Of a stretch of DNA of 64,000 nt, positions 1-64,000 are shown piece after piece; the stretch's first letter is position 1; each line of letters opens with the position of its first letter. Both the position numbers and the translations under genes were made by a program. The notes under the pieces were generated by a model that ran no database searches, was not told the DNA's origin, and saw only the letters and a program-made list of their open reading frames with translations. Source of the DNA: Olsenella uli (GTDB lineage Bacteria; Actinomycetota; Coriobacteriia; Coriobacteriales; Atopobiaceae); NCBI RefSeq assembly GCF_016899935.1, contig NZ_JACJJK010000001.1, forward strand, positions 124,001-188,000, written 5' to 3'.

Positions 1-1207
1 GGGTCTTCTTCTCGCTTCTCGGCAGCACGCCGAGCTCCACGACCTTCACGAGCGGCGTGAAGCCGATGCGGCGCTTGACCTCGTGCGCGACGGCGTCGGC
101 GGTCTCCAGGAAGTCCTGGGTGCCGTCGGTCTCCACGTAGATGCGCATGGTGTCGCGCCCCTCGAGGTGCGAGAGGCGAATCTGGTACTCGCTCGAGAGC
201 GCCGGGAACGTCTGGAGGATCTCCTCGATCTGGCGCGGGAAGACGTTGACGCCGTGGATCTTGACCATGTCGTCGGATCGGCCCTGGAGCGCGTCGATGC
301 GCGGGTAGGGGCAGCCGCAGGGGCAGGCGCCCGGGATGATGCGGCTGAGGTCGTGCGTGCGGAAGCGCACGAGCGGCGCGCCCTCCTTGACGAGCGTGGT
401 GATGACGATCTCGCCCCACTCCCCGTCCGGCACGGGCTCGCCCGTGGCGGGGTCGACGATCTCCAGGTAGAGGTAGTCGTCCCAGTAGTGCATGCCGTCC
501 TCGGCGTCGCAGGAGATGCCGATGCCGGGGCCGTAGACCTCGGTGAGGCCGTAGATGTCGTAGATCTGGATGCCGAGGCCCGCCTTCACGCGGTCGCGCA
601 TCTTCTTGCCCCAGCGCTCCGAGCCGATGACGCCCTTGGTGAGGGCGATCTGGTCGCGCATGCCGCGCCGCTCCACCTCCTCGGCGAGCAGCAGCGCGTA
701 GCTCGACGTGGCGCCGATGACCGTGGTCTGCAGGTCCACCATGAACTGCAGCTGCTTCTCGGTGTTGCCGGGGCCCATCGGCACGACCATCGCGCCGAGC
801 TTCTCGGCGCCGGCCTGGAACCCGATGCCGGCGGTCCACAGACCGTAGCCCGGCGTGATCTGGATGCGGTCGTCGGCCGTGATGCCGGCGAGCTCGTAGC
901 AGCGACGGAACTGCTCGGCCCAGTCGTCGAGGTCGCGCGCGGTGTAGGGGATGATGACCGGCGTGCCCGTGGTGCCCGAGCTCGAGTGGATGCGCACGAT
1001 CTGGCGCTCGTCCACGGCGGCGACGCCGAGCGGGTAGCAGTTGCGCAGGTCCTCCTTCTCCGAGAAGGGCAGCGCGAGAAAGTCCTCCTCGGTGCGGACC
1101 TCGGTGACGCCCGCCTCCTGGAGGCGACGGCCAAAGTAGTTGCCCGACGCCACGAGGCGCTGGACCTGCTCGTTCACGAGCTTGAGCTGGGACTCACTGA
1201 TCTTCAT
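1..1207 (-). CDS. paaK: Phenylacetate/aryl-acid CoA ligase (3' end cut by window edge)
   Basis: AMP-forming ligase that activates phenylacetate or a related aryl acid with ATP and CoA. The frame opens with ATG at 1207 behind GGGGAGA and stays open to base 1, giving about 402 residues; only the last few dozen codons of a ~435-residue family are missing. The adenylate-binding motif SSSGTTGTP lies at residues 75-83, followed by YGLTE (acyl-adenylate region) and a C-terminal VKIHGVNVFP segment typical of PaaK. It is the last gene of an iorA-iorB-paaK set read leftward, separated from iorB by two REP repeats. Such sets in anaerobes link oxidation of aryl pyruvates to arylacetyl-CoA and free aryl acetates. 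Substrate is inferred, not shown. Confidence 0.9.
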   Translation of the reverse strand, partial: MKISESQLKLVNEQVQRLVASGNYFGRRLQEAGVTEVRTEEDFLALPFSEKEDLRNCYPLGVAAVDERQIVRIHSSSGTTGTPVIIPYTARDLDDWAEQFRRCYELAGITADDRIQITPGYGLWTAGIGFQAGAEKLGAMVVPMGPGNTEKQLQFMVDLQTTVIGATSSYALLLAEEVERRGMRDQIALTKGVIGSERWGKKMRDRVKAGLGIQIYDIYGLTEVYGPGIGISCDAEDGMHYWDDYLYLEIVDPATGEPVPDGEWGEIVITTLVKEGAPLVRFRTHDLSRIIPGACPCGCPYPRIDALQGRSDDMVKIHGVNVFPRQIEEILQTFPALSSEYQIRLSHLEGRDTMRIYVETDGTQDFLETADAVAHEVKRRIGFTPLVKVVELGVLPRSEKKT

Positions 1208-1219
1208 GCTTGTCTCCCC

Positions 1220-1250
1220 TGTCAATTGGGGACAGTCCCCAATTTGCAGA
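1220..1250 (+). repeat. REP copy 1 (ACAGT centre)
   Basis: Near-perfect palindrome with arms AATTGGGGAC and GTCCCCAATT around a single central A. It pairs with copy 2 in the opposite orientation 10 bases away, which gives a REPIN-like doublet between iorB and paaK. Confidence 0.9.
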
Positions 1251-1256
1251 AACGTT

Positions 1257-1853
1257 TTATGTGAATTGGGGACTGTCCCCAATTTGCAGGGCGCGGAGGT
1301 CGAGGTCGAGGAAGCGGGGGCTCACGAGGGCGCGCACGGCGTCGGCGAGGTCGTCTGCGGTGACGGGGCCGAGCGCGCCGGCGCGGGCGGCGGCGCCGAG
1401 CAGGACGACGTTCAGTGCCTTGGCGGTGCCGAGCTCGGAGGCCGCCGCGGCGGCGTCCACGACCACGAGGTTCTTCTCGCCCACGCGCTCGCGCAGGTAG
1501 GACCTGATGGCGGGCAGGTCGTAGGCCGGGCCGCCCGTGGACGCCGAGACGGGCACGACGGGCGCGTCGCTCGTGACAACCATGCCGTGCGCGCGCAGAA
1601 ACGGAAGCTGGCGCGCGGCCTCGGCGGGCTCGAAGGCCACGATCGCGTCCGCGCGGCCGCGTCCGATGAGGGGCGAGCACGCGCCGGCGCCGATGCGCAC
1701 GTGGCTGAAGACGGAGCCGCCCCGCTGCGCCATGCCGATCGTCTCGGCGGTCTTGACGGGAAGGCCCCGCCCCATCGCGGCGCGCGCGAGCAGCTTGGAG
1801 GCGAGGACGGCGCCCTGGCCGCCCACGCCGGCGAGGATGACGTTGGTGCTCAC
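1257..1853 (-). CDS. iorB: Indolepyruvate ferredoxin oxidoreductase, beta subunit
   Basis: Gamma/beta-type subunit of a 2-oxoacid:ferredoxin oxidoreductase that, with IorA, oxidatively decarboxylates aryl pyruvates to aryl-acetyl-CoA and reduces ferredoxin in the cytoplasm. The 198-residue protein begins with the family signature GVGGQGAVLASKLLA (residues 9-23) and has AETIGMAQRGGSV at about 36-48. Start is GTG, overlapping the iorA stop by four bases (GTGA), so the two are translationally coupled. The last ten residues (LQIGDSPQFT) are encoded by REP copy 2, so the repeat has replaced or extended the native C-terminus. Family assignment is firm; the aryl preference rests on IorA and the ligase neighbour. 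Confidence 0.9.
   Translation of the reverse strand: MSTNVILAGVGGQGAVLASKLLARAAMGRGLPVKTAETIGMAQRGGSVFSHVRIGAGACSPLIGRGRADAIVAFEPAEAARQLPFLRAHGMVVTSDAPVVPVSASTGGPAYDLPAIRSYLRERVGEKNLVVVDAAAAASELGTAKALNVVLLGAAARAGALGPVTADDLADAVRALVSPRFLDLDLRALQIGDSPQFT
1261..1290 (+). repeat. REP copy 2 (ACTGT centre), inside the 3' end of iorB
   Basis: Same palindrome as copy 1, inverted. It encodes the final residues of IorB and the stop codon lies at its edge. Confidence 0.9.
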
Positions 1854-3673
1854 AGGCGCTCACCTCCCGAGATGGCGTGCGTGGGACAGATCTGCTCGCA
1901 GAGGGTACAGCCCGTGCACTGTGCGGCGTCGATCGCCACCTTGCCGGTCGCGGCGTCGGGCACGAGGGCGGGGCAGCCCAGCTCGCGCACGCAGCGCTGG
2001 CAGCCGACGCACCTCTCGACGTCCACCGTGCTTCTCGCCTGCGGCTTGGCGAGCACCACGCACGGGCTCCGGAAGATGATCGCCTTGACGCCCGGCTCGT
2101 CCGCGACGCGGCGCACGGTGGCGACGGCGGCCTCCAGGTCGAGCGGGTCCACGGTCTCCACGGTGGTGAGTCCGATGGCGAGAAGGACGCGCTCGATGCT
2201 CACCTTCTCCACAACCTGTCCCATCATCGTGCGGCCCGTGCCGGGGTGCGGCTGATGGCCAGTCATGGCGGTGGTGGAGTTGTCGAGCACGACGAGCGTC
2301 ATGTTGGCCTGGTTGTAGAAGGCGTTCACCACGCCGGTGATGCCCGAGGCGAAGAAGGTGGAGTCACCCACGAACGCGAAGGCCGCGGTATCCGGCTCCA
2401 CGTGCGTCACGCCCTGCGCGATGTTGATGCCCGCGCCCATGCACAGGCACGTGTCCACCATGTCGAGCGGCGCAGCGTTGCCGAGCGTGTAGCAGCCGAT
2501 GTCGCCGCAGAAGAGCGTCTTGCGGCCGCGCATGGCACGCTTGACGGCGTAGAAGCTCGCCCGGTGCGGGCAGCCGGCGCACAGGACCGGCGGACGCACG
2601 GGAAGCGTGGGGGGCGCCGGGGTGGGAACGACGGCCGTCTGGCGGCCGAGGAAGGCGTCGAGCGCGCGGCCCACGCTCTCGACGGTGTTCTCGCCGGAGG
2701 GCTGGATGTCGCCGGTAAGCTTGCCGCAAATCTTTACCGTAAGCCCGCGGCGACCGCAGGTCGCGACGAGGGCGCGCTCTATCACGGGGTCGAGCTCCTC
2801 CACGCAGAGGACCTCATCAAGGCCGTCGAGGAACGCGGCAGCGAGGTCTTCCGGGAAGGGGTACGGCGTGGCCACGCGCAGAACGCGGACGTCGTCCCCC
2901 TCGCCCAGGTTCTCCGCGACGTAGGTCGCGCTGATGCCATGCGTGGCAACGCCGAGGCGCGGGCGCGCGGCGGGCCCCGCCGTCTGCGTCACGGTGTTTC
3001 TCGCGTAGCCGGAGAGACGCGCCGCGAGCTCCGCGTCGCGCGCCTCGATGGCGGCGTGGGCGCGCACGGAGAGCGCGGGGAAGATGACCCAGCGGGACGG
3101 GTCGCGCACAAAGCCCTCGGGCTCGCGGCGCTCCCACTCATCCGGGTCCGCCACCTCGACGTCCTCGTAGCCGTGGTCCACGCGCGTGGTGGGCCGCACG
3201 ATCACGGGGCAGCCCAGCTCCTCCGAGAGGTCGAAGGCCTCCCCCATCATCTGGTAGGCCTCGCTCGGGCTGGAGGGGTCGAGAATCGGCAGCTTGGCGT
3301 AGGCGGCAAAGGTGCGCGTGTCCTGCTCGGTCTGGGACGAGATGGGACCGGGGTCGTCGGCCACGAGGACCACCAGACCGCCCTTGACGCCGATGTAGGA
3401 GAGGCTCATGAGCGGGTCGGAGGCGACGTTCAGGCCCACCTGCTTCATCGTCACGAGCGCTCGGGCCCCGGCATAGGCCGCGCCGGCCGCCACCTCGAGC
3501 GCCGCCTTCTCGTTCACGGACCACTCCACGTAGACGCCCTCGCCGCGACGCCCTGCCACGGCCTCAAGGACCTCGGTCGACGGCGTGCCCGGGTAGCCGG
3601 CCACCACGTTCACGCCCGCGGCGAGCGCGCCCACGGCCATGGCTTCGTTGCCCATCAGAAACTCTCTGTGCAT
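1850..3673 (-). CDS. iorA: Indolepyruvate ferredoxin oxidoreductase, alpha subunit
   Basis: TPP- and iron-sulphur-dependent catalytic subunit (607 residues) of the aryl-pyruvate oxidoreductase. ATG at 3673 follows GAGGTCAGC; the open frame continues further upstream but those codons cross the REP and intergenic DNA. The N-terminal pyruvate-oxidoreductase-like domain has GYPGTPSTEV at residues 27-36. A TPP-binding domain at about 390-530 holds the GDSTFFASGI motif with the downstream NQAN. A C-terminal two-cluster ferredoxin domain (about 551-607) contains CVGCQRC and CTGCTLCEQICP. Length and domain order match the IorA family. First gene of the leftward iorA-iorB-paaK operon. Confidence 0.95.
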   Translation of the reverse strand: MHREFLMGNEAMAVGALAAGVNVVAGYPGTPSTEVLEAVAGRRGEGVYVEWSVNEKAALEVAAGAAYAGARALVTMKQVGLNVASDPLMSLSYIGVKGGLVVLVADDPGPISSQTEQDTRTFAAYAKLPILDPSSPSEAYQMMGEAFDLSEELGCPVIVRPTTRVDHGYEDVEVADPDEWERREPEGFVRDPSRWVIFPALSVRAHAAIEARDAELAARLSGYARNTVTQTAGPAARPRLGVATHGISATYVAENLGEGDDVRVLRVATPYPFPEDLAAAFLDGLDEVLCVEELDPVIERALVATCGRRGLTVKICGKLTGDIQPSGENTVESVGRALDAFLGRQTAVVPTPAPPTLPVRPPVLCAGCPHRASFYAVKRAMRGRKTLFCGDIGCYTLGNAAPLDMVDTCLCMGAGINIAQGVTHVEPDTAAFAFVGDSTFFASGITGVVNAFYNQANMTLVVLDNSTTAMTGHQPHPGTGRTMMGQVVEKVSIERVLLAIGLTTVETVDPLDLEAAVATVRRVADEPGVKAIIFRSPCVVLAKPQARSTVDVERCVGCQRCVRELGCPALVPDAATGKVAIDAAQCTGCTLCEQICPTHAISGGERL

Positions 3674-3755
3674 GCTGACCTCCCTCGTTGCGCTGCACTC
3701 TATCAGAGTAAAGCGCTGATAGATGAATGCGACGCAAACCCGAAACGTGCGAGTT

Positions 3756-3786
3756 GTGTAAATTGGGGACTGTCCCCAATTCACAG
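3756..3786 (+). repeat. REP copy 3 (ACTGT centre)
   Basis: Palindrome between divergent iorA and tcdA. Its right end (CACAG) runs directly into the AGGAGG ribosome-binding site of tcdA, so the repeat is the 5' leader of that gene. Confidence 0.9.
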
Positions 3787-3794
3787 GAGGTGGC

Positions 3795-4520
3795 GTGGCA
3801 GAGACGGCGACGGACAGGCTGAGGCTCGTCATCGGTGACGAGGGGCTGGCGCGGCTGGGCGAGGCCCGCGTGGCCGTGATCGGTCTCGGCGGCGTGGGAT
3901 CCTCCTGCGCGGAGGCGCTGGTCCGAGGCGGCGTGGGACACCTCGTACTCCTGGACCGCGACGTGGTGGCGCCGAGCAACCTTAACCGCCAGGCGCTCGC
4001 GTTCACGAGCACCGTCGGCCGCCCCAAGGCCGAGGTCATGCGCGCCATGGCGCTCGACATCAACCCCGAGGCGGACGTCACCGCCGTGACCGCGTTTCTC
4101 GACAAGAACGCGCTGCCCGAGCAGATGGACGGGCTGGGGCCGCTCGACTATGTGGTGGACGCCATCGACACCGTGGCCCAGAAGCTGCGCCTCGCGCAGT
4201 GGTGCCAGGAGCGCGGCGTCCCCGAGCTCTCCGCGATGGGCGGCGCCAACAAGCTCGACCCCTGTCGCCTGCACTTCGCCGCCATCGAGGACACCGTCAA
4301 CTGCCCGCTCGCGCGCGTCATGCGAAAGGAGTGCCGCCGCCGAGGCATCCGCGGCCTGCGCGTGCTCTTCTCGGACGAGGAGCCGGTCCGCATGGAGCGC
4401 ATCTCAGACGAGCAGTGGCTGCGCGAGGGGTCGCTCCTGGGCACGATGAGCTACCTGCCCCCCATCATGGGCCAGATGCTCGCCAGCCGCGTGATCCGCG
4501 ACCTCCTGGGGTGGGCGTGA
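3795..4520 (+). CDS. tcdA: tRNA threonylcarbamoyladenosine dehydratase (TcdA/YgdL-like)
   Basis: ThiF/E1-like enzyme (241 residues) that uses ATP to dehydrate t6A37 of tRNA to the cyclic form. The Rossmann motif GLGGVGSSCAEALVRGG is at residues 30-46, followed by LDRDVVAPSNLNRQ, which matches the nucleotide-binding loop of the family. MGGANKLDPCRLHFAAIEDT corresponds to the conserved region of E. coli TcdA. Start is GTG six bases behind a perfect AGGAGG at 3785-3790, directly after REP copy 3. It stands alone between iorA (divergent) and a membrane protein. Other E1-like sulphur-carrier enzymes are possible but less likely given length and motifs. Confidence 0.85.
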   Translation: MAETATDRLRLVIGDEGLARLGEARVAVIGLGGVGSSCAEALVRGGVGHLVLLDRDVVAPSNLNRQALAFTSTVGRPKAEVMRAMALDINPEADVTAVTAFLDKNALPEQMDGLGPLDYVVDAIDTVAQKLRLAQWCQERGVPELSAMGGANKLDPCRLHFAAIEDTVNCPLARVMRKECRRRGIRGLRVLFSDEEPVRMERISDEQWLREGSLLGTMSYLPPIMGQMLASRVIRDLLGWA

Positions 4521-4532
4521 CGCAAGCCGCGT

Positions 4533-4561
4533 GCGACAGAACCCTCCGGGGCATCTGTCGC
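4533..4561 (+). terminator. Hairpin after tcdA
   Basis: GCGACAGA and TCTGTCGC form an eight-pair stem 13 bases after the tcdA stop. There is no U tract, so termination here is only possible. Confidence 0.4.
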
Positions 4562-4670
4562 GCAGGGGCGTCCGCCACAAAATCACCGCTTACGCGCGAC
4601 GTGGAAAGTTAGTAGGGTAGCTCCTCGCATTCGCCCGCCCTGCGGGTCCCGTCGAGAAAGGTCTGCCCCC

Positions 4671-5174
4671 ATGCCCACCAACAAACGCGAGAGCCTCATC
4701 TTTACGATCATCATGTGCTTCTGCATGGTGCTCTGGATGTCCGTCTACAACGTCGCTCGCGTGCATGGCTGGAGCTTCGGCACCGGAACGCTGGCCGACG
4801 CATGGCTCGGCTTCCCGCCGGCCTACGTGGTGGCGATGCTGCTGGACGTTCTTCTCGCCAGCCGGTTTGCCAAGTGGTTTGCGTTCCGCTTCCTGGTGAC
4901 GCCGGGCAAGAGCAGCCGCCTTGCCATCACGCTGGCCATCAGCACGATGATGGTCTTCCCCATGGTGCTCTTCATGTCGCTCTACGGCGCGCTCGAGGCG
5001 TTCACGCACGTGGGCGACCCGGCCATGATCCTGCCCACGTGGATCGCGAACATCCCGTGGAACTTCGTCGCCGCGCTGCCGTGGAACCTGCTGGTGGCGG
5101 GCCCGCTCTCGCGCTGGGTCTTCCGCCACGCGTTCCCTGAGGGGACGGTGCTCGCGGAGCCGGTCTGCGCGTAA
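4671..5174 (+). CDS. DUF2798 integral membrane protein
   Basis: Small membrane protein of 167 residues. Four hydrophobic segments are visible (about residues 9-28, 44-62, 79-100 and 122-142), arranged as two similar halves, as in DUF2798 proteins. ATG at 4671 follows GAGAAAGG. Function of the family is unknown; neighbours give no clear role. It is monocistronic by appearance, with 150 bases upstream and a converging exporter gene downstream. Confidence 0.75.
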   Translation: MPTNKRESLIFTIIMCFCMVLWMSVYNVARVHGWSFGTGTLADAWLGFPPAYVVAMLLDVLLASRFAKWFAFRFLVTPGKSSRLAITLAISTMMVFPMVLFMSLYGALEAFTHVGDPAMILPTWIANIPWNFVAALPWNLLVAGPLSRWVFRHAFPEGTVLAEPVCA

Positions 5175-5255
5175 GCGGGCGCCCGCAGCTCTCCCGGCAG
5201 ATCGGGCCACCGATGGAACCCCACGGCATCGCGCTCGGGGCCCTTCGGCATGGCC

Positions 5256-6209
5256 TCACCGCATTGTATGCCGTGAGAGAAGGCTCGGAGCCTGTGCGAG
5301 GCACACGCCCGCGAGAATCACCACCACGCCCAGCCACTCGACGACGCCGAGCGGCTCGCCGAGCACGACCATGGCGATGAACAATCCCGCGGGAAGCTCC
5401 GCAGCGGCCATGACGGTTGAGAGGCCGGCGGGCAGGTGTGGCGACCCCAGGCCAAAGAGCAGCACGGGGCACATGAGACCGAAGAAGCCCGCGACCGCGG
5501 CAAAGGGCAGGATGCCCTGGAAGACGACGCCCGACACCAGGTAGTCCGGGCACACGGTGAGCGACATGACGCCCGCCCCCAGGCACACGACGAGGCCGCG
5601 CTGCTCGTTGGAGCAGAGGGCCTTCACCTTACCGGAGAGCGTCACGAAGAGCGAGCAGGTCACGGCGGCGCCGAGCGCGCAGAGGAGGGCCACCGGGTCG
5701 TAGCCCGCAAGCCCCGTCCTGTAGACGCCGCTCGCGAACACGGTGCCGAACACGATGACCGCCGCCGAGACGACCTCCACGAAGCGCGGAGCTCGGCGCG
5801 TCATGATGGTCTGCCAGACGAGCCCCATCCACGTGAACTGGAAGAGCAGCGTGAGCGCCACCGGTGCGGGCAGCACGCTCATGGCGTAGCAGTACAGAAT
5901 CGAGGTCGTGCAGGTGAGGGCACCGAGCCCCATGAGTTTGAGCACCTGCTTGCCGGAAAGACGCTGCCACCGCACACCGCGCAGACGGCCGAGAAGCACC
6001 GCGAGCCCGAAGAACAGGAAGCCGAACCACGCCTGGCTTGCAACCACCTGCGCGGAGGTGAAGCCCGCCGCGTAGGCGAGCTTGTAGGTGGTCGCCATCG
6101 CCCCATAGCAGGCGCCGCCCGCGAACACCTGGAGTGCCGCCACCGCCCGGCGGCGTCCCGAGGGCGCCATCCCCGCAGACAGCATCGGCCGATCGATCAC
6201 GTTTTCCAT
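5256..6209 (-). CDS. EamA/DMT-family metabolite exporter
   Basis: Drug/metabolite transporter of 317 residues with about ten hydrophobic helices in two EamA repeats, the usual size for the family. ATG at 6209 follows GAGGAGGAAC; a longer open frame upstream lacks a site and crosses the leader. The C-terminal repeat contains AAELPAGLFIAM and LGEPLGVVEWLGVVVILAGV, matching the conserved end of EamA domains. Substrate cannot be read from sequence. It is divergent from the nitroreductase gene, and its own leader holds a strong promoter and an intrinsic terminator, so expression may be controlled by premature termination. Confidence 0.85.
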   Translation of the reverse strand: MENVIDRPMLSAGMAPSGRRRAVAALQVFAGGACYGAMATTYKLAYAAGFTSAQVVASQAWFGFLFFGLAVLLGRLRGVRWQRLSGKQVLKLMGLGALTCTTSILYCYAMSVLPAPVALTLLFQFTWMGLVWQTIMTRRAPRFVEVVSAAVIVFGTVFASGVYRTGLAGYDPVALLCALGAAVTCSLFVTLSGKVKALCSNEQRGLVVCLGAGVMSLTVCPDYLVSGVVFQGILPFAAVAGFFGLMCPVLLFGLGSPHLPAGLSTVMAAAELPAGLFIAMVVLGEPLGVVEWLGVVVILAGVCLAQAPSLLSRHTMR

Positions 6210-6306
6210 AGCCGTTCCTCCTCTCGCCCCGCAACGCGAGGCTTCGGCCCTGTGCGTCTCGGGCTCTCGGAGGGAGGCTGGCGCGTCATCACGTGATTGA
6301 CGGCGC

Positions 6307-6340
6307 AAAAAGCCGCACAACCGGAGCTCCGTTGTGCGGC
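6307..6340 (-). terminator. Intrinsic terminator in the leader of the EamA gene
   Basis: On the minus strand GCCGCACAAC pairs perfectly with GTTGTGCGGC (10 bp) and is followed by TTTTT. It lies about 100 bases upstream of the exporter start and about 45 bases after its predicted transcription start, so it would act as an attenuator. Confidence 0.65.
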
Positions 6341-6389
6341 AAAAAGGTGGCTTGCGCCCAGAAAAGTCCACACGATTTTAGACGAACTG

Positions 6390-6418
6390 ACTGTACGGGC
6401 CTTGGTTGCGGAAGTCAA
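6390..6418 (-). promoter_or_regulatory. Promoter for the EamA gene
   Basis: Minus-strand TTGACT (6418-6413) and TACAGT (6395-6390) are separated by 17 bases, a good vegetative sigma promoter. Transcription would start near 6383, upstream of the leader terminator. Confidence 0.65.
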
Positions 6419-6445
6419 GCAGGGGCGAGAAGTTCTTGTCGACGC

Positions 6446-6473
6446 TTGACACGGCGTGGGGAGTGCCCATAAT
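6446..6473 (+). promoter_or_regulatory. Promoter for the nitroreductase gene
   Basis: TTGACA (6446-6451) and CATAAT (6468-6473) with a 16-base spacer. It drives a ~115-base leader that contains a terminator-like hairpin before the coding region. Confidence 0.65.
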
Positions 6474-6524
6474 GGGGCTCGGAAATCCCAGCGGATTTTT
6501 CCGGATGCCGCCATCATCTTTTCG

Positions 6525-6559
6525 CCGCTCACCTGTCCTTGGGCAGATGGGCGGTTTTT
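6525..6559 (+). terminator. Terminator-like hairpin in the nitroreductase leader
   Basis: CCGC...CTG...CAG...GCGG forms a stem with an internal loop and is followed by TTTTT. Placed between promoter and start codon, it could attenuate transcription. An upstream hairpin (GGAAATCC/GGATTTTTCC near 6481-6502) might be an alternative fold. No known riboswitch consensus was recognised. Confidence 0.45.
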
Positions 6560-6595
6560 CTATATCGCGGTTTCCGGCGAGAGAAAGGGCAGCGT

Positions 6596-7117
6596 ATGGC
6601 AAGCGATCTCATCGACCTCATCAAGACGCGCAGGAGCGTGCGCAGCTACAAGGCGGACCCCGTCCCCCAAGAGCTGCTCGACACCGTGCTTGAGGCGGGC
6701 ACCTACGCGCCCACGGGCGGCGGGCACCAGTCGCCGGTGATCGTGGCCGTGACGAGCCCCGAGACCCGCGAGCGCCTGCGCGCGCTCAACGCCGCCGTCA
6801 TGGGCAAGGAAACCGACCCGTACTACGGCGCGCCGGCCATCGTGGTGGTGCTCGCCGACGGCGGACGCGGCACCTTCGTGGAGGACGGCTCCTGCGTGCT
6901 CGAGAACCTCATGCTCGCGGCGCACGCCGTGGGCCTCTCCAGCTGCTGGATCCACCGCGAGCGCGAGATCTTCGACAGCGAGGAGGGCAAGGCGCTCCTG
7001 CGCGACTGGGGTCTTCCTGAGACGCTTCGCGGCGTGGGCGCCATCGCGCTCGGCTACGCCGACGGCCCCGAGCCCACCGCCGCCCCGCGCAAGGACGGCT
7101 ACGTGGTGCGCGTGTAG
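6596..7117 (+). CDS. Nitroreductase-family FMN oxidoreductase
   Basis: Flavoprotein of 173 residues that would reduce nitro- or quinone-type compounds with NAD(P)H. RRSVRSYKADPV at residues 11-22 is the N-terminal FMN phosphate-binding segment, and YAPTGGGHQSPVIV about 36-49 fits the second FMN contact. The C-terminus has LRGVGAIALGYAD, a conserved strand. ATG at 6596 follows GAGAAAGGGC; an upstream in-frame ATG lies in the leader hairpin and was not chosen. Its divergent partner is an EamA exporter. Exact substrate unknown. Confidence 0.9.
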   Translation: MASDLIDLIKTRRSVRSYKADPVPQELLDTVLEAGTYAPTGGGHQSPVIVAVTSPETRERLRALNAAVMGKETDPYYGAPAIVVVLADGGRGTFVEDGSCVLENLMLAAHAVGLSSCWIHREREIFDSEEGKALLRDWGLPETLRGVGAIALGYADGPEPTAAPRKDGYVVRV

Positions 7118-7143
7118 CTCAAACGATTCACACGTTCCGGAAA

Positions 7144-7188
7144 GGGGCGCTCTGCCGGCAGCATCGATGCTCCCAGCAAAGCGTCCCC
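7144..7188. terminator. Hairpin between convergent genes
   Basis: GGGGCGCT and AGCGTCCCC can pair across a 28-base loop between the nitroreductase and aldo/keto reductase stops. Weak as an intrinsic terminator but well placed for both strands. Confidence 0.3.
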
Positions 7189-7203
7189 TGTCCGCCTGCG
7201 ACG

Positions 7204-8091
<888 letters not shown>

Positions 8092-8134
8092 CTAATCGCA
8101 CCGTCCTTTGACCCCACCATCATGCTGCGAAAAG

Positions 8135-8183
8135 CGAATGCCGCGCCCTACGCATTCGAGCAGTTAGCATGCATAACGTGCAT
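8135..8183. promoter_or_regulatory. Candidate LysR operator region
   Basis: Two inverted repeats lie between the divergent aldo/keto reductase and lysR genes: CGAATGC...GCATTCG (8135-8158) and ATGCATAACGTGCAT (8169-8183). Divergent promoters with dyad sites are typical of LysR autoregulation. Binding is inferred. Confidence 0.45.
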
Positions 8184-8218
8184 ACTGAGAAGGACACACC
8201 AGAACACGGGAGACACCC

Positions 8219-9082
8219 ATGACCATCGAGCAGCTCGAGCACATAGCCTGCGTCGCACGAACGGGATCCATATCCCGCGCCGCCGCCGAGCTCCATATGT
8301 CCCAGCCTGCGCTCAGCCGCTCCATCCGGCGGCTTGAGGACGAGCTTGGCTGCGGCCTGTTGCGCCGCACCGCGAACAGGTCGGCGCTCACCGAGGCGGG
8401 CTGCATCGCGGCAGACTACGCCGACGACCTGCTCCGCACTTATCGGCGCATGCGAGACGAACTGTCCTCGCTCGAGACGCGCCGACGCACGCTGAGGATC
8501 GGCACCTGCGCTCCAGCCCCGCTCTGGCGCGTCACGCAGCTCGTGGTAGAGACAACGCCCGGCACCATCGTCGCTTCGGAATCCCTTGATGAGCAGCATC
8601 TGCGCCGCGGACTTATGGAGGACACGCTCGATGCCACCATCACGCTCAACCCGCTCGTGCTCCCCGGCTTTATCTCGCAGCCCATCATGACCGAGAGCCT
8701 CTCGGCGCTCCTGCCGCGCACGCACCCGCTCGCGAGCAAACAGACGCTGCGCTTTTGCGACATCGACGGCGAGACCTTCCTCATATACACCAACATCGGC
8801 TTCTGGCGCAGCATCGTCGAGCGCGAGCTGCCGCATGCGACATTCCTCTGGCAGGAGGATCGCTCGATGTTTGAGATTCTGCTCTCCACGAGCGATGCTC
8901 TCGCGTTTAGCACCGAGGCGGCAACGCCGTATACATCGCATCAGACCGAAAACGTTGCCCGCGTCGCGGTCCCGCTCAGCGACGCCAGCGCCCGCGCGAC
9001 GTTCTATCTTGTGTATCGCACGGACGGGCAGGGCAAGGGCTCTGAGCTCATCGAGCGCGTGCTACCACGGCTCTCTCGCTGA
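8219..9082 (+). CDS. LysR-family transcriptional regulator
   Basis: DNA-binding regulator of 287 residues. The N-terminal winged helix (about residues 1-60) contains ISRAAAELHMSQPALSRSIRRLEDELG, split here only for description, the classical LysR recognition helix. The rest fits the periplasmic-binding-like effector domain. ATG at 8219 is preceded by GGGAGACACCC. It is divergent from an aldo/keto reductase and faces a second, iron-sulphur aldo/keto reductase, so both are plausible targets. Effector unknown. Confidence 0.92.
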   Translation: MTIEQLEHIACVARTGSISRAAAELHMSQPALSRSIRRLEDELGCGLLRRTANRSALTEAGCIAADYADDLLRTYRRMRDELSSLETRRRTLRIGTCAPAPLWRVTQLVVETTPGTIVASESLDEQHLRRGLMEDTLDATITLNPLVLPGFISQPIMTESLSALLPRTHPLASKQTLRFCDIDGETFLIYTNIGFWRSIVERELPHATFLWQEDRSMFEILLSTSDALAFSTEAATPYTSHQTENVARVAVPLSDASARATFYLVYRTDGQGKGSELIERVLPRLSR

Positions 9083-9115
9083 GCCCCTCCCCGCGCGCAC
9101 TCGTTGCGCCTCTCG

Positions 9116-10270
9116 CTAGAGCCCGAAGAGCCCCGCCGCCGCGGCCATCTTGTCGGCAACCTTCACGCCAAAGGGACAGCGGCCCTCGCACGCGTGGCAG
9201 GCGATGCAATCCCCCGCATGGGCATCGAGCGCGCGATAGTGGTCGCGCACAGAATCGGGTACCTCGTTGTGCAGGGCGGCGAGGTCGTAGAACTTGTTGA
9301 CCGTGGGGATGTCGATGCCCTTGGGGCACGGCGCGCAGTGGCCGCAGTAGGTGCACTGACCCAGGTAGGCGTGGCGCGGCGCCCCGGCGAGCACGCTCGC
9401 ATAGTCGCGCTCCTCGGCAGAGGCGGTCTCGTAGGCAACGGCCTCGACCACGTGCGCGGGCGTGGAGAAGCCCACCATGATGCTCGCTACCGCCGGGCGC
9501 GTGAGCGCGTAGTGGATGCACTGCACGGGCGTGAGCGCCACGCCGAAGGGCGAGGTCGCCGCGTCGAGCAGACGGCCGCCGGCGTACCCCTTCATGACGG
9601 TGATGCCCGTGCCCGTCTCCTCGGCGCGCGCGTAGAGCTCGGCGCGGTCGGCGTTGATGCCGCCCTCCCCCACGCCCGTGTAGTCGCCAAAGAGGTCGTC
9701 GAGGTTCTCGGTCGCGGGCATCATGTCAAAGGCCGGGTTCACCGAGAAGAGCATCATCTCGATCTCGGGGTTCTCGGCAACGCGTCGCGCGACCTCGGTG
9801 TTGTGCGTGGAGAGACCGATGTGGCGGATGGTGCCCGCCGCGCGCAGCTCGCGTACGTAGCGCATGAAGGGGCTGTCGCCCAGAACGATCCGCTCGTACT
9901 CCTCAACCTTGTCCACGTAGTGGATCATGCCCAAGTCGACGTAGTCGGTGTGAAAGCGCTCGAGAAGATCCTCGAAGGCCGGCCTCACTAGGTCGAGGTC
10001 GCGCGTGCGCGTGTACTGCCCGTCAACCGTGACCGACCCCAGGTGCCCCTGGATGACCCAGCGCTCGCGGCTGTCGAGCTCCCGGAGCGCGTCACCCAGG
10101 TTGGAGCGGCGCGTGGCATCGTTCATCCAGCAGTCGAGAATGTTGATGCCCGCCTCCTCCGCGGCGCGCACCACCGCAAGCGTCTCCTCGGGCGAGCGGT
10201 CCATCCATTCGCCGCCAAAGCCGATCTCGCTCACCTCGAGCCCCGTGTTGCCCAGCTTGCGGTAGTTCAT
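9116..10270 (-). CDS. Aldo/keto-reductase-fold protein with C-terminal 4Fe-4S domain
   Basis: Protein of 384 residues: an aldo/keto reductase TIM barrel (about 1-290) followed by an iron-sulphur module with CTYCGHCAPCPKG and CIACHACEGRCPFG, enough cysteines for two clusters. The usual catalytic Tyr and Lys are not seen: the D-T-A-x-x-Y position reads LDCWMNDATRRSN, and the Lys strand reads VIQGHLG; the His strand is kept as LGMIHYVD. Start is ATG at 10270 because AGGAGGAG lies just upstream; the earlier ATG at 10285 would put that site inside the gene. Probably an electron-transfer oxidoreductase; activity unknown. Confidence 0.85.
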   Translation of the reverse strand: MNYRKLGNTGLEVSEIGFGGEWMDRSPEETLAVVRAAEEAGINILDCWMNDATRRSNLGDALRELDSRERWVIQGHLGSVTVDGQYTRTRDLDLVRPAFEDLLERFHTDYVDLGMIHYVDKVEEYERIVLGDSPFMRYVRELRAAGTIRHIGLSTHNTEVARRVAENPEIEMMLFSVNPAFDMMPATENLDDLFGDYTGVGEGGINADRAELYARAEETGTGITVMKGYAGGRLLDAATSPFGVALTPVQCIHYALTRPAVASIMVGFSTPAHVVEAVAYETASAEERDYASVLAGAPRHAYLGQCTYCGHCAPCPKGIDIPTVNKFYDLAALHNEVPDSVRDHYRALDAHAGDCIACHACEGRCPFGVKVADKMAAAAGLFGL

Positions 10271-10372
10271 GGCTCCTCCTCGCATGTCGCCCCCTCATCA
10301 CATGCAGGATGATAACCGCACATCACGGGTCAGGTTGACGCCGCAACATGCAACAGGCGGCATTTCCTAAGC

Positions 10373-10417
10373 GGCCATCTACCTGCGAAGATGCAAATTG
10401 GCGCAGGCAGATGGGCC
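10373..10417. repeat. CTACCTGC-type hairpin, copy 1
   Basis: GGCCATCT-A-CCTGCG pairs with CGCAGG-C-AGATGG-G-CC and is followed by GTTTTC. A related longer hairpin with CTACCTGC occurs at 12364-12435. Could be a dispersed element or a terminator. Confidence 0.35.
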
Positions 10418-10478
10418 GTTTTCGGTGCTTGGAGAATCGAGGTTGTTGTAGGGCGACACGATTTACCCCTTCCATATC

Positions 10479-10492
10479 ATCCGAAATCGGAT
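10479..10492. promoter_or_regulatory. MarR operator, upstream site
   Basis: ATCCGAAATCGGAT, a 14-base palindrome apart from its centre, the same site as the one at 10508 in opposite orientation. Confidence 0.65.
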
Positions 10493-10507
10493 GTAATCCT
10501 CTTCGTT

Positions 10508-10527
10508 ATTATCCGATTTCGGATAAT
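10508..10527. promoter_or_regulatory. MarR operator, downstream site
   Basis: ATTATCCGATTTCGGATAAT ends three bases before the GGAGG of the marR gene. Size and symmetry match MarR-family operators, so autorepression of the marR-MATE operon is likely when the regulator is intact. Confidence 0.7.
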
Positions 10528-10542
10528 TTGGGAGGCTAAATC

Positions 10543-10998
10543 GTGCCGAAGACGAACGACCTGCACATCACCTACAACCGCACCAGCAAAGAGCTCGAGC
10601 AGCTCTATCACGCCTACGCGCGCCACGCGGGCGTCTCGGACGCCGCGCTGTGACTCCTGTACGTAATCCGCCTTGGCGGGAACAACCTCACACAGGCGGC
10701 CATCTGCGCGGACTGGCACTATCCCCCGCAGACCATCAACTCCGCGCTCAAGCGGCTCGAGGCGCAGGGGCTCGTCGCGCTTGCCCCCGCGACCGGCAGC
10801 AGGCGCGACAAGGCCGTACACCTCACTGCGGAGGGCGAGAAGACCGTCGAGCGCGTCATCGACCCCCTCATCGACGCGGAGCGCGCCGCCCTCGCGGACC
10901 TGGCGCCCAAAGAGCGCACGGCGCTCGTCTCACTCAGCCAGCGCTACCTCGGCCTCCTTGGCGCGCGTCTCGGCACGCTCGAGGGAGGCGCGCGGTGA
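10543..10998 (+). pseudogene. MarR-family regulator interrupted by a TGA
   Basis: The frame from GTG at 10543 (behind GGGAGG) encodes a full 151-codon MarR protein except for TGA at 10651-10653, codon 37. It reads SDAAL-stop-LLYVIR where relatives have Trp (SDAALWLLYVIR pattern), so a TGG-to-TGA change is the simplest explanation. After the stop come the recognition region QTINSALKRLEAQGLVAL and the wing SRRDKAVHLTAEGE, all intact. Its end overlaps the start of the MATE gene (GTGA). Recoding is unlikely because TGA is an ordinary stop elsewhere here. A sequencing error remains possible. Confidence 0.85.
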
Positions 10999-12370
10999 CC
11001 TCTGACGAGCTCTTCGCAAAGACCCCGCCCACGCGCCTCTTCTTCAAGGCCGCCATACCCAGCGCCATCGGCATGCTCGCAGCCGCCCTCTACCAGACCT
11101 TCGACGGCATCTTCGTGGGTCAGTACCTCGGCACGACCGCCTTTGCCGCCGTGAACCTCGCCATGCCGTTCGTGGTCATCAACTTCGCCGTGTCGGACCT
11201 CATCGGCGTGGGATCGTCGGTCGTGATCTCGCTGCTGCTCGGCCGCGGCGAGCGCGCGGAGGCCAACAACGCCTTCACCTGCTCCGTCCTGCTCATCGTG
11301 GGGCTCGGCACCGCACTGGGGGCGGCGCTCTTCGCCGGGCGCCCCTCATCATGTCGCTCATGGGCGCGACGGATGAGCTGGCGGAGCTTGCCGTGGACTA
11401 CCTGCGCGTATACGCGCTCTGTTCCCCGTTCACGACGCTCTTCTATGCCACGGACAACTACATGCGCATCTCGGGCTACCTCAAGGCGAACATGGCCCTC
11501 TGCGTGCTCATGTCGGCCATCCCGCTTGTACTCGAAGTGCTCTTCCTCGGAGTTCTTGGCTGGGGCATCTGGGCGGCGCTCGCTTGCAGCCTCGCCATGG
11601 TCATCTGCCTGGTGTTTTCCCTCGCTCCCTTCGTCATGCGGCGCGCGACCCTCGCCTTCTGCAACCCGCGCTTCACCCTCGATCTCGTAAAGCGTGTCTT
11701 CGCCTGCGGAAGCCCCACCTTCCTCAACAACGTGGCACAGCGCATAGCCTCGATCGTCATCAACGCCGTCCTCGTACGTCTCGGCGGCGAGGCCGCAGTC
11801 TCCGCCTACGGCGTGCTCATGTTCGTGGACGGCTTCGCGCAGCCGCTCTTCTACGGAACCTGCGATGCGCTGCAGCCGGCCGTGAGCTACAACTGGGGCG
11901 CACGCCGTTACGGTCGCGTCCGTGCGCTCGAGAAGCGCTGCTTCCTCGCGGCGGCGGCCATCGGTGCCGCGGCCGTGGCGGTGGTCGCGCTCTTCCCGGA
12001 CGCCCTCATCGCCCTCTTCATGCCCGACGCCACGGGCGAGATGCTCGCCCTTTCGCGCGACGCGCTCGGTCTCTTCACCATCACGTATCTCTTCCGCTGG
12101 CTCGCCTTCGCCACACAGAGCTACATGAATGCCATCGCCAAGCCGTTGCCCGCATCGCTTATCTCCGTGAGTGCGGCGCTCGTCTTCCCGCTCGTGCTGC
12201 TCGTGGTGCTGAATCCGCTCGGACTCACGGGCATCTGGCTCAACTTCCCCGGTACGGCCGTGCTCTGCGCGCCGCTCTCGGTGGCCGTGCTCGCGGCGAC
12301 GCGCGCCAAGACGCACCGTCCGGATGCCGGGGCGCGCGAGCGGCAGCCTACAACGACCGCGAATTTCTAA
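10995..12370 (+). pseudogene. MATE-family multidrug efflux transporter, frameshifted
   Basis: Na+/H+-coupled drug exporter of about 458 residues if repaired. The 5' part (from GTG at 10995) has PTRLFFKAAIPSAIGMLAAA and FDGIFVGQYLGT; the 3' part in another frame begins around MSLMGATDELAELAVDY and runs to the TAA at 12368. The break lies at a run of four C at 11342-11345: one added C restores the reading frame (FAGRPLIMSLMGA). GTG overlaps the marR stop, so the two form one operon. Either both genes are decaying or the assembly has local errors; two independent lesions favour decay. Confidence 0.85.
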
Positions 12371-12435
12371 GCGCCAGAAACAGGTCATCTACCTGCTATT
12401 TCTTAAGTTTCTGCAGGTAGAGTCCGCTTAAGAAA
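12364..12435. repeat. CTACCTGC-type hairpin, copy 2
   Basis: Nested inverted repeats: TTTCTAAGCG with CGCTTAAGAAA (one-base bulge) outside and CTACCTGC with GCAGGTAG inside. The stop codon of the MATE gene lies within the outer left arm. It separates convergent genes. Confidence 0.5.
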
Positions 12436-12451
12436 GTCGAGTTGTTGCACA

Positions 12452-13234
12452 TCAGGCCGTGGGCTTCTCAGCGCAGGTGGCCCAGAACGTGGGGATGCCC
12501 AGCTCGTGGAGGCGTCCCTCGCCGTTGGTGTCCTCGTAGAGGTCCAGAATCCGCAGACCTGCCAGAATCTGTCCGCGAATCTGCTCGTCCAAAGTATGCG
12601 AGAACTGCATGCCCCACTCCGGGAGGTCCTTCTCGGGAATGAGCGAGGGATCGCGGAGCGGGTTGAACGGCAGGCTATGCACGACACGCTCCTCCTCGTC
12701 GTCCATGACGTAGTTGAAGCCGTTGTCCAGCCCGGCAAGCAGACGCCCTCCCGGTGCCAGCACGCGGAAGCACTCGCGCCAGATGGGGAGCACCTCCTCA
12801 ACGTAGCAGTTGGAGACCGGGTGGAAGATGAGGTCGAACGCGCCGTCCTCGAAGGGCAGCGGGCGCGTCATGTCCGCGCGCACGGCACGGATCTCGTAGC
12901 CCTCGCGCTCGGCGACCATGACCTCGGACGCGATCTGCGCCTCGGAGTAGTCGAGCACGGTGCACGCGCAGCCCATCGCCGCGAAGATCGGCATCTGCTG
13001 GCCGCCACCGGAAGCCAGCCCGAGCACGCGCTTGCCGCGCATGTCGTCGAAGAACCAGTCGCGCGGGACCTCGCGCGTGGGCGTGAGTACCATCGACCAG
13101 TCACCGCCCAGCGCCGCCTGGTAGCGCTCGTGGCTGACGGGCGTCCCCCACTCCCAGCCATCGGCCACCCACGCGTCCACGATCCGCGCGTTCACGTCCG
13201 TGTACGATTCCGCCTCGTTCTCGCGCGAGCTCAT
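12452..13234 (-). CDS. Class I SAM-dependent methyltransferase
   Basis: Methyltransferase of 260 residues. Motif I is VLGLASGGGQQMPIFAAMG, then VLDYSEAQI (motif II acidic residue) and the DLIFHPVSNCY strand (motif IV region), as in UbiE/COQ5-like enzymes. ATG at 13234 follows GGAGGAAGAC; the TTG five codons upstream overlaps that site and was rejected. Substrate unknown. It is convergent with the MATE gene and followed upstream by the large hairpin element at 13311. Confidence 0.88.
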   Translation of the reverse strand: MSSRENEAESYTDVNARIVDAWVADGWEWGTPVSHERYQAALGGDWSMVLTPTREVPRDWFFDDMRGKRVLGLASGGGQQMPIFAAMGCACTVLDYSEAQIASEVMVAEREGYEIRAVRADMTRPLPFEDGAFDLIFHPVSNCYVEEVLPIWRECFRVLAPGGRLLAGLDNGFNYVMDDEEERVVHSLPFNPLRDPSLIPEKDLPEWGMQFSHTLDEQIRGQILAGLRILDLYEDTNGEGRLHELGIPTFWATCAEKPTA

Positions 13235-13310
13235 GTCTTCCTCCAAACGTCGCGGTAGATGCGGAGATGATACCCCCCCCCCGCTGCTCGGGAATCAACC
13301 AAGAGGCGCA

Positions 13311-13450
13311 CCCCGGTCTTGTGTGGGCAAACTTCTTGAACCAGTTTGCCCTCCGGATCTTACGTGGGCTGTTTCTACCTGCGGAAATGCTCCGGACATG
13401 CCTTATGTGGGTTCAGATGGTTCAAGAAGTTTGCCCACACAAGACCGGGG
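13311..13450. repeat. REPIN-like element A (33-bp perfect arms)
   Basis: The 33-base arms 13311-13343 and 13418-13450 are exact reverse complements around a 74-base centre. Inside the left arm and loop GGGCAAAC and GTTTGCCC form a second eight-pair hairpin with an 11-base loop. Related copies B and C (50752, 52127) share GGGCAAAC, AACCA and TATGTGGG/TATCTGGG blocks. Extreme arm identity suggests recent insertion or gene conversion. Confidence 0.8.
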
Positions 13451-13517
13451 ACCGGAGAACGGGGACGGGCAGCCGGGAACGGGGCGACAGAGGACAGGCG
13501 CCAGGGGCGCCGGGAGA

Positions 13518-13560
13518 CGCGCGCCGGGGGCGAGAAGAACGACGCCGCCCCCGGCGCGCG
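13518..13560 (-). terminator. Hairpin after valS
   Basis: CGCGCGCCGGGGGCG and CGCCCCCGGCGCGCG are a perfect 15-bp inverted repeat starting 5 bases beyond the valS stop. No U tract is present; a Rho-assisted or structural 3' end is possible. Confidence 0.5.
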
Positions 13561-13565
13561 AGAGC

Positions 13566-16253
13566 CTACGCGAAGTCCGCGATCTGAGCCTTGAGCTGCT
13601 CGATCGTGGCGGTGAGCTCGGCGGCCTGAGCGCGCTTCTTCTCGATGACCGCGGGCGCCGCCTTGGCGACGAAGCCCTCGTTGGCAAGGGTGCGCTCAAC
13701 GCCCGCGAGGTCCTTCTCGGCCTTGGCGAGCTCCTTGGCAAGGCGCGCGGACTCAGCGGCGAGGTCCACGAGGTCGCCCACGTGGACGAAGATCTCCAGC
13801 CCGCCGTCGGCCACGGAGACGCAGCCCTCGGGCTTCTCCACGCCCTCGCCCTCGCGCAGCTCGCCGACGTGGCCGACGCTCTTCACGAAGCCCTCCTGCC
13901 CGGCGAGCACCGCCGCGTCCTCGCAGCAGCAGCGCACGCAGACGTCGAGCTCGGCACGGGGCGAGAGGCGGTAGCGGGCGCGCGTGGAGCGCACGCAGGA
14001 GATGACGCGCTTGGCGAGCTCAAAGTCCTTCTCGGCCTTCTCGTTCACGAACTCGGCGAAGCGCTCGGGCTCCGGCCAGGCGGCCACCATGAGGAACTCG
14101 GCGGAGTGGTCGTCAAGCCCGCTCGCGGGAAGGGCATCCCACACGCTCTCGGTCACGAACGGCATGACGGGGTGGAGCAGCCTCATGCAGGTGTCGAGCA
14201 CGAAGACGAGGTTGCGCTGGACCTGCAGGCGCTCGGCGGGCGCGCCGTCGAGCAGGCGGCTCTTACAAAGCTCTATGTACCAGTCGCAGACGTCGCCCCA
14301 GAAGAAGCTCTGGATCTCACGCGCGTAGTCGCCGAAGGCGTAGGTCTCCAGCTGCTCGGTCGCGTGCGCGACGGCGCGGGCCAGACGCGAGAGCATCCAC
14401 GCGTCCTCCGGCGTCACGGCGGCGGGCGCGCCCGGCTCGTAGCCCTCGAGGTTCATCTGGACGAAGCGGCTCGCGTTCCAGATCTTGGTCACGAAGCCGC
14501 GGGCCTGCTCGGTGCGCGGGCTGTCGACGAGCCTGTGGGTCTTCTTGTCGATGTTGGCGTCAAACTTGACGTCCTGGTTGTTGGTGATGAGCGTGAGGAG
14601 GTTGTAGCGCATGGCATCCGCGCCGTACTTCTCCATGAGCTCCATCGGGTCAACGCCGTTGCCCTTGGACTTGGACATGCGGCTGCCGTCCTTGGCCAGG
14701 ATCGTAGCGTAGATGTAGACGTCGTGGAAGGGCACCTCGTCGGTGAAGTAGAGCGAGCTCATGATCATGCGCGCCACCCAGAGCGCGATGATGTCACGCG
14801 CGGTCACGAGGACCTTGGTGGGGTGGTGCTCGGCGAGCTCGGAGGTGTCATCGGGCCAGCCCTGCGTGGCGAAGGTCCACAGCTGGCTCGAGAACCACGT
14901 GTCGAGCACGTCCTCGTCCTGGTGGACGTGGCGGCCGCCGCACTTGGGGCACGTGTCCGTGTCCTCCATGAGGGCGTCCTCCCAGCCGCAGTCCTCGCAG
15001 TAGAAGACCGGGATGCGGTGACCCCACCAGAGCTGGCGGGAGATGCACCAGTCCTTGAGGTTGTCCATCCAGGTGAGGTAGGTCTGGGTCCAGCGCTCGG
15101 GGTGGAACGTGACCTCGCCGTCGCGCACGACCTGCGTGGCGCGCTCCTTGAGCTTGTCCACGGCGACGAACCACTGCTCGGAGAGCCAAGGCTCGAGCGC
15201 AGTGTTGCAGCGGTAGCAGTGCATGACGGAGTGGTCGAGCTCCTCGACCTTCTCGAGCAGGCCGTGCTCCTCAAACCACGCCACCACGGCCTCGCGGCAC
15301 TGGTCGCGGTTCATGCCGGAGAACTCGCCGTAGCCGTCCACCACGACGGCGTGCTCGTCGAAGATGTTGATCTGCTCGAGGTCGTGGGCCTGGCCCATCG
15401 CGTAGTCGTTGGGGTCGTGCGCGGGCGTAACCTTGACGAAGCCCGTGCCAAAGCCGGCGTCCACGTGCCAGTCCGAGAAGATCGGGATCTCGCGGTCCAC
15501 GATCGGCAGGCGCACCATCTTGCCTACGAGCTTGGCCTTCTCGGGGTCCTGCGGGGAGACGGCCACGCCCGTGTCGCCGAGCATGGTCTCCGGGCGCGTG
15601 GTGGCCACGGTGATGTGGTCGATGCCGTCCACGGGCTCCACGAGCGGGTACCGGAGGTACCACAGGTGGCCCTTCTCGTCCTGGTACTCGGCCTCGTCGT
15701 CCGAGATGGCGGTGCAGCAGCTCGGGCACCAGTTGACGATGCGCTTGCCGCGATAGATCAGCCCGTCGTGGTACCAGTCGCAGAAGACCTTGCGCACGGC
15801 GCGGGAGAACTCGGGGCTCATCGTGAACTTCTCGTCCGAGAAGTCGATCGAGCAGCCCATGCGCTTGATCTGGTTGACGATGGTGCCGCCGTACTCGCGC
15901 GTCCAGTCCCAGCAGGCGTCGAGGAACTTCTCCCGGCCGATCTCAAGGCGGGAGACGCCCTCGGACTTGAGCTTCTTGTCGACCTTGGTCTGCGTGGCGA
16001 TGCCCGCGTGATCCGTGCCCAGGATCCAGCGCGTGGAGCGCCCGCGCATGCGGCTGTAGCGCACGTAGGTGTCCTGGATGGAGTCGTCCATCGCGTGGCC
16101 CATGTGCAGGATTCCCGTCACGTTGGGCGGCGGGATCACGACGGTGCAGTCCCCCACCCCCTTGGAGCGCTGGTAGCAGCCGGCGCTCATCCAGCGCTCG
16201 ATGAGCTCGGGCTCGGTGGTCTGGGGGTCGTAGGTCTTGGGCATCTCTTCCAC
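13566..16253 (-). CDS. valS: Valyl-tRNA synthetase
   Basis: Charges tRNA-Val in the cytoplasm; 895 residues from GTG at 16253. That start follows GAGAGGAC at good spacing, while ATG at 16244 (MPKTYDP) has its purines too close. The HIGH motif appears as PPPNVTGILHMGHAMDD, and the KMSKS loop as GSRMSKSKGNGV. GTDHAGIATQ is typical of ValRS, and NWCPSCCTAIS and CEDCGW/CPKCGG are cysteine pairs consistent with zinc binding. The C-terminal coiled-coil arm (LAKELAKAEKDLAGVERTL) is present. Monocistronic; no T-box was recognised in the short upstream region. Confidence 0.97.
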   Translation of the reverse strand: MEEMPKTYDPQTTEPELIERWMSAGCYQRSKGVGDCTVVIPPPNVTGILHMGHAMDDSIQDTYVRYSRMRGRSTRWILGTDHAGIATQTKVDKKLKSEGVSRLEIGREKFLDACWDWTREYGGTIVNQIKRMGCSIDFSDEKFTMSPEFSRAVRKVFCDWYHDGLIYRGKRIVNWCPSCCTAISDDEAEYQDEKGHLWYLRYPLVEPVDGIDHITVATTRPETMLGDTGVAVSPQDPEKAKLVGKMVRLPIVDREIPIFSDWHVDAGFGTGFVKVTPAHDPNDYAMGQAHDLEQINIFDEHAVVVDGYGEFSGMNRDQCREAVVAWFEEHGLLEKVEELDHSVMHCYRCNTALEPWLSEQWFVAVDKLKERATQVVRDGEVTFHPERWTQTYLTWMDNLKDWCISRQLWWGHRIPVFYCEDCGWEDALMEDTDTCPKCGGRHVHQDEDVLDTWFSSQLWTFATQGWPDDTSELAEHHPTKVLVTARDIIALWVARMIMSSLYFTDEVPFHDVYIYATILAKDGSRMSKSKGNGVDPMELMEKYGADAMRYNLLTLITNNQDVKFDANIDKKTHRLVDSPRTEQARGFVTKIWNASRFVQMNLEGYEPGAPAAVTPEDAWMLSRLARAVAHATEQLETYAFGDYAREIQSFFWGDVCDWYIELCKSRLLDGAPAERLQVQRNLVFVLDTCMRLLHPVMPFVTESVWDALPASGLDDHSAEFLMVAAWPEPERFAEFVNEKAEKDFELAKRVISCVRSTRARYRLSPRAELDVCVRCCCEDAAVLAGQEGFVKSVGHVGELREGEGVEKPEGCVSVADGGLEIFVHVGDLVDLAAESARLAKELAKAEKDLAGVERTLANEGFVAKAAPAVIEKKRAQAAELTATIEQLKAQIADFA

Positions 16254-16368
16254 GGGGCGTCCTCTCCCGGTCGCGTGCATATCAGTCCTACAGGATAGCA
16301 CGCGCAGGACCGGAGGACGGGCGGGCGAGAAGGACGGCGGGGCCGTGGCGCAGGGCCCCGTACCTTCG

Positions 16369-17922
16369 CTAGTAGCCGCGATAGACGCTCTCGTTGTAGG
16401 GCGGCACCTCCAGGCCGTCGGGGACAACCCCGGTCGCCGGGTGCGTGATGCCCACGAGCGGGATCGTGTCGGCGCCGGCGACCCCCTTGTAGGCGATGAG
16501 GCTGAACCCGGTGGCCGGGTCCGGGGCGTCCTTGGCAACGAAGCGGCGCGTGTACGTCGCCTGGTAGGAGTCCACGTGCTCCCGCCCGTCGTAGGTCGAG
16601 ACGGACTCGGCGCCGACCATGCGGCCCGCGTCGTCGTAGGAGAAGGTGGCCTCGTAGGTGGCCGACGTCACCGAGCCGGTGGGGTCGCCGGTCGAGGCGG
16701 ACACGACGCGCCCCTGGTCGTCGTAGACGAAGCTCTCGGGGATCAGGAAGTCGGTGTAGGTGCCCTCGTAGGACGTCCCGACCATGTTGCCGGCGTCGTC
16801 ATAGGAGAAGATCGCCGCATAGGAGAGCTGGTCCCCGTGGCGGTCGCCGCCAGTCCAGGTCTCCTCGCGGACGAGGCGGCCCTGCTCGTCGTAGACGTAG
16901 TTCGTCCAGTAGGCCGTGGTCGACCCCTGGAAGACGTTCGTCGTCTTTGATTGCGTGAGGCGCCCGGCGTCGTCGTAGGCATAGTCCGTGGTGGCCGTCG
17001 TCGAGGTCGAGGCCGAGGTGGACCCGGTCTCCGAGACGACCTGGGACAGGCGGCCCGCGTCGTCGTAGGCGTAGGTGCTCGTCTGCGTGGAGTAGTCGCT
17101 CGTCGACACGATCGTGGCCAGGCGGCCCGACTCGTCGTAGGCGTAGGTCTCCTCGGTGACGCCCGACTGCGAGTTGTTGAGCGCCACGGAGGCGGGACGC
17201 CCCTGGTCGTCGTAGGTGTAGCTGCCCGAGACGACGGGCCCCGTCTCCCACTGGAAGCTCCAGGCGGTGACGCGCCCGGCGGCGTCGCGCTCGCTGTGGT
17301 AGGTGACCGTGTCGCCCTGGTTCGTCTCGACGATGTCGGCGGTGAGCCAGACCTCGCGCAGCCCCGTCGCGTCGAGGCCGCTCACCTGCGTCGCGTCCGG
17401 GACCGAGAGGCTCGTGAGCGCGCCGTTGCCGCTGAGGTCGAGCGCGGCGAGCGGCTCCGAGCTCACGTCGAGCGCCGCGAGCTGCGGGAGGTCGCTCGTG
17501 TCGAGCTCCGTGAGCGCGCCGCCCGTGACCGTGAGGGACGCGACGTTGGGGAAGATGTGCCCGAGCCCCGAGAGCTTCACGCAGCCCGAGAGGCTCATGC
17601 TCGTGACCGCCCGGGCCTCGTCGCGGGAGAGCTTGCCGTCGTGGTCGGCGTCGTAGGTGGCCGCGACGGCGGCGCGCAGGGCGGCGTCGGGGAAGTTCTT
17701 CTCGTCTATGTCATAGGGCGCGAAGAAGGCGAGCCAGACGATGACGCCCGCCGCGACGAGCACGACGAGGGCGCCGATCCCGGCGATGAGGGGCGCCTTG
17801 CGCGAGCGGCGCGGGGGCTTGGACGCGGCGGCCGGCGCCGCAGGGGAGCCGAGCTGGGCGCCGCACGCCGCACAGAACTTGGCGCCGTCCGGAAGCTGGG
17901 ACCCGCACTTGGGACAGAACAT
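16369..17922 (-). CDS. Zinc-ribbon membrane protein with EF-hand, leucine-rich and YD repeats
   Basis: Membrane protein of 517 residues. Order: zinc ribbon CPKCGSQLPDGAKFCAACG (3-21), basic linker, one transmembrane helix (about 43-68), an EF-hand-like DADHDGKLSRDEA near 90-102, short leucine-rich repeats (about 105-175), then at least seven YD-type repeats such as YTYDDQGRP, YAYDESGRL and YAYDDAGRL as found in Rhs proteins. No polymorphic toxin tip or RHS core-closing motif is seen; the C-terminus (about 455-517) is unrecognised. ATG at 17922 follows GAGAGGAGCGGCG. Topology would put the ribbon inside and repeats outside. Probably a surface interaction protein; function unknown. Confidence 0.8.
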   Translation of the reverse strand: MFCPKCGSQLPDGAKFCAACGAQLGSPAAPAAASKPPRRSRKAPLIAGIGALVVLVAAGVIVWLAFFAPYDIDEKNFPDAALRAAVAATYDADHDGKLSRDEARAVTSMSLSGCVKLSGLGHIFPNVASLTVTGGALTELDTSDLPQLAALDVSSEPLAALDLSGNGALTSLSVPDATQVSGLDATGLREVWLTADIVETNQGDTVTYHSERDAAGRVTAWSFQWETGPVVSGSYTYDDQGRPASVALNNSQSGVTEETYAYDESGRLATIVSTSDYSTQTSTYAYDDAGRLSQVVSETGSTSASTSTTATTDYAYDDAGRLTQSKTTNVFQGSTTAYWTNYVYDEQGRLVREETWTGGDRHGDQLSYAAIFSYDDAGNMVGTSYEGTYTDFLIPESFVYDDQGRVVSASTGDPTGSVTSATYEATFSYDDAGRMVGAESVSTYDGREHVDSYQATYTRRFVAKDAPDPATGFSLIAYKGVAGADTIPLVGITHPATGVVPDGLEVPPYNESVYRGY

Positions 17923-17979
17923 CGCCGCTCCTCTCCTATACTCTTCCCAGCGAACATACCACACCGGGTCGGAGGGGCC

Positions 17980-18741
17980 TTGGACTATTCTCTCTGGGAC
18001 ACGCATTGCCACCTCGGGTGGTTCTCCGACCCGGCCCGGGCGGCGCGCGAGGCCGGGGCGCGGGGGCTGGGGCTGCTCGCCGTCACCGTGACCCCTGCGG
18101 AGTACCGCGCCGTCAGCGAGACGCTGCGGGGCGAGAAGAACGTGGCCCTGGGGCTCGGACTGCACCCGTGGTGGGTCCGCGACGGCTCCGAGGCGGAGGC
18201 CCTCGTCGGGCTGCTCGGCGACGCGCGGCTCGTCGGGGAGGTCGGGCTCGACGCCTCGCCGAGGCGCGCGGGCACCTGGGAAGCGCAGCTCGCCGCCTTC
18301 GAGCGGGTCTGCGCGGTGTGCGCCGAGACGAGCGACAAGGACGCGCCCCTGGTCCTCTCCGTCCACGCCGTGCACGCCGCCACGGCCGCGCTCGACGTCC
18401 TGGAGCGCACGGGCGCCGCAGCGCGCTGCCGCTGCGTGCTGCACTGGTTCTCGGGCAGCTCGGAGGAGCTCTGGCGGGCGGCGCGGCTGGGGTGCCGGTT
18501 CTCGTTCGGCGAGCGGGCGCTCGCCACGCGCCGGGGGCGCGAGTACGCCCGGGTGCTCCCAGCGGAGCTCCTGCTCACGGAGACCGACCTCCCCGAGGCG
18601 CCGGGCGCGGGCGGCGGGGCGGAGGAGCTCGTGGCCTCCCTGGAGCGCGCCGTCGCCGGGATCGCGGAGGAGCGCGGCGAGGAGCCGGGCGACGTCCGTC
18701 GCGGGCTCGCCGACAACGCCGCCGTCCTTCTCGGCATTTGA
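17980..18741 (+). CDS. TatD-family hydrolase
   Basis: Metal-dependent hydrolase of 253 residues, likely a nuclease of the TatD family. It begins YSLWDTHCHLGWF, with the HxH metal site, and later has GLGLHPWW, VGEVGLD (metal-bridging Glu), VLSVHAVHA, VLHWFSG and ETDLPEAP, matching the ordered TatD motifs. Start is TTG at 17980 behind GGAGGGG; the open frame extends much further upstream but without motifs. It is divergent from the zinc-ribbon protein and upstream of a glycosyltransferase. Confidence 0.88.
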   Translation: MDYSLWDTHCHLGWFSDPARAAREAGARGLGLLAVTVTPAEYRAVSETLRGEKNVALGLGLHPWWVRDGSEAEALVGLLGDARLVGEVGLDASPRRAGTWEAQLAAFERVCAVCAETSDKDAPLVLSVHAVHAATAALDVLERTGAAARCRCVLHWFSGSSEELWRAARLGCRFSFGERALATRRGREYARVLPAELLLTETDLPEAPGAGGGAEELVASLERAVAGIAEERGEEPGDVRRGLADNAAVLLGI

Positions 18742-18801
18742 GGGGCGGGGCGACGAATGGTAGAGTTGACGGTGCCCTGAAGGCACCCGAACCGAGGACC
18801 C

Positions 18802-19926
18802 ATGAAGCCGCTGCGCAAGACCACGCACGTGAGAAACCCGCTCTCATCGACGATGCTCGCCAGCACGTCCGACGACCTCGGCCTGCCGCTGGACGACGTG
18901 GTCATCGTCTTTGCGTGCAGCGAGAACTTTGTCCCGTACCTCTCGGTGGCCATCCAGTCCATCGTGGACAACGCGAGCGCGGCACGGCGCTACGACATCA
19001 TCGTGCTCACGCGCAACATCTCGCCGGCGAGCATGATCACGCTCACGCGCCAGACCAAGGCGGACAACGTGGGCATCGGGTTTCTGGACGTGGACGCCGC
19101 GCTCGGCGACATCGAGCTTCCCCACCACGGGCACTTCCGCCCCGAGACGTACTACCGCCTGCTTGCGCCGCAGCTGCTCTCCAACGTGGACAAGGCGATC
19201 TACCTCGACTCCGACCTCATCGTCGACGACGACGTGGCGAAGTTCTACGACGTCGACGTGACGGGCTACCCGCTCGCCGCGACGCGCGACGCCGACACGA
19301 TCGGCCAGATCGACGGCTACGACACCACGGTCGGGCCCTATCTCAAGAACGAGCTCGGCATGCGCGACCCCCACGACTACTTCCAGGCGGGCGTGCTGCT
19401 GATGAACCTTGCCGAGCTGCGCGCGAGCGTCACGCCGGAGGAGTTTCTCGCCCTCTCCACGCAGCGCATGTGGCGCTGGCTCGACCAGGACGTGCTCAAC
19501 AAGGTCGTGGACGGCAACTACGTGCGCGTGCACATGCGCTGGAACTACCTCATGGACTGGCAGCACCTGCGGCGCACCCACATCGTGGCCAACGCGCCGG
19601 CCGACGTGCGCGCCGAGTACGAGGAGGCGGCGGCCGACCCCGCGATCATCCACTTCGCCGGGCCGGACAACCGTCCCTGGCTCTATCCCGATGCCGACCG
19701 CGCCGACCTCTTCTGGCACTACGCGATGCGCTCGCCCTACCTCGACGAGATTCGCGGGCAGCTCGAGGAGTCGCGCGCCTCTGCGGCGGGGCTTGCCAAG
19801 CGGCTCCAGGTCATCGCCATCTACAAGGGTATCATGCCCGCCTTTGACAAGATCTGCCCCGCCGGCACGCGGCGTCGCGACGCCGTCATCCGCACCTACA
19901 TGGGCCTCGGCGGCTCCAACCTGTAA
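18802..19926 (+). CDS. Family 8 glycosyltransferase
   Basis: Retaining nucleotide-sugar glycosyltransferase of 374 residues, probably acting on cell-surface glycans. The GT8 signatures are VVIVFACSENFVPYLSVAIQS (early strand and helix), the DXD motif in IYLDSDLIVDDD, DYFQAGVLLMNL and the late IIHFAGPDNRPW. ATG at 18802 follows GAGGACCC. Its stop codon TAA (19924-19926) lies inside REP copy 4, so the repeat abuts or trimmed the 3' end. A hairpin GGTGCC/GGCACC precedes it near 18770. The downstream surface protein suggests a role in its glycosylation or in polysaccharide synthesis, but that is inference. Confidence 0.88.
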   Translation: MKPLRKTTHVRNPLSSTMLASTSDDLGLPLDDVVIVFACSENFVPYLSVAIQSIVDNASAARRYDIIVLTRNISPASMITLTRQTKADNVGIGFLDVDAALGDIELPHHGHFRPETYYRLLAPQLLSNVDKAIYLDSDLIVDDDVAKFYDVDVTGYPLAATRDADTIGQIDGYDTTVGPYLKNELGMRDPHDYFQAGVLLMNLAELRASVTPEEFLALSTQRMWRWLDQDVLNKVVDGNYVRVHMRWNYLMDWQHLRRTHIVANAPADVRAEYEEAAADPAIIHFAGPDNRPWLYPDADRADLFWHYAMRSPYLDEIRGQLEESRASAAGLAKRLQVIAIYKGIMPAFDKICPAGTRRRDAVIRTYMGLGGSNL

Positions 19927-19951
19927 ATTGGGGACAGTCCCCGATTCACAC
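19921..19951 (+). repeat. REP copy 4 (ACAGT centre)
   Basis: Palindrome with one arm mismatch (CCGATT). It carries the stop codon of the glycosyltransferase. With its right flank (CACACATTTTTGATAT) it matches the reverse complement of REP copy 6 and its flank. Confidence 0.88.
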
Positions 19952-19973
19952 ACATTTTTGATATAAGAAGCTT

Positions 19974-20004
19974 CTGTTAATTGGGGACTGTCCCCAATTT
20001 ACAC
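19974..20004 (+). repeat. REP copy 5 (ACTGT centre)
   Basis: Forms an inverted doublet with copy 4 across a 22-base AT-rich spacer containing AAGCTT. Confidence 0.88.
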
Positions 20005-20016
20005 ATACACGACAAA

Positions 20017-20043
20017 GCGGGCCCCGGCCGGAGCCGGGACCCG
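20017..20043 (-). terminator. Terminator of the surface-protein gene
   Basis: Minus-strand CGGGTCCCGGC...GGCCGGGGCCCG stem followed by CTTTGTC, 29 bases after the stop. Confidence 0.6.
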
Positions 20044-20071
20044 TCCGTGGGACAGAGCCTGGGGACGCTAG

Positions 20072-22900
20072 CTACGCCTCGCGCCTCGTGCGGAGGACGC
20101 CCGTCGCGACGAGCGCGACGCCGGCGGCTGCCGCCACGGCGGCGCCGGCGAAGGACGTGTCGTCGCCGGTCCTCGCGAGGCCGCCGTCGCCCTCGTCGCC
20201 CGCCGTCTCCGTCGGCGGCTCGGGCTGCGGGCCCGCCTCGGCGCCCGCGTCCCAGATCAGGACGAACGGGGAGAAGCCGTCGGTGGTGAAGCGGATGCCG
20301 TGCTCGGTGTTCTCCACGTCGACGTACTCCGCCGCCGAGCCCTCGATGGCGGCCTGGACGTCTCCGTTGTCCATCGTGCGGTCGAGGCCCGGGAAGTGCA
20401 CGAGGTGGAACTCGGTGGACTCGTCGGTGCCCTCTGGGTACGGCCAGTACACGGTGACCGGCTCGCTGGCGGTGAGCCAGACGTTGCCGTTGTTGGCGTC
20501 GACCAGGTCGAGGTACTTGGCCTGGTAGTAGGGGTTCTCGAGGTCGGCGCCGCTGTCGGCCGCCACCTCGGCGGCGCGGTTGGCGAGCTGCTGGTCGTAG
20601 TCTGAGGCGCCCTCGGTGTTGTGGTCGCTCACCACGTCGTCGAACAGAAGCGACGGGGCCGCGGAGCCGGTCACGTCGACCTTGCTCTCGTTGATGAAGT
20701 ACTTGGTTCCGTCGGGCAGGGTCGCGAACGCCTTGTCCGGGTTCTCGGCCCGGGCGGCCGCGAGGTCCTCCTCGGAGCTGACGACGTCGGTGATCACGCT
20801 GTCCTGGTCACCGGTAACGTAGCGGACGCTGAGGGTGCCGTCGGCGAGCTCCATCGAGTTGTAGAACTTCTCGCCGTCGACGTCGACCTCGAAGACGACC
20901 CGGTCGTTCTGGACGAGCTCGGTGTAGAGCCGCATGGCGTAGTGCTGCTGCAGCGTGCCCGCGGAGCTCGGGTCGAACGCGTCGCTCGTGGTCACGGCGC
21001 CGTCATCGGCCGTGAACTGAAGGCGGACGGGCACCGGCTCCTGATCGCCCTCGGGGACGGGGACGATGCGGTAGATGTAGCGACCGTTGGCCCCGGAGTA
21101 CGTGTTGCCGTAGGGCTCGAGCCTCCAGTGGAGCTCGCCGCCCTCGCCGTCGTAGCCGTGCGTGTAGATGGCCAGGTACCGGGAGAGGTCGGCCCCCTCG
21201 CCCTCGGTCGATGCGCCGGCCGCCTGGAGCGCGGCGTTCACGTCGTCGGAGAGCTCGAGGTAGAAGCCCGGCTCGGGAAGCGAGTTGCTGCCGGCAATCG
21301 CGCCGTCCTCGGTGGCGGTTCCCTCGTAGCCCTCGTCGCCGCCCATGTAGATGGTGATGTCGGCGGGCTGGACGGTCACGACGCCCAGGCCGTGCGCCGC
21401 CTTGAGGGCGAGCGGGCCCTCGACGGTCACGGTGCCGTCGACGGCGTGCTCCTCGACGTGGATTCCGTCGTAGGAGTCGGCGTGCGCCTCCCAGCGGGCG
21501 TCGGCGGAGTCGTCGTACCAGCCGTCGATGGCGTCGGTGCAGTCGTCGGCGGCACCGTCGATGCCGACGCCGTCGAGCCTCCAGCCGGAGCCGGTCTCGC
21601 GCAGGGCGACCGACCCCGACTCCGAGACGTAGACGTCGTCGCCCGCCTGCGGGGCGTGGTTGTTACAGAGCGTCGTCGACGCGCCGAGGGCGACGGAGCC
21701 ATTGGCGTAGAGGCCGCCGCCCAGGCCGAGCTTGACGGCCGTGTTGGCGGTGACGTCCACCTTGGCGGAGTCCGCGATGGTCAGCGTGCCGCCCGCGTCC
21801 TTCTGGTAGATGCCCGACCCGTAGTTGCCGGAGATAGTCACCGAGCTGTCCTCAATCGTCGACTCGCCGGCGCCGCCGACGTACAGCGCGCCGGGGATGG
21901 TCCATTGGCTGCTGATGGAGCAGTCGTTGCCGGCGACCGTCACGTCGGAACCGTTGCGAATCGTCAAGGTACCGCTGGTATGGATGCCGTTGGCGCCGTT
22001 GCGGTTCGCCGTCACCGTGGAGCTGTCGATGACCAGGGTGCCCGCCGAGAGACCGTGGCTATTGTTGTCACTGAAATCAACCTCGCAGTTGGTGAAGTCG
22101 AAGTTGGAGCCGTTCGCGCCGTTTCCCGTGCTGTTGACGACCGAAATCGTCGAGTCGACGGCGACGGTGTTGAACGTCCCCGCAAAACCGGATCGGTTGT
22201 GGTCTGACGTGAAGTGCGACCTCGTCATGTTGAACTGCGACGAAGTGCCCGACCACTCCAGTGCATCCTCGGGGAAATTCGAGACGGTAATGGTCGAGTC
22301 GACCAGATCGAACACCGAGGCGCTCCCGCCGTCATTATAAAAGCCATGCAGGCGGTTAGAGGCACCCGACCCGTTCAGGCTCATCGTGACGTTCTCAAAC
22401 GTGAAGTCGGTATCCGAGTTGATGTAGAACAGGCTGAGATCCGATTCATATGAGGGATTCTCGACATCGACGGTGTAGTCAAAATCAGCCGTCATGTTCT
22501 TGAGCGTCAGATGGATGGTATCGTCTGGAACGCCAAATCCATAGCGAACATCCTTCGAGACGAGCGTGTGACCGTTGCCGTCGATGGTCATGGTCTTGTT
22601 GAGCGTCTTCGTTACCTGAGCATCGGTCAACAACACAATAGTGTCGCCGCTCTGTGCCGCCTCAATAGCCTCGTCGAGCGTGGCATACGTCTCGTTGCCG
22701 ATCCTGGCGACGCCTTCGTCGGCCTGCGGCGCTGCGGCGCCGCCCTCCCCCGCTTCGACCACCTGGGCGGAGGCGGGGTCAGCTACCGAGGCCGACCCCT
22801 CCCCCGGCTCGTCCGCGGCGTACGCCGCAGGCGCGAGCGACAGGGCGAGCGCGCCCGTCACCGCCAGGCAGCCGAGCATGCGCCTCATGTGCTTGTGCAT
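20072..22900 (-). CDS. LPXTG-like cell-wall-anchored surface protein with parallel beta-helix region
   Basis: Secreted surface protein of 942 residues. N-terminal signal peptide MRRMLGCLAVTGALALSLAPAAYA (about 5-28, long form from MHKH). Residues about 60-420 are rich in short strands with IDGNGHTLVSKD, VVNSTGNGANGSNFDF and similar Asn/Ser/Thr runs, as in right-handed beta-helix repeats of adhesins. The C-terminus has the sortase-like LARTG (908-912), a hydrophobic helix and RTRREA. ATG at 22900 follows GGGAGGC. Base composition is visibly less GC-rich around 21900-22620 than the rest, suggesting recombination. REP doublet on one side and REP copy 6 on the other bracket the gene. Adhesion is the likely role; ligand unknown. 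Confidence 0.85.
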   Translation of the reverse strand: MHKHMRRMLGCLAVTGALALSLAPAAYAADEPGEGSASVADPASAQVVEAGEGGAAAPQADEGVARIGNETYATLDEAIEAAQSGDTIVLLTDAQVTKTLNKTMTIDGNGHTLVSKDVRYGFGVPDDTIHLTLKNMTADFDYTVDVENPSYESDLSLFYINSDTDFTFENVTMSLNGSGASNRLHGFYNDGGSASVFDLVDSTITVSNFPEDALEWSGTSSQFNMTRSHFTSDHNRSGFAGTFNTVAVDSTISVVNSTGNGANGSNFDFTNCEVDFSDNNSHGLSAGTLVIDSSTVTANRNGANGIHTSGTLTIRNGSDVTVAGNDCSISSQWTIPGALYVGGAGESTIEDSSVTISGNYGSGIYQKDAGGTLTIADSAKVDVTANTAVKLGLGGGLYANGSVALGASTTLCNNHAPQAGDDVYVSESGSVALRETGSGWRLDGVGIDGAADDCTDAIDGWYDDSADARWEAHADSYDGIHVEEHAVDGTVTVEGPLALKAAHGLGVVTVQPADITIYMGGDEGYEGTATEDGAIAGSNSLPEPGFYLELSDDVNAALQAAGASTEGEGADLSRYLAIYTHGYDGEGGELHWRLEPYGNTYSGANGRYIYRIVPVPEGDQEPVPVRLQFTADDGAVTTSDAFDPSSAGTLQQHYAMRLYTELVQNDRVVFEVDVDGEKFYNSMELADGTLSVRYVTGDQDSVITDVVSSEEDLAAARAENPDKAFATLPDGTKYFINESKVDVTGSAAPSLLFDDVVSDHNTEGASDYDQQLANRAAEVAADSGADLENPYYQAKYLDLVDANNGNVWLTASEPVTVYWPYPEGTDESTEFHLVHFPGLDRTMDNGDVQAAIEGSAAEYVDVENTEHGIRFTTDGFSPFVLIWDAGAEAGPQPEPPTETAGDEGDGGLARTGDDTSFAGAAVAAAAGVALVATGVLRTRREA

Positions 22901-23014
22901 CCTCGTGCCTCCCGTTGCCGTGTCCGTTCAGACAGCTTACAGATTGCTTGAGTGTAGCCGATGCGGGCGGCCCGCCCGGTTGCCAATCGGCGACCGCGCC
23001 AACATCAAAAATAT

Positions 23015-23045
23015 GTGTGAATCGGGGACTGTCCCCAATTAACAG
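23015..23045 (+). repeat. REP copy 6 (ACTGT centre)
   Basis: Palindrome 115 bases upstream of the surface-protein start. Its left flank (ACATCAAAAATATGTG) matches the flank of copy 4 in inverted orientation, so the homology extends beyond the REP. Confidence 0.88.
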
Positions 23046-23079
23046 ACAGGCCCCAGCCGAGCGCGGCGTGAGGCCTGTC
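23045..23079 (-). terminator. Terminator of clpX
   Basis: GACAGGCC and GGCCTGTC form the stem on the minus strand, followed by TGTTAATT, which is the edge of REP copy 6. Confidence 0.55.
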
Positions 23080-23112
23080 CCAAAGACTCTGAGAGGAATA
23101 ACCCGTCCCCTT

Positions 23113-24420
<1,308 letters not shown>

Positions 24421-24423
24421 GCG

Positions 24424-25041
24424 CTACTCCTGGCTCTGCTCGGTGCGGGAGGTGATGACCTTGTCGACGAGGCCGTAGGCGCAGGCCTCGGCGGCGCGCA
24501 TGTAGTTGTCGCGCTCGGTGTCGGCGTTGATCTTCTCGATGGGCTGGCCGGTCGCCTCGGCGAGGATCTCGTTCAGGTGCTGGCGGATCCAGCGGGTCTC
24601 GTCGGCCACGATCTGGATGTCGGTCTGCTGGCCGGAGACGCCCGAGCTCGGCTGGTGGATGAGGACCATCGAGTTGGGCAGGGCCAGGCGCTTGCCCTTG
24701 GCGCCGCAGGCAAGGATCGCCGCGCCCATGGAGGCCGCCATGCCCACGCAGATGGTGGAGACGTCGGGCTTGATGAAGTTCATCGTGTCGATGATGCCGA
24801 GGCCCGCGTAGACGTCGCCGCCGGGAGAGTCGATGTAGAGCGAGATGTCCTTGTCGGGGTCCTGGCTCTCGAGGTGCAGCAGCTGCGCGATCACGAGGTT
24901 GGCGGAGTCGCGCGTGACCTCCTCGCCGAGAAACACGATGCGGTCGTTGAGCAGGCGGGAGTAGATGTCGTAGCTGCGCTCGCCGCGCGGCGTCTGCTCG
25001 ACCACGTAGGGGATGAGCGGGATGTTGGTTGGCTGGTGCAT
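24424..25041 (-). CDS. clpP: ATP-dependent Clp protease proteolytic subunit
   Basis: Serine protease of 205 residues that forms the tetradecameric ClpP chamber. The catalytic Ser is in GMAASMGA, His in LIHQPSSG and Asp in the later helix (ERDNYM region). [12 protein letters not shown] is the conserved handle region. ATG at 25041 follows GGAGAGC. It sits between tig and clpX, an arrangement found in many bacteria; a strong hairpin separates it from tig. Confidence 0.97.
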
Positions 25042-25065
25042 GTGCTCTCCGTTTCGTATGTGAAA

Positions 25066-25091
25066 GCCCCGGGCGAGCGCTCGCCCGGGGC
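25066..25091 (-). terminator. Terminator between tig and clpP
   Basis: GCCCCGGGCGAG-CG-CTCGCCCGGGGC, a perfect stem followed by TTTC on the minus strand, 23 bases after the tig stop. Confidence 0.75.
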
Positions 25092-25113
25092 GTTTCCGAG
25101 CCGTGAGACGGGG

Positions 25114-26466
25114 CTACTCGGCGTCCTCGGACGTCTCGCCCGCGGCGGCGCGCTCGGCGACCTCGTCCACGATGTTCACGTTGGCGTTCTCGACGAGCCA
25201 GTTGAGGGCCTTCGTGCGACGGATGGAGTCGCGGATGGCCGGCAGACGGCCCTCGGAGCGCCACTGCTCGAGGGAGGCGTCCACGTCCTCGACGCCGGCC
25301 TTCTCGAACTCCTCGCGCACCTCGTCCTCGCTGACCTCCACGCCGAGCTTGGCGGCGAGGGCGTCGAGCGCGAGGGACTGACGCGCGCGCTCCTCGGCCT
25401 GGACGCGCAGGTCGGCGATGAAGTCCTCGGACTTCACGCCGCGGGCGCGCAGATACATGTCGAGCGAGACGCCCTGGTTCTGCAGGCGGCCGAGGAACTC
25501 GGAGGCGAGCTCGTTGAAGATCTCGTTCTGGTAGGCCTCGGGGACCTCATCGAGCTTGAGGAGCTTGCCCATGGCCTCGACGAGACGGTCCTCCTTGAGG
25601 TTGGGCAGGGTCGTCTTCTTGTCGCCCTCGATCTCCTCCTTGACGGCGTCGCGGAAGGAGGCCACGTCGTCGTAGCCGTACTTCTTGGCGACCTCGTCGT
25701 CGAGCTCGGGGGTGACGCCCTTCTTGATGGCGTTGAGCTTCACCTTGACGGAGAAGGTGTGGGAGTGCTCCTCGCCCTCGTGCTCGTGGGTGTGGGTCCA
25801 CTCGATGGCCTTCTCGTCGCCCTTCTTCATGCCGACGATGCCCTCCTCGAGCTGGGCGGGCACCTGCTGGCCGTCGAGCGCGAGCATGCGGTTGGTGCCA
25901 GCGAGGTGACCGGCGCCCTCCACGTTCTCGATGTCCACGGAGACGACGTCGCCGGGCTCGACGGCGCGGTCCTCCTCGACGTCCTCGTAGGTCATCTGGT
26001 AGCTGAGGAGCTGGTTGATCTGCCAGTCGATCTCGGCCTCGGTGGCCTCCTCGGGCGGCATGTTGATCGTCGGGGCGTCATAGCTCTCGAGCTCGCAGGT
26101 CGGGCGCACGCCGATGGTGGCGGTGACCACGTAGTCGGCGCCCTGCTTGGCGAGCTCGGGGTCGGCGTCGGCGGGGCCAAAGCTCACGCGGCCGACGGGC
26201 GTGACGTCGAGCTCCTCGAGCATGAGCGGCTCGGCGGCGTTCAGGAGGTCGTTGGTGGCCTGGGCGAGCACGGCCTCGCGGCCGATGATGCCGTCGATCA
26301 CCGGGCGCGGCGCGTGGCCGCGACGGAAGCCCTGGAAGTTGTACTTCTTGGCGATGTCCTTGTAGGTCTTGGCGATGGCCTTGTCGACATCGGCGGCCGG
26401 GACGGTGACCTCGGCGGTCAGCTTGTCGTCGATCGGCTTCTCAGCAGCGGTGACGGTGATCTTCAA
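25114..26466 (-). CDS. tig: Trigger factor
   Basis: Ribosome-associated chaperone and peptidyl-prolyl isomerase of 450 residues. The N-terminal ribosome-binding domain has the signature GFRRGHAPRPVI (residues about 47-58, the family's GFRxGKxP). The FKBP-like domain lies about 155-245 with VEPGDVVSVDIENVEG. The C-terminal helical domain (about 270-430) completes the usual order; the tail is acidic (GETSEDAE). Start is TTG at 26466 behind GGAGG. First gene of the tig-clpP-clpX cluster, downstream of tRNA-Leu. Confidence 0.96.
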   Translation of the reverse strand: MKITVTAAEKPIDDKLTAEVTVPAADVDKAIAKTYKDIAKKYNFQGFRRGHAPRPVIDGIIGREAVLAQATNDLLNAAEPLMLEELDVTPVGRVSFGPADADPELAKQGADYVVTATIGVRPTCELESYDAPTINMPPEEATEAEIDWQINQLLSYQMTYEDVEEDRAVEPGDVVSVDIENVEGAGHLAGTNRMLALDGQQVPAQLEEGIVGMKKGDEKAIEWTHTHEHEGEEHSHTFSVKVKLNAIKKGVTPELDDEVAKKYGYDDVASFRDAVKEEIEGDKKTTLPNLKEDRLVEAMGKLLKLDEVPEAYQNEIFNELASEFLGRLQNQGVSLDMYLRARGVKSEDFIADLRVQAEERARQSLALDALAAKLGVEVSEDEVREEFEKAGVEDVDASLEQWRSEGRLPAIRDSIRRTKALNWLVENANVNIVDEVAERAAAGETSEDAE

Positions 26467-26515
26467 CGTTCCTCCAGTGTCTCTGATGGCGGCCGCGCCG
26501 CCACTTCCTTCTCGC

Positions 26516-26602
26516 TGGTGCGGGCGAAAGGACTCGAACCTTCACGGGGTCTCCCCCACTGGAACCTAAATCCAGCGTGTCTACCAGTTCCACCACGCCC
26601 GC
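26516..26602 (-). tRNA. tRNA-Leu (anticodon TAG)
   Basis: Class II tRNA of 87 bases with encoded CCA. Acceptor GCGGGCG pairs with CGCCCGC; anticodon loop TTTAGGT; long variable arm GTGGGGGAGACCCCGT; T loop GGTTCGAGTCC. It lies 49 bases upstream of tig on the same strand. Confidence 0.95.
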
Positions 26603-26741
26603 AGTTCGCACAGCCTTATGAGTGTACCAAACTTCTACAGGATACCCACGACTCGGCAGATAATTCACGCAGGCGAGAAGGACGGCGGCGTCGGATCGGC
26701 GCGAGGTATAGTGGGGCTGGCGTGACGACGCGAGGGACGCG

Positions 26742-27116
26742 GTGGCCGACATGGACAAGCTGTTTGCCGGAATCGACTGGGTCGAGCGCTTCGAATGGGA
26801 GCTGACGGGAACCTCCCCCGAGAGCGACGTGACGTTCTCGCTCGGGTGTCCCCGCGACGCCGGCCTGCTCATCGGCGCCATCCTCGGCGCCGAGACGCGC
26901 GAGGGCACCCTCCGGGGCACCGCGCGGCTGAGGGAGGACCTTCTCGCGAGGGTCGGGCTCATCGTCGAGCGGGGCCTCCTGTCGACGGACGCGCTCGCAC
27001 GGCTCGTCGGCTGCGACGTCGACACGGTCGAGAGGCTCGTGCGCGGCGAGGACCGCGAGCTTCCCGCCGCGTGCGTGCCCCAGCTCCTCCGCATCGTCGA
27101 GCGGCTCGAGCCCTAA
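26742..27116 (+). CDS. Small helix-turn-helix-like protein, function unknown
   Basis: Protein of 124 residues from GTG at 26742 (GAGGGA upstream); ATG at 26751 is an alternative. No family was recognised. The C-terminal part, LARLVGCDVDTVERLVRGE (about 90-108), has the spacing of a helix-turn-helix, so a small DNA-binding protein is possible. A TATAGT box at 26707-26712 suggests its own promoter. It is divergent from tRNA-Leu/tig and convergent with the PHP gene. Codon use matches neighbours. Confidence 0.6.
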   Translation: MADMDKLFAGIDWVERFEWELTGTSPESDVTFSLGCPRDAGLLIGAILGAETREGTLRGTARLREDLLARVGLIVERGLLSTDALARLVGCDVDTVERLVRGEDRELPAACVPQLLRIVERLEP

Positions 27117-27125
27117 CGGGCGCAC

Positions 27126-27176
27126 CGTTCTTCTCGGCACGTCGTTCTTCTCGGCACGCCGCTCTTCTCGGCGCGG
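27126..27176. repeat. Three tandem 17-bp repeats with TTCTTCTCGG
   Basis: CGTTCTTCTCGGCACGT, CGTTCTTCTCGGCACGC and CGCTCTTCTCGGCGCGG lie head to tail just after the small gene at 26742 and before the PHP stop. Confidence 0.8.
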
Positions 27177-27182
27177 GGGGCG

Positions 27183-28025
27183 CTACCTGAGCGGCATCGA
27201 CTCCCAGCTGCCGTCGGCGCGCGGGACCTCCACGGCGCGGTAGCCGACCTCCCAGGCGTGCGCGTACGCCCCGGCGATGCCGTCGCAGATGTCCTCCGGG
27301 CGGTGGCCGTCGGAGGCCACGGTGATCGGGACCCCGGCGCGGCGGAAGCGCTCGAGCAGGCCCGGCGCCGGGTAGTAGGACCCCACGCCCTTGCGCCAGC
27401 CCGCCGTGGAGAGCTCCACACGGCGGCCCGTGTCGTGCGCGCAGGCGGCCATCTCGTCCCAGAGCGGCTCGAGGCTCCCCTCGTGGACAAAGCCCTTGGT
27501 CCGCATGAGCTCCGGGAGGTCGGGATGGGCCATGGAATCGAACGGCAGGGGGCTCTCGCAGGCGGCGCACCAGGAGTCGACGTAGCGGCGCCACACGCCG
27601 TTCGCCCCGAGCTCGCGCCAGATGACGTAATCCTCGGCGTCGTCCATCCAGGAGCCCTCCTCGGGCGTCCCGAGCCAGTGCACGCTGCCCAGAAGGAAGC
27701 TCGCGCCGGCCGAGAAGCGCTCGACGGCGGGCTCGCAGCCCGGGTACCAGTCGCACTCGAAGCCGTAGATCATCTCCAGCTCCGGGTGCGCGTCGCGGGC
27801 CGCCTCCCAGGCGGCGCGGTGCGCGGGGAGCTCCCCCTCCGCGACGCCGATGCTGCCGTCCGGGTCCATCGACGCCGGCAGCGTCAGGTGGTCGGTCGAG
27901 ACGAGCACGGCGCACCCGGCGGCGACGGCGGCGCGGGCGTTCTCCTCGAACGTCCCGACGCCGTCGGAGAACCGCGTGTGGGTGTGCGTGTCGACGATTG
28001 TGGCGGCGGGCAGCAGTCGCGGCAT
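27183..28025 (-). CDS. PHP-domain phosphoesterase (histidinol-phosphatase-like)
   Basis: Metal-dependent phosphoesterase of 280 residues. The first PHP motif is DTHTHTRFSDG (about 11-21), then VLVSTDHLTLP, GFECDWYPG, LGSVHW, and VELSTAGWR/TVASDGHRPEDI for the later metal ligands, the order found in HisK/HisJ histidinol phosphatases. ATG at 28025 follows GGAAGGGAG; an upstream extension would read through the palindrome at 28052. No his genes are nearby, so histidinol phosphate as substrate is unproven. Confidence 0.82.
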   Translation of the reverse strand: MPRLLPAATIVDTHTHTRFSDGVGTFEENARAAVAAGCAVLVSTDHLTLPASMDPDGSIGVAEGELPAHRAAWEAARDAHPELEMIYGFECDWYPGCEPAVERFSAGASFLLGSVHWLGTPEEGSWMDDAEDYVIWRELGANGVWRRYVDSWCAACESPLPFDSMAHPDLPELMRTKGFVHEGSLEPLWDEMAACAHDTGRRVELSTAGWRKGVGSYYPAPGLLERFRRAGVPITVASDGHRPEDICDGIAGAYAHAWEVGYRAVEVPRADGSWESMPLR

Positions 28026-28051
28026 GCGGGGAGCTCCCTTCCTCAGAAGTT

Positions 28052-28080
28052 GCCTAAAAGGGGTCTGACCCCTTTTAGGC
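28052..28080. repeat. GGGGTCTGACCCC palindrome
   Basis: GCCTAAAAGGGGTC and GACCCCTTTTAGGC are perfect 14-base arms around one T, then a partial third arm (GACCCCTTTCAGGC) to 28096. Same architecture as the AATTGGGGAC REP family but different sequence. It lies immediately beyond the carB stop. Confidence 0.85.
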
Positions 28081-28101
28081 ATGACCCCTTTCAGGCAAGT
28101 T

Positions 28102-31311
<3,210 letters not shown>

Positions 31312-32580
31312 CTAGAAGCGCCTCCCCTCGCGGACGTCGATGGCGAGGTAGTCGTCCTCGCCGCGCATGAGCTTGGCGAACGCCGAGAAGGCGTACGTGG
31401 AGTCGTTGGGACCGGGCTTGGCCTCGGGGTGGTACTGCATGGAGAAGGCCGGGATGTCGAGGAACTGAATGCCCTCGGGCGTGCCGTCGTTGAGGTTCAC
31501 GTGCGTGAGGCGAATGCGGCCGTACTCGGCGGTCTGGACGACGGGCGCCACGTGCGCGCGGGACCAGAAGCGCAGGTCCTCGTCGGCCGGGTGCTCGGAG
31601 ACGCCGCCGGAGAGCTCCGGCACGAGCGGGCCAAAGGTCGAGAAGACCGGACCGTAGTTGTGGTTCTGCGCGGTAATCTCCACCTTGCCGGTGAGCAGGT
31701 TCATCACGGGCTCGTTGCCGCCGTGGTGGCCGTACGGGAGCTTCTCGATCTGGGCGCCGGCCGCCATCGAGATGACCTGGTTGCCGAGGCAGATGCCAAA
31801 GACCGGGAGCTTGCCCAGGCAGGCGCGTACCGCCTCGACCACGGGCGGCACGGAAGACGGGTCGCCAGGGCCGTTGGAGAAGAACACGCCGTCGGGCTCC
31901 ATCGCGAGGACCTTCTCGGCCGGCGTGTCCCACGGCACGACGGTGACCTCGCAGCCGGCGGCGGAGAGGCGCTTGGCGATGCCGCGCTTCTCGCCGCAGT
32001 CGTAGGCCACCACGTGGAGGCGCGGCTGGCCGTCCGCGTCCTGGCCGGGCACCGTGTAGGGCTCGGGCGTGGAGACGTCGGCGACGTAGTTGTGCTCGGA
32101 GATGGCCGGGGACGCCTTGACGCGGGCCACGAGGCTCTCGGGGTCCAGGTCCACCGTGGAGATGGCCGCGCGCATGGCGCCGCCCTCGCGGATGGTCAGC
32201 GTGAGAGCGCGGGTGTCCACGTCCTCGATGGCGACGACGCCGCGCTGGGCAAGGAACTCGGGCAGGCTCTCGACGGACTGCCAGTTGCTCGGCGTGTAGC
32301 ACATGTCGTGGACCACGAGGCCGGCCAGGTGCAGCGGGTCGCCCTGCATGTCTTTCTCGTTGATCCCGTAGTTGCCGATCTGGGGGTAGGTGAGCGTCAC
32401 GATCTGGCCCGCGTAGGACGGGTCGGAGACGATCTCCTGGTAGCCCACCATCGAGGTGTTGAACACGATCTCGCCGAAGGCCTCGCCCTCGGCGCCGGCG
32501 GAACGTCCGAAGAAGTACGTCCCGTCCTCGAGCGCGAGGAGCGCCCTCGGATGCCTGCCGCCATCCACCAGTAGGTTCAC
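31312..32580 (-). CDS. carA: Carbamoyl-phosphate synthase, small subunit
   Basis: Glutaminase subunit (422 residues) that delivers ammonia to CarB. The class I amidotransferase nucleophile is in VFGICLGNQV (usual GICLGHQ), with the His-Glu pair in MQYHPEAKPGP. GTG at 32580 follows AAAGGGCGG and fits VNLLVDGGRHPRALLALEDG; a TTG 12 codons upstream is less likely. The leader holds a PyrR-type element and a strong terminator, so transcription should fall when uridine nucleotides are abundant. Confidence 0.97.
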   Translation of the reverse strand: MNLLVDGGRHPRALLALEDGTYFFGRSAGAEGEAFGEIVFNTSMVGYQEIVSDPSYAGQIVTLTYPQIGNYGINEKDMQGDPLHLAGLVVHDMCYTPSNWQSVESLPEFLAQRGVVAIEDVDTRALTLTIREGGAMRAAISTVDLDPESLVARVKASPAISEHNYVADVSTPEPYTVPGQDADGQPRLHVVAYDCGEKRGIAKRLSAAGCEVTVVPWDTPAEKVLAMEPDGVFFSNGPGDPSSVPPVVEAVRACLGKLPVFGICLGNQVISMAAGAQIEKLPYGHHGGNEPVMNLLTGKVEITAQNHNYGPVFSTFGPLVPELSGGVSEHPADEDLRFWSRAHVAPVVQTAEYGRIRLTHVNLNDGTPEGIQFLDIPAFSMQYHPEAKPGPNDSTYAFSAFAKLMRGEDDYLAIDVREGRRF

Positions 32581-32628
32581 AGCAACACCGCCCTTTCGTC
32601 GTGCGCCCAGGGGCAAATCCGCCGCTAC

Positions 32629-32664
32629 AAAAAACGGAGCGACCGCCGCGTGGCGGAGACTCCG
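32629..32664 (-). terminator. Attenuator terminator of carAB
   Basis: Minus-strand CGGAG-TCT-CCGCC-ACGC-GGCGG-TCG-CTCCG followed by TTTTTTG, 49 bases before the carA start. It lies in the leader, so termination must be conditional. Confidence 0.8.
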
Positions 32665-32693
32665 AAAGGCAGCTGCGGTTTAGGTTGTGGACG

Positions 32694-32723
32694 CCTTTTC
32701 GGTCTCTCGTACCGTCTTAAAGG
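32694..32723 (-). promoter_or_regulatory. PyrR-binding leader element
   Basis: The minus strand reads CCTTTAAGACGGTACGAGAGACCGAAAAGG, quoted here as two halves CCTTTAAGACGGTACG and AGAGACCGAAAAGG. It matches the pyr attenuator fold: outer CCTTT/AAAGG stem, purine-rich bulge and a CGAGAG-type terminal loop. Placed 30 bases before the terminator, it fits PyrR-UMP anti-antitermination. No pyrR gene is in the window. Confidence 0.7.
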
Positions 32724-32926
32724 TCTTGGATAGCATAGCAGGTTGGCCGTTGCCCGTGTGACGGGATAACGAAAAACGCATGCGGCGACCGAGGCCCTCC
32801 GAACATGCCGCACGGCCGAGAAGAGCTGAATGGCCTGCCCCGTAGACGGGTAGACTCACCCCTACGCTCGACGGCGGGACCGCGCACCAGGCAGCGCCAC
32901 TCCTTGCGAGAGGAGGTGAGTTGCCA

Positions 32927-33058
32927 ATGGACCTCGCCATTCAAATCCTCAAGCTCCTGACCGCTCTTGTCGGACTTGTGGCTGCGGTGGTGGGCGCCCT
33001 TCCCGAAGTGCGTAGTCGACGACGTAAGACGGCGAGGGGCCGCAAGCGCATGCGCTAG
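32927..33058 (+). CDS. 43-residue hydrophobic, basic-tailed peptide (type I toxin-like)
   Basis: MDLAIQILKLLTALVGLVAA... : one membrane helix (about 3-25) followed by a strongly basic tail (RSRRRKTARGRKRMR). The ribosome-binding site GAGAGGAGGTGA at 32909-32920 is unusually strong, as for type I toxins. CTCGACGGCGG upstream (32867-32877) is perfectly complementary to CCGCCGTCGAG downstream (33105-33115), which would join the mRNA ends, a hallmark of folded inactive toxin messages. A hairpin CGACG..GCCTA/TAGGC..CGTCG follows the stop. No antisense promoter was confirmed. It could also be a small membrane regulator. Confidence 0.6.
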   Translation: MDLAIQILKLLTALVGLVAAVVGALPEVRSRRRKTARGRKRMR

Positions 33059-33463
33059 CGGCCCCGAACCCAAAGACGACGCTGCCTAGGCCACCACGCG
33101 TAGGCCGCCGTCGAGCTCATTGTACCCCCATTCGGCCTGGACATATTCGACGGTTACGGGGGGCGCACGTTCTTCTCGCCAGATGGCCTGGAAGGTTATG
33201 CGCGCTCCCGTAGGTTATGCGCACAATTCCACCTTCGAGACCCAGCCTCATACAAAGAACCCGCAGCTAGATTGGTTGCTCAATCAGCATCAACCTTGCA
33301 ACCGCGCACACACCCTCCAACCCTGCGCACAACCTCATACGTCGGAAGGAGCGACCCGATACGCGGCAGGCCCCTCCGGTTCTCTAAGCAAGAGTTCTGC
33401 GAAGCACACTCTTGCGTGAGAACCGGAGGGGCCTCCCCCAGCGCGTATCGGGTCAGGCGACGG
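33059..33463. other. Gene-free stretch between the small peptide gene and gdhA
   Basis: Contains the hairpin at 33077-33113 after the peptide gene, a direct repeat of GGTTATGCGC near 33195-33222, lower-GC DNA, and the long hairpin at 33353-33454. No coding region was recognised. Confidence 0.6.
33353..33454 (-). ncRNA. Long multi-part hairpin after gdhA
   Basis: Three nested perfect stems: GACCCGATACGCG/CGCGTATCGGGTC (13 bp), AGGCCCCTCCGGTTCTC/GAGAACCGGAGGGGCCT (17 bp) and CAAGAGT/ACTCTTG (7 bp). It begins 9 bases after the gdhA stop. It may be the gdhA 3' end, a processed RNA or a miniature inverted-repeat element; there is no U tract. Confidence 0.5.
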
Positions 33464-35025
<1,562 letters not shown>

Positions 35026-35027
35026 AG

Positions 35028-35051
35028 AGCCCGGACGCGAGGCCCGGGCTC
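35028..35051 (-). terminator. Terminator of the tRNA-Pro/tRNA-Gly transcript
   Basis: GAGCCCGG...CCGGGCTC stem followed on the minus strand by TTCTGTT; the T residues come from REP copy 7. Confidence 0.65.
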
Positions 35052-35061
35052 GAACAGACTC

Positions 35062-35135
<74 letters not shown>

Positions 35136-35141
35136 GTGCGG

Positions 35142-35218
35142 TGGTCGGGGCGACTGGATTCGAACCAGCGACCCTCTGCTCCCAAAGCAGATGCGCTACC
35201 AAGCTGCGCCACGCCCCG
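35142..35218 (-). tRNA. tRNA-Pro (anticodon TGG)
   Basis: 77 bases with encoded CCA; acceptor CGGGGCG, anticodon loop TTTGGGA, T loop GGTTCGAATCC. Confidence 0.95.
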
Positions 35219-35304
35219 GTCGCACGGAGAAGTATAGGCGAGCTCCCCGCAGCGGGCAAGCGTAGAATGGGGCAAGCGAGAAGAACCACGGAGATTGGTC
35301 ACGC

Positions 35305-36228
35305 ATGGCAGACTCCCCGCTCGGGCGCACGCTCCTCATCGCCAACCCAGCCGCGCACAGCGGCAAGGGGGCGGCCGGCGCGGAGTTCGCCCGCCGCTTC
35401 CTCTCCAGCTACTCCTCCGTCACCGACGGCTACGAGATGCGGCTCACGGCCGGCCCCGGGGACGCCACCGCCCTCGCCGGGGCGGCCGAGGGGTTTGACA
35501 CAGTGCTCGTCCTGGGCGGCGACGGCGTCATCCACGAGACGGTCTGCGGCCTCATGGAACGCCCGGCGGACGCGCGGCCCCGGCTCGGGGTCGTCCCGCT
35601 CGGCTCCGGCAACGACTACGCGCGCACGCTCGGCATGGCGAGAAACGACGTCGAGGCGGCGCTCGCCCAGATCGTGCGCGGACGGGCGCGCCCGCTCGAG
35701 GTCGGGCGCGTGAACGACACCTACTTCATGGAGACGCTCTCCTTCGGGCTGGACGCGGCCATCGCGCTCGACACGACGCGGCGGCGCGCGGAGGACACCT
35801 CCCAGGAGGGCGAGGCGCTCTTCGTCACGTCGGGCCTCAGGATCCTCTCGCGCGCCAAGGGCGGCTTTCCCTGCACGGCGACCTTCGACGACGAGGAGCC
35901 CGTCGAGCTCTCCACGCTCGTCTTCGCCGTCCAGGTGGGGCCAAGCTACGGCGGGGGCTTTCGCATCTGCCCGGACGCCGACCCCGCCGACGGGCTTCTC
36001 GACGTCTGCTACAACACGCGCAAGCCGTCCCTGCCGCGCCTCTTGGCCCTCTTCGGGCTCGCCCGGACCGGGCGGCACGTCCGCTCGAGCGTCGTCGAGA
36101 CGCGCCGCACGCGCCACGCCCGACTCGAGTTCGCGGCCGCGCCGCCCTGTCAGGTCGACGGGGAGGCCCTCGAGGGCACGTCCTTCTCGATCGACGTAAT
36201 CCCCTTCGCCCTCCGCGTCATCTGTTAA
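35305..36228 (+). CDS. Diacylglycerol/lipid kinase (YegS/DagK family)
   Basis: Lipid kinase of 307 residues that would phosphorylate diacylglycerol or a related lipid at the membrane. LLIANPAAHSGKG (residues about 10-22) opens the catalytic domain, then VLGGDGVIHETVCGL (the GGDG nucleotide-binding motif) and VVPLGSGNDYARTLGM (GSGNDxAR), all diagnostic. The C-terminal beta domain ends with PCQVDGEAL. ATG at 35305. The stop is TAA within REP copy 8 (...VIC then TAA), so the repeat supplies the stop. Confidence 0.9.
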   Translation: MADSPLGRTLLIANPAAHSGKGAAGAEFARRFLSSYSSVTDGYEMRLTAGPGDATALAGAAEGFDTVLVLGGDGVIHETVCGLMERPADARPRLGVVPLGSGNDYARTLGMARNDVEAALAQIVRGRARPLEVGRVNDTYFMETLSFGLDAAIALDTTRRRAEDTSQEGEALFVTSGLRILSRAKGGFPCTATFDDEEPVELSTLVFAVQVGPSYGGGFRICPDADPADGLLDVCYNTRKPSLPRLLALFGLARTGRHVRSSVVETRRTRHARLEFAAAPPCQVDGEALEGTSFSIDVIPFALRVIC

Positions 36229-36252
36229 TTGGGGACAGTCCCCAATTAACAG
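36222..36252 (+). repeat. REP copy 8 (ACAGT centre), left border of the RAYT gene
   Basis: Perfect 15-base arms. It contains the stop codon of the lipid kinase and ends four bases before the RAYT stop. Confidence 0.93.
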
Positions 36253-36255
36253 AAA

Positions 36256-36999
36256 CTATTGATGCAGGGCCCTCTCGATCGCGTATCGCCCTATTCCGGT
36301 CAGGCGAACCATCTGCCTGACGGAGAGCCCCGCCTCATGCATGCTCCTCAGCTTTTCGTCCCTTGTGGCGGGACCGAGCTGCTTCAACTCCGACACGGTC
36401 GACGGCCAGACGACTGCGGCGGCCGCCTCGGATGCGTCCTCGTCTGAGACCCTCTTCGCAAACTGCGGAAAGTACGGCGCGTCCTCGGCCTTGGCAAACC
36501 CCTCGAAGCCCTCCGACCCGCCCAGGAGGTCGAGCACCGGGGACGTGCTGCATATGCGCGCCGTCCCGACATACTCCCGGTAGCTGCTCCACGGATACTC
36601 GTCTGGCGCGGCCAGCCCCGCCTTGGACGGGTTGTTGTGAATGTATCTCACCGCACGAAGAAGCTGCGTCTCGTCCGTCACTGGCACGCTGTGGAACCGC
36701 TCCTGAAAGACGTGCCCCACGTGACCCCAGCGGTCGTTGAAGCGGCGCGCGTATGTTGTCGCCACCCAGTGGACAAAGTCGCTGAGATGGCCGAGCGGGT
36801 CGCCGACGAGCAGGTGAACGTGGTTGCTCATGAGGCACCAGGCGATGACGTCCACGCCGGATGACGTTCTTCCCCGGTCGAGAACCGAGAGGAACTCCTC
36901 GTAGTCTCCCGCGTCCTCAAAGATGACCTGCTTGCCTGCGCCCCTCATGACGACGTGGTAGTAGCCCGAATCAGAAAGCGCCCTTGGACCTCTTGGCAT
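36256..36999 (-). CDS. REP-associated tyrosine transposase (RAYT, Y1/HUH family)
   Basis: HUH single-strand nuclease of 247 residues related to IS200/IS605 TnpA. MPRGPRALSDSGYYHVVMRG is the usual RAYT opening. The HUH site is SNHVHLLV (about 60-67), and the catalytic Tyr fits LRAVRYIHNNPSKAG (about 114-128). The segment HVGHVFQERFHS before it is also typical. The C-terminal ~90 residues are extra and end with RQMVRLTGIGRYAIERALHQ, helix-turn-helix-like. Start chosen at ATG 36999 from the family pattern; ATG 37011 is possible. REP copies 8 and 9 abut it in inverted orientation, so it very probably processes this REP family. No insertion-sequence ends or tnpB are present. Confidence 0.9.
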   Translation of the reverse strand: MPRGPRALSDSGYYHVVMRGAGKQVIFEDAGDYEEFLSVLDRGRTSSGVDVIAWCLMSNHVHLLVGDPLGHLSDFVHWVATTYARRFNDRWGHVGHVFQERFHSVPVTDETQLLRAVRYIHNNPSKAGLAAPDEYPWSSYREYVGTARICSTSPVLDLLGGSEGFEGFAKAEDAPYFPQFAKRVSDEDASEAAAAVVWPSTVSELKQLGPATRDEKLRSMHEAGLSVRQMVRLTGIGRYAIERALHQ

Positions 37000-37092
37000 G
37001 CGCACCCCCATCTCCCCGTGAAGGCGTCTTACCCCAAATCGGCCAAGAGAGATGCCGCCCGCCGACGGTTCGGCGAGCGGCATCAAATGTTT

Positions 37093-37132
37093 GTGTTAAT
37101 TGGGGACTGTCCCCAATTTACCCAATTTACAG
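37093..37132 (+). repeat. REP copy 9 (ACTGT centre), right border of the RAYT gene
   Basis: Palindrome followed by a duplicated half arm (CCAATTTACAG), which touches the ptsI stop. Opposite orientation to copy 8. Confidence 0.92.
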
Positions 37133-37133
37133 G

Positions 37134-38837
37134 CTAGCGGGCGGCGGCCTGGAGCATGGCCTTGACCTCGGTGGCGGTCTTGAGCTTCATGACCTTCTCG
37201 GTGAGGGCGTCGGCGTCGGCCTTGGTCCACTCGGAGATGATGCGGCGCGTGCGCAGGATCGACGGCGCGCTCACGGAGAACTCGTTCAGGCCGAAGGAGA
37301 TGAGCACCGGGATGAGCAGCGGGTCGGCCGCGGCCTCGCCGCACATGCCGACCATGATGCCGGCCTTGTTGCCCTCCTCGATGATGCGCTTGAGCGAGCG
37401 CAGCACGGCGGGCTGGTACACGTCGTAGAGGTAGCCCACCTTGTCGTTGCCGCGGTCGGCGCACATCGTGTAGCCGATGAGGTCGTTGGTGCCGATGGAG
37501 AAGAAGTCGCACTCGGCGGCCAGGTCGTCGGCGATCAGCGACGCGGCGGGCGTCTCGATCATCGTGCCGACCTCGATGTCCTTGTTGTAGGAGACGCCGC
37601 GGGCGTCGAGGTCCGCCTTGCACTCCTCCACGAGGGCCTTCACCTGACGGATCTCGTCGAGGTTGGTCACGAGCGGCACCATGATCTTGATGTCGCCGAA
37701 GGCCGAGGCGCGCAGCAGGGCCGTAAGCTGGACCTTGTACTGATCGGGGTTGGCGAGGCAGTAGCGCACCGCACGGTAGCCCATGAAGGGGTTCTCCTCC
37801 TTCTGGAGGTGCAGGTACGGAATCTCCTTGTCACCGCCCACGTCGAGCGTGCGGATGATGACGGGCTGGTTCTTCATGCGCAGCGCGACCTTCTGGTAGG
37901 CCGCGAACTGCTCGTCCTCGCTCGGGAGCTCCTTGGCGTCCATGAACAGGAACTCGGAGCGGAACAGGCCCACGCCCTCGCAGTCGTGCTCGGCCGCGAC
38001 GTTGGCGTCGTCCGGGTTGCCGATGTTGGCGACGAGAAGGACCTTGTCGCCGTCGCCGGTCACGGTCTCCTTGCCGCGATAGGCCTCGAGCGCAAGCTTC
38101 TCCTCGGCGTACTGCTTCGCCTTGGCGCGGTAGTGCGTGAGGTCGTTGTCGTCCGGGTTCACGAGCACGCGGCCGCGCGTGCCGTCGACGATGACCATGT
38201 CGCCGGACTTGATTGCGGTGGTGACGTCGGCCACGGACAGGACCGCCGGGATCTCCAGCGCGCGGGCGATGATCGCGGAGTGGGAGGTGCGGCCGCCGGT
38301 CTCGGTAACGATGGCGGCGACGTTGTCCTTGTCGATGTCCGCGGTCATGGACGGCGTGAGCTCGTGCACCACGACGACGGAGTTCTCCGGCAGCGTGGAG
38401 AGGTCGACGAGCTCCTGGCCCAGCAGGTCGGCGAGAAGACCGGTCTTGACGTCGGCGACGTCGGCCGCGCGCTCGCGGAAGAGCTCGTCCTCCATGTTGG
38501 AGAACATGTTGTAGTACATGTCGTAGGCCTCGGAGACGGCCTGCTCGGCGCACATGCCCGCCTCGATGGAGCCGTTGACCATCTCGACGATGCCCTCGTC
38601 CTCGGCGAACTCGATGTGGGCGCCCATGATGGCGGCGGCCTCCTCGCCGACGGTCTCGGTCATGCGGGCGATCTGGGCGTTCGTCTGCTCGATGAACTTG
38701 GCGACGGCGGCGGAATAGCGCTGCTTCTCGTCGCCGGCGTCCTCCGGGGCGTGCGGCGTGAAGCTGAGGTCGGGCTCGACGGCGACGCGCGCGACGCCGA
38801 TGCCGATGCCGTCAGATGCGTTGACTCCCTCGTACAT
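37134..38837 (-). CDS. ptsI: Phosphoenolpyruvate-protein phosphotransferase (enzyme I)
   Basis: General PTS enzyme of 567 residues that passes phosphate from PEP to HPr. The active-site His is in ETGGRTSHSAIIARAL, and the PEP-binding domain has GLFRSEFLFM and the Cys motif MVGMCGEAAADP. ATG at 38837 follows GGGGGAG. Downstream of the sugar kinase gene on the same strand (104 bases apart), which fits a fructose-type PTS, though HPr and enzyme II are not in the window. Confidence 0.97.
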   Translation of the reverse strand: MYEGVNASDGIGIGVARVAVEPDLSFTPHAPEDAGDEKQRYSAAVAKFIEQTNAQIARMTETVGEEAAAIMGAHIEFAEDEGIVEMVNGSIEAGMCAEQAVSEAYDMYYNMFSNMEDELFRERAADVADVKTGLLADLLGQELVDLSTLPENSVVVVHELTPSMTADIDKDNVAAIVTETGGRTSHSAIIARALEIPAVLSVADVTTAIKSGDMVIVDGTRGRVLVNPDDNDLTHYRAKAKQYAEEKLALEAYRGKETVTGDGDKVLLVANIGNPDDANVAAEHDCEGVGLFRSEFLFMDAKELPSEDEQFAAYQKVALRMKNQPVIIRTLDVGGDKEIPYLHLQKEENPFMGYRAVRYCLANPDQYKVQLTALLRASAFGDIKIMVPLVTNLDEIRQVKALVEECKADLDARGVSYNKDIEVGTMIETPAASLIADDLAAECDFFSIGTNDLIGYTMCADRGNDKVGYLYDVYQPAVLRSLKRIIEEGNKAGIMVGMCGEAAADPLLIPVLISFGLNEFSVSAPSILRTRRIISEWTKADADALTEKVMKLKTATEVKAMLQAAAR

Positions 38838-38941
38838 GTGGACTCCCCCTATGTCGTCCCGGCCGCCCAGGCGGCCTATCTCTGTAACGTCACGCCCTCG
38901 CGGGCGTAAACGACCCCTCTCGGCGAGACCCTCGGCGAGAA

Positions 38942-39943
38942 CTACTTCTTCTCGGCGGAGCCCTCCTCCGCGGCCTCGCGGGCGCGGTTGTTCTCCATGT
39001 CGCGCGCGATGGTGCCGGGGATGGCACGGCCCATCTTCTTGTAGAGCGCCGCCACGACGCGGTCGATCGTCGAGCGCTTGGCGATGCCCTTGCTCGCCGC
39101 CGTGGCCGTGCCGCACGCGGAGGCGAAGATCAGCGCGGTCTCGTAGTCGGCGCCGCGCGTGACCTGGGCGAGGAAGCCGCCGACCATGGAGTCGCCGGCG
39201 CCGGTGGCGTTGACGAGCCTGATCTTGGCCGTGGGCACCACGTGCTCGGCGCCGTTCTCGTCAAGCAGCAGCGAGCCGTGCCCGCCGCAGGAGATGATGA
39301 CGTTGCGGGCGCCCGCCTCCTGGAGCTTGTGGGCGTAGGGCATGCACGCCTCGGGCTCCTCGATGTCCACGCCGAAGATGCGGCCGACCTCGTGGTTGTT
39401 GGGCTTGATGAGGAAGGGATGCGCCTCGAGGGACTCCATCAGGAGCTGGCCGGGGGCGTCGACCACGAACTGGATGCCGCGGCCGCCCAGGCGGTGCATG
39501 ATCTGCATGTACATGTCCTCGGGCAGGGTGTTGGGGATGGAGCCCGTGAGGACCAGCGTGTCACCGGCACCCACCACGTCCATGCGGGAGAGGAGCTCGT
39601 CGACCTTCTTCTCCGGGATCTTGGGGCCCATGCCGTTGACCATCGTCATGACGATGCCGTTGAGCTTGATGTTGATGCGCGTGTAGCCGCGGTCGAGAAG
39701 GACGAAGTTCAACGCGACGCCCTTCTCCTGCAGGCGGCGCAGGAGGTAGTCACCGGTGAAGCCGGCGGCGATGCCCATGGCGATGCTGGGGACGTCCAGC
39801 TCGTTGAGCAGCGTCGAGATGTTGATTCCGTTGCCGCCGCAGTGCAGCTCCTCGGAGGAGGAGCGGTTGGTGAATCCCATGTCGAGCGTCAGGGGGTGCA
39901 TGACGTAGTCGAGGGCGGGGTTCAACGTCATCGTGTATATCAA
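38942..39943 (-). CDS. fruK: 1-phosphofructokinase (PfkB family)
   Basis: Sugar kinase of 333 residues that likely phosphorylates fructose 1-phosphate. It opens with MIYTMTLNPALDYVM, the typical FruK/LacC start, then ELHCGGNGINIS (substrate loop), and ends with the PfkB signature NATGAGDSMVGGFLA including the catalytic Asp. Start is TTG at 39943 behind AAGGAG; the next in-frame ATG would cut the first strand. Upstream of ptsI. Tagatose-6-phosphate kinase is an alternative reading. Confidence 0.88.
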   Translation of the reverse strand: MIYTMTLNPALDYVMHPLTLDMGFTNRSSSEELHCGGNGINISTLLNELDVPSIAMGIAAGFTGDYLLRRLQEKGVALNFVLLDRGYTRINIKLNGIVMTMVNGMGPKIPEKKVDELLSRMDVVGAGDTLVLTGSIPNTLPEDMYMQIMHRLGGRGIQFVVDAPGQLLMESLEAHPFLIKPNNHEVGRIFGVDIEEPEACMPYAHKLQEAGARNVIISCGGHGSLLLDENGAEHVVPTAKIRLVNATGAGDSMVGGFLAQVTRGADYETALIFASACGTATAASKGIAKRSTIDRVVAALYKKMGRAIPGTIARDMENNRAREAAEEGSAEKK

Positions 39944-40052
39944 CGCGTGCTCCTTCCGTCGGGCAACTCGCACCTGTTCAGTATGCCGCATATCGCCTCA
40001 CGCATCTTACCGGAATTTTGCGAGCGAACCGCTCGCCGCCGCGAGAGGCGGC

Positions 40053-40086
40053 AAAAGACCGGGCCCACGGAGGTGGGTCCGGCCCG
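40053..40086 (-). terminator. Terminator of tRNA-Arg
   Basis: CCGGGCC...GGACCCAC-CTCC-GTGGGCCCGG stem, then TCTTTT on the minus strand. Confidence 0.7.
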
Positions 40087-40095
40087 GACAAGCGA

Positions 40096-40172
40096 TGGCG
40101 CGCCCTGAGGGATTCGAACCCCCGACCTTGGGATTAGAAGTCCCCTGCTCTATCCAGCTGAGCTAAGGGCGC
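40096..40172 (-). tRNA. tRNA-Arg (anticodon TCT)
   Basis: 77 bases with encoded CCA; acceptor GCGCCCT, anticodon loop CTTCTAA, T loop GGTTCGAATCC. Confidence 0.95.
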
Positions 40173-40208
40173 CCGCGACAGCCGGCACGCGGCCGGCGAG
40201 CACCCATT

Positions 40209-40787
40209 CTAGAGCATCCCGTAGGCCTTCGCCGCGAGAATGCCCGAGACGGTCTTGGCGTCGTCGATGAGCCCCGCGCGGATCGCCGCAAGCGCGTCGT
40301 CGACCGGCACCCACACGACGTTCAGGAACTCCCCCTCATCGGGCGACGCCTCGCCCTGCGTGAGCCCGTGCGCGAAGTAGACCGAGGTGTGCTCGTCGGT
40401 GAAGCCCGGCGCCCCGTAGGACTCCGTGAGCAGCTCGAGCCGCTCGGCGACGAGCCCCGTCTCCTCGGTGAGCTCGCGGGCGGCGCAGACGTCGCGCGGC
40501 TCGCTCGGGTCGACCTTGCCGGCGGGGATCTCGAGCGTCATGCGCCCAAGGGCCACGCGGTACTGGCGCACGAGGCAGACGCTCCCGTCCCGCACGGCGA
40601 CCACGCCGGCTCCCCCGTGATGGCGCACCAGCTCGCGCCCGTCGCGGGAGCCGTCGGAGAGCTCCACCTCCAGGAGCTCGACCGAGAAGATCCTCCCCTC
40701 CCAGGGGCGCTCTCGACGGACGACCTCCTCGCGGAGCGCCGGGTCGCACGCGAGCGCGCGCCGGATCGCCTCAAGCCCCTCAGCCAT
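40209..40787 (-). CDS. Nudix hydrolase (ADP-ribose pyrophosphatase-like)
   Basis: Nucleoside-diphosphate-sugar hydrolase of 192 residues. A perfect Nudix box runs from GKVDPSE to RELTEETGL (G-x5-E-x7-REU-x-EE-x-GU, about residues 101-123). The preceding strand VCLVRQYRVALGRMTLEIPAG is characteristic of ADP-ribose pyrophosphatases. ATG at 40787 uses the GGGAGG that lies in the end of the upstream nuclease gene, one base apart, so the two are coupled. Confidence 0.92.
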   Translation of the reverse strand: MAEGLEAIRRALACDPALREEVVRRERPWEGRIFSVELLEVELSDGSRDGRELVRHHGGAGVVAVRDGSVCLVRQYRVALGRMTLEIPAGKVDPSEPRDVCAARELTEETGLVAERLELLTESYGAPGFTDEHTSVYFAHGLTQGEASPDEGEFLNVVWVPVDDALAAIRAGLIDDAKTVSGILAAKAYGML

Positions 40788-40788
40788 G

Positions 40789-41571
40789 TCATACCTCCCT
40801 GAACTCGCCGGTCGCGTAGTCGATCTCAAAGCCCGCCGCCGCGTTGTAGACCTCGACCTCCTGGTCGACGCTGCCGTCGGAGGAGCGCATGTCCACGATG
40901 ACGCTGCGGCAGAGGAGCTCGTCCCCCTCGTAGACAGGCGTGGCGGAGTAGTAGAGCGTGCCCTCGGGGTGGGCGCGCAGCCACTCGCGCGCGACGCCCT
41001 CGGCGTAGGCCATCCCGCCGTCCTGGCCCCGGTTGTCGCCGACGTTCTGCGTGCGCGTGGCCGTGACGAGGTTGTAGTCGGCATCGTCCCCGCCGAGCGA
41101 CTTTGCGAGCAGGTGGCTGCGGTTGAAGAGGTAGCCGTGATAGGTGCTGCCGTCGGGCATGGCGATGGCCACCTCCTCGTTGTGGCCCCAGCCGGCGGGG
41201 CGGATGTCGGAGATGTCCTCCCGCTCGCGCTCGCTGCCGGCCTGCGCTATCTCGGGCGTCACGCACGCCGCCACGCGGCCCGTGCGCCCGAGCTCGTCGA
41301 GGCCCTCGTAGCGCACCTCGCCGGGCTCGAGCTCGACGTCCACGACCGCCGTGCCCACGACCCGGTAGTAGTCGGGGCAGGCGTCGGCGTCCCACGCCGT
41401 CCAGCCGGCCTGGCGCTCGGAGAGGCGCTCGAGCGGGGCCTGCGGGGCGCCCGGCAGGGAGAGCGCCCCGGAGCCGATGACGGACGCGGCCGCGACGAGC
41501 AGGGCGGCGAGCAGGGCGAGCGGGCCGCGAGGCGACATTCTTCTCGGCGTGCTCCGCGTCCTTCTCGGCAT
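40789..41571 (-). CDS. DNA/RNA non-specific endonuclease, EndA/DNA-entry-nuclease-like
   Basis: Exported or membrane-anchored nuclease of 260 residues. A basic start and hydrophobic stretch (about 16-36) form a signal/anchor. The beta-beta-alpha-metal motif is FNRSHLLAKSLGG with NLVTATRTQNVG downstream, closely patterned on streptococcal EndA (NRSHLIA...NLVTGTRTQN), with Ser in place of the Gly of DRGH types. ATG at 41571 follows AAGGAGGG. Could degrade external DNA for nutrition or take part in DNA entry; no com genes are in the window. Overlaps the Nudix gene's leader. Confidence 0.88.
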   Translation of the reverse strand: MPRRTRSTPRRMSPRGPLALLAALLVAAASVIGSGALSLPGAPQAPLERLSERQAGWTAWDADACPDYYRVVGTAVVDVELEPGEVRYEGLDELGRTGRVAACVTPEIAQAGSEREREDISDIRPAGWGHNEEVAIAMPDGSTYHGYLFNRSHLLAKSLGGDDADYNLVTATRTQNVGDNRGQDGGMAYAEGVAREWLRAHPEGTLYYSATPVYEGDELLCRSVIVDMRSSDGSVDQEVEVYNAAAGFEIDYATGEFREV

Positions 41572-41590
41572 GGACCCTCCTTACGAGAAA

Positions 41591-41610
41591 GGGCCGTCTC
41601 TCGACGGCCC
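41591..41610 (-). terminator. Terminator of the tRNA-His/Lys/Lys transcript
   Basis: GGGCCGTC-GAGA-GACGGCCC followed by TTTCTC on the minus strand, 11 bases after the last CCA. Confidence 0.75.
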
Positions 41611-41620
41611 CCGCATATCG

Positions 41621-41696
41621 TGGTGGATCGTCAGGGGTTCGAACCCTGGACCTTGGGATTAAGAGTCCCCTGCTCTACCAGCTGAGCTAACGATCC
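41621..41696 (-). tRNA. tRNA-Lys (anticodon CTT), copy 1
   Basis: 76 bases with encoded CCA; acceptor GGATCGT, anticodon loop CTCTTAA. Identical to the neighbouring copy at 41701. Confidence 0.95.
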
Positions 41697-41700
41697 AAAA

Positions 41701-41776
41701 TGGTGGATCGTCAGGGGTTCGAACCCTGGACCTTGGGATTAAGAGTCCCCTGCTCTACCAGCTGAGCTAACGATCC
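41701..41776 (-). tRNA. tRNA-Lys (anticodon CTT), copy 2
   Basis: Identical 76-base tandem copy four bases upstream of copy 1, in one transcript with tRNA-His. Confidence 0.95.
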
Positions 41777-41789
41777 GTATTCGATTAAA

Positions 41790-41866
41790 TGGGGTGGGCG
41801 AAGGGTCTCGAACCCTCGACCTACGGAGCCACAGTCCGTCGCTCTGCCAACTGAGCTACACCCACC
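41790..41866 (-). tRNA. tRNA-His (anticodon GTG)
   Basis: 77 bases including the encoded extra 5' G and CCA; anticodon loop CTGTGGC; discriminator C as expected for tRNA-His. Confidence 0.93.
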
Positions 41867-41950
41867 ATTTTTGCCACCTCGTGAAGCAGCTCGACTATTA
41901 TGCAAGACCGCGCGGCGCGATGCAAGGACTTTTTTGGGACGAGGCCATCT

Positions 41951-42127
41951 TCACATCAGGAAGACGAAAAGAAAGATGACCACGCCGATAAGCACGGAGA
42001 GGCAGCCGCCGCATCCGCACCCGGAGCCGCCGCCCTCCCGCATGAGCGGGTCCACGCCATAGTGCGTGAACGCGCGCTCTGAGGTCGACCAGCGCCCGTC
42101 TCGGTTGAAGTCGAAGGGGCTGCCCAT
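41951..42127 (-). CDS. 58-residue membrane protein with EF-hand-like motif and Gly/Cys patch
   Basis: Reads MGSPFDFNRDGRWSTSERAF then a Gly/Cys-rich stretch (GGGSGCGCGGC) and a C-terminal membrane helix (about 40-57, LSVLIGVVIFLFVFLM). DFNRDGRWSTSE has the acidic spacing of an EF-hand/dockerin loop. ATG at 42127 lies two bases after the fic stop, so expression is probably coupled; no strong ribosome-binding site of its own is seen. No family was recognised. The clear helix, frame closure and tight spacing argue it is real. Confidence 0.6.
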   Translation of the reverse strand: MGSPFDFNRDGRWSTSERAFTHYGVDPLMREGGGSGCGCGGCLSVLIGVVIFLFVFLM

Positions 42128-42129
42128 GG

Positions 42130-42879
42130 CTAGTCGAGCAGGCCCTCCCAGGTGAGCATCGTCTCGGAGCGAAGGAAGCGCCTGAGCGGGCCGAGGTCGC
42201 CCTCCAGGTGGAACACGTCGAGCGCCGCGTGGTAGGCGGCGTGGTTCTGCGCGTGGATCACGATCGGAGGCATGCCCATCGCGAGCAGCACGCCGTTCAT
42301 GAGCAGGCGCGCCGTGCGCCCGTTGCCGTCGGCGAAGGGGTGGATGTCAAAGAGCTTGGCGTGGAGGTAGGCCGCGATGGTGAGGCGGCGCTCGCCCTCC
42401 TCCAGATAGGTGTTCACGTCATCGGCGAGCAGGCCCACCTCGCGCGGGACCTCGGCCGCGGGGATGCCCACGCTCGCCGGGCCGCCCACGTAGTTCTCGA
42501 GCTTGAAGGTTCCCGGGCGCTCGCCGGCGAGCAGGCGCTTCTCGTCGTAGGTTCCCATCGTGACGAGACCCTGCGCCTCCTGGATGAGCTCCTCGGAGAG
42601 GCACGGGTTCTCGGCGAGCTTGACGCGCGCGAGGTCCCAGGAGAGCTTGAGGTTGTAGGTCTCTATGAGCAGCTGGACGTCACCGGTGTAGCCCGTGACG
42701 CCGCCGGTCTCCACGATCTGCCTCACGGTCTCGTACGTGAGCTCGGAGTTCTCGATCTTCTCGGAGTTGTAGACATAGTCGGGCACAAACTCCGCGAGCA
42801 GCTCCTCGCGCCGCTCGGGCGCGAGCGCGGCCCACCTGGCGACGAGCTCGTCGTACTGCGGCTTCAGCGAATCTGCCAT
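42130..42879 (-). CDS. Fic-domain AMP-transferase (class II)
   Basis: Fic protein of 249 residues that would transfer AMP from ATP to hydroxyl side chains of target proteins. The catalytic motif HPFADGNGRTAR fits HxFx(D/E)GNGRxxR (about residues 195-206). An N-terminal inhibitory helix is visible in VYNSEKIENSEL, matching (S/T)xxxE(N/G), so the protein is self-inhibited (class II) and needs no separate antitoxin. The flap region is near LENYVGGPASVGIP. ATG at 42879 follows GGGAGGC. A small membrane protein gene follows directly. Confidence 0.92.
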   Translation of the reverse strand: MADSLKPQYDELVARWAALAPERREELLAEFVPDYVYNSEKIENSELTYETVRQIVETGGVTGYTGDVQLLIETYNLKLSWDLARVKLAENPCLSEELIQEAQGLVTMGTYDEKRLLAGERPGTFKLENYVGGPASVGIPAAEVPREVGLLADDVNTYLEEGERRLTIAAYLHAKLFDIHPFADGNGRTARLLMNGVLLAMGMPPIVIHAQNHAAYHAALDVFHLEGDLGPLRRFLRSETMLTWEGLLD

Positions 42880-43076
42880 GGCGTGCCTCCCGTCCTGGAC
42901 CTGTTTGGGGCATTGTAGCGCCGGGGGCGGCGTTCGGGCGCGCCCTCTCTGCCAGAGGCGCGGACGGCTCGGCGGAGGGGGCGTGCGGCGGGCCCTCCGT
43001 CCTTCTCGCCCGCCTGCCTCGTCCCACGCGGAACAACGCACAAAATCAAGCACAACTTTCTATATCCGCAGGTGGA

Positions 43077-43108
43077 AATAACGCACATGTACGATTCTGT
43101 GCGTTATT
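43077..43108 (-). terminator. Hairpin after the S33 peptidase gene
   Basis: AATAACGCACA and TGTGCGTTATT form an 11-pair perfect stem with a 10-base loop, 20 bases after the stop. AT-rich stem ends allow terminator function on the minus strand. Confidence 0.5.
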
Positions 43109-43127
43109 CTCGCCGAGGAGGGCTCCG

Positions 43128-44573
43128 CTACAGCACACCCGCAAGGTCGCCGCGGTCGCGGGCCTCCTCGAGCAGGTGCCTGAAGACGCGCTCACCGTGC
43201 AGGCCGTCGTGCTCGAACTCGTTGGTGACCCAGGCGTGGCTCGCGCCCACGCGGAAGAGCGTGTCGAGCTGCAGGCCGGAGTCCACGTAGAGGTCGTCGA
43301 AGTAGACGGCCGCCTGGAGCGGGGTCTCGTTGGCGAGAAGAACCGCAGGGTCGTAGAGCCGACCGAAGCTCGTGTCGCGCATGAGCTCTCCCATCGCGCC
43401 CGCAAACGGCGCCAGCTCCGGCGTCTCCTCGAACATCCACGGGAAGCACGCCTCGCCGGTGAGCATGAGCGGCCGGGCGTCCGGCGAGAACTCAGGGCGA
43501 CCTGACCGCGCGCGCTCCGCAGCCCACGCGATCGGCCGGGCCAGCTCGCCGTCCGAGTAGATGAGCTCCTGGAGCACCCAGTAGAGCGGGTTCGATACCA
43601 CGTTGGTGGCCTCCCACGCCCCGGCGAGAAACGCCGGCGATACCTCGACCTTCTCGACGTTGCCGCCCGCTGCGGCGAGGGCTGCCTCCGCAGAACCGTC
43701 ACCAACCGAGAAGGCGAGGTCGAGGAGGTTGTGCAGCCGCTCATGGCCCGGCTTCATGCCAAGGCCCTGCCCCAGCGACTGCAGGCGGCGCGGCGAGAGC
43801 GGCGAGCCGTCGGGCAGGCGCAGGTCACCGACGACAGCGCGCTCGGCGAGAAGCGCGAGGCGGCGCTCGTCGTCAGGGTAGCGCTCGTAGAGGAGGCCCG
43901 TCTTGGCGACCATGCGCGGGAACGTGTGGGCGTAGACCTCGTCCGCACTCGTCGGGACGTGCGGTATGCCGCCGCAGGTGAAGCTTGCGGCCGCGGCACC
44001 CGGGAACGTGGAGAGGTAGGTGAGCGTGAGAAAGCCGCCGTAGCTCTGACCGAGCGTGACCCAGCGCGCGCCGCCTAGCTCGGCAAGGCGCAGGTACTCG
44101 AAGTCACGGACGATCGAGTCGGCGAGGAAGCGCTTGAGGAATCGGGCCTGCGCGGTGGCGTCTCCCTCGCGCGCGATTGCGGCGCCGTCCACGCGGCTGG
44201 AGCGCCCGGTGCCGCGCTGGTCAGGCAGGATCACGCGGAAGTGGCGCACGGCCTCAGCGACCCAGCCGTCGCTTGTCGGCGAGGTGAGGCGCGGGCCGGC
44301 GCCGCCCGGACCGCCCTGAAGGTAGACAAGGTACGGCAGGTCGCGCCCAACGTTTTCCGGCGCGCAGAGCACGCGGTAGAAGAGCCGCAGCGAGCGGCCC
44401 TCAAACGCGGGGTCGCACTTCTCGGCAGCCGAGGCCTCCGCGAGCGCTGAGGTCGGGGCTCCCGAGACACCCGCCAGCCGCGCAGGAGACGTCCCCCGCC
44501 AGTCAAGCGGCACGCTGATAGCACGGTCCTCCACAGCGAGGCCGGGCAGGCAGTAGCTGGCGAGAAGCGCCAT
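43128..44573 (-). CDS. Alpha/beta-hydrolase peptidase, S33 (prolyl aminopeptidase-like)
   Basis: Serine hydrolase of 481 residues. YLVYLQGGPGGAGP provides the oxyanion region typical of S33 peptidases, DQRGTGRSS follows, and the nucleophile elbow is TLGQSYGGFLT. The His near the C-terminus fits FEHDGLHGERV. Length resembles the larger S33 proline iminopeptidases. ATG at 44573 follows GGGGAG. No signal peptide, so probably cytoplasmic use of N-terminal proline peptides. Confidence 0.85.
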   Translation of the reverse strand: MALLASYCLPGLAVEDRAISVPLDWRGTSPARLAGVSGAPTSALAEASAAEKCDPAFEGRSLRLFYRVLCAPENVGRDLPYLVYLQGGPGGAGPRLTSPTSDGWVAEAVRHFRVILPDQRGTGRSSRVDGAAIAREGDATAQARFLKRFLADSIVRDFEYLRLAELGGARWVTLGQSYGGFLTLTYLSTFPGAAAASFTCGGIPHVPTSADEVYAHTFPRMVAKTGLLYERYPDDERRLALLAERAVVGDLRLPDGSPLSPRRLQSLGQGLGMKPGHERLHNLLDLAFSVGDGSAEAALAAAGGNVEKVEVSPAFLAGAWEATNVVSNPLYWVLQELIYSDGELARPIAWAAERARSGRPEFSPDARPLMLTGEACFPWMFEETPELAPFAGAMGELMRDTSFGRLYDPAVLLANETPLQAAVYFDDLYVDSGLQLDTLFRVGASHAWVTNEFEHDGLHGERVFRHLLEEARDRGDLAGVL

Positions 44574-44619
44574 GGGGCTCCCCTTCGCGACGAGGCGGTC
44601 GATGCGGTTCCGCCCGCCC

Positions 44620-45630
44620 CTAGACCAGGTGCTCCGCAATCTGCACGGCGTTGGTGGCGGCGCCCTTGCGGATCTGGTCGCCGCAGCACCAGAACGTGAG
44701 CGCGCTCACGCCCTCGGGCGCGGAGAGGTCGCGGCGGATGCGGCCGACGTAGATGAGGTCCTGGTCGGAGGTCTCGAGCGGCATGGGATAGCGGCTCGCG
44801 GCCGGCTCGTCCACCACCTTCACGCCCGGCGCCGCCTCGAGCGCCGCACGCGCCTCCTCCACGGAGAGGGGGCGCTCGAACTCCGCCGTGATGGACTCGG
44901 AGTGCGAGCGCACCACCGGCACGCGCACGCAGGTGCAGTTCACGCGCAGCTCAGGCAGGTGCATGATCTTGCGGCCCTCGTTGAGCATCTTGAGCTCCTC
45001 GGAGGTGTAGCCCTCGTCCTTGAAGCCGCCGATCTGCGGGATGAGGTTCTCCGCGAGCTGGTACTGGAAGGGCTTGCTCTCCCCCACCGGCTCGCCGGCC
45101 GCCACGCAGCCGATCTCGCGCACGAGCTCGTCGAGGCCGGGCTTGCCGGCGCCCGAGGCGGCCTGGTAGGTGGAGACGACGAGGCGCGTCACGCCCGCGA
45201 GCTGGTGGAGCGGCCACACGGGCACGAGGCCTATGATCGTGGCGCAGTTGGGGTTGGCGATGATGCCGTGATGGCTCGCGATGTCCGCAGCGTTGATCTC
45301 CGGCACGACGAGCGGCACGTCGGCGTCCATGCGGAAGGCGTGCGAGTTGTCCACGCATACGGCGCCGCGGCGCACGGCCTCGGGCATGAGCGCACGGGCG
45401 GTGGCGTCGTCAGCGGCGCCGAGAACGATGTCCACGCCCTCGAAGGCATCCGGCTCGGCGAGTCGGCAGGCAACGTCCTCGCCGCGAAAGCGCACGGGCT
45501 TGCCCACGGATCGCTCGGAGGCCAGCGGGACCAGGCGCCCCACCGGGAAGTCGCGCTCCTCCAGGCACTGGAGCATCTGCTGGCCCACCACGCCGGTGGC
45601 GCCGAGAATGGCAACGGTCTTCTCGCTCAT
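44620..45630 (-). CDS. asd: Aspartate-semialdehyde dehydrogenase
   Basis: Reduces aspartyl phosphate to the semialdehyde, the branch point to lysine and threonine/methionine; 336 residues. ILGATGVVGQQMLQCL opens the NADP-binding fold, the catalytic Cys lies in IANPNCATIIGL, and the later His in VPVVRSHSESI. ATG at 45630. Downstream of lysC on the same strand but separated from it by 87 bases that carry REP copy 10, so it may be co-transcribed. Confidence 0.96.
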   Translation of the reverse strand: MSEKTVAILGATGVVGQQMLQCLEERDFPVGRLVPLASERSVGKPVRFRGEDVACRLAEPDAFEGVDIVLGAADDATARALMPEAVRRGAVCVDNSHAFRMDADVPLVVPEINAADIASHHGIIANPNCATIIGLVPVWPLHQLAGVTRLVVSTYQAASGAGKPGLDELVREIGCVAAGEPVGESKPFQYQLAENLIPQIGGFKDEGYTSEELKMLNEGRKIMHLPELRVNCTCVRVPVVRSHSESITAEFERPLSVEEARAALEAAPGVKVVDEPAASRYPMPLETSDQDLIYVGRIRRDLSAPEGVSALTFWCCGDQIRKGAATNAVQIAEHLV

Positions 45631-45686
45631 GGCGGTTCCTCTCGTGACGCGCGAGCCGGATAGGCTCCGTCTCGCATAAATCTTTT

Positions 45687-45717
45687 CTGTAAATTGGGGA
45701 CTGTCCCCAATTTACAG
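45687..45717 (+). repeat. REP copy 10 (ACTGT centre)
   Basis: Perfect 15-base arms, directly adjoining the lysC stop, between lysC and asd. Confidence 0.93.
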
Positions 45718-47049
45718 CTAGGCGGCGGTGACCATCTCGTCGCGGACAAAGCGGTCGTAGATCACCTGGATGGCACGGTCAAAGTCGTCGTTGTTGACGC
45801 CCATGATGATCGAGATCTCCTGCGAGCTCTGCGTGATCATGCGGATGTTGACGCCCGCCTCGCCGAGCGCGCCGAAGATCTTGCCGGAGGTGCCGCTTCT
45901 CTTGGACATGTTGCGGCCCACGACGGAGATCAGCGCGAGCTTGTCCACCATCGTGATGTCGTCCGGCTCCAGCTCGCGGCGGATGTCGGAGACGATGGAG
46001 TAGATCGAGTCGCGCACGTCGGCGCCGTTCACCACCACAGAAAACGAGTCCACGCCCGTGGGGATGTGCTCCACGGAGACCCCGTAGCGCTCCAGGATCG
46101 AGAGGGCGCGGCGGACGAAGCCCACCTCGTTGGACATGTGCGCCTTCTTGACGTGCACCGAGATGAAGTCCTTCTTGCCGGCGATGCCGGTGATCAGGTG
46201 CTCGTCCTCGCCGGCGCGGGCGCGCTCGCGGATGATCGTGCCCTCGTCCTGCGGCCGGTTGGTGTTCTTGATCTGGATGGGGATGTTGACCTCGCGCACC
46301 GGGAAGATGGCCTCCTCCTGCAGCACCGAGGCGCCCATGTAGGAGAGCTCGCGCATCTCGTCGAAGGTGATGCGGCGGATGGAGCGCGGGTGGTCCACAA
46401 TGCGCGGGTCGGCGGAGAGGAAGCCGGAGACGTCGGTCCAGTTCTCGTAGAGCCCGGCGTCGATGCAGCGCGCGAGGATGGCGCCTGTGATGTCGCCGCC
46501 GCCGCGCTGGAAGAGCTTGATCTGGCCGTCCACCGTGGCGCCATAGAAGCCCGGCAGCACGAAGGAGCCCTCGCGCACCATGACGTCCTTCAGGCGCACG
46601 GCGGTGCGCTCCATGTCCACCTCGCCGTTGTGGTGGAAGACCACCACGTCGGCAGCGTCAACGAAGGGCATCTGCAGGTACTCGGCCATGAGGTGCGCGG
46701 TGAACCACTCGCCGCGGGAGACCACGTACTCGGGCGAGTGCTTCTTGATGTTCTTGGCAAAGAGCTCGAACTTCTCGTGCACCGGCCACTTGAGGCCCAG
46801 CTCGTCGGCGATGTCGACGAAGCGCTGCTCGATGTCGGCGAGAAGCGCGGTGCAGTCCACGTGATACTGGACGTGCGCGTTCACGAGCAGCAGGAGGTCG
46901 GTGATCTTGTTGTCGGCCGAGAAGCGCTTGCCGACGGCGGAGACCACCACGAAGCGGCGGTCGGGATCGGCCTCGACGATGCCCTTGACCTTGCGGAACT
47001 GCTCGGCGGACGCGACGGACGACCCTCCGAACTTGGCGATCTTGATCAT
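45718..47049 (-). CDS. lysC: Aspartate kinase
   Basis: First enzyme of the aspartate pathway; 443 residues. The N-terminal KIAKFGGSSVAS is the kinase signature, with GFYGAT and the FQRGGGDITGA segment later. The C-terminal ~150 residues carry two ACT domains (for example NMSKRSGTSGKIFGALGEAG), so feedback inhibition by lysine or threonine is likely. ATG at 47049; the gene is 18 bases downstream of hom and is read with it. Confidence 0.96.
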   Translation of the reverse strand: MIKIAKFGGSSVASAEQFRKVKGIVEADPDRRFVVVSAVGKRFSADNKITDLLLLVNAHVQYHVDCTALLADIEQRFVDIADELGLKWPVHEKFELFAKNIKKHSPEYVVSRGEWFTAHLMAEYLQMPFVDAADVVVFHHNGEVDMERTAVRLKDVMVREGSFVLPGFYGATVDGQIKLFQRGGGDITGAILARCIDAGLYENWTDVSGFLSADPRIVDHPRSIRRITFDEMRELSYMGASVLQEEAIFPVREVNIPIQIKNTNRPQDEGTIIRERARAGEDEHLITGIAGKKDFISVHVKKAHMSNEVGFVRRALSILERYGVSVEHIPTGVDSFSVVVNGADVRDSIYSIVSDIRRELEPDDITMVDKLALISVVGRNMSKRSGTSGKIFGALGEAGVNIRMITQSSQEISIIMGVNNDDFDRAIQVIYDRFVRDEMVTAA

Positions 47050-47067
47050 GCGGTGAACCTGGCCTTT

Positions 47068-48198
47068 CTATGCCGCGGGGAGCGCGGCCATGAACGTGGT
47101 GGGGTCGGCGGCGAGCGCCTCGTCGAGCAGGGCCCGCGCCGCCTCGGCGGTGAGGTCGCGGACGAGAAGGGCGCCCGACCCGTATGCCTCGGCGTCCCCG
47201 AGCTCGGCGGTCGTGCGCAGCACGTAGTCCGCGCGCAGCAGCGTGGGGTCGTAGGCGAGCGGGCGCGAGAAGTCGTAGACGGGGCGGCGCGCGCCGGTCG
47301 CGCAGTCGAGCACGTCCTGGACGATCGCGTTGCCGGTGGGGAGGCTGCCCGCCCCCTGTCCGTAGAACCTCAGCTCGCCGACCGTCGTGCCCTCGAGCGT
47401 GAGCAGGTTGAAGTTGCCGGGGACGTTGGCCTCGAGCGAGTCGGCCGCGACGGCCACCGGCTCCACGGCGGCGGCGTAGCGCCCCTCGGAGGCGAGGCCG
47501 TGGCCGAGCAGCTTCACCGTGCGCCCGTGCGCGGCAAAGAGCTCGAGGTCGGCCTTCGTGAGGTTGCGGATGCCCGACGCGGGGAGGTTCTTCTCGCACG
47601 CCACGTCAAAGGCCACGGAGGCCGAGATGATCGTCTTGTTGAGGACGTCGATGCCGTCGATGTCGGCAGAGGGGTCGCGCTCGGCGTAGCCCAGGCGCTG
47701 CGCCTCGGCGAGCACCGCGTCGAACTCCGCGCCCTGCCGGCGCATGGCGTCGACGATGTAGTTGGTCGTGCCGTTCATGATGCCCGAGAAGGACGTGACC
47801 TCGTCGATCCTGCGGACCTTCTCGACGCTCGCGATCCACGGCACGCCGCCGCCGACCGCCGCCTCCACGTAGAGGCCCGCGCCGGAGGCCGCCGACGCCG
47901 CCGCGAACTCGGCGAAGTGCGCCGCGACCACGGCCTTGTTGGACGTGACCACGTGCCGGCCGGACTCAAGCGCGGCCATGACGTAGGTGCGCGCCGGCTC
48001 CAGGCCGCCCATGCACTCGACGACAAGCTCGATCTTCTCGTCCGCGAGGATCTCGTCGTAGCTCGCGGTCATGCGGGGGTCGCTCAGACGGTCCGGCAGC
48101 TCGAGGATGCGCGTCACCTCGACGCCGTCCACGCGCTCGGCGATGATCCGGTCAACGCCGCGGCCGACCGTCCCGTAGCCGAGGATGGCAATCTTCAT
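47068..48198 (-). CDS. hom: Homoserine dehydrogenase lacking an ACT domain
   Basis: Reduces aspartate semialdehyde to homoserine; 376 residues. IAILGYGTVGRGVDR (Rossmann loop), TSNKAVVAAH, VGGGVPWIASV and SGIMNGTTNYIVD are the family blocks in order. The common ~430-residue form ends with a regulatory ACT domain, which is absent: the protein stops after a helical tail (LLDEALAADPTTFMAALPAA). Threonine control may then fall on aspartate kinase. ATG at 48198; divergent from thrC. Confidence 0.95.
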   Translation of the reverse strand: MKIAILGYGTVGRGVDRIIAERVDGVEVTRILELPDRLSDPRMTASYDEILADEKIELVVECMGGLEPARTYVMAALESGRHVVTSNKAVVAAHFAEFAAASAASGAGLYVEAAVGGGVPWIASVEKVRRIDEVTSFSGIMNGTTNYIVDAMRRQGAEFDAVLAEAQRLGYAERDPSADIDGIDVLNKTIISASVAFDVACEKNLPASGIRNLTKADLELFAAHGRTVKLLGHGLASEGRYAAAVEPVAVAADSLEANVPGNFNLLTLEGTTVGELRFYGQGAGSLPTGNAIVQDVLDCATGARRPVYDFSRPLAYDPTLLRADYVLRTTAELGDAEAYGSGALLVRDLTAEAARALLDEALAADPTTFMAALPAA

Positions 48199-48253
48199 GG
48201 GCGTCCAATCTTTCGAGTGTGTGTCCGTCGGGGCGTGCGCCCTGCGCTGCGGC

Positions 48254-48259
48254 TATGAT
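48254..48259 (+). promoter_or_regulatory. Candidate -10 box of thrCB
   Basis: TATGAT 37 bases before the thrC start, in the 97-base divergent region with hom. No clear -35 was found. Confidence 0.4.
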
Positions 48260-48295
48260 AGCTAGGTGCCGGCACGCCTCGACGCAAGGAGCACC

Positions 48296-49777
48296 ATGTC
48301 GTTCTATCACAGCACGCGCTCGGGCGCGAATTCCGTAACAAGCAAGCAAGCTATCCTCGCCGGGATCGCCCCGGACGGCGGCCTCTACGTCTCCGACGAG
48401 CTGGGCGAGAAGCGCCTCTCGCTGGAGGCCGTGTGCGGCCAGACCTACCACGAGACCGCGCGCCTCGTGCTGGGGACGCTCCTGGACGACTATACGGAAG
48501 ACGAGCTCGCGAGCTGCGTGGAGGCGGCCTATGGCGCGCAGTGGGACAACGAGGCCGTCTGCCCGGTGACGCCGCTCGGCACCGACTGGCTGCTCGAGCT
48601 CTACCACGGCCCCACCTGCGCCTTCAAGGACGTGGCGCTGCAGATGCTGCCCCAGCTCATGCGCGTGGCGCGCGGCGCGGACGGCGAGAAGATTATGATC
48701 GTCACCGCCACCTCCGGCGACACCGGCAAAGCCGCGCTCGACGGCTTCGCGGGCGTGGAGGGCATGGGCGTCACGGTGTTCTACCCCGCCGGCAAGGTCT
48801 CCGACATCCAGCGCCTCCAGATGGTGACCCAGCTCGGGGGCAACGTGGCCGTGTGCGCCGTCAACGGCACCTTCGACGACTGCCAGGGCCAGGTCAAGCG
48901 CGTCTTCGCCGACCGCGAGCTCGCGGCGCGCCTCGCCGGGCGCGGCGTCGCGCTCTCGAGCGCCAACTCGATCAACGTGGGCCGCCTCGCGCCGCAGGTG
49001 ACCTACTACTTCGACGCCTACGCGCAGCTCGTGCGCCGCGCGGCCGTCCGCCCCGGCGACGAGGTCACCTTCTGCGTGCCCACCGGCAACTTCGGCGACG
49101 TCCTCGCCGGCTACTACGCCAAGCGCCTCGGCCTGCCCGTGCGCCGCCTCATCGTGGCCTCCAACGCCAACGACGTGCTCACGGACTTCCTCACGACCGG
49201 CACCTACGACCGCCGGCGCGACTTCCACAAGACCATCTCGCCCTCGATGGACATCCTCGTCTCCTCCAACCTGGAGCGCCTGCTCTACTTTGCCTCCGAC
49301 GGCGACTGCGAGCTCGTGGCCTCCCTCATGGCCGACCTTGCCGAGAAGGGCGTCTACACCGTGCCCGACCGCGTCATGGACGAGATTCGCTCCGTCTTCT
49401 CCTGCGGGCGCGCCGACGACGAGGCCACGCGCGCGACCATCCGCGACGCCTGGCGCGAGCTCGACGTCCTCATCGACCCGCACACGGCCGTGGCCAAGCA
49501 CGTGCTGGACGCGACGCCGAGCGACGGCACGGAGCGCGTCTGCCTCTCCACGGCGAGTCCCTACAAGTTCTGCGCCGACGTCCTGGCCGCGCTCGGCGAG
49601 GTCACCGACGGCATGAACGGCTTTGCCTGCATGGACGCCCTCGAGCGCCTCACGGGCACCGTGGCGCCGCCGCAGCTCTCGGGCCTGCGCGCCGGTGAGG
49701 TCCTGCACGACGACGTCTGCGACCCCGACCGCGTGGGCGCGTATGTGGAGTCCGCCTGCGCGCGGGTGTTTCTGTGA
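48296..49777 (+). CDS. thrC: Threonine synthase
   Basis: PLP enzyme that converts phosphohomoserine to threonine; 493 residues, the longer yeast/E. coli-type form. MSFYHSTRSGA and ISPDGGLYV-like AGIAPDGGLYVSDEL open the protein, the PLP Lys is in HGPTCAFKDVALQMLPQL, and the phosphate loop in TSGDTGKAAL. ATG at 48296 follows AAGGAG; an upstream GTG at 48266 lacks one. Overlaps thrB by four bases (GTGA). Confidence 0.96.
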   Translation: MSFYHSTRSGANSVTSKQAILAGIAPDGGLYVSDELGEKRLSLEAVCGQTYHETARLVLGTLLDDYTEDELASCVEAAYGAQWDNEAVCPVTPLGTDWLLELYHGPTCAFKDVALQMLPQLMRVARGADGEKIMIVTATSGDTGKAALDGFAGVEGMGVTVFYPAGKVSDIQRLQMVTQLGGNVAVCAVNGTFDDCQGQVKRVFADRELAARLAGRGVALSSANSINVGRLAPQVTYYFDAYAQLVRRAAVRPGDEVTFCVPTGNFGDVLAGYYAKRLGLPVRRLIVASNANDVLTDFLTTGTYDRRRDFHKTISPSMDILVSSNLERLLYFASDGDCELVASLMADLAEKGVYTVPDRVMDEIRSVFSCGRADDEATRATIRDAWRELDVLIDPHTAVAKHVLDATPSDGTERVCLSTASPYKFCADVLAALGEVTDGMNGFACMDALERLTGTVAPPQLSGLRAGEVLHDDVCDPDRVGAYVESACARVFL

Positions 49778-50682
49778 TCGGGGCCGACGGACAGGAGCGC
49801 CCGGTCGCGATCGTGCGCGTGCCCGCGACGAGCGCGAACGTGGGCGTGGGCTTTGACTGCCTGGGCATCGCGCTCGACCTCACGGCGACCTTTCTCATGG
49901 CGCCCGCCGAGCGTCTGGAGATCGTAGGCTGCGAGGAGCGCTTTCGCGGCGAGGACAACCTCGTCTGGCAGAGCTACCTCGGCGCCTGCGAGCGGCTGGG
50001 CGTGGAGGCGTTTCCGCTCCACATAACGATCCTCTCCCCCATCCCGCTCTCCGGCGGCCTGGGGTCGAGCTCCGCGTGCGTGATTGCCGGCATCGCCGCC
50101 GCGATGGCGCTCGCCGGCGACGGCTTTGACCGCAGGCGAGCGCTCGAGCTCGCCTGCGCGGAGGAGGGTCACCCCGACAACGTGGCGCCGGCGCTTCTCG
50201 GCGGGCTCGTGAGCTCGTTCGTCGACGGCGACGCAACCACCTCGACCCGCATGGACGTAGCCGACAACCTGCGCTTCGTTGCCATCGCGCCGCCCTACGA
50301 GGTCCGCACGGCCGACGCGCGCCGCGTGCTTCCCGAGGAGGTCTCGCGCGAGACGGCCGTCTGGCAGATGGGCCGGGTCGTGGCCACGGTGCGCGCGCTC
50401 GAGCTCGGCGACGCGGTGCTGCTCGGCGCGGCGTGCCACGACCGGCTGCACGAGCCGTACCGCGCGCAGCTCATCCCCGACTACGAGGCGCTGCGAGCGG
50501 CGGCCCTGGGCGCCGGGGCCTGCGCGTTCATGATCTCCGGCTCGGGCTCCACGATGCTCGCCGTGGCCGACGGCGACGAGGCGGCGGCGCACGTGGCCGA
50601 CGCGCTCGCCGCGACGTGCCCCGGCTACTGGCTGCGCACCCTGCCCGCCAACACTCTCGGCACCACCGTCGAGGTCCACTAG
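49774..50682 (+). CDS. thrB: Homoserine kinase
   Basis: GHMP-family kinase of 302 residues that makes phosphohomoserine for ThrC. VPATSANVGVGFDCLGIAL is the N-terminal signature, and PLSGGLGSSSACVIAGI is the GHMP ATP-binding loop; GAGACAFMISGSGSTM is the C-terminal motif. GTG at 49774 overlaps the thrC stop. Completes the threonine pathway with hom and asd nearby. Confidence 0.96.
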   Translation: MIGADGQERPVAIVRVPATSANVGVGFDCLGIALDLTATFLMAPAERLEIVGCEERFRGEDNLVWQSYLGACERLGVEAFPLHITILSPIPLSGGLGSSSACVIAGIAAAMALAGDGFDRRRALELACAEEGHPDNVAPALLGGLVSSFVDGDATTSTRMDVADNLRFVAIAPPYEVRTADARRVLPEEVSRETAVWQMGRVVATVRALELGDAVLLGAACHDRLHEPYRAQLIPDYEALRAAALGAGACAFMISGSGSTMLAVADGDEAAAHVADALAATCPGYWLRTLPANTLGTTVEVH

Positions 50683-50688
50683 GTGTCC

Positions 50689-50727
50689 GTCCTTCTCGGC
50701 CGTCCTTCTCGGCTGTCCTTCTCCCGC
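50689..50727. repeat. Three tandem 13-bp repeats with GTCCTTCTCG
   Basis: GTCCTTCTCGGCC, GTCCTTCTCGGCT and GTCCTTCTCCCGC immediately after thrB. Same core as the repeat at 27126. Confidence 0.8.
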
Positions 50728-50751
50728 CCCCCGTTCTGCTCCCGCCCCTCC

Positions 50752-50875
50752 TTGTCTGGGCAAATATCTGAAACCATCTCCTGCCCCTTTCGCTATCTGG
50801 GTCGCTCTGAGCTGGCCTTTCTTGAAAAGCTGGCGCTATCTGGGTCGAAGTGGTTCCACATGTTTGCCCAGACAA
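50752..50875. repeat. REPIN-like element B, left border of nuclease-like gene
   Basis: Ends TTGTCTGGGCAAA and TTTGCCCAGACAA are inverted repeats; the centre holds two direct copies of GCTATCTGGGTCG (50791 and 50835 regions). Its sequence aligns with the reverse complement of element C along nearly the whole length, including GAGCTGGCCTT. Confidence 0.85.
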
Positions 50876-50922
50876 CGAGAAGGACGGCGGGGGTGGCCGC
50901 CAACACGGAATCGACGGCGCCG

Positions 50923-51993
50923 TCACGCGGCGGGGCGCTCGCAGGTCACCCAGGAGCTGAGAAGGTCGCGGCGCAGAAGCGGCTGCCGACACCGGAAGTC
51001 CGGGTCCTCCAGGTCGACCGGGACCCCCAGCCGCTCCGACACCATGAGCGCGACCTCATCGGTCATCGCCTTGGACGCGAGCTGGTACTTCTCGACCACG
51101 ATCACCCGGTTGCCCACGTGGTTGAGGATGTTCTCCTTCCGCGCGTCCGTCGCCCGCCGGGACGGCTGCTTGTGGACGGCCTCGCCTTTGTACTCCACGA
51201 TGGTCCCGTCGTCCCAGATGAGGTCGCACACGAAGCGGTCCACCCCGTACGCGCGGGTCGCGGCCGCCGGGAGCCAGATCGCGGCGTTGAGCCGGGGCAC
51301 GGGGAGGCCGTAGCCGCCCATCTTGGTCGGGAGGGAGAGCACGAGCGCCACGCGAGCCTCGCCGGGGGACGCGGCGCGTTGCACGGCCAGCTCGAGCAGC
51401 GAGCGGACGCGCCGGGCGCCCCGGGGAAGCCGCTGTCCGGCCGCATCCCGCACGCGGGCCAGCTCGGAGAACCAGGCCCTGAACTCGGCCGCAGTGAACG
51501 CGGGAGGCGCGTGTCGAAGGCCGGTCGGGGACGCGGCATCCGGCACGAAGTAGCCCATGAACTCGCTGAGCAGCTCGATGACGGCGACGTCGCCCAGCGC
51601 GGGCGCGACCTGCACGATGCAGAGGGGCGCACACGCGACGAGCGCGCCTTCCGCCGTCCGACAGAACGAGCCGGCGGGGTAGGCGCCGCCGCAGAGGTGG
51701 CGCACCGCCCCGGGGACGTGCGCCCGACCGGCCTGCCGGGACACCAGACAGTCCACGGGACCGTCGAGCAGGAGCCGCTCCGAATCAAGGACGCGCCCGA
51801 GCACGCCGCCGTTGACGCGCTCCGGCGCGCGGATCAGTGACGTGGGGACGGGCAGCGCCGAGCGGTCGACCAGCGCTCCCTCGTCAAAGAGCAGGTCGAT
51901 GAGCGTATCGCAGCGCGTCTGGCGATCCACGGCACGGCGGGCCTCCCTCCAGAGCGCGACGCCGCTGTGATATCCGATGCAGAGCTCGTCCAT
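50923..51993 (-). CDS. Putative PD-(D/E)XK (DUF559/Vsr-like) nuclease with AbiEi-like N-terminal part
   Basis: Protein of 356 residues, not firmly recognised. C-terminal half fits a DUF559/Vsr-like fold: SPGEARVALVLSLP (Glu212), VCDLIW (Asp257) and VEYKGEAVH (Glu267, Lys269) give the PD-(D/E)XK pattern. The N-terminal half (DGPVDCLVSRQAG..., ending near VACAPLCIVQVA) resembles the linker region of actinobacterial AbiEi/DUF559 proteins, where the phrase is TSPERTLVDLA. ATG at 51993 follows GGGAGGGAGG. Inverted hairpin elements B and C flank it 47 and 133 bases away, so it may be part of a mobile or defence module. Other assignments remain open. Confidence 0.55.
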   Translation of the reverse strand: MDELCIGYHSGVALWREARRAVDRQTRCDTLIDLLFDEGALVDRSALPVPTSLIRAPERVNGGVLGRVLDSERLLLDGPVDCLVSRQAGRAHVPGAVRHLCGGAYPAGSFCRTAEGALVACAPLCIVQVAPALGDVAVIELLSEFMGYFVPDAASPTGLRHAPPAFTAAEFRAWFSELARVRDAAGQRLPRGARRVRSLLELAVQRAASPGEARVALVLSLPTKMGGYGLPVPRLNAAIWLPAAATRAYGVDRFVCDLIWDDGTIVEYKGEAVHKQPSRRATDARKENILNHVGNRVIVVEKYQLASKAMTDEVALMVSERLGVPVDLEDPDFRCRQPLLRRDLLSSWVTCERPAA

Positions 51994-52126
51994 GGCAGCC
52001 TCCCTCCCATAACGGTGCGGGAGAAAGCCGCTCAGGTCGCCGACGTCCCAAACCGACGCAAACCTAAACGACAGCTTCGTGTCAGGGAACAGCAAGACGT
52101 TCTTCTCGTCCGCCGCCCGCGCCCCT

Positions 52127-52296
52127 CCCCTCGCCACCCTCCCCCTTCGTTGCCTGGGCAAACATATGGAACCAGTTTGACCCAGATAAGCCCATCCGAT
52201 TAGAGAAGGCCAGCTCAGGGCGACCCAGATAAGTCCCCGGCGGTCAGATGGTTTCAGTTGTTTGCCCAGATAACGAGAGGGGGAGGTGGCGAGGGG
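52127..52296. repeat. REPIN-like element C, right border of nuclease-like gene
   Basis: Arms of about 37 bases: CCCCTCGCCACC...TGGGCAAA on the left and its near-complement TTTGCCCA...GGTGGCGAGGGG on the right. Internal half-sites CTGGGCAAAC-N11-GTTTGACCCAG form palindromes. Inverted relative to element B. Confidence 0.85.
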
Positions 52297-52348
52297 GACA
52301 GGACAGGCGAGAAGGACGTCGGCAGGCGAGAAGAACCTCGACATAGAA

Positions 52349-52395
52349 AAAAAAACGGCGACGGACCTGGGAGGAGGATAGGTCCGTCGCCGCCT
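52349..52395 (-). terminator. Terminator of livF
   Basis: Minus-strand GGCGACGGACC...GGTCCGTCGCC stem followed by GTTTTTTTTT, 20 bases after the livF stop. Very strong intrinsic terminator. Confidence 0.8.
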
Positions 52396-52416
52396 GACGC
52401 CGTATGTGTCCCGACG

Positions 52417-53124
52417 CTAGCCGCCGAGGTAGGCCTTGCGCACGTCGTCGTCGACGAGGAGCTCGGCGCCGGTGCCGGTCTTCTTGATCGTGCCGATCTC
52501 CAGCACGTAGGCGCGGTCCGCGATGGAGAGCGCCATGTTGGCGTTCTGCTCTACCAGAAGGATCGTGGTCCCAGCCTCGTTGAGCTGCTTCACGATGGCG
52601 AAGATCTCCTCCACCAGGATGGGCGCGAGGCCCATGGAGGGCTCGTCGAGCATGAGCAGGCGCGGGCGGCTCATCAGGGCGCGGCCCATCGCCAGCATCT
52701 GCTGCTCGCCGCCGGAGAGGGTGCCGGCCACCTGGCTGCGGCGCTCCTTGAGGCGCGGGAAGTGCGCGTAGACCTTCTCGAGCGTCTCCTTGTTCTCGGC
52801 GTCGGAGCGGGTGTAGCCGCCCATCTCGAGGTTCTCGGCCACGGACATCTGCGTGAAGACGCGCCGTCCCTCGGGGCACAGGGCAAGCCCGCGCTCGACG
52901 ATCTTGTGGGCGCGCAGCCCCACGAGCGAGGAGCCCTCGAGCTCGACGGAGCCTGACTCGGGCTTGATGAGGCCCGCGATGGTGTTGAGCGTGGTGGACT
53001 TGCCCGCCCCGTTGGCGCCGATCAGCGTCACGATCTCGCCCTCGTTGATGTCGAAGGAGATGCCGCGCACCGCCTTGATCGCACCGTAGGAGACGTGCAG
53101 GTCATGTACGGAGAGAAGGGCCAT
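52417..53124 (-). CDS. livF: Branched-chain amino-acid ABC transporter, ATP-binding protein LivF
   Basis: ATPase subunit of 235 residues. Walker A is IGANGAGKST, the signature LSGGEQQML and Walker B LLMLDEPSMGL, with the LivF-type start LLSVHDLHVSYGAIKAV. ATG at 53124 directly follows the livG stop. Last gene of livJ-HMGF. Confidence 0.95.
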   Translation of the reverse strand: MALLSVHDLHVSYGAIKAVRGISFDINEGEIVTLIGANGAGKSTTLNTIAGLIKPESGSVELEGSSLVGLRAHKIVERGLALCPEGRRVFTQMSVAENLEMGGYTRSDAENKETLEKVYAHFPRLKERRSQVAGTLSGGEQQMLAMGRALMSRPRLLMLDEPSMGLAPILVEEIFAIVKQLNEAGTTILLVEQNANMALSIADRAYVLEIGTIKKTGTGAELLVDDDVRKAYLGG

Positions 53125-53985
53125 CTACTTCACCCCCTGCTTGCCGAGATACGCCTCGATGACGCGCGGGTCGTTCTGGATCTGCTCGGGCGTGCCCTTG
53201 GCGATGATCTTGCCGTAGTCCAGCACGCCCACGACCTCGCACACGCCCATGACGAGCGACATGTCGTGCTCGATCAGCAGGATGGCGATCTGGAACTCGT
53301 CGCGGATCTTCTGGATGTTCTCCATCAGCTCCTCGGTCTCGGCCGGGTTCATACCGGCCGCCGGCTCGTCGAGCAGCAGCACCTTCGGGCCCGTGGCCAG
53401 CGCGCGCAGGATCTCCAGGCGGCGCTGGGCGCCGTACGGGAGGTTTCCCGCCTGCGTGTCCGCGTACTTGCGCATATCGAAGATGTCCAGCAGCTCGAGC
53501 GCGCGGTCGTGGAACTCCGCCTCCTGCCTCCAGTGGCCGGGCAGGCGCAGCATGTCGGTCAGCAGGTGCGTCTTCATCGTGTTGCCAAAGCCCACGAGCA
53601 CGTTCTGCTCGACCGTCATCTGCGAGAACAGGCGGATGTTCTGGAACGTGCGGGCGATGCCCATGCGGTTGACCTCGGCCACGGACTTGCCGGCCGTGTC
53701 GTAGCCGTCGATGAGCACGGTGCCGCGCGTCGGCTTGTAGACGTTGGTGAGCAGGTTGAAGATCGTGGTCTTGCCGGCGCCGTTGGGACCGATCAGGCCG
53801 GAGATCTCCGTCCTGCCCATCGCGATGTTGAAGTCGTCCACGGCGGTGAGGCCGCCGAAGTCGATGCCCAGATGCTCGGCCTGCAGCACGGGAATGCTGC
53901 CGAGGTCGCGCTCGGGGATGAGGTTGGGCGTCTCGACCTGCACGAGGACGGGACGGTGCCGCTTGGTGCCCTTATCGCTCGGCAT
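53125..53985 (-). CDS. livG: Branched-chain amino-acid ABC transporter, ATP-binding protein LivG
   Basis: ATPase subunit of 286 residues. Walker A LIGPNGAGKTTIFN, GIARTFQNIRLF (typical of LivG), signature LPYGAQRRLEI and Walker B VLLLDEPAAGMNP are present. The N-terminus is about 30 residues longer than usual. ATG at 53985 follows GGAGGTGAG and overlaps the livM end by 14 bases. Confidence 0.95.
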   Translation of the reverse strand: MPSDKGTKRHRPVLVQVETPNLIPERDLGSIPVLQAEHLGIDFGGLTAVDDFNIAMGRTEISGLIGPNGAGKTTIFNLLTNVYKPTRGTVLIDGYDTAGKSVAEVNRMGIARTFQNIRLFSQMTVEQNVLVGFGNTMKTHLLTDMLRLPGHWRQEAEFHDRALELLDIFDMRKYADTQAGNLPYGAQRRLEILRALATGPKVLLLDEPAAGMNPAETEELMENIQKIRDEFQIAILLIEHDMSLVMGVCEVVGVLDYGKIIAKGTPEQIQNDPRVIEAYLGKQGVK

Positions 53986-55135
53986 CGGCGCTCACCTCCT
54001 TCTCCCCCGCCGCATCGGCGGGAGCGTCGTCACGCTTTCTCCAAGGAAAGTCCCGGTTCATGACGCGCTCGATCACGCGGGAGAGCGAGAAGTCGTAGGA
54101 GCCGAGAAGACCCTGCGGCCGGAAGATCATGACTATGATCAGCACCACGGCGTAGGCAATCATGCGGTACTCGGAGAACGCGCGCAGCGCCTCGGGAAGG
54201 ATCGTGAGGACCGTGGCGGAGAGCGCAGAGCCGAGCATGGAGCCCATGCCACCGAGGACCACCATGACCAGGATCTCGATCGACTTCATGAAGCCAAAGA
54301 CCGCCGGCTGCAGCACGCCGACGCAGCCCGCGTACAAGCCGCCGGCCACGCCCGCAAAGAACGCGGACACGACGAAGGCGAGCGTCTTGTAGTACGTGGT
54401 GTTGACGCCCGTGGCCTCGGCCGCGATCTCGTTGTCGCGAATCGCCAGGATCGCGCGGCCGTGCCGGGACTTCATCATGGTGTGGATCAGGAAGCACACC
54501 ACCGCGACGCAGCCAAACACGAGCAGGAAGCTCGAGAAGCCCGGAATGCCCGTGAGGCCGGCCGCGCCGCCCGTGAGCTCAAAGCCCAGCACGTCGTCAA
54601 TGTTGAGCATGACGACGCGAATGATCTCCGCAAAGGCAAGCGTAATGATTGCGAGGTAGTCGCCCTTCAGACGCAGGGCGGGAATGCCGATGACGATGCC
54701 GGCCACCGCCGCGCACAAACCGCCGACGACAAGGCCGCCGATCACGAGGACCAGCGCCATGGGCGTGCCGGTCACGAAGTCGCGCGCGCCGACGCCGAGC
54801 ACCTCGCTCATGCGGATTATGAAGATCGAGCAGCCATAGGCGCCCATTGACATGAAGCCGGCGTGGCCGAGCGGCAGCTGGCCCAGGTAGCCGGTCGCAA
54901 TGTTCAGCGAGACAGCGAGGATTATGTAGATTCCCACCTGCTCGAGCACCGTGGACTGGTAGCGGTTGATCGCACCGCCGTCGATCATGAGCTCGCCCAG
55001 GACGAGAAGGACGAGCACCACGACGGCGTTAATCGCATAGCGCGCGGGCATTGGGAGGCGGCGGTACACGCCGGTGTCGCCCTTGGAGGCGCTGGCGGAA
55101 ATGACGGGCTTATCCTCGGTCTTTTCGTGTCTCAT
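53972..55135 (-). CDS. livM: Branched-chain amino-acid ABC transporter, permease LivM
   Basis: Membrane permease of 387 residues with about eight to nine helices. A basic cytoplasmic start (about 1-35) is followed by VVVLVLLVLGELMI. AFMSMGAYG-like HAGFMSMGAYG and the EAA-like GRAILAIRDNEIAAEATGVN are diagnostic of LivM. The tail is charged. ATG at 55135 follows GGGGGTG; the longer upstream frame lies over livH in another frame and was rejected. Confidence 0.94.
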   Translation of the reverse strand: MRHEKTEDKPVISASASKGDTGVYRRLPMPARYAINAVVVLVLLVLGELMIDGGAINRYQSTVLEQVGIYIILAVSLNIATGYLGQLPLGHAGFMSMGAYGCSIFIIRMSEVLGVGARDFVTGTPMALVLVIGGLVVGGLCAAVAGIVIGIPALRLKGDYLAIITLAFAEIIRVVMLNIDDVLGFELTGGAAGLTGIPGFSSFLLVFGCVAVVCFLIHTMMKSRHGRAILAIRDNEIAAEATGVNTTYYKTLAFVVSAFFAGVAGGLYAGCVGVLQPAVFGFMKSIEILVMVVLGGMGSMLGSALSATVLTILPEALRAFSEYRMIAYAVVLIIVMIFRPQGLLGSYDFSLSRVIERVMNRDFPWRKRDDAPADAAGEKEVSADAER

Positions 55136-55146
55136 GCTCACACCCC

Positions 55147-56019
55147 CTAGACCTTCTCGCTCATGGTGCGGCCGAAGATACCAGTCGGGCGCACGACGAG
55201 GACGATTATGAGCAGTAGGAACACGACCGCGTCCTTCCAGACGGAAAGGCCAATCGCGGTCACGAAGACCTCGGCAAAGCCGACGAGCAGGCCACCCACG
55301 ACGGCGCCGGGGATCGAGCCAATGCCGCCGAGGACCGCCGCGACGAACGCCTTGGTTCCAAGCATCATTCCCATCGTCGGGTTCACCTGCGTGTAGGCCA
55401 TGGCGTAGAGGACCGCACCAATGCCCGCGAGCGCCGAGCCCACGGCGAAGGTGAACGAAATCGTGGAGTTGACGTTTATACCCATGAGACGAGCCGCGCC
55501 CATGTCCTCGGAGACCGCGCGCATGGCCTTGCCCAGCTTGGTCTTCTGCACGACGAGCGTGAGCGCCACCGTGGCGGCGATGGTCACGAGGACCGTCAGC
55601 ACCGACGGGAACGACAGCGAGAGGCCGCCGAGCTGGATCGTCGTGAGGTCGGTGTAGGCCGGCACCACCTTGGCGTCGGCGCCAAAGACGAGCTGGGCGC
55701 CGTTCTCGAGGAAGTACGACACGCCGATGGCGGTAATGAGGATCGAGAGCCTCGGCGCGTTGCGCAAGGGCGCGTAGGCGACCTTGTCTATGAGCACGCC
55801 CATGAGCGTGCACGCCGCGACCGACAGCACGATCGCGAGCACGGGGGGAAGCCCCAGCTGGGCCATGACCAGCCACGACACATACGCGCCGACCATGATG
55901 ATGTCACCGTGGGCAAAGTTGAGCAGGAGGATGATGCCGTACACCATCGTATAGCCCAGGGCGACGAGCGCGTAGATGCTGCCGAGCTGCAGGCCGTTGA
56001 GCACCTGCGTGATGAACAA
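55147..56019 (-). CDS. livH: Branched-chain amino-acid ABC transporter, permease LivH
   Basis: Membrane permease of 290 residues. FITQVLNGLQLGSIYALVAL is the standard LivH opening, then LLNFAHGDIIMVGAY, and the EAA-like KAMRAVSEDMGAARLMGIN. Start is TTG at 56019 behind AGGAG. It is the second gene of the operon, separated from livJ by an intrinsic terminator. Confidence 0.94.
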   Translation of the reverse strand: MFITQVLNGLQLGSIYALVALGYTMVYGIILLLNFAHGDIIMVGAYVSWLVMAQLGLPPVLAIVLSVAACTLMGVLIDKVAYAPLRNAPRLSILITAIGVSYFLENGAQLVFGADAKVVPAYTDLTTIQLGGLSLSFPSVLTVLVTIAATVALTLVVQKTKLGKAMRAVSEDMGAARLMGINVNSTISFTFAVGSALAGIGAVLYAMAYTQVNPTMGMMLGTKAFVAAVLGGIGSIPGAVVGGLLVGFAEVFVTAIGLSVWKDAVVFLLLIIVLVVRPTGIFGRTMSEKV

Positions 56020-56063
56020 GGAAGAGCTCCTCTCAAATCTGCGCGGGAGAGACCGCGTCTAGC

Positions 56064-56096
56064 AAAAATCGGGGCAAGGCGCACGGCCTTGCCCCG
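56064..56096 (-). terminator. Intercistronic terminator between livJ and livH
   Basis: CGGGGCAAGGC-CGTGC-GCCTTGCCCCG stem then ATTTTTGC on the minus strand. Strong enough to leave most transcripts with only the binding protein gene. Confidence 0.8.
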
Positions 56097-56118
56097 AATG
56101 GGGCGAGAAGGACGAGAC

Positions 56119-57312
56119 TTACGCCTCGAGAACCTCGAAGGTCTCCTCGGCGCCGTCCTCGGCGAAGGTAATGATCAGCGAGGACTTGACGGGGTCGCCG
56201 GTGCCCTCGTAGGCGATGGAGCCCGTGACGCCCTCGACGGTGCCGTCGGCGATGCCGTCGATCACGGCCTGCTTGTAGTCCTCGGAGCCGGGCTCGAGGC
56301 CAGCCTCCTCGGCGGCGGCGAGGCCGTTCGCAAGAACCATGGCGGCGTCATAGCCGAGCGCGCAGAAGTTCGTGGGGGTCTCGCCGTACTCGGCCTCGTA
56401 GTCCTCGACGAACTTCGTCGCGGTCTCGGACTCGTTGGAGGAGCTGAAGGCGCAGCAGTAGTAGCAGTCGTGGAGGTTGGCGGCGTCGGCGTAGTTCTCG
56501 GAGCCGCCGTAGATTCCGGACCAGCCGTCGACGCCGAGGAAGACCTTGTCGTAGCCCTGGGCGCGTGCCTGGTTCACGATCATGCCGTCGTCCTGGTAGT
56601 AGTTGGGGACGAGAATGGCGTCGGGGTTGGTGCCGATAATGTTGGTGAGCTGGGAGTTGAAGTCGACGTCGCCCTCGGCATAGGACTCCTGCGCGGTAAT
56701 GGCGATACCGAGCGCCTCGGCCTCCTCGCAGAAGGCGGCGTTGACGCCCTCGGAGTAGTCGGAGCCGTTGAGGTAGAGCGTGGCCACGCTCTTGTAGCCC
56801 TGCTCCGCGGCGAAGTTGGCCATGACGCGACCCTGCTCGGGGTCGGTCACGCAGGCGCGGAAGTAGTTGGAGCCGTAGGTGACGACGTCGGCGGCCGTGG
56901 CGGACGGGGTCACGCAGGGCATGTTGTCGGCCACGGAGGCCTTGGCGACGGCAATGGTCGGGCCGGTGGTGACGTCGCCGACGATGCCGGTCACGCCGTC
57001 CTCCTGGACAAGACGATTGTAGGCGTTGACGGCCTCGGTGGCGTCGCCCTTCTCGTCGTAGACGACCGGCTCGACCTGCTTGCCGTTGACGCCGCCGTCA
57101 GCGTTGAGCTGCTTGAAGTAGAGCTGGGCACCGTTCAGGCACGCGAGACCGTAGGACGAGTTGTCGCCGGTGTGCGGGCCCATGATGCCGACCTTGATGG
57201 CGCCGTCGCTGGAGCCGCCCCCGTTGCCGCCGCCGCAGCCCACAAGGCCGAGGGCCAGGGTAGCCGCCGCGGAGCCGGTCACGAACTGACGCCTGGAAAC
57301 GTTCTCGAACAT
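56119..57312 (-). CDS. livJ: Branched-chain amino-acid ABC transporter, substrate-binding lipoprotein
   Basis: Periplasmic-binding-type protein of 397 residues anchored outside the membrane. The start SRRQFVTGSAAATLALGLVGC combines a twin-arginine-like signal and a lipobox with Cys at about 25-26, then a Gly/Ser linker. KVGIMGPHTGDNSSYG and VYDEKGDATEAVNAY are typical of the LIV-binding family. ATG at 57312 follows GGAGGAAAGC. The amino-acid specificity cannot be read. First gene of livJ-HMGF. Confidence 0.94.
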   Translation of the reverse strand: MFENVSRRQFVTGSAAATLALGLVGCGGGNGGGSSDGAIKVGIMGPHTGDNSSYGLACLNGAQLYFKQLNADGGVNGKQVEPVVYDEKGDATEAVNAYNRLVQEDGVTGIVGDVTTGPTIAVAKASVADNMPCVTPSATAADVVTYGSNYFRACVTDPEQGRVMANFAAEQGYKSVATLYLNGSDYSEGVNAAFCEEAEALGIAITAQESYAEGDVDFNSQLTNIIGTNPDAILVPNYYQDDGMIVNQARAQGYDKVFLGVDGWSGIYGGSENYADAANLHDCYYCCAFSSSNESETATKFVEDYEAEYGETPTNFCALGYDAAMVLANGLAAAEEAGLEPGSEDYKQAVIDGIADGTVEGVTGSIAYEGTGDPVKSSLIITFAEDGAEETFEVLEA

Positions 57313-57425
57313 AGCTTTCTCCTCCCGTCGCTCCCCTCTGCCGGGGAGATGCGACCTAGGCTAGCCCCAGAGCGACATAACGTCACGCATATGGAGAAAC
57401 TGTTAAGTAAGCTGTAACCAGATGG

Positions 57426-57896
57426 TCAAATTCGGTGTCGCCGCAGCGCGGAGACGGCCGTGGCGAGAAGCACGCCGGCGCACAGGCCCGCGAGGTCGAT
57501 CAGGACGTCCGTCGGCCGGCCCGAGCGGCCGGGGACAAGGAGCTGGAGGCACTCGTCGCAGACCGGCACCAGGGCGATCAGGTACGCGGCGGGAAGGGGC
57601 GCGCGGCCCCGCTCCCGCAGACGGGCCGAGAAGAGCCCCCAGGCGAGGACGCCGAGCACGGCGTATTCGGAGAAGTGCGCACCCTTGCGCACAATGAGCG
57701 TCATGAGGTCGACGTCGGTCACGCCCAGCGCCTCGAAGAGCGGCCGCACGAGCGCGACCACCATCCCGCTCTCGAGCGAGGACTGCGGGCCCTGGACGAG
57801 CGAGTGCCCCCAGACGAGAAGGACCCAGCAGCAGAACGCGACGACCCACCGGACGAGCGTGGGCCGTCGCGCCGAGTCGTGCGAGCCGGGGCCCAT
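57426..57896 (-). CDS. VanZ-like membrane protein
   Basis: Membrane protein of 156 residues with four hydrophobic segments. RKGAHFSEYAVLGVLAWGLF and DECLQLLVPGRSGRPTDVLIDLAG are the family blocks (conserved His/Glu and the Q-x-x-x-P-x-R-x-x-x-x-D motif). Function in most relatives is unknown; VanZ itself gives teicoplanin resistance. ATG at 57896 follows the stop of the upstream gene with no gap. Confidence 0.85.
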   Translation of the reverse strand: MGPGSHDSARRPTLVRWVVAFCCWVLLVWGHSLVQGPQSSLESGMVVALVRPLFEALGVTDVDLMTLIVRKGAHFSEYAVLGVLAWGLFSARLRERGRAPLPAAYLIALVPVCDECLQLLVPGRSGRPTDVLIDLAGLCAGVLLATAVSALRRHRI

Positions 57897-59003
57897 CTAC
57901 GCCTCTGCGGCGCACGGGACGGAGAAGTGCTTCCCCGCGTAGGACGGGCGCGTCGCCGCCGTGTCGGCGAGGTGGCGCGAGGTGGGCTGGGTGCCGCCCT
58001 CGAGCAGGCGCAGGAAGCGGCGGGAGCTCCGCCGGGCCGCCGTCGAGGAGTTCTTGGAGAACTCGTCCTCGATCAGGTAGTCGACGTAGGTCTCCGTGTC
58101 CACGACCTCGGGGTGGCCGCCCGGGGTCTTGAACGGGATGAACGCGGTGTTGGGCTCCATGTTGTCCGGCTCGTCGAGCGAGTCGGGCCCGCCGACGCTG
58201 TCGATGAAGCCGATCGGGTCCTGCGGCGGGGCGACCGACGCGATCTTCTCGTCGAGCGAGCGCAGCGCCCGCTCCCACGCGTCGTTGCCGTCGAGGTCCT
58301 CGAGGGTCCTGCGCTCAGGATAGGCGCCCTCGTCCACGAAGGCGATGCGATCGGCGATGCTCGCGCGGCACCCGCTGGCGGAGGCGACCAGGCGGTCGCG
58401 GTCAGAGACGGAGAAGTCCGAGGGGATGGCCGAGTCGGCCTCGGCGGCAAAGCCCGAGTCGCGGATGATCGAGCCCGCGCCCACCGCGTCGCGCCACCAG
58501 GTGGTGCCGACGTCGCCGACCGACCCGTCGGCGCGCTCGATGACCGGCAGGCCGTCCATCATGTTCGCGCCCATGCGCTCGCGCAGCGTGGCGGCGACGC
58601 CCTCGGCGCGTCGGGCCATGCGCTCGCGGAAGGTGGCGCGCCCGACGTAGTTCTCGGCGATCTGCTCGTAGCTGGTCGCCGCATGGCTCGGCCCGTGCGC
58701 GGGACGCTCCTCGGCGGCCGGGGCCTCGTCCGCGACGCGCAGGTGGCGCGGCGGGCGTCGGGCGGGGGCCTCCTCGCGCGCGCGGGCGCGCGAGCGGCGG
58801 ACCGCCGAGACGACGGCGACCGAGGCCCCGGTGAGCGCGGCCCCGCCGACGGCGCCGACGAGCAGTGCTGCGGAGGGCGAGACGAACGCGTCGTCGACGA
58901 CCTGGACGAGCGAGAGGCCCTGCGCGGCGTCAGGAAGCGCGAGCGCGAGCGGCGTCGCCCCGAGCAGCCCGGCGGCAACGACAGGGTGCCTTCTCTCCCC
59001 CAT
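57897..59003 (-). CDS. Membrane-anchored protein of unknown function
   Basis: Protein of 368 residues, not recognised. Two hydrophobic segments near the N-terminus (about 8-26, 42-66) are followed by a basic, Ala/Pro/Glu-rich linker and a soluble C-terminal region with acidic segments (EDLDGNDAWERALRSLDEKI) and a serine/arginine cluster (FSKNSSTAARRSSRRFLRLLEGG). ATG at 59003. It sits between rho and a VanZ-like gene and is read with the latter. Codon use resembles neighbours. Confidence 0.7.
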   Translation of the reverse strand: MGERRHPVVAAGLLGATPLALALPDAAQGLSLVQVVDDAFVSPSAALLVGAVGGAALTGASVAVVSAVRRSRARAREEAPARRPPRHLRVADEAPAAEERPAHGPSHAATSYEQIAENYVGRATFRERMARRAEGVAATLRERMGANMMDGLPVIERADGSVGDVGTTWWRDAVGAGSIIRDSGFAAEADSAIPSDFSVSDRDRLVASASGCRASIADRIAFVDEGAYPERRTLEDLDGNDAWERALRSLDEKIASVAPPQDPIGFIDSVGGPDSLDEPDNMEPNTAFIPFKTPGGHPEVVDTETYVDYLIEDEFSKNSSTAARRSSRRFLRLLEGGTQPTSRHLADTAATRPSYAGKHFSVPCAAEA

Positions 59004-59195
59004 GATCTTCTCGCCCTCCCGAAAACGGAGAAACGAGCCTTATACCAAGAGACCGGCCCCCAAGGGGACCACTGGATGCGTCAACGGCGTAGGCTGCGTT
59101 TCAGGTGTGTGTACCGTGACCTTGCCCGATTGCTCGGACAGTCTTGAATATACCCGCTGCCCCCCGAGAAAGGCAAGCGTCTTTCCGGCAAAGTT

Positions 59196-59229
59196 GAGGG
59201 GCGGGCCCGCGTGCTCGGACCCGCCCCTC
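59196..59229 (-). terminator. Terminator of rho
   Basis: GAGGGGCGGG and CCCGCCCCTC pair with a 14-base loop four bases after the rho stop; on the minus strand AACTTT follows. Confidence 0.55.
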
Positions 59230-59233
59230 GTCG

Positions 59234-61153
59234 CTAGGCGATGTAGTCGGACTGCTGTGCCTTGCGGGCGCTCTTGATCAGGAACTCCCGGTTGTTCTCG
59301 GTCCCCTTGAGGCCGTTCACCAGCGCGCGGGCGGCGCGCTCCACGTTGTTCATGTTGGCGAGCACGCGACGGATGCCCCAGACGAGCGGCTGGTAGTCCG
59401 GCTCGATGAGCAGGTCCTCGTTGCGCGTGCCGGACGCCACCGGGTCGATGGCCGGGAAGATGCGCTTGTCGGCGAGCTCGCGGTCGAGCTTGAGCTCCAT
59501 GTTGCCGGTGCCCTTGAACTCCTCGAAGATGACCTCGTCCATCTTGGAGCCCGTGTCCACGAGCGCGGAGGCGATGATCGTGAGCGAGCCGCCGTTCTCG
59601 ATGTTGCGCGCGGCGCCGAGGAACTTCTTGGGCGGGTAGAGCGCGGCGGAGTCCACGCCGCCGGAGAGGATGCGACCGCTCGCCGGCTGCGCGAGGTTGT
59701 AGGCGCGCGCGAGACGCGTGATGGAGTCGAGCACCACCACGACGTCCTCGCCGAGCTCCACGAGGCGCTTGGCGCGCTCGATCACGAGCTCGGAGACGCG
59801 GGTGTGGTTGTCCGCCGGCATGTCGAAGGTCGAGGCCACGACCTCGCCCTTGATGGAGCGCTCCATGTCCGTGACCTCCTCGGGGCGCTCGTCCACGAGC
59901 AGGCAGAAGAGATGCACCTCGGGGTTGTTGGCGGCGATGGACTGGCAGATCTTCTTGAGGACCGTGGTCTTGCCGGCCTTGGGCGGGCTCACGATGAGGC
60001 CGCGCTGGCCCTTGCCGATCGGCGAGACCAGATCGATGGCGCGCCCGGTGATGGACTCCTTGCCGCACTCCATGGACAGGCGCTCGTTGGGATAGACGGG
60101 CGTGAGGTCGCGGAAGCGCGGGCGGGCCTTCAGGCCCTCGGGCGCCCGGCCGTTCACGGCGATCACGCTCTGGAGCGGCGGGTACTTGCCGTTCGCACGG
60201 CCGGGACCCACGGTACCGGAGACGAGGTCGCCCGCACGCAGGCCGAGCGAGCGAATGAGCTGCTGGTGGACGAAGGCGTCCTCGTCGCCCTCCATGTAGT
60301 TGCCGGTGCGAATCCAGCCGTAGCCCTCGTTGCCGATCTCCAGGACGCCCTCGACGGGACGGAACCCCTCGGCGCGGGCGGCGGCCTCGTAGACGGCCTC
60401 GACGAGGTCGCCCTTGCGGACGCCGGCGTACTCGACGCCGAGCTCGGCCGCCTTGGCGCGCAGCTCCGCGACCTTCATCGCCGCGAGCTCCTCGCGAGAG
60501 ACGGAGGGCTCGGAGACGGCGTTCTGCTGGTGACGGTTGCGACGGCGGCCCTGGCCGTTCTGGCGGCGGCCCTGACCCTTCTGGGGGGCGCCGGACGCGG
60601 CCGGGGCGGCGGCGCGGTCGCCCGGATGGCGGTGGCGCCGGGAAGAGCGGCCCCCCTCGGCCTGCTGGGCGGCGGGCTCACCGGGCTCGGCGGGGGCGTC
60701 GAGCGTCTGGGAGGGGGCGGCCGTGGGCTCGGAGCTCGCCACGGTGGCGTCGCTCGTCATCTTGGTCATCTCGTCGGTCGCCGCCGTCTGCTCGGACTTG
60801 CGCGGGCGGCCGCGACGGCGCTTGGGGGCCTCGGGAGCGGCCTCGGCGGGCGCGGACTCAGCGGACACGGATGCGGTCGCGTCGGCGGTGCCGGCAGGCG
60901 TGGGCTGCGCGGCCTCGGCGGACGGGGTCGACTCGGCGGCCTCGACCTGCTCGGTCTTGCGCGGGCGGCCGCGACGGCGCTTGGGCGGCCACGGCTCGCC
61001 CGCCGCCTCGGCGGCCGCGCGGGCGGCTGCCTCCTCGGCGCGGGCGGCCTCCATCTCGGCCTTCGTGCGCCGCTTCCGCCTGGGCTTCTGGACGGGCGCC
61101 TCGGCGGCGGCCTCGGGTGCCTCGGGGGAAGCGGGGGTCACGTCATCCGTCAT
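59234..61153 (-). CDS. rho: Transcription termination factor Rho with AT-hook-like N-terminal extension
   Basis: Hexameric RNA helicase of 639 residues, about 220 longer than E. coli Rho. The core starts near 233 ([21 protein letters not shown]) with the OSB fold and RNA-binding [10 protein letters not shown], then Walker [13 protein letters not shown], Walker [17 protein letters not shown] and the Q-loop/R-loop region. The extension is disordered, Ala/Pro/Glu-rich and basic, with two copies of KRRRGRPRK (59-67, 111-119), an AT-hook-type motif, and a later Arg/Gln/Gly-rich stretch ([19 protein letters not shown]). ATG at 61153. Long basic insertions are known in actinobacterial Rho. Confidence 0.97.
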
Positions 61154-61337
61154 GTGTTGTCTACCTCTCGTTGGTTGCGTGCGCGCGGCGCCGCCCCGAC
61201 ACGGCGGGGTCGGCCGGGGCGACCTGGTCGCCGCGACGCGCGTTCGAGCTCTGCTCGCAGAAGTACGGGGTTTCTCGGCGACGCCCTCGGTCGCCTGAGC
61301 AGCGCAGAGTATAGCACGACCCCGTCAAAAACGAAAG

Positions 61338-61367
61338 AACCCCGCCCGGGGCGTCCCGAGCGGGGTT
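61338..61367 (-). terminator. Terminator of the MarR-family gene
   Basis: AACCCCGC...GCGGGGTT stem four bases after the stop, then CTTTCGTTTTT on the minus strand. Confidence 0.75.
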
Positions 61368-61371
61368 GAGG

Positions 61372-62049
61372 CTAGGCGGAGGCGCGCGGCTTGCGGCGCA
61401 CGACGAGGGAGTCGATGGTCCTCACGAGCTCGTCGGCCGCGAGCGACCCCTCTCGCGTGAGGCGGACGCTCGTCGTGTGGGCGCCGGCGGCCGAGCGGTC
61501 GCGGGAGACCAGGCCGAGGTCCGCGAGGGTCGCGACGGACATCGAGACCGTGGGCTGCAGGAGCCCCAGGACGTCGACGAGCCGCATGATGGTGACCTGC
61601 TCGCCCTCGAGCGAGCGCAGGCCGAGAAGGACGAGGTCGCCCGCCTTGCAGAAGAAGGCGCCCATCGCGTCCACGTACTTGAGGAGGCGCTGGGGCGTCG
61701 TACGCGAGAGGGCGTGCCCGTTGGGGATCTGCTCGCAGGTCATGCGGGCGAGCTCGAAGGCGCGCTCGCGGCCCCGCTCGGAGACCGAGCAGACGACGTT
61801 GCGGCGGTCGCTCGAGCCCTCGCTGCGCTCGATTAGCCCGAGCCCCTCGAGGTGGTTTGTGCGGTGCGTCATCGTGGGTCGCAGCGCGCCCTGGTACTCG
61901 GCGATCGCGGAGGTCTTGAGCGGCTCCGGGGCGTCGCAGAGGTGGCAGATGATCGCGAACTCCTCGAAGGTGAGGCGCTCCTCGGACCCGACCATCTGAC
62001 GTACGACGTTATACGCCCTGCGAACGGACATGTACTCCTTGAGGTCCAA
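61372..62049 (-). CDS. Double winged-helix MarR-family regulator
   Basis: Transcription factor of 225 residues with two winged-helix units. The first (about 25-100) has IAEYQGALRPTMTHRTNHLEGLGLIERSEGSSDRRNVVCSVSERG split for description into recognition helix TMTHRTNHLE and wing SSDRRNVV. The second (about 125-215) has LGLLQPTVSMSVATLADLGLVSRD and a wing near GAHTTSVRLTREG. Start is TTG at 62049; ATG at 62031 is an alternative with AAGGAG very close. Ligand and targets unknown; a 154-base upstream region separates it from argS. Confidence 0.8.
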   Translation of the reverse strand: MDLKEYMSVRRAYNVVRQMVGSEERLTFEEFAIICHLCDAPEPLKTSAIAEYQGALRPTMTHRTNHLEGLGLIERSEGSSDRRNVVCSVSERGRERAFELARMTCEQIPNGHALSRTTPQRLLKYVDAMGAFFCKAGDLVLLGLRSLEGEQVTIMRLVDVLGLLQPTVSMSVATLADLGLVSRDRSAAGAHTTSVRLTREGSLAADELVRTIDSLVVRRKPRASA

Positions 62050-62203
62050 GTTGCGCCCCCTGCTTCACGGAACCGATAGTGTCAACGAAGCGCAGGCCAC
62101 GGACCCCTCCGGACCAGTCGCGCCGATGAGCGGAGTATAGCGGAGGAAATCGTTCCCACGATAGCGCAATCACATCTTTTATAAAACCGACAGAGACGCG
62201 CCC

Positions 62204-64000
62204 CTACATGCTCTGCGGCGCGGACACCCCCACGAGCTCGAGCGTGAGCGCGAGCACGCGCCGCGTGGCGTCGCAGGCGGCCAGGCGCGCGTGGGAGAGG
62301 CCCTCGTCGAGCGGCCGGCCAGTGCCGGGAAGGACCTGGCAGGCGGCGTAGAACGAGTGGAACTCCGCGGCCAGCTCCTCGGCGTAGTGCGTGAGGCGGA
62401 ACGGCGCCCGGTCGCGCGCGCAGCTCTCCACGAGGCCCGGCAGCTCGGCGATCTTGCGGGCGAGCGCCGCCTCGGCCGGCTCGGCGAGCAGGCCCAGGTC
62501 GTAGGTCTCCCCCACCGCGCGGCGCGCGACCTCGTCCATGCCCAGCTCGGCGGCCTCCTCCACGGTGACGCCCGCGCCGCGGCGCAGGATCGAGCAGATG
62601 CGCGCGTGCGCGTACTGCACGTAGTAGACCGGGTTGGTGTTGTCCTGGCGCTTCACGCGCTCGATGTCGAAGTCGATCATCTGGTTGGAGGACTTGGAGA
62701 TCAGCGTGTAGCGCGTTGCGTCGGCGCCCACCTCGGCGAGCAGCTCGTCAAAGGTGACCATCGTGCCCTTGCGCTTGGACATGCGCACCGGCTGGCCGTC
62801 GCGCAGCAGGTTCACCAGCTGGCCGAGAAGAACCTCGAACTGCGTGGGGTAGCCGAGCGCCTCGCAGGCGGACTGCACGCGCTGGATGTAGCCGTGGTGG
62901 TCGGCGCCCCAGATGTCGATCACGTGGTCCACGCGCTGGAACTTATTCCAGTGGTAGGCGACGTCGGAGGCGAAGTAGGTGTACTCGCCGTTGGTCTTGA
63001 TCAGCACGCGGTCCTTGTCGTCCCCGAAGGTGGTGGAGCGGAACCACAGCGCGCCCGCCTCGTCGCGGTAGAGGTGGCCCAGCTCGTCGAGCGCGGCGAG
63101 GGCGCGGTCCACGGCGGAGGTGCCGGTCTCGTCCTTGACGTAGAGGCTGCGCTCGGAGAACCAGACGTCAAAGTCGCAGCGCGCCTCGTGGCAGGTGTCG
63201 CGGATAGAGTCGAGCATCCAGCGGTAGCCGCGCTCGCGGAACTCCGCCATGCGCTCGTCCTCGGACGCGTCCGCCCACCTCTCGCCGTCCTCGCGCAGGA
63301 AGCGCACCGCGATGTCCACGATGTAGTCGCCGCCGTAGGCGTTGCCGCCGAGGGCCTCGTTGAAGGCGTCCGTGAGCGGGTGGGTCTCCGGGCGCTCGTC
63401 GTTCTCGTCCGCGACGAAGGCCTCGCGGTCGGCGAGCAGCGCCGCGCGGGCCGCGTCGAGGTCGCAGCCGCGCTCGCCCATCACCTCGAGAAGCTGCCGG
63501 TAGCGCATCGAGACCGAGTGGCCGAAGACGTCCATCTGGGAGCCGTGGTCGTTGATGTAGTACTCGCGCTCCACGTCATAGCCCGCGAGCTCCAGGACGC
63601 GGCAGAGCGAGTCGCCGAGCGCGGCCCAGCGCCCATGGCCGACGTGCAGCGGTCCCACGGGGTTGGCCGAGACGAACTCGACCTGGACCTTCTCGCCCGC
63701 GCCCATCTCCGAGCGCGCGAAGTCGCGGCCGCGCTCGCGGACGGTGCGGAAGACCTCGTTGGCCGAGGCGGTCGCCAGGTAGAAGTTGATGAAGCCGGGG
63801 CCGGCGACCTCGACGCGCTCGATCGAGGGGTCAGCGGGGATGTGGGAGACGATGGCATCGGCAATCTGGCGCGGCGCGCGGCGGGCGAGCTTGGCCGAGC
63901 GCATGGCCACGGTGGAGCTCCAGTCGCCGTTCGTCGGGTCGGCCGGGCGCTCGAGCCCGAGGTCCTCAACGTCAAACTCCGGCAGCTCGCCGGCCGACTG
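62204..64000 (-). CDS. argS: Arginyl-tRNA synthetase (5' end cut by window edge)
   Basis: Charges tRNA-Arg; 598 codons visible and the frame is open to base 64000, so only an estimated few dozen N-terminal residues are missing. The HIGH motif is NPVGPLHVGHGRWAALGD, YYINDHGSQMDVFG follows, and the KMSKS-like loop reads RMSKRKGTMVTFDEL. The C-terminal anticodon-binding domain (LTHYAEELAAEFHSFY...) is complete. Confidence 0.96.
   Translation of the reverse strand, partial: QSAGELPEFDVEDLGLERPADPTNGDWSSTVAMRSAKLARRAPRQIADAIVSHIPADPSIERVEVAGPGFINFYLATASANEVFRTVRERGRDFARSEMGAGEKVQVEFVSANPVGPLHVGHGRWAALGDSLCRVLELAGYDVEREYYINDHGSQMDVFGHSVSMRYRQLLEVMGERGCDLDAARAALLADREAFVADENDERPETHPLTDAFNEALGGNAYGGDYIVDIAVRFLREDGERWADASEDERMAEFRERGYRWMLDSIRDTCHEARCDFDVWFSERSLYVKDETGTSAVDRALAALDELGHLYRDEAGALWFRSTTFGDDKDRVLIKTNGEYTYFASDVAYHWNKFQRVDHVIDIWGADHHGYIQRVQSACEALGYPTQFEVLLGQLVNLLRDGQPVRMSKRKGTMVTFDELLAEVGADATRYTLISKSSNQMIDFDIERVKRQDNTNPVYYVQYAHARICSILRRGAGVTVEEAAELGMDEVARRAVGETYDLGLLAEPAEAALARKIAELPGLVESCARDRAPFRLTHYAEELAAEFHSFYAACQVLPGTGRPLDEGLSHARLAACDATRRVLALTLELVGVSAPQSM

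Follow-up and report, generated by a model that had tools for sequence, protein, structure and literature searches.

A Vsr-type nuclease gene of Olsenella uli enclosed by inverted four-site palindromes: a possible counterpart of REP/RAYT systems

Among the described systems closest to the locus reported here is the REPtron, which combines a TnpA_REP/RAYT enzyme with REPs (PMC8266576). In REPtrons, a chromosomal gene for an HUH (Y1) enzyme adjoins inverted palindromes, while further copies of the 20-50 nt hairpin, which carries a GTAG tag, are dispersed intergenically, reaching hundreds of copies. Enzyme and palindromes co-vary, the systems behave vertically, and several different ones are known. 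Two further proteins are relevant because they resemble the two halves of the enzyme described below: the EDxHD homing endonuclease I-Bth0305I (structure 3r3p; PMC3943268) and the AbiEi antitoxin (structure 6y8q), whose M. tuberculosis homologue Rv2827c binds four inverted repeats (PMC7319586).

In a 64,000-nt stretch of the Olsenella uli genome (the window), we found a nuclease gene enclosed by two palindromic elements, B and C (Table 1). As an earlier note on this DNA had claimed, the two are homologous and inverted and enclose exactly one gene; their 85-nt arms are 81% complementary. The half-site proposed in that note, CTGGG-CAAAC-N11-GTTTG-CCCAG, had zero matches in the genome by pattern search. 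Each element contains a 10-12 nt motif four times at fixed spacing. Three of the copies are direct and one is inverted: from left to right there are an outer site, two inner sites in direct orientation and the inverted outer site, at spacings of about 41, 43 and 25-27 bp. From end to end, the outer inverted pair covers 116 bp, within which the two direct inner copies (TATCTGGGTC) lie 43 bp apart. The extent that the note gave for element C, 52127-52296, corresponds to the full pairing of the arms, and the core within it is 132 nt.

Table 1. Features of the nuclease locus and related features elsewhere in the window (positions within the window).
Feature	Position	Strand	Remarks
thrB-like gene	49774-50682	+	left neighbour; named from sequence and thrC/hom context
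Palindromic element B	50748-50879	+	132 nt, downstream of nuclease gene
Motif sites of element B	50756-50765 (+), 50794-50803 (+), 50837-50846 (+), 50862-50871 (-)		
AbiEi-like/EDxHD (Vsr-type) nuclease gene	50923-51993	-	356 aa; from sequence and predicted structure
Nuclease domain (residues 209-324)	51022-51369	-	from conserved residues and structure match
Palindromic element C	52146-52277	-	132 nt, upstream of nuclease gene, inverted relative to B
Motif sites of element C	52154-52163 (+), 52179-52188 (-), 52222-52231 (-), 52260-52269 (-)		
livF-like gene	52417-53124	-	right neighbour; named from sequence and context
Dispersed element copy	13315-13446	+	GTGGG variant; long, nearly perfect outer stem
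RAYT-like Y1 transposase gene	36256-37019	-	short palindromes TTGGGGACAGTCCCCAA at 36223-36250 and 37094-37121

A covariance model built from ten copies brought the element family to 12 copies in the genome, including B, C and the dispersed copy at window positions 13315-13446. One copy contains three inner units instead of two, the third being exactly 43 nt long. Across 36 element copies from three genomes, 83% of stem positions paired, compared with 29-45% when the partner was slid by 1-3 nt, and arm bases outside the motif were paired as well. Rfam models matched only tRNAs in the window and none of the elements.

The protein comprises an AbiEi-like part (residues 1-204) followed by the nuclease domain, and its start M1 aligned across all members of one family alignment. 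The putative catalytic residues are intact: among 85 members, conservation is 93-100% for S209, P210 and E212 (S-P-x-E), N236, D257, E267, H274 and D283. Profiles for MTES_1575 and DUF559 matched 16/32 and 11/32 family members, respectively, and the window protein itself matched weakly. In the predicted structure of the window protein (pLDDT 89, pTM 0.91), residues 209-324 superimposed on the I-Bth0305I catalytic domain over 96 residues (Z 10.9, rmsd 2.4), with further fold matches to 3hrl (Z 8.9) and Vsr (Z 7.7). This model places the domain within the EDxHD/Vsr nuclease superfamily. A profile match to I-Bth0305I (E 0.0016) puts the conserved E267 and D283 on its E and D; in this alignment H274 has no His opposite it in the crystallised 3r3p chain, and the stretch that aligns includes neither E212 nor D257. 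The N-terminal half matched AbiEi over 120 residues with a Z of 6.3, which is weak on its own. Sequence and predicted structure thus agree with the AbiEi/DUF559-like layout that had been proposed for this gene, as an AbiEi-like part joined to a DUF559/Vsr-like nuclease.

AbiEi and DUF559-type parts are known in defence and toxin-antitoxin proteins, so the protein might be a defence or toxin nuclease for which the arrays serve as a sink, a restraint or a self-marking, for example in a toxin-antitoxin-like or addiction module. The rapid divergence of the gene at a constant locus and the many orthogonal paralogues per genome would fit this reading, as would a weak match to one PADLOC candidate (PDC-S37, E 8e-4) in 2/32 members. 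However, the family members matched no NCBIfam family and no curated defence system, and a simple defence gene is not expected to come with dispersed copies in each genome. Within the window, we saw no toxin gene between thrB and livF, no AbiEii toxin gene beside the nuclease gene, and no partner toxin or methylase in the bracket between the elements. We consider a defence function improbable.

The nuclease gene has orthologues at the same site (hom-thrC-thrB/livF-livG) in 15 Olsenella-type genomes, a count made up of the window and 14 of the 15 full-length homologues from named Olsenella-type genomes. Its neighbours are about 80-97% identical across these genomes, whereas the nuclease is only 34-60% identical. 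At this site it is a fast-changing gene that is vertically inherited. Each orthologous gene has repeated motif copies on either side, and although the motif sequence drifts between genomes, a spacing of 41/43 or 83-84 bp is kept in most of them. The earlier note had also considered a transposable cassette, in which the gene would move as a unit between inverted ends. Two features might suggest such a unit: the flanks are inverted and contain inverted repeats, and dispersed copies are present or absent at aligned sites. Because the gene, divergent as its protein is, occupies one site in all of these genomes, it is not a recently moving cassette; moreover, searches gave no match to phage, plasmid or viral contigs. 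This makes the cassette a very unlikely explanation. The same fixed site argues against a MITE whose autonomous partner moves between sites.

The nuclease belongs to a family that is nearly confined to Coriobacteriales, and most members of the genus have about 8-14 paralogues in each genome. Flank similarity reached the threshold at 44/87 family genes, compared with 5/147 other genes (Fisher p 8e-18), an excess whose size is approximate as the two groups were not matched for intergenic length. Hairpins were found on at least one side at 72/89 family loci and on both sides at 35/89 (shuffled flanks, 1/89); the remaining 17/89 loci had none by the hairpin test, and at some loci only one flank has palindromes. 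For 7/10 paralogues in genome G000 and 6/11 in G101, the cognate upstream-downstream flank match scored above every non-cognate pair, and matched flanks were also present at 7/20 loci in a second bacterial family. Palindrome motifs are thus paralogue-specific, most family genes having a private palindrome that changes alongside the gene. Other paralogues also have dispersed palindrome copies (a reversed-motif control gave zero), while several have flanking copies only, within the 464 kb sampled. An ORF between two elements in G101 (C14), considered as a further family member, proved to be unrelated.

The pairing of gene and palindromes is therefore strongly supported. According to the earlier note, bare homologues and many element copies unlinked to the gene would speak against such a pairing. 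Most element copies are indeed unlinked to the gene, but the homologues are not bare: most carry palindromes of their own that differ from those in the window, which strengthens the idea of an enzyme-palindrome pair. Also supported is the note's suggestion of a parallel to REP/RAYT with another enzyme fold, in which the nuclease would be maintained with its own palindromes.

The genome contains a single match to a Y1 (HUH) transposase, at window positions 36631-36966, and this could suggest that the palindromes are ordinary REP/MITE repeats moved by another transposase, with the nuclease gene enclosed by chance. As a mover of the four-site arrays this transposase was rejected, its gene being bracketed by different, short palindromes (TTGGGGACAGTCCCCAA; 10 copies in the window and four more in the sampled DNA) that are unlike the arrays. 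Similar bracketing by different motifs is also found at many loci of the family, but seldom around genes outside it. Chance enclosure is largely refuted by this paralogue-specific bracketing, and we give it hardly any credence.

Several short sequences recurred in hairpin loops. The 10-mer CGAGAAGRAC, with 262 occurrences in the 464 kb genome sample versus six for its reversed form, is enriched in loops beside family genes and may partly be coding. A core like TCTASCTGSGG, possibly a shared site, occurs in the loops of otherwise unrelated palindrome families, for example at window positions 50807-50817; ACCTGC was present at 18 loci, with 3.2 expected.

Of the genomes of the genus that were searched, only G000, G109 and G098 had many R1-type copies; these three hold the closest homologues of the gene. 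In a leave-one-out analysis of these three genomes, 31/31 dispersed copies were assigned to their own species' motif, as were 5/6 gene-flank copies to their own genome without gaps, and the sixth once it was put in register. This own-species motif, which the dispersed copies share with those beside the gene in their genome, also appeared at several orthologous dispersed sites. This co-variation shows that copies within one genome share a single specificity. Since gene and motif both follow species descent, co-variation alone is no proof that the gene imposes the motif; selection on bound sites could also account for it. Outside about 60 conserved columns, copies within a genome were identical only at random level (30% in variable columns), so that recent copying is not visible, nor did we see recent duplication of copies within a genome. 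Either selection or recurrent copying followed by rapid decay would accordingly keep the motif in place. Neither target-site duplication nor, within a species, insertion polymorphism was seen. Intergenic DNA fails to align from one species to another, so that no exact empty site with a duplication was resolved. The element at window positions 13315-13446 is absent from the sites that align with it in G098 and G113. At one intergenic site (G000:C49:104283) and its aligned sites in G109, G098 and G113, the families of the palindromes differ between species.

In the main rival reading, the arrays are operators: the AbiEi-like part would bind them, autoregulate the gene and control a small regulon through the dispersed copies, and no copying would take place. 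AbiEi antitoxins do autoregulate via inverted repeats, and conservation of the motif alone at near-helical spacing fits bound sites. On the other hand, arrays also lie downstream of the gene, and the dispersed copies, all of which are between genes, are in 18 tandem, 10 convergent and only four divergent positions, although tandem sites may still hold promoters. The AbiEi match, at chain residues 66-195, covers mostly the C-terminal domain and not the winged-helix DNA-binding domain. Operators also leave the invariant nuclease residues and the paired arm bases outside the motif unexplained. We regard this reading as unlikely, if worth serious consideration.

We infer instead that the nuclease acts on the palindromes by binding, cleavage, copying or maintenance, with copying in trans as the leading reading. 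Specifically, it seems somewhat probable that the nuclease recognises the four-site arrays in trans and copies them, gene and arrays forming a vertically inherited, REPtron-like pair. Nuclease protomers might bind the motif sites, whose spacings (41, 43 and 84 bp) approximate full turns of the helix, and form an assembly on either the array itself or the hairpin extruded from it. A cut or nick at the array could then start repair-coupled copying to other intergenic sites. The gene would persist because it is kept with its flanking arrays as one unit, and recombination between the inverted flanks would invert the gene and not delete it. As target specificity drifts, the arrays would follow.

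Extended to the whole family, this suggests, more tentatively, that EDxHD nucleases spread or maintain their own multi-site palindromes across an order, with as many as about twelve orthogonal systems in each genome. The REP/RAYT problem may thus have been solved a second time, by independent evolution, with a non-HUH enzyme of readily changing specificity. If so, a nuclease that has no relation to HUH transposases can run dispersed palindromes in bacteria, and REP-like biology evolved at least twice. The naturally diversified pairs, 8-14 per Olsenella genome in many genomes, would provide a large set of nuclease-target partners, and the spread and persistence of REP-like sequences would become directly testable. 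Our searches of published open-access papers gave no earlier description of the nuclease-palindrome pairing.

BOX elements of pneumococcus have a modular boxA-boxB(n)-boxC structure, and their variable inner units recall the extra 43-nt unit in one copy here. We know of no cognate enzyme gene for BOX, whereas the present elements bracket such a gene. With I-Bth0305I, the window nuclease shares the catalytic fold and the profile match; unlike it, the nuclease is not intron-encoded, was not found in phages and stays at a fixed locus, and it adds an AbiEi-like domain and its own palindromes. AbiEi and Rv2827c resemble its N-terminal half and have inverted-repeat DNA partners, as the window protein may too, but they lack the fused nuclease, and here palindromes are also downstream and dispersed. 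REPtrons share the inverted palindromes beside a chromosomal gene, the intergenic copies, the vertical behaviour, the co-variation and the multiplicity of systems. They differ in their HUH enzyme, here replaced by an EDxHD/Vsr-type nuclease with an AbiEi-like domain; in their short tagged hairpin, here a 132-nt four-site array whose consensus has no such tag; and in copy number, here about 2-14. By enzyme and element form, the system is therefore not a REPtron, while its organisation resembles one.
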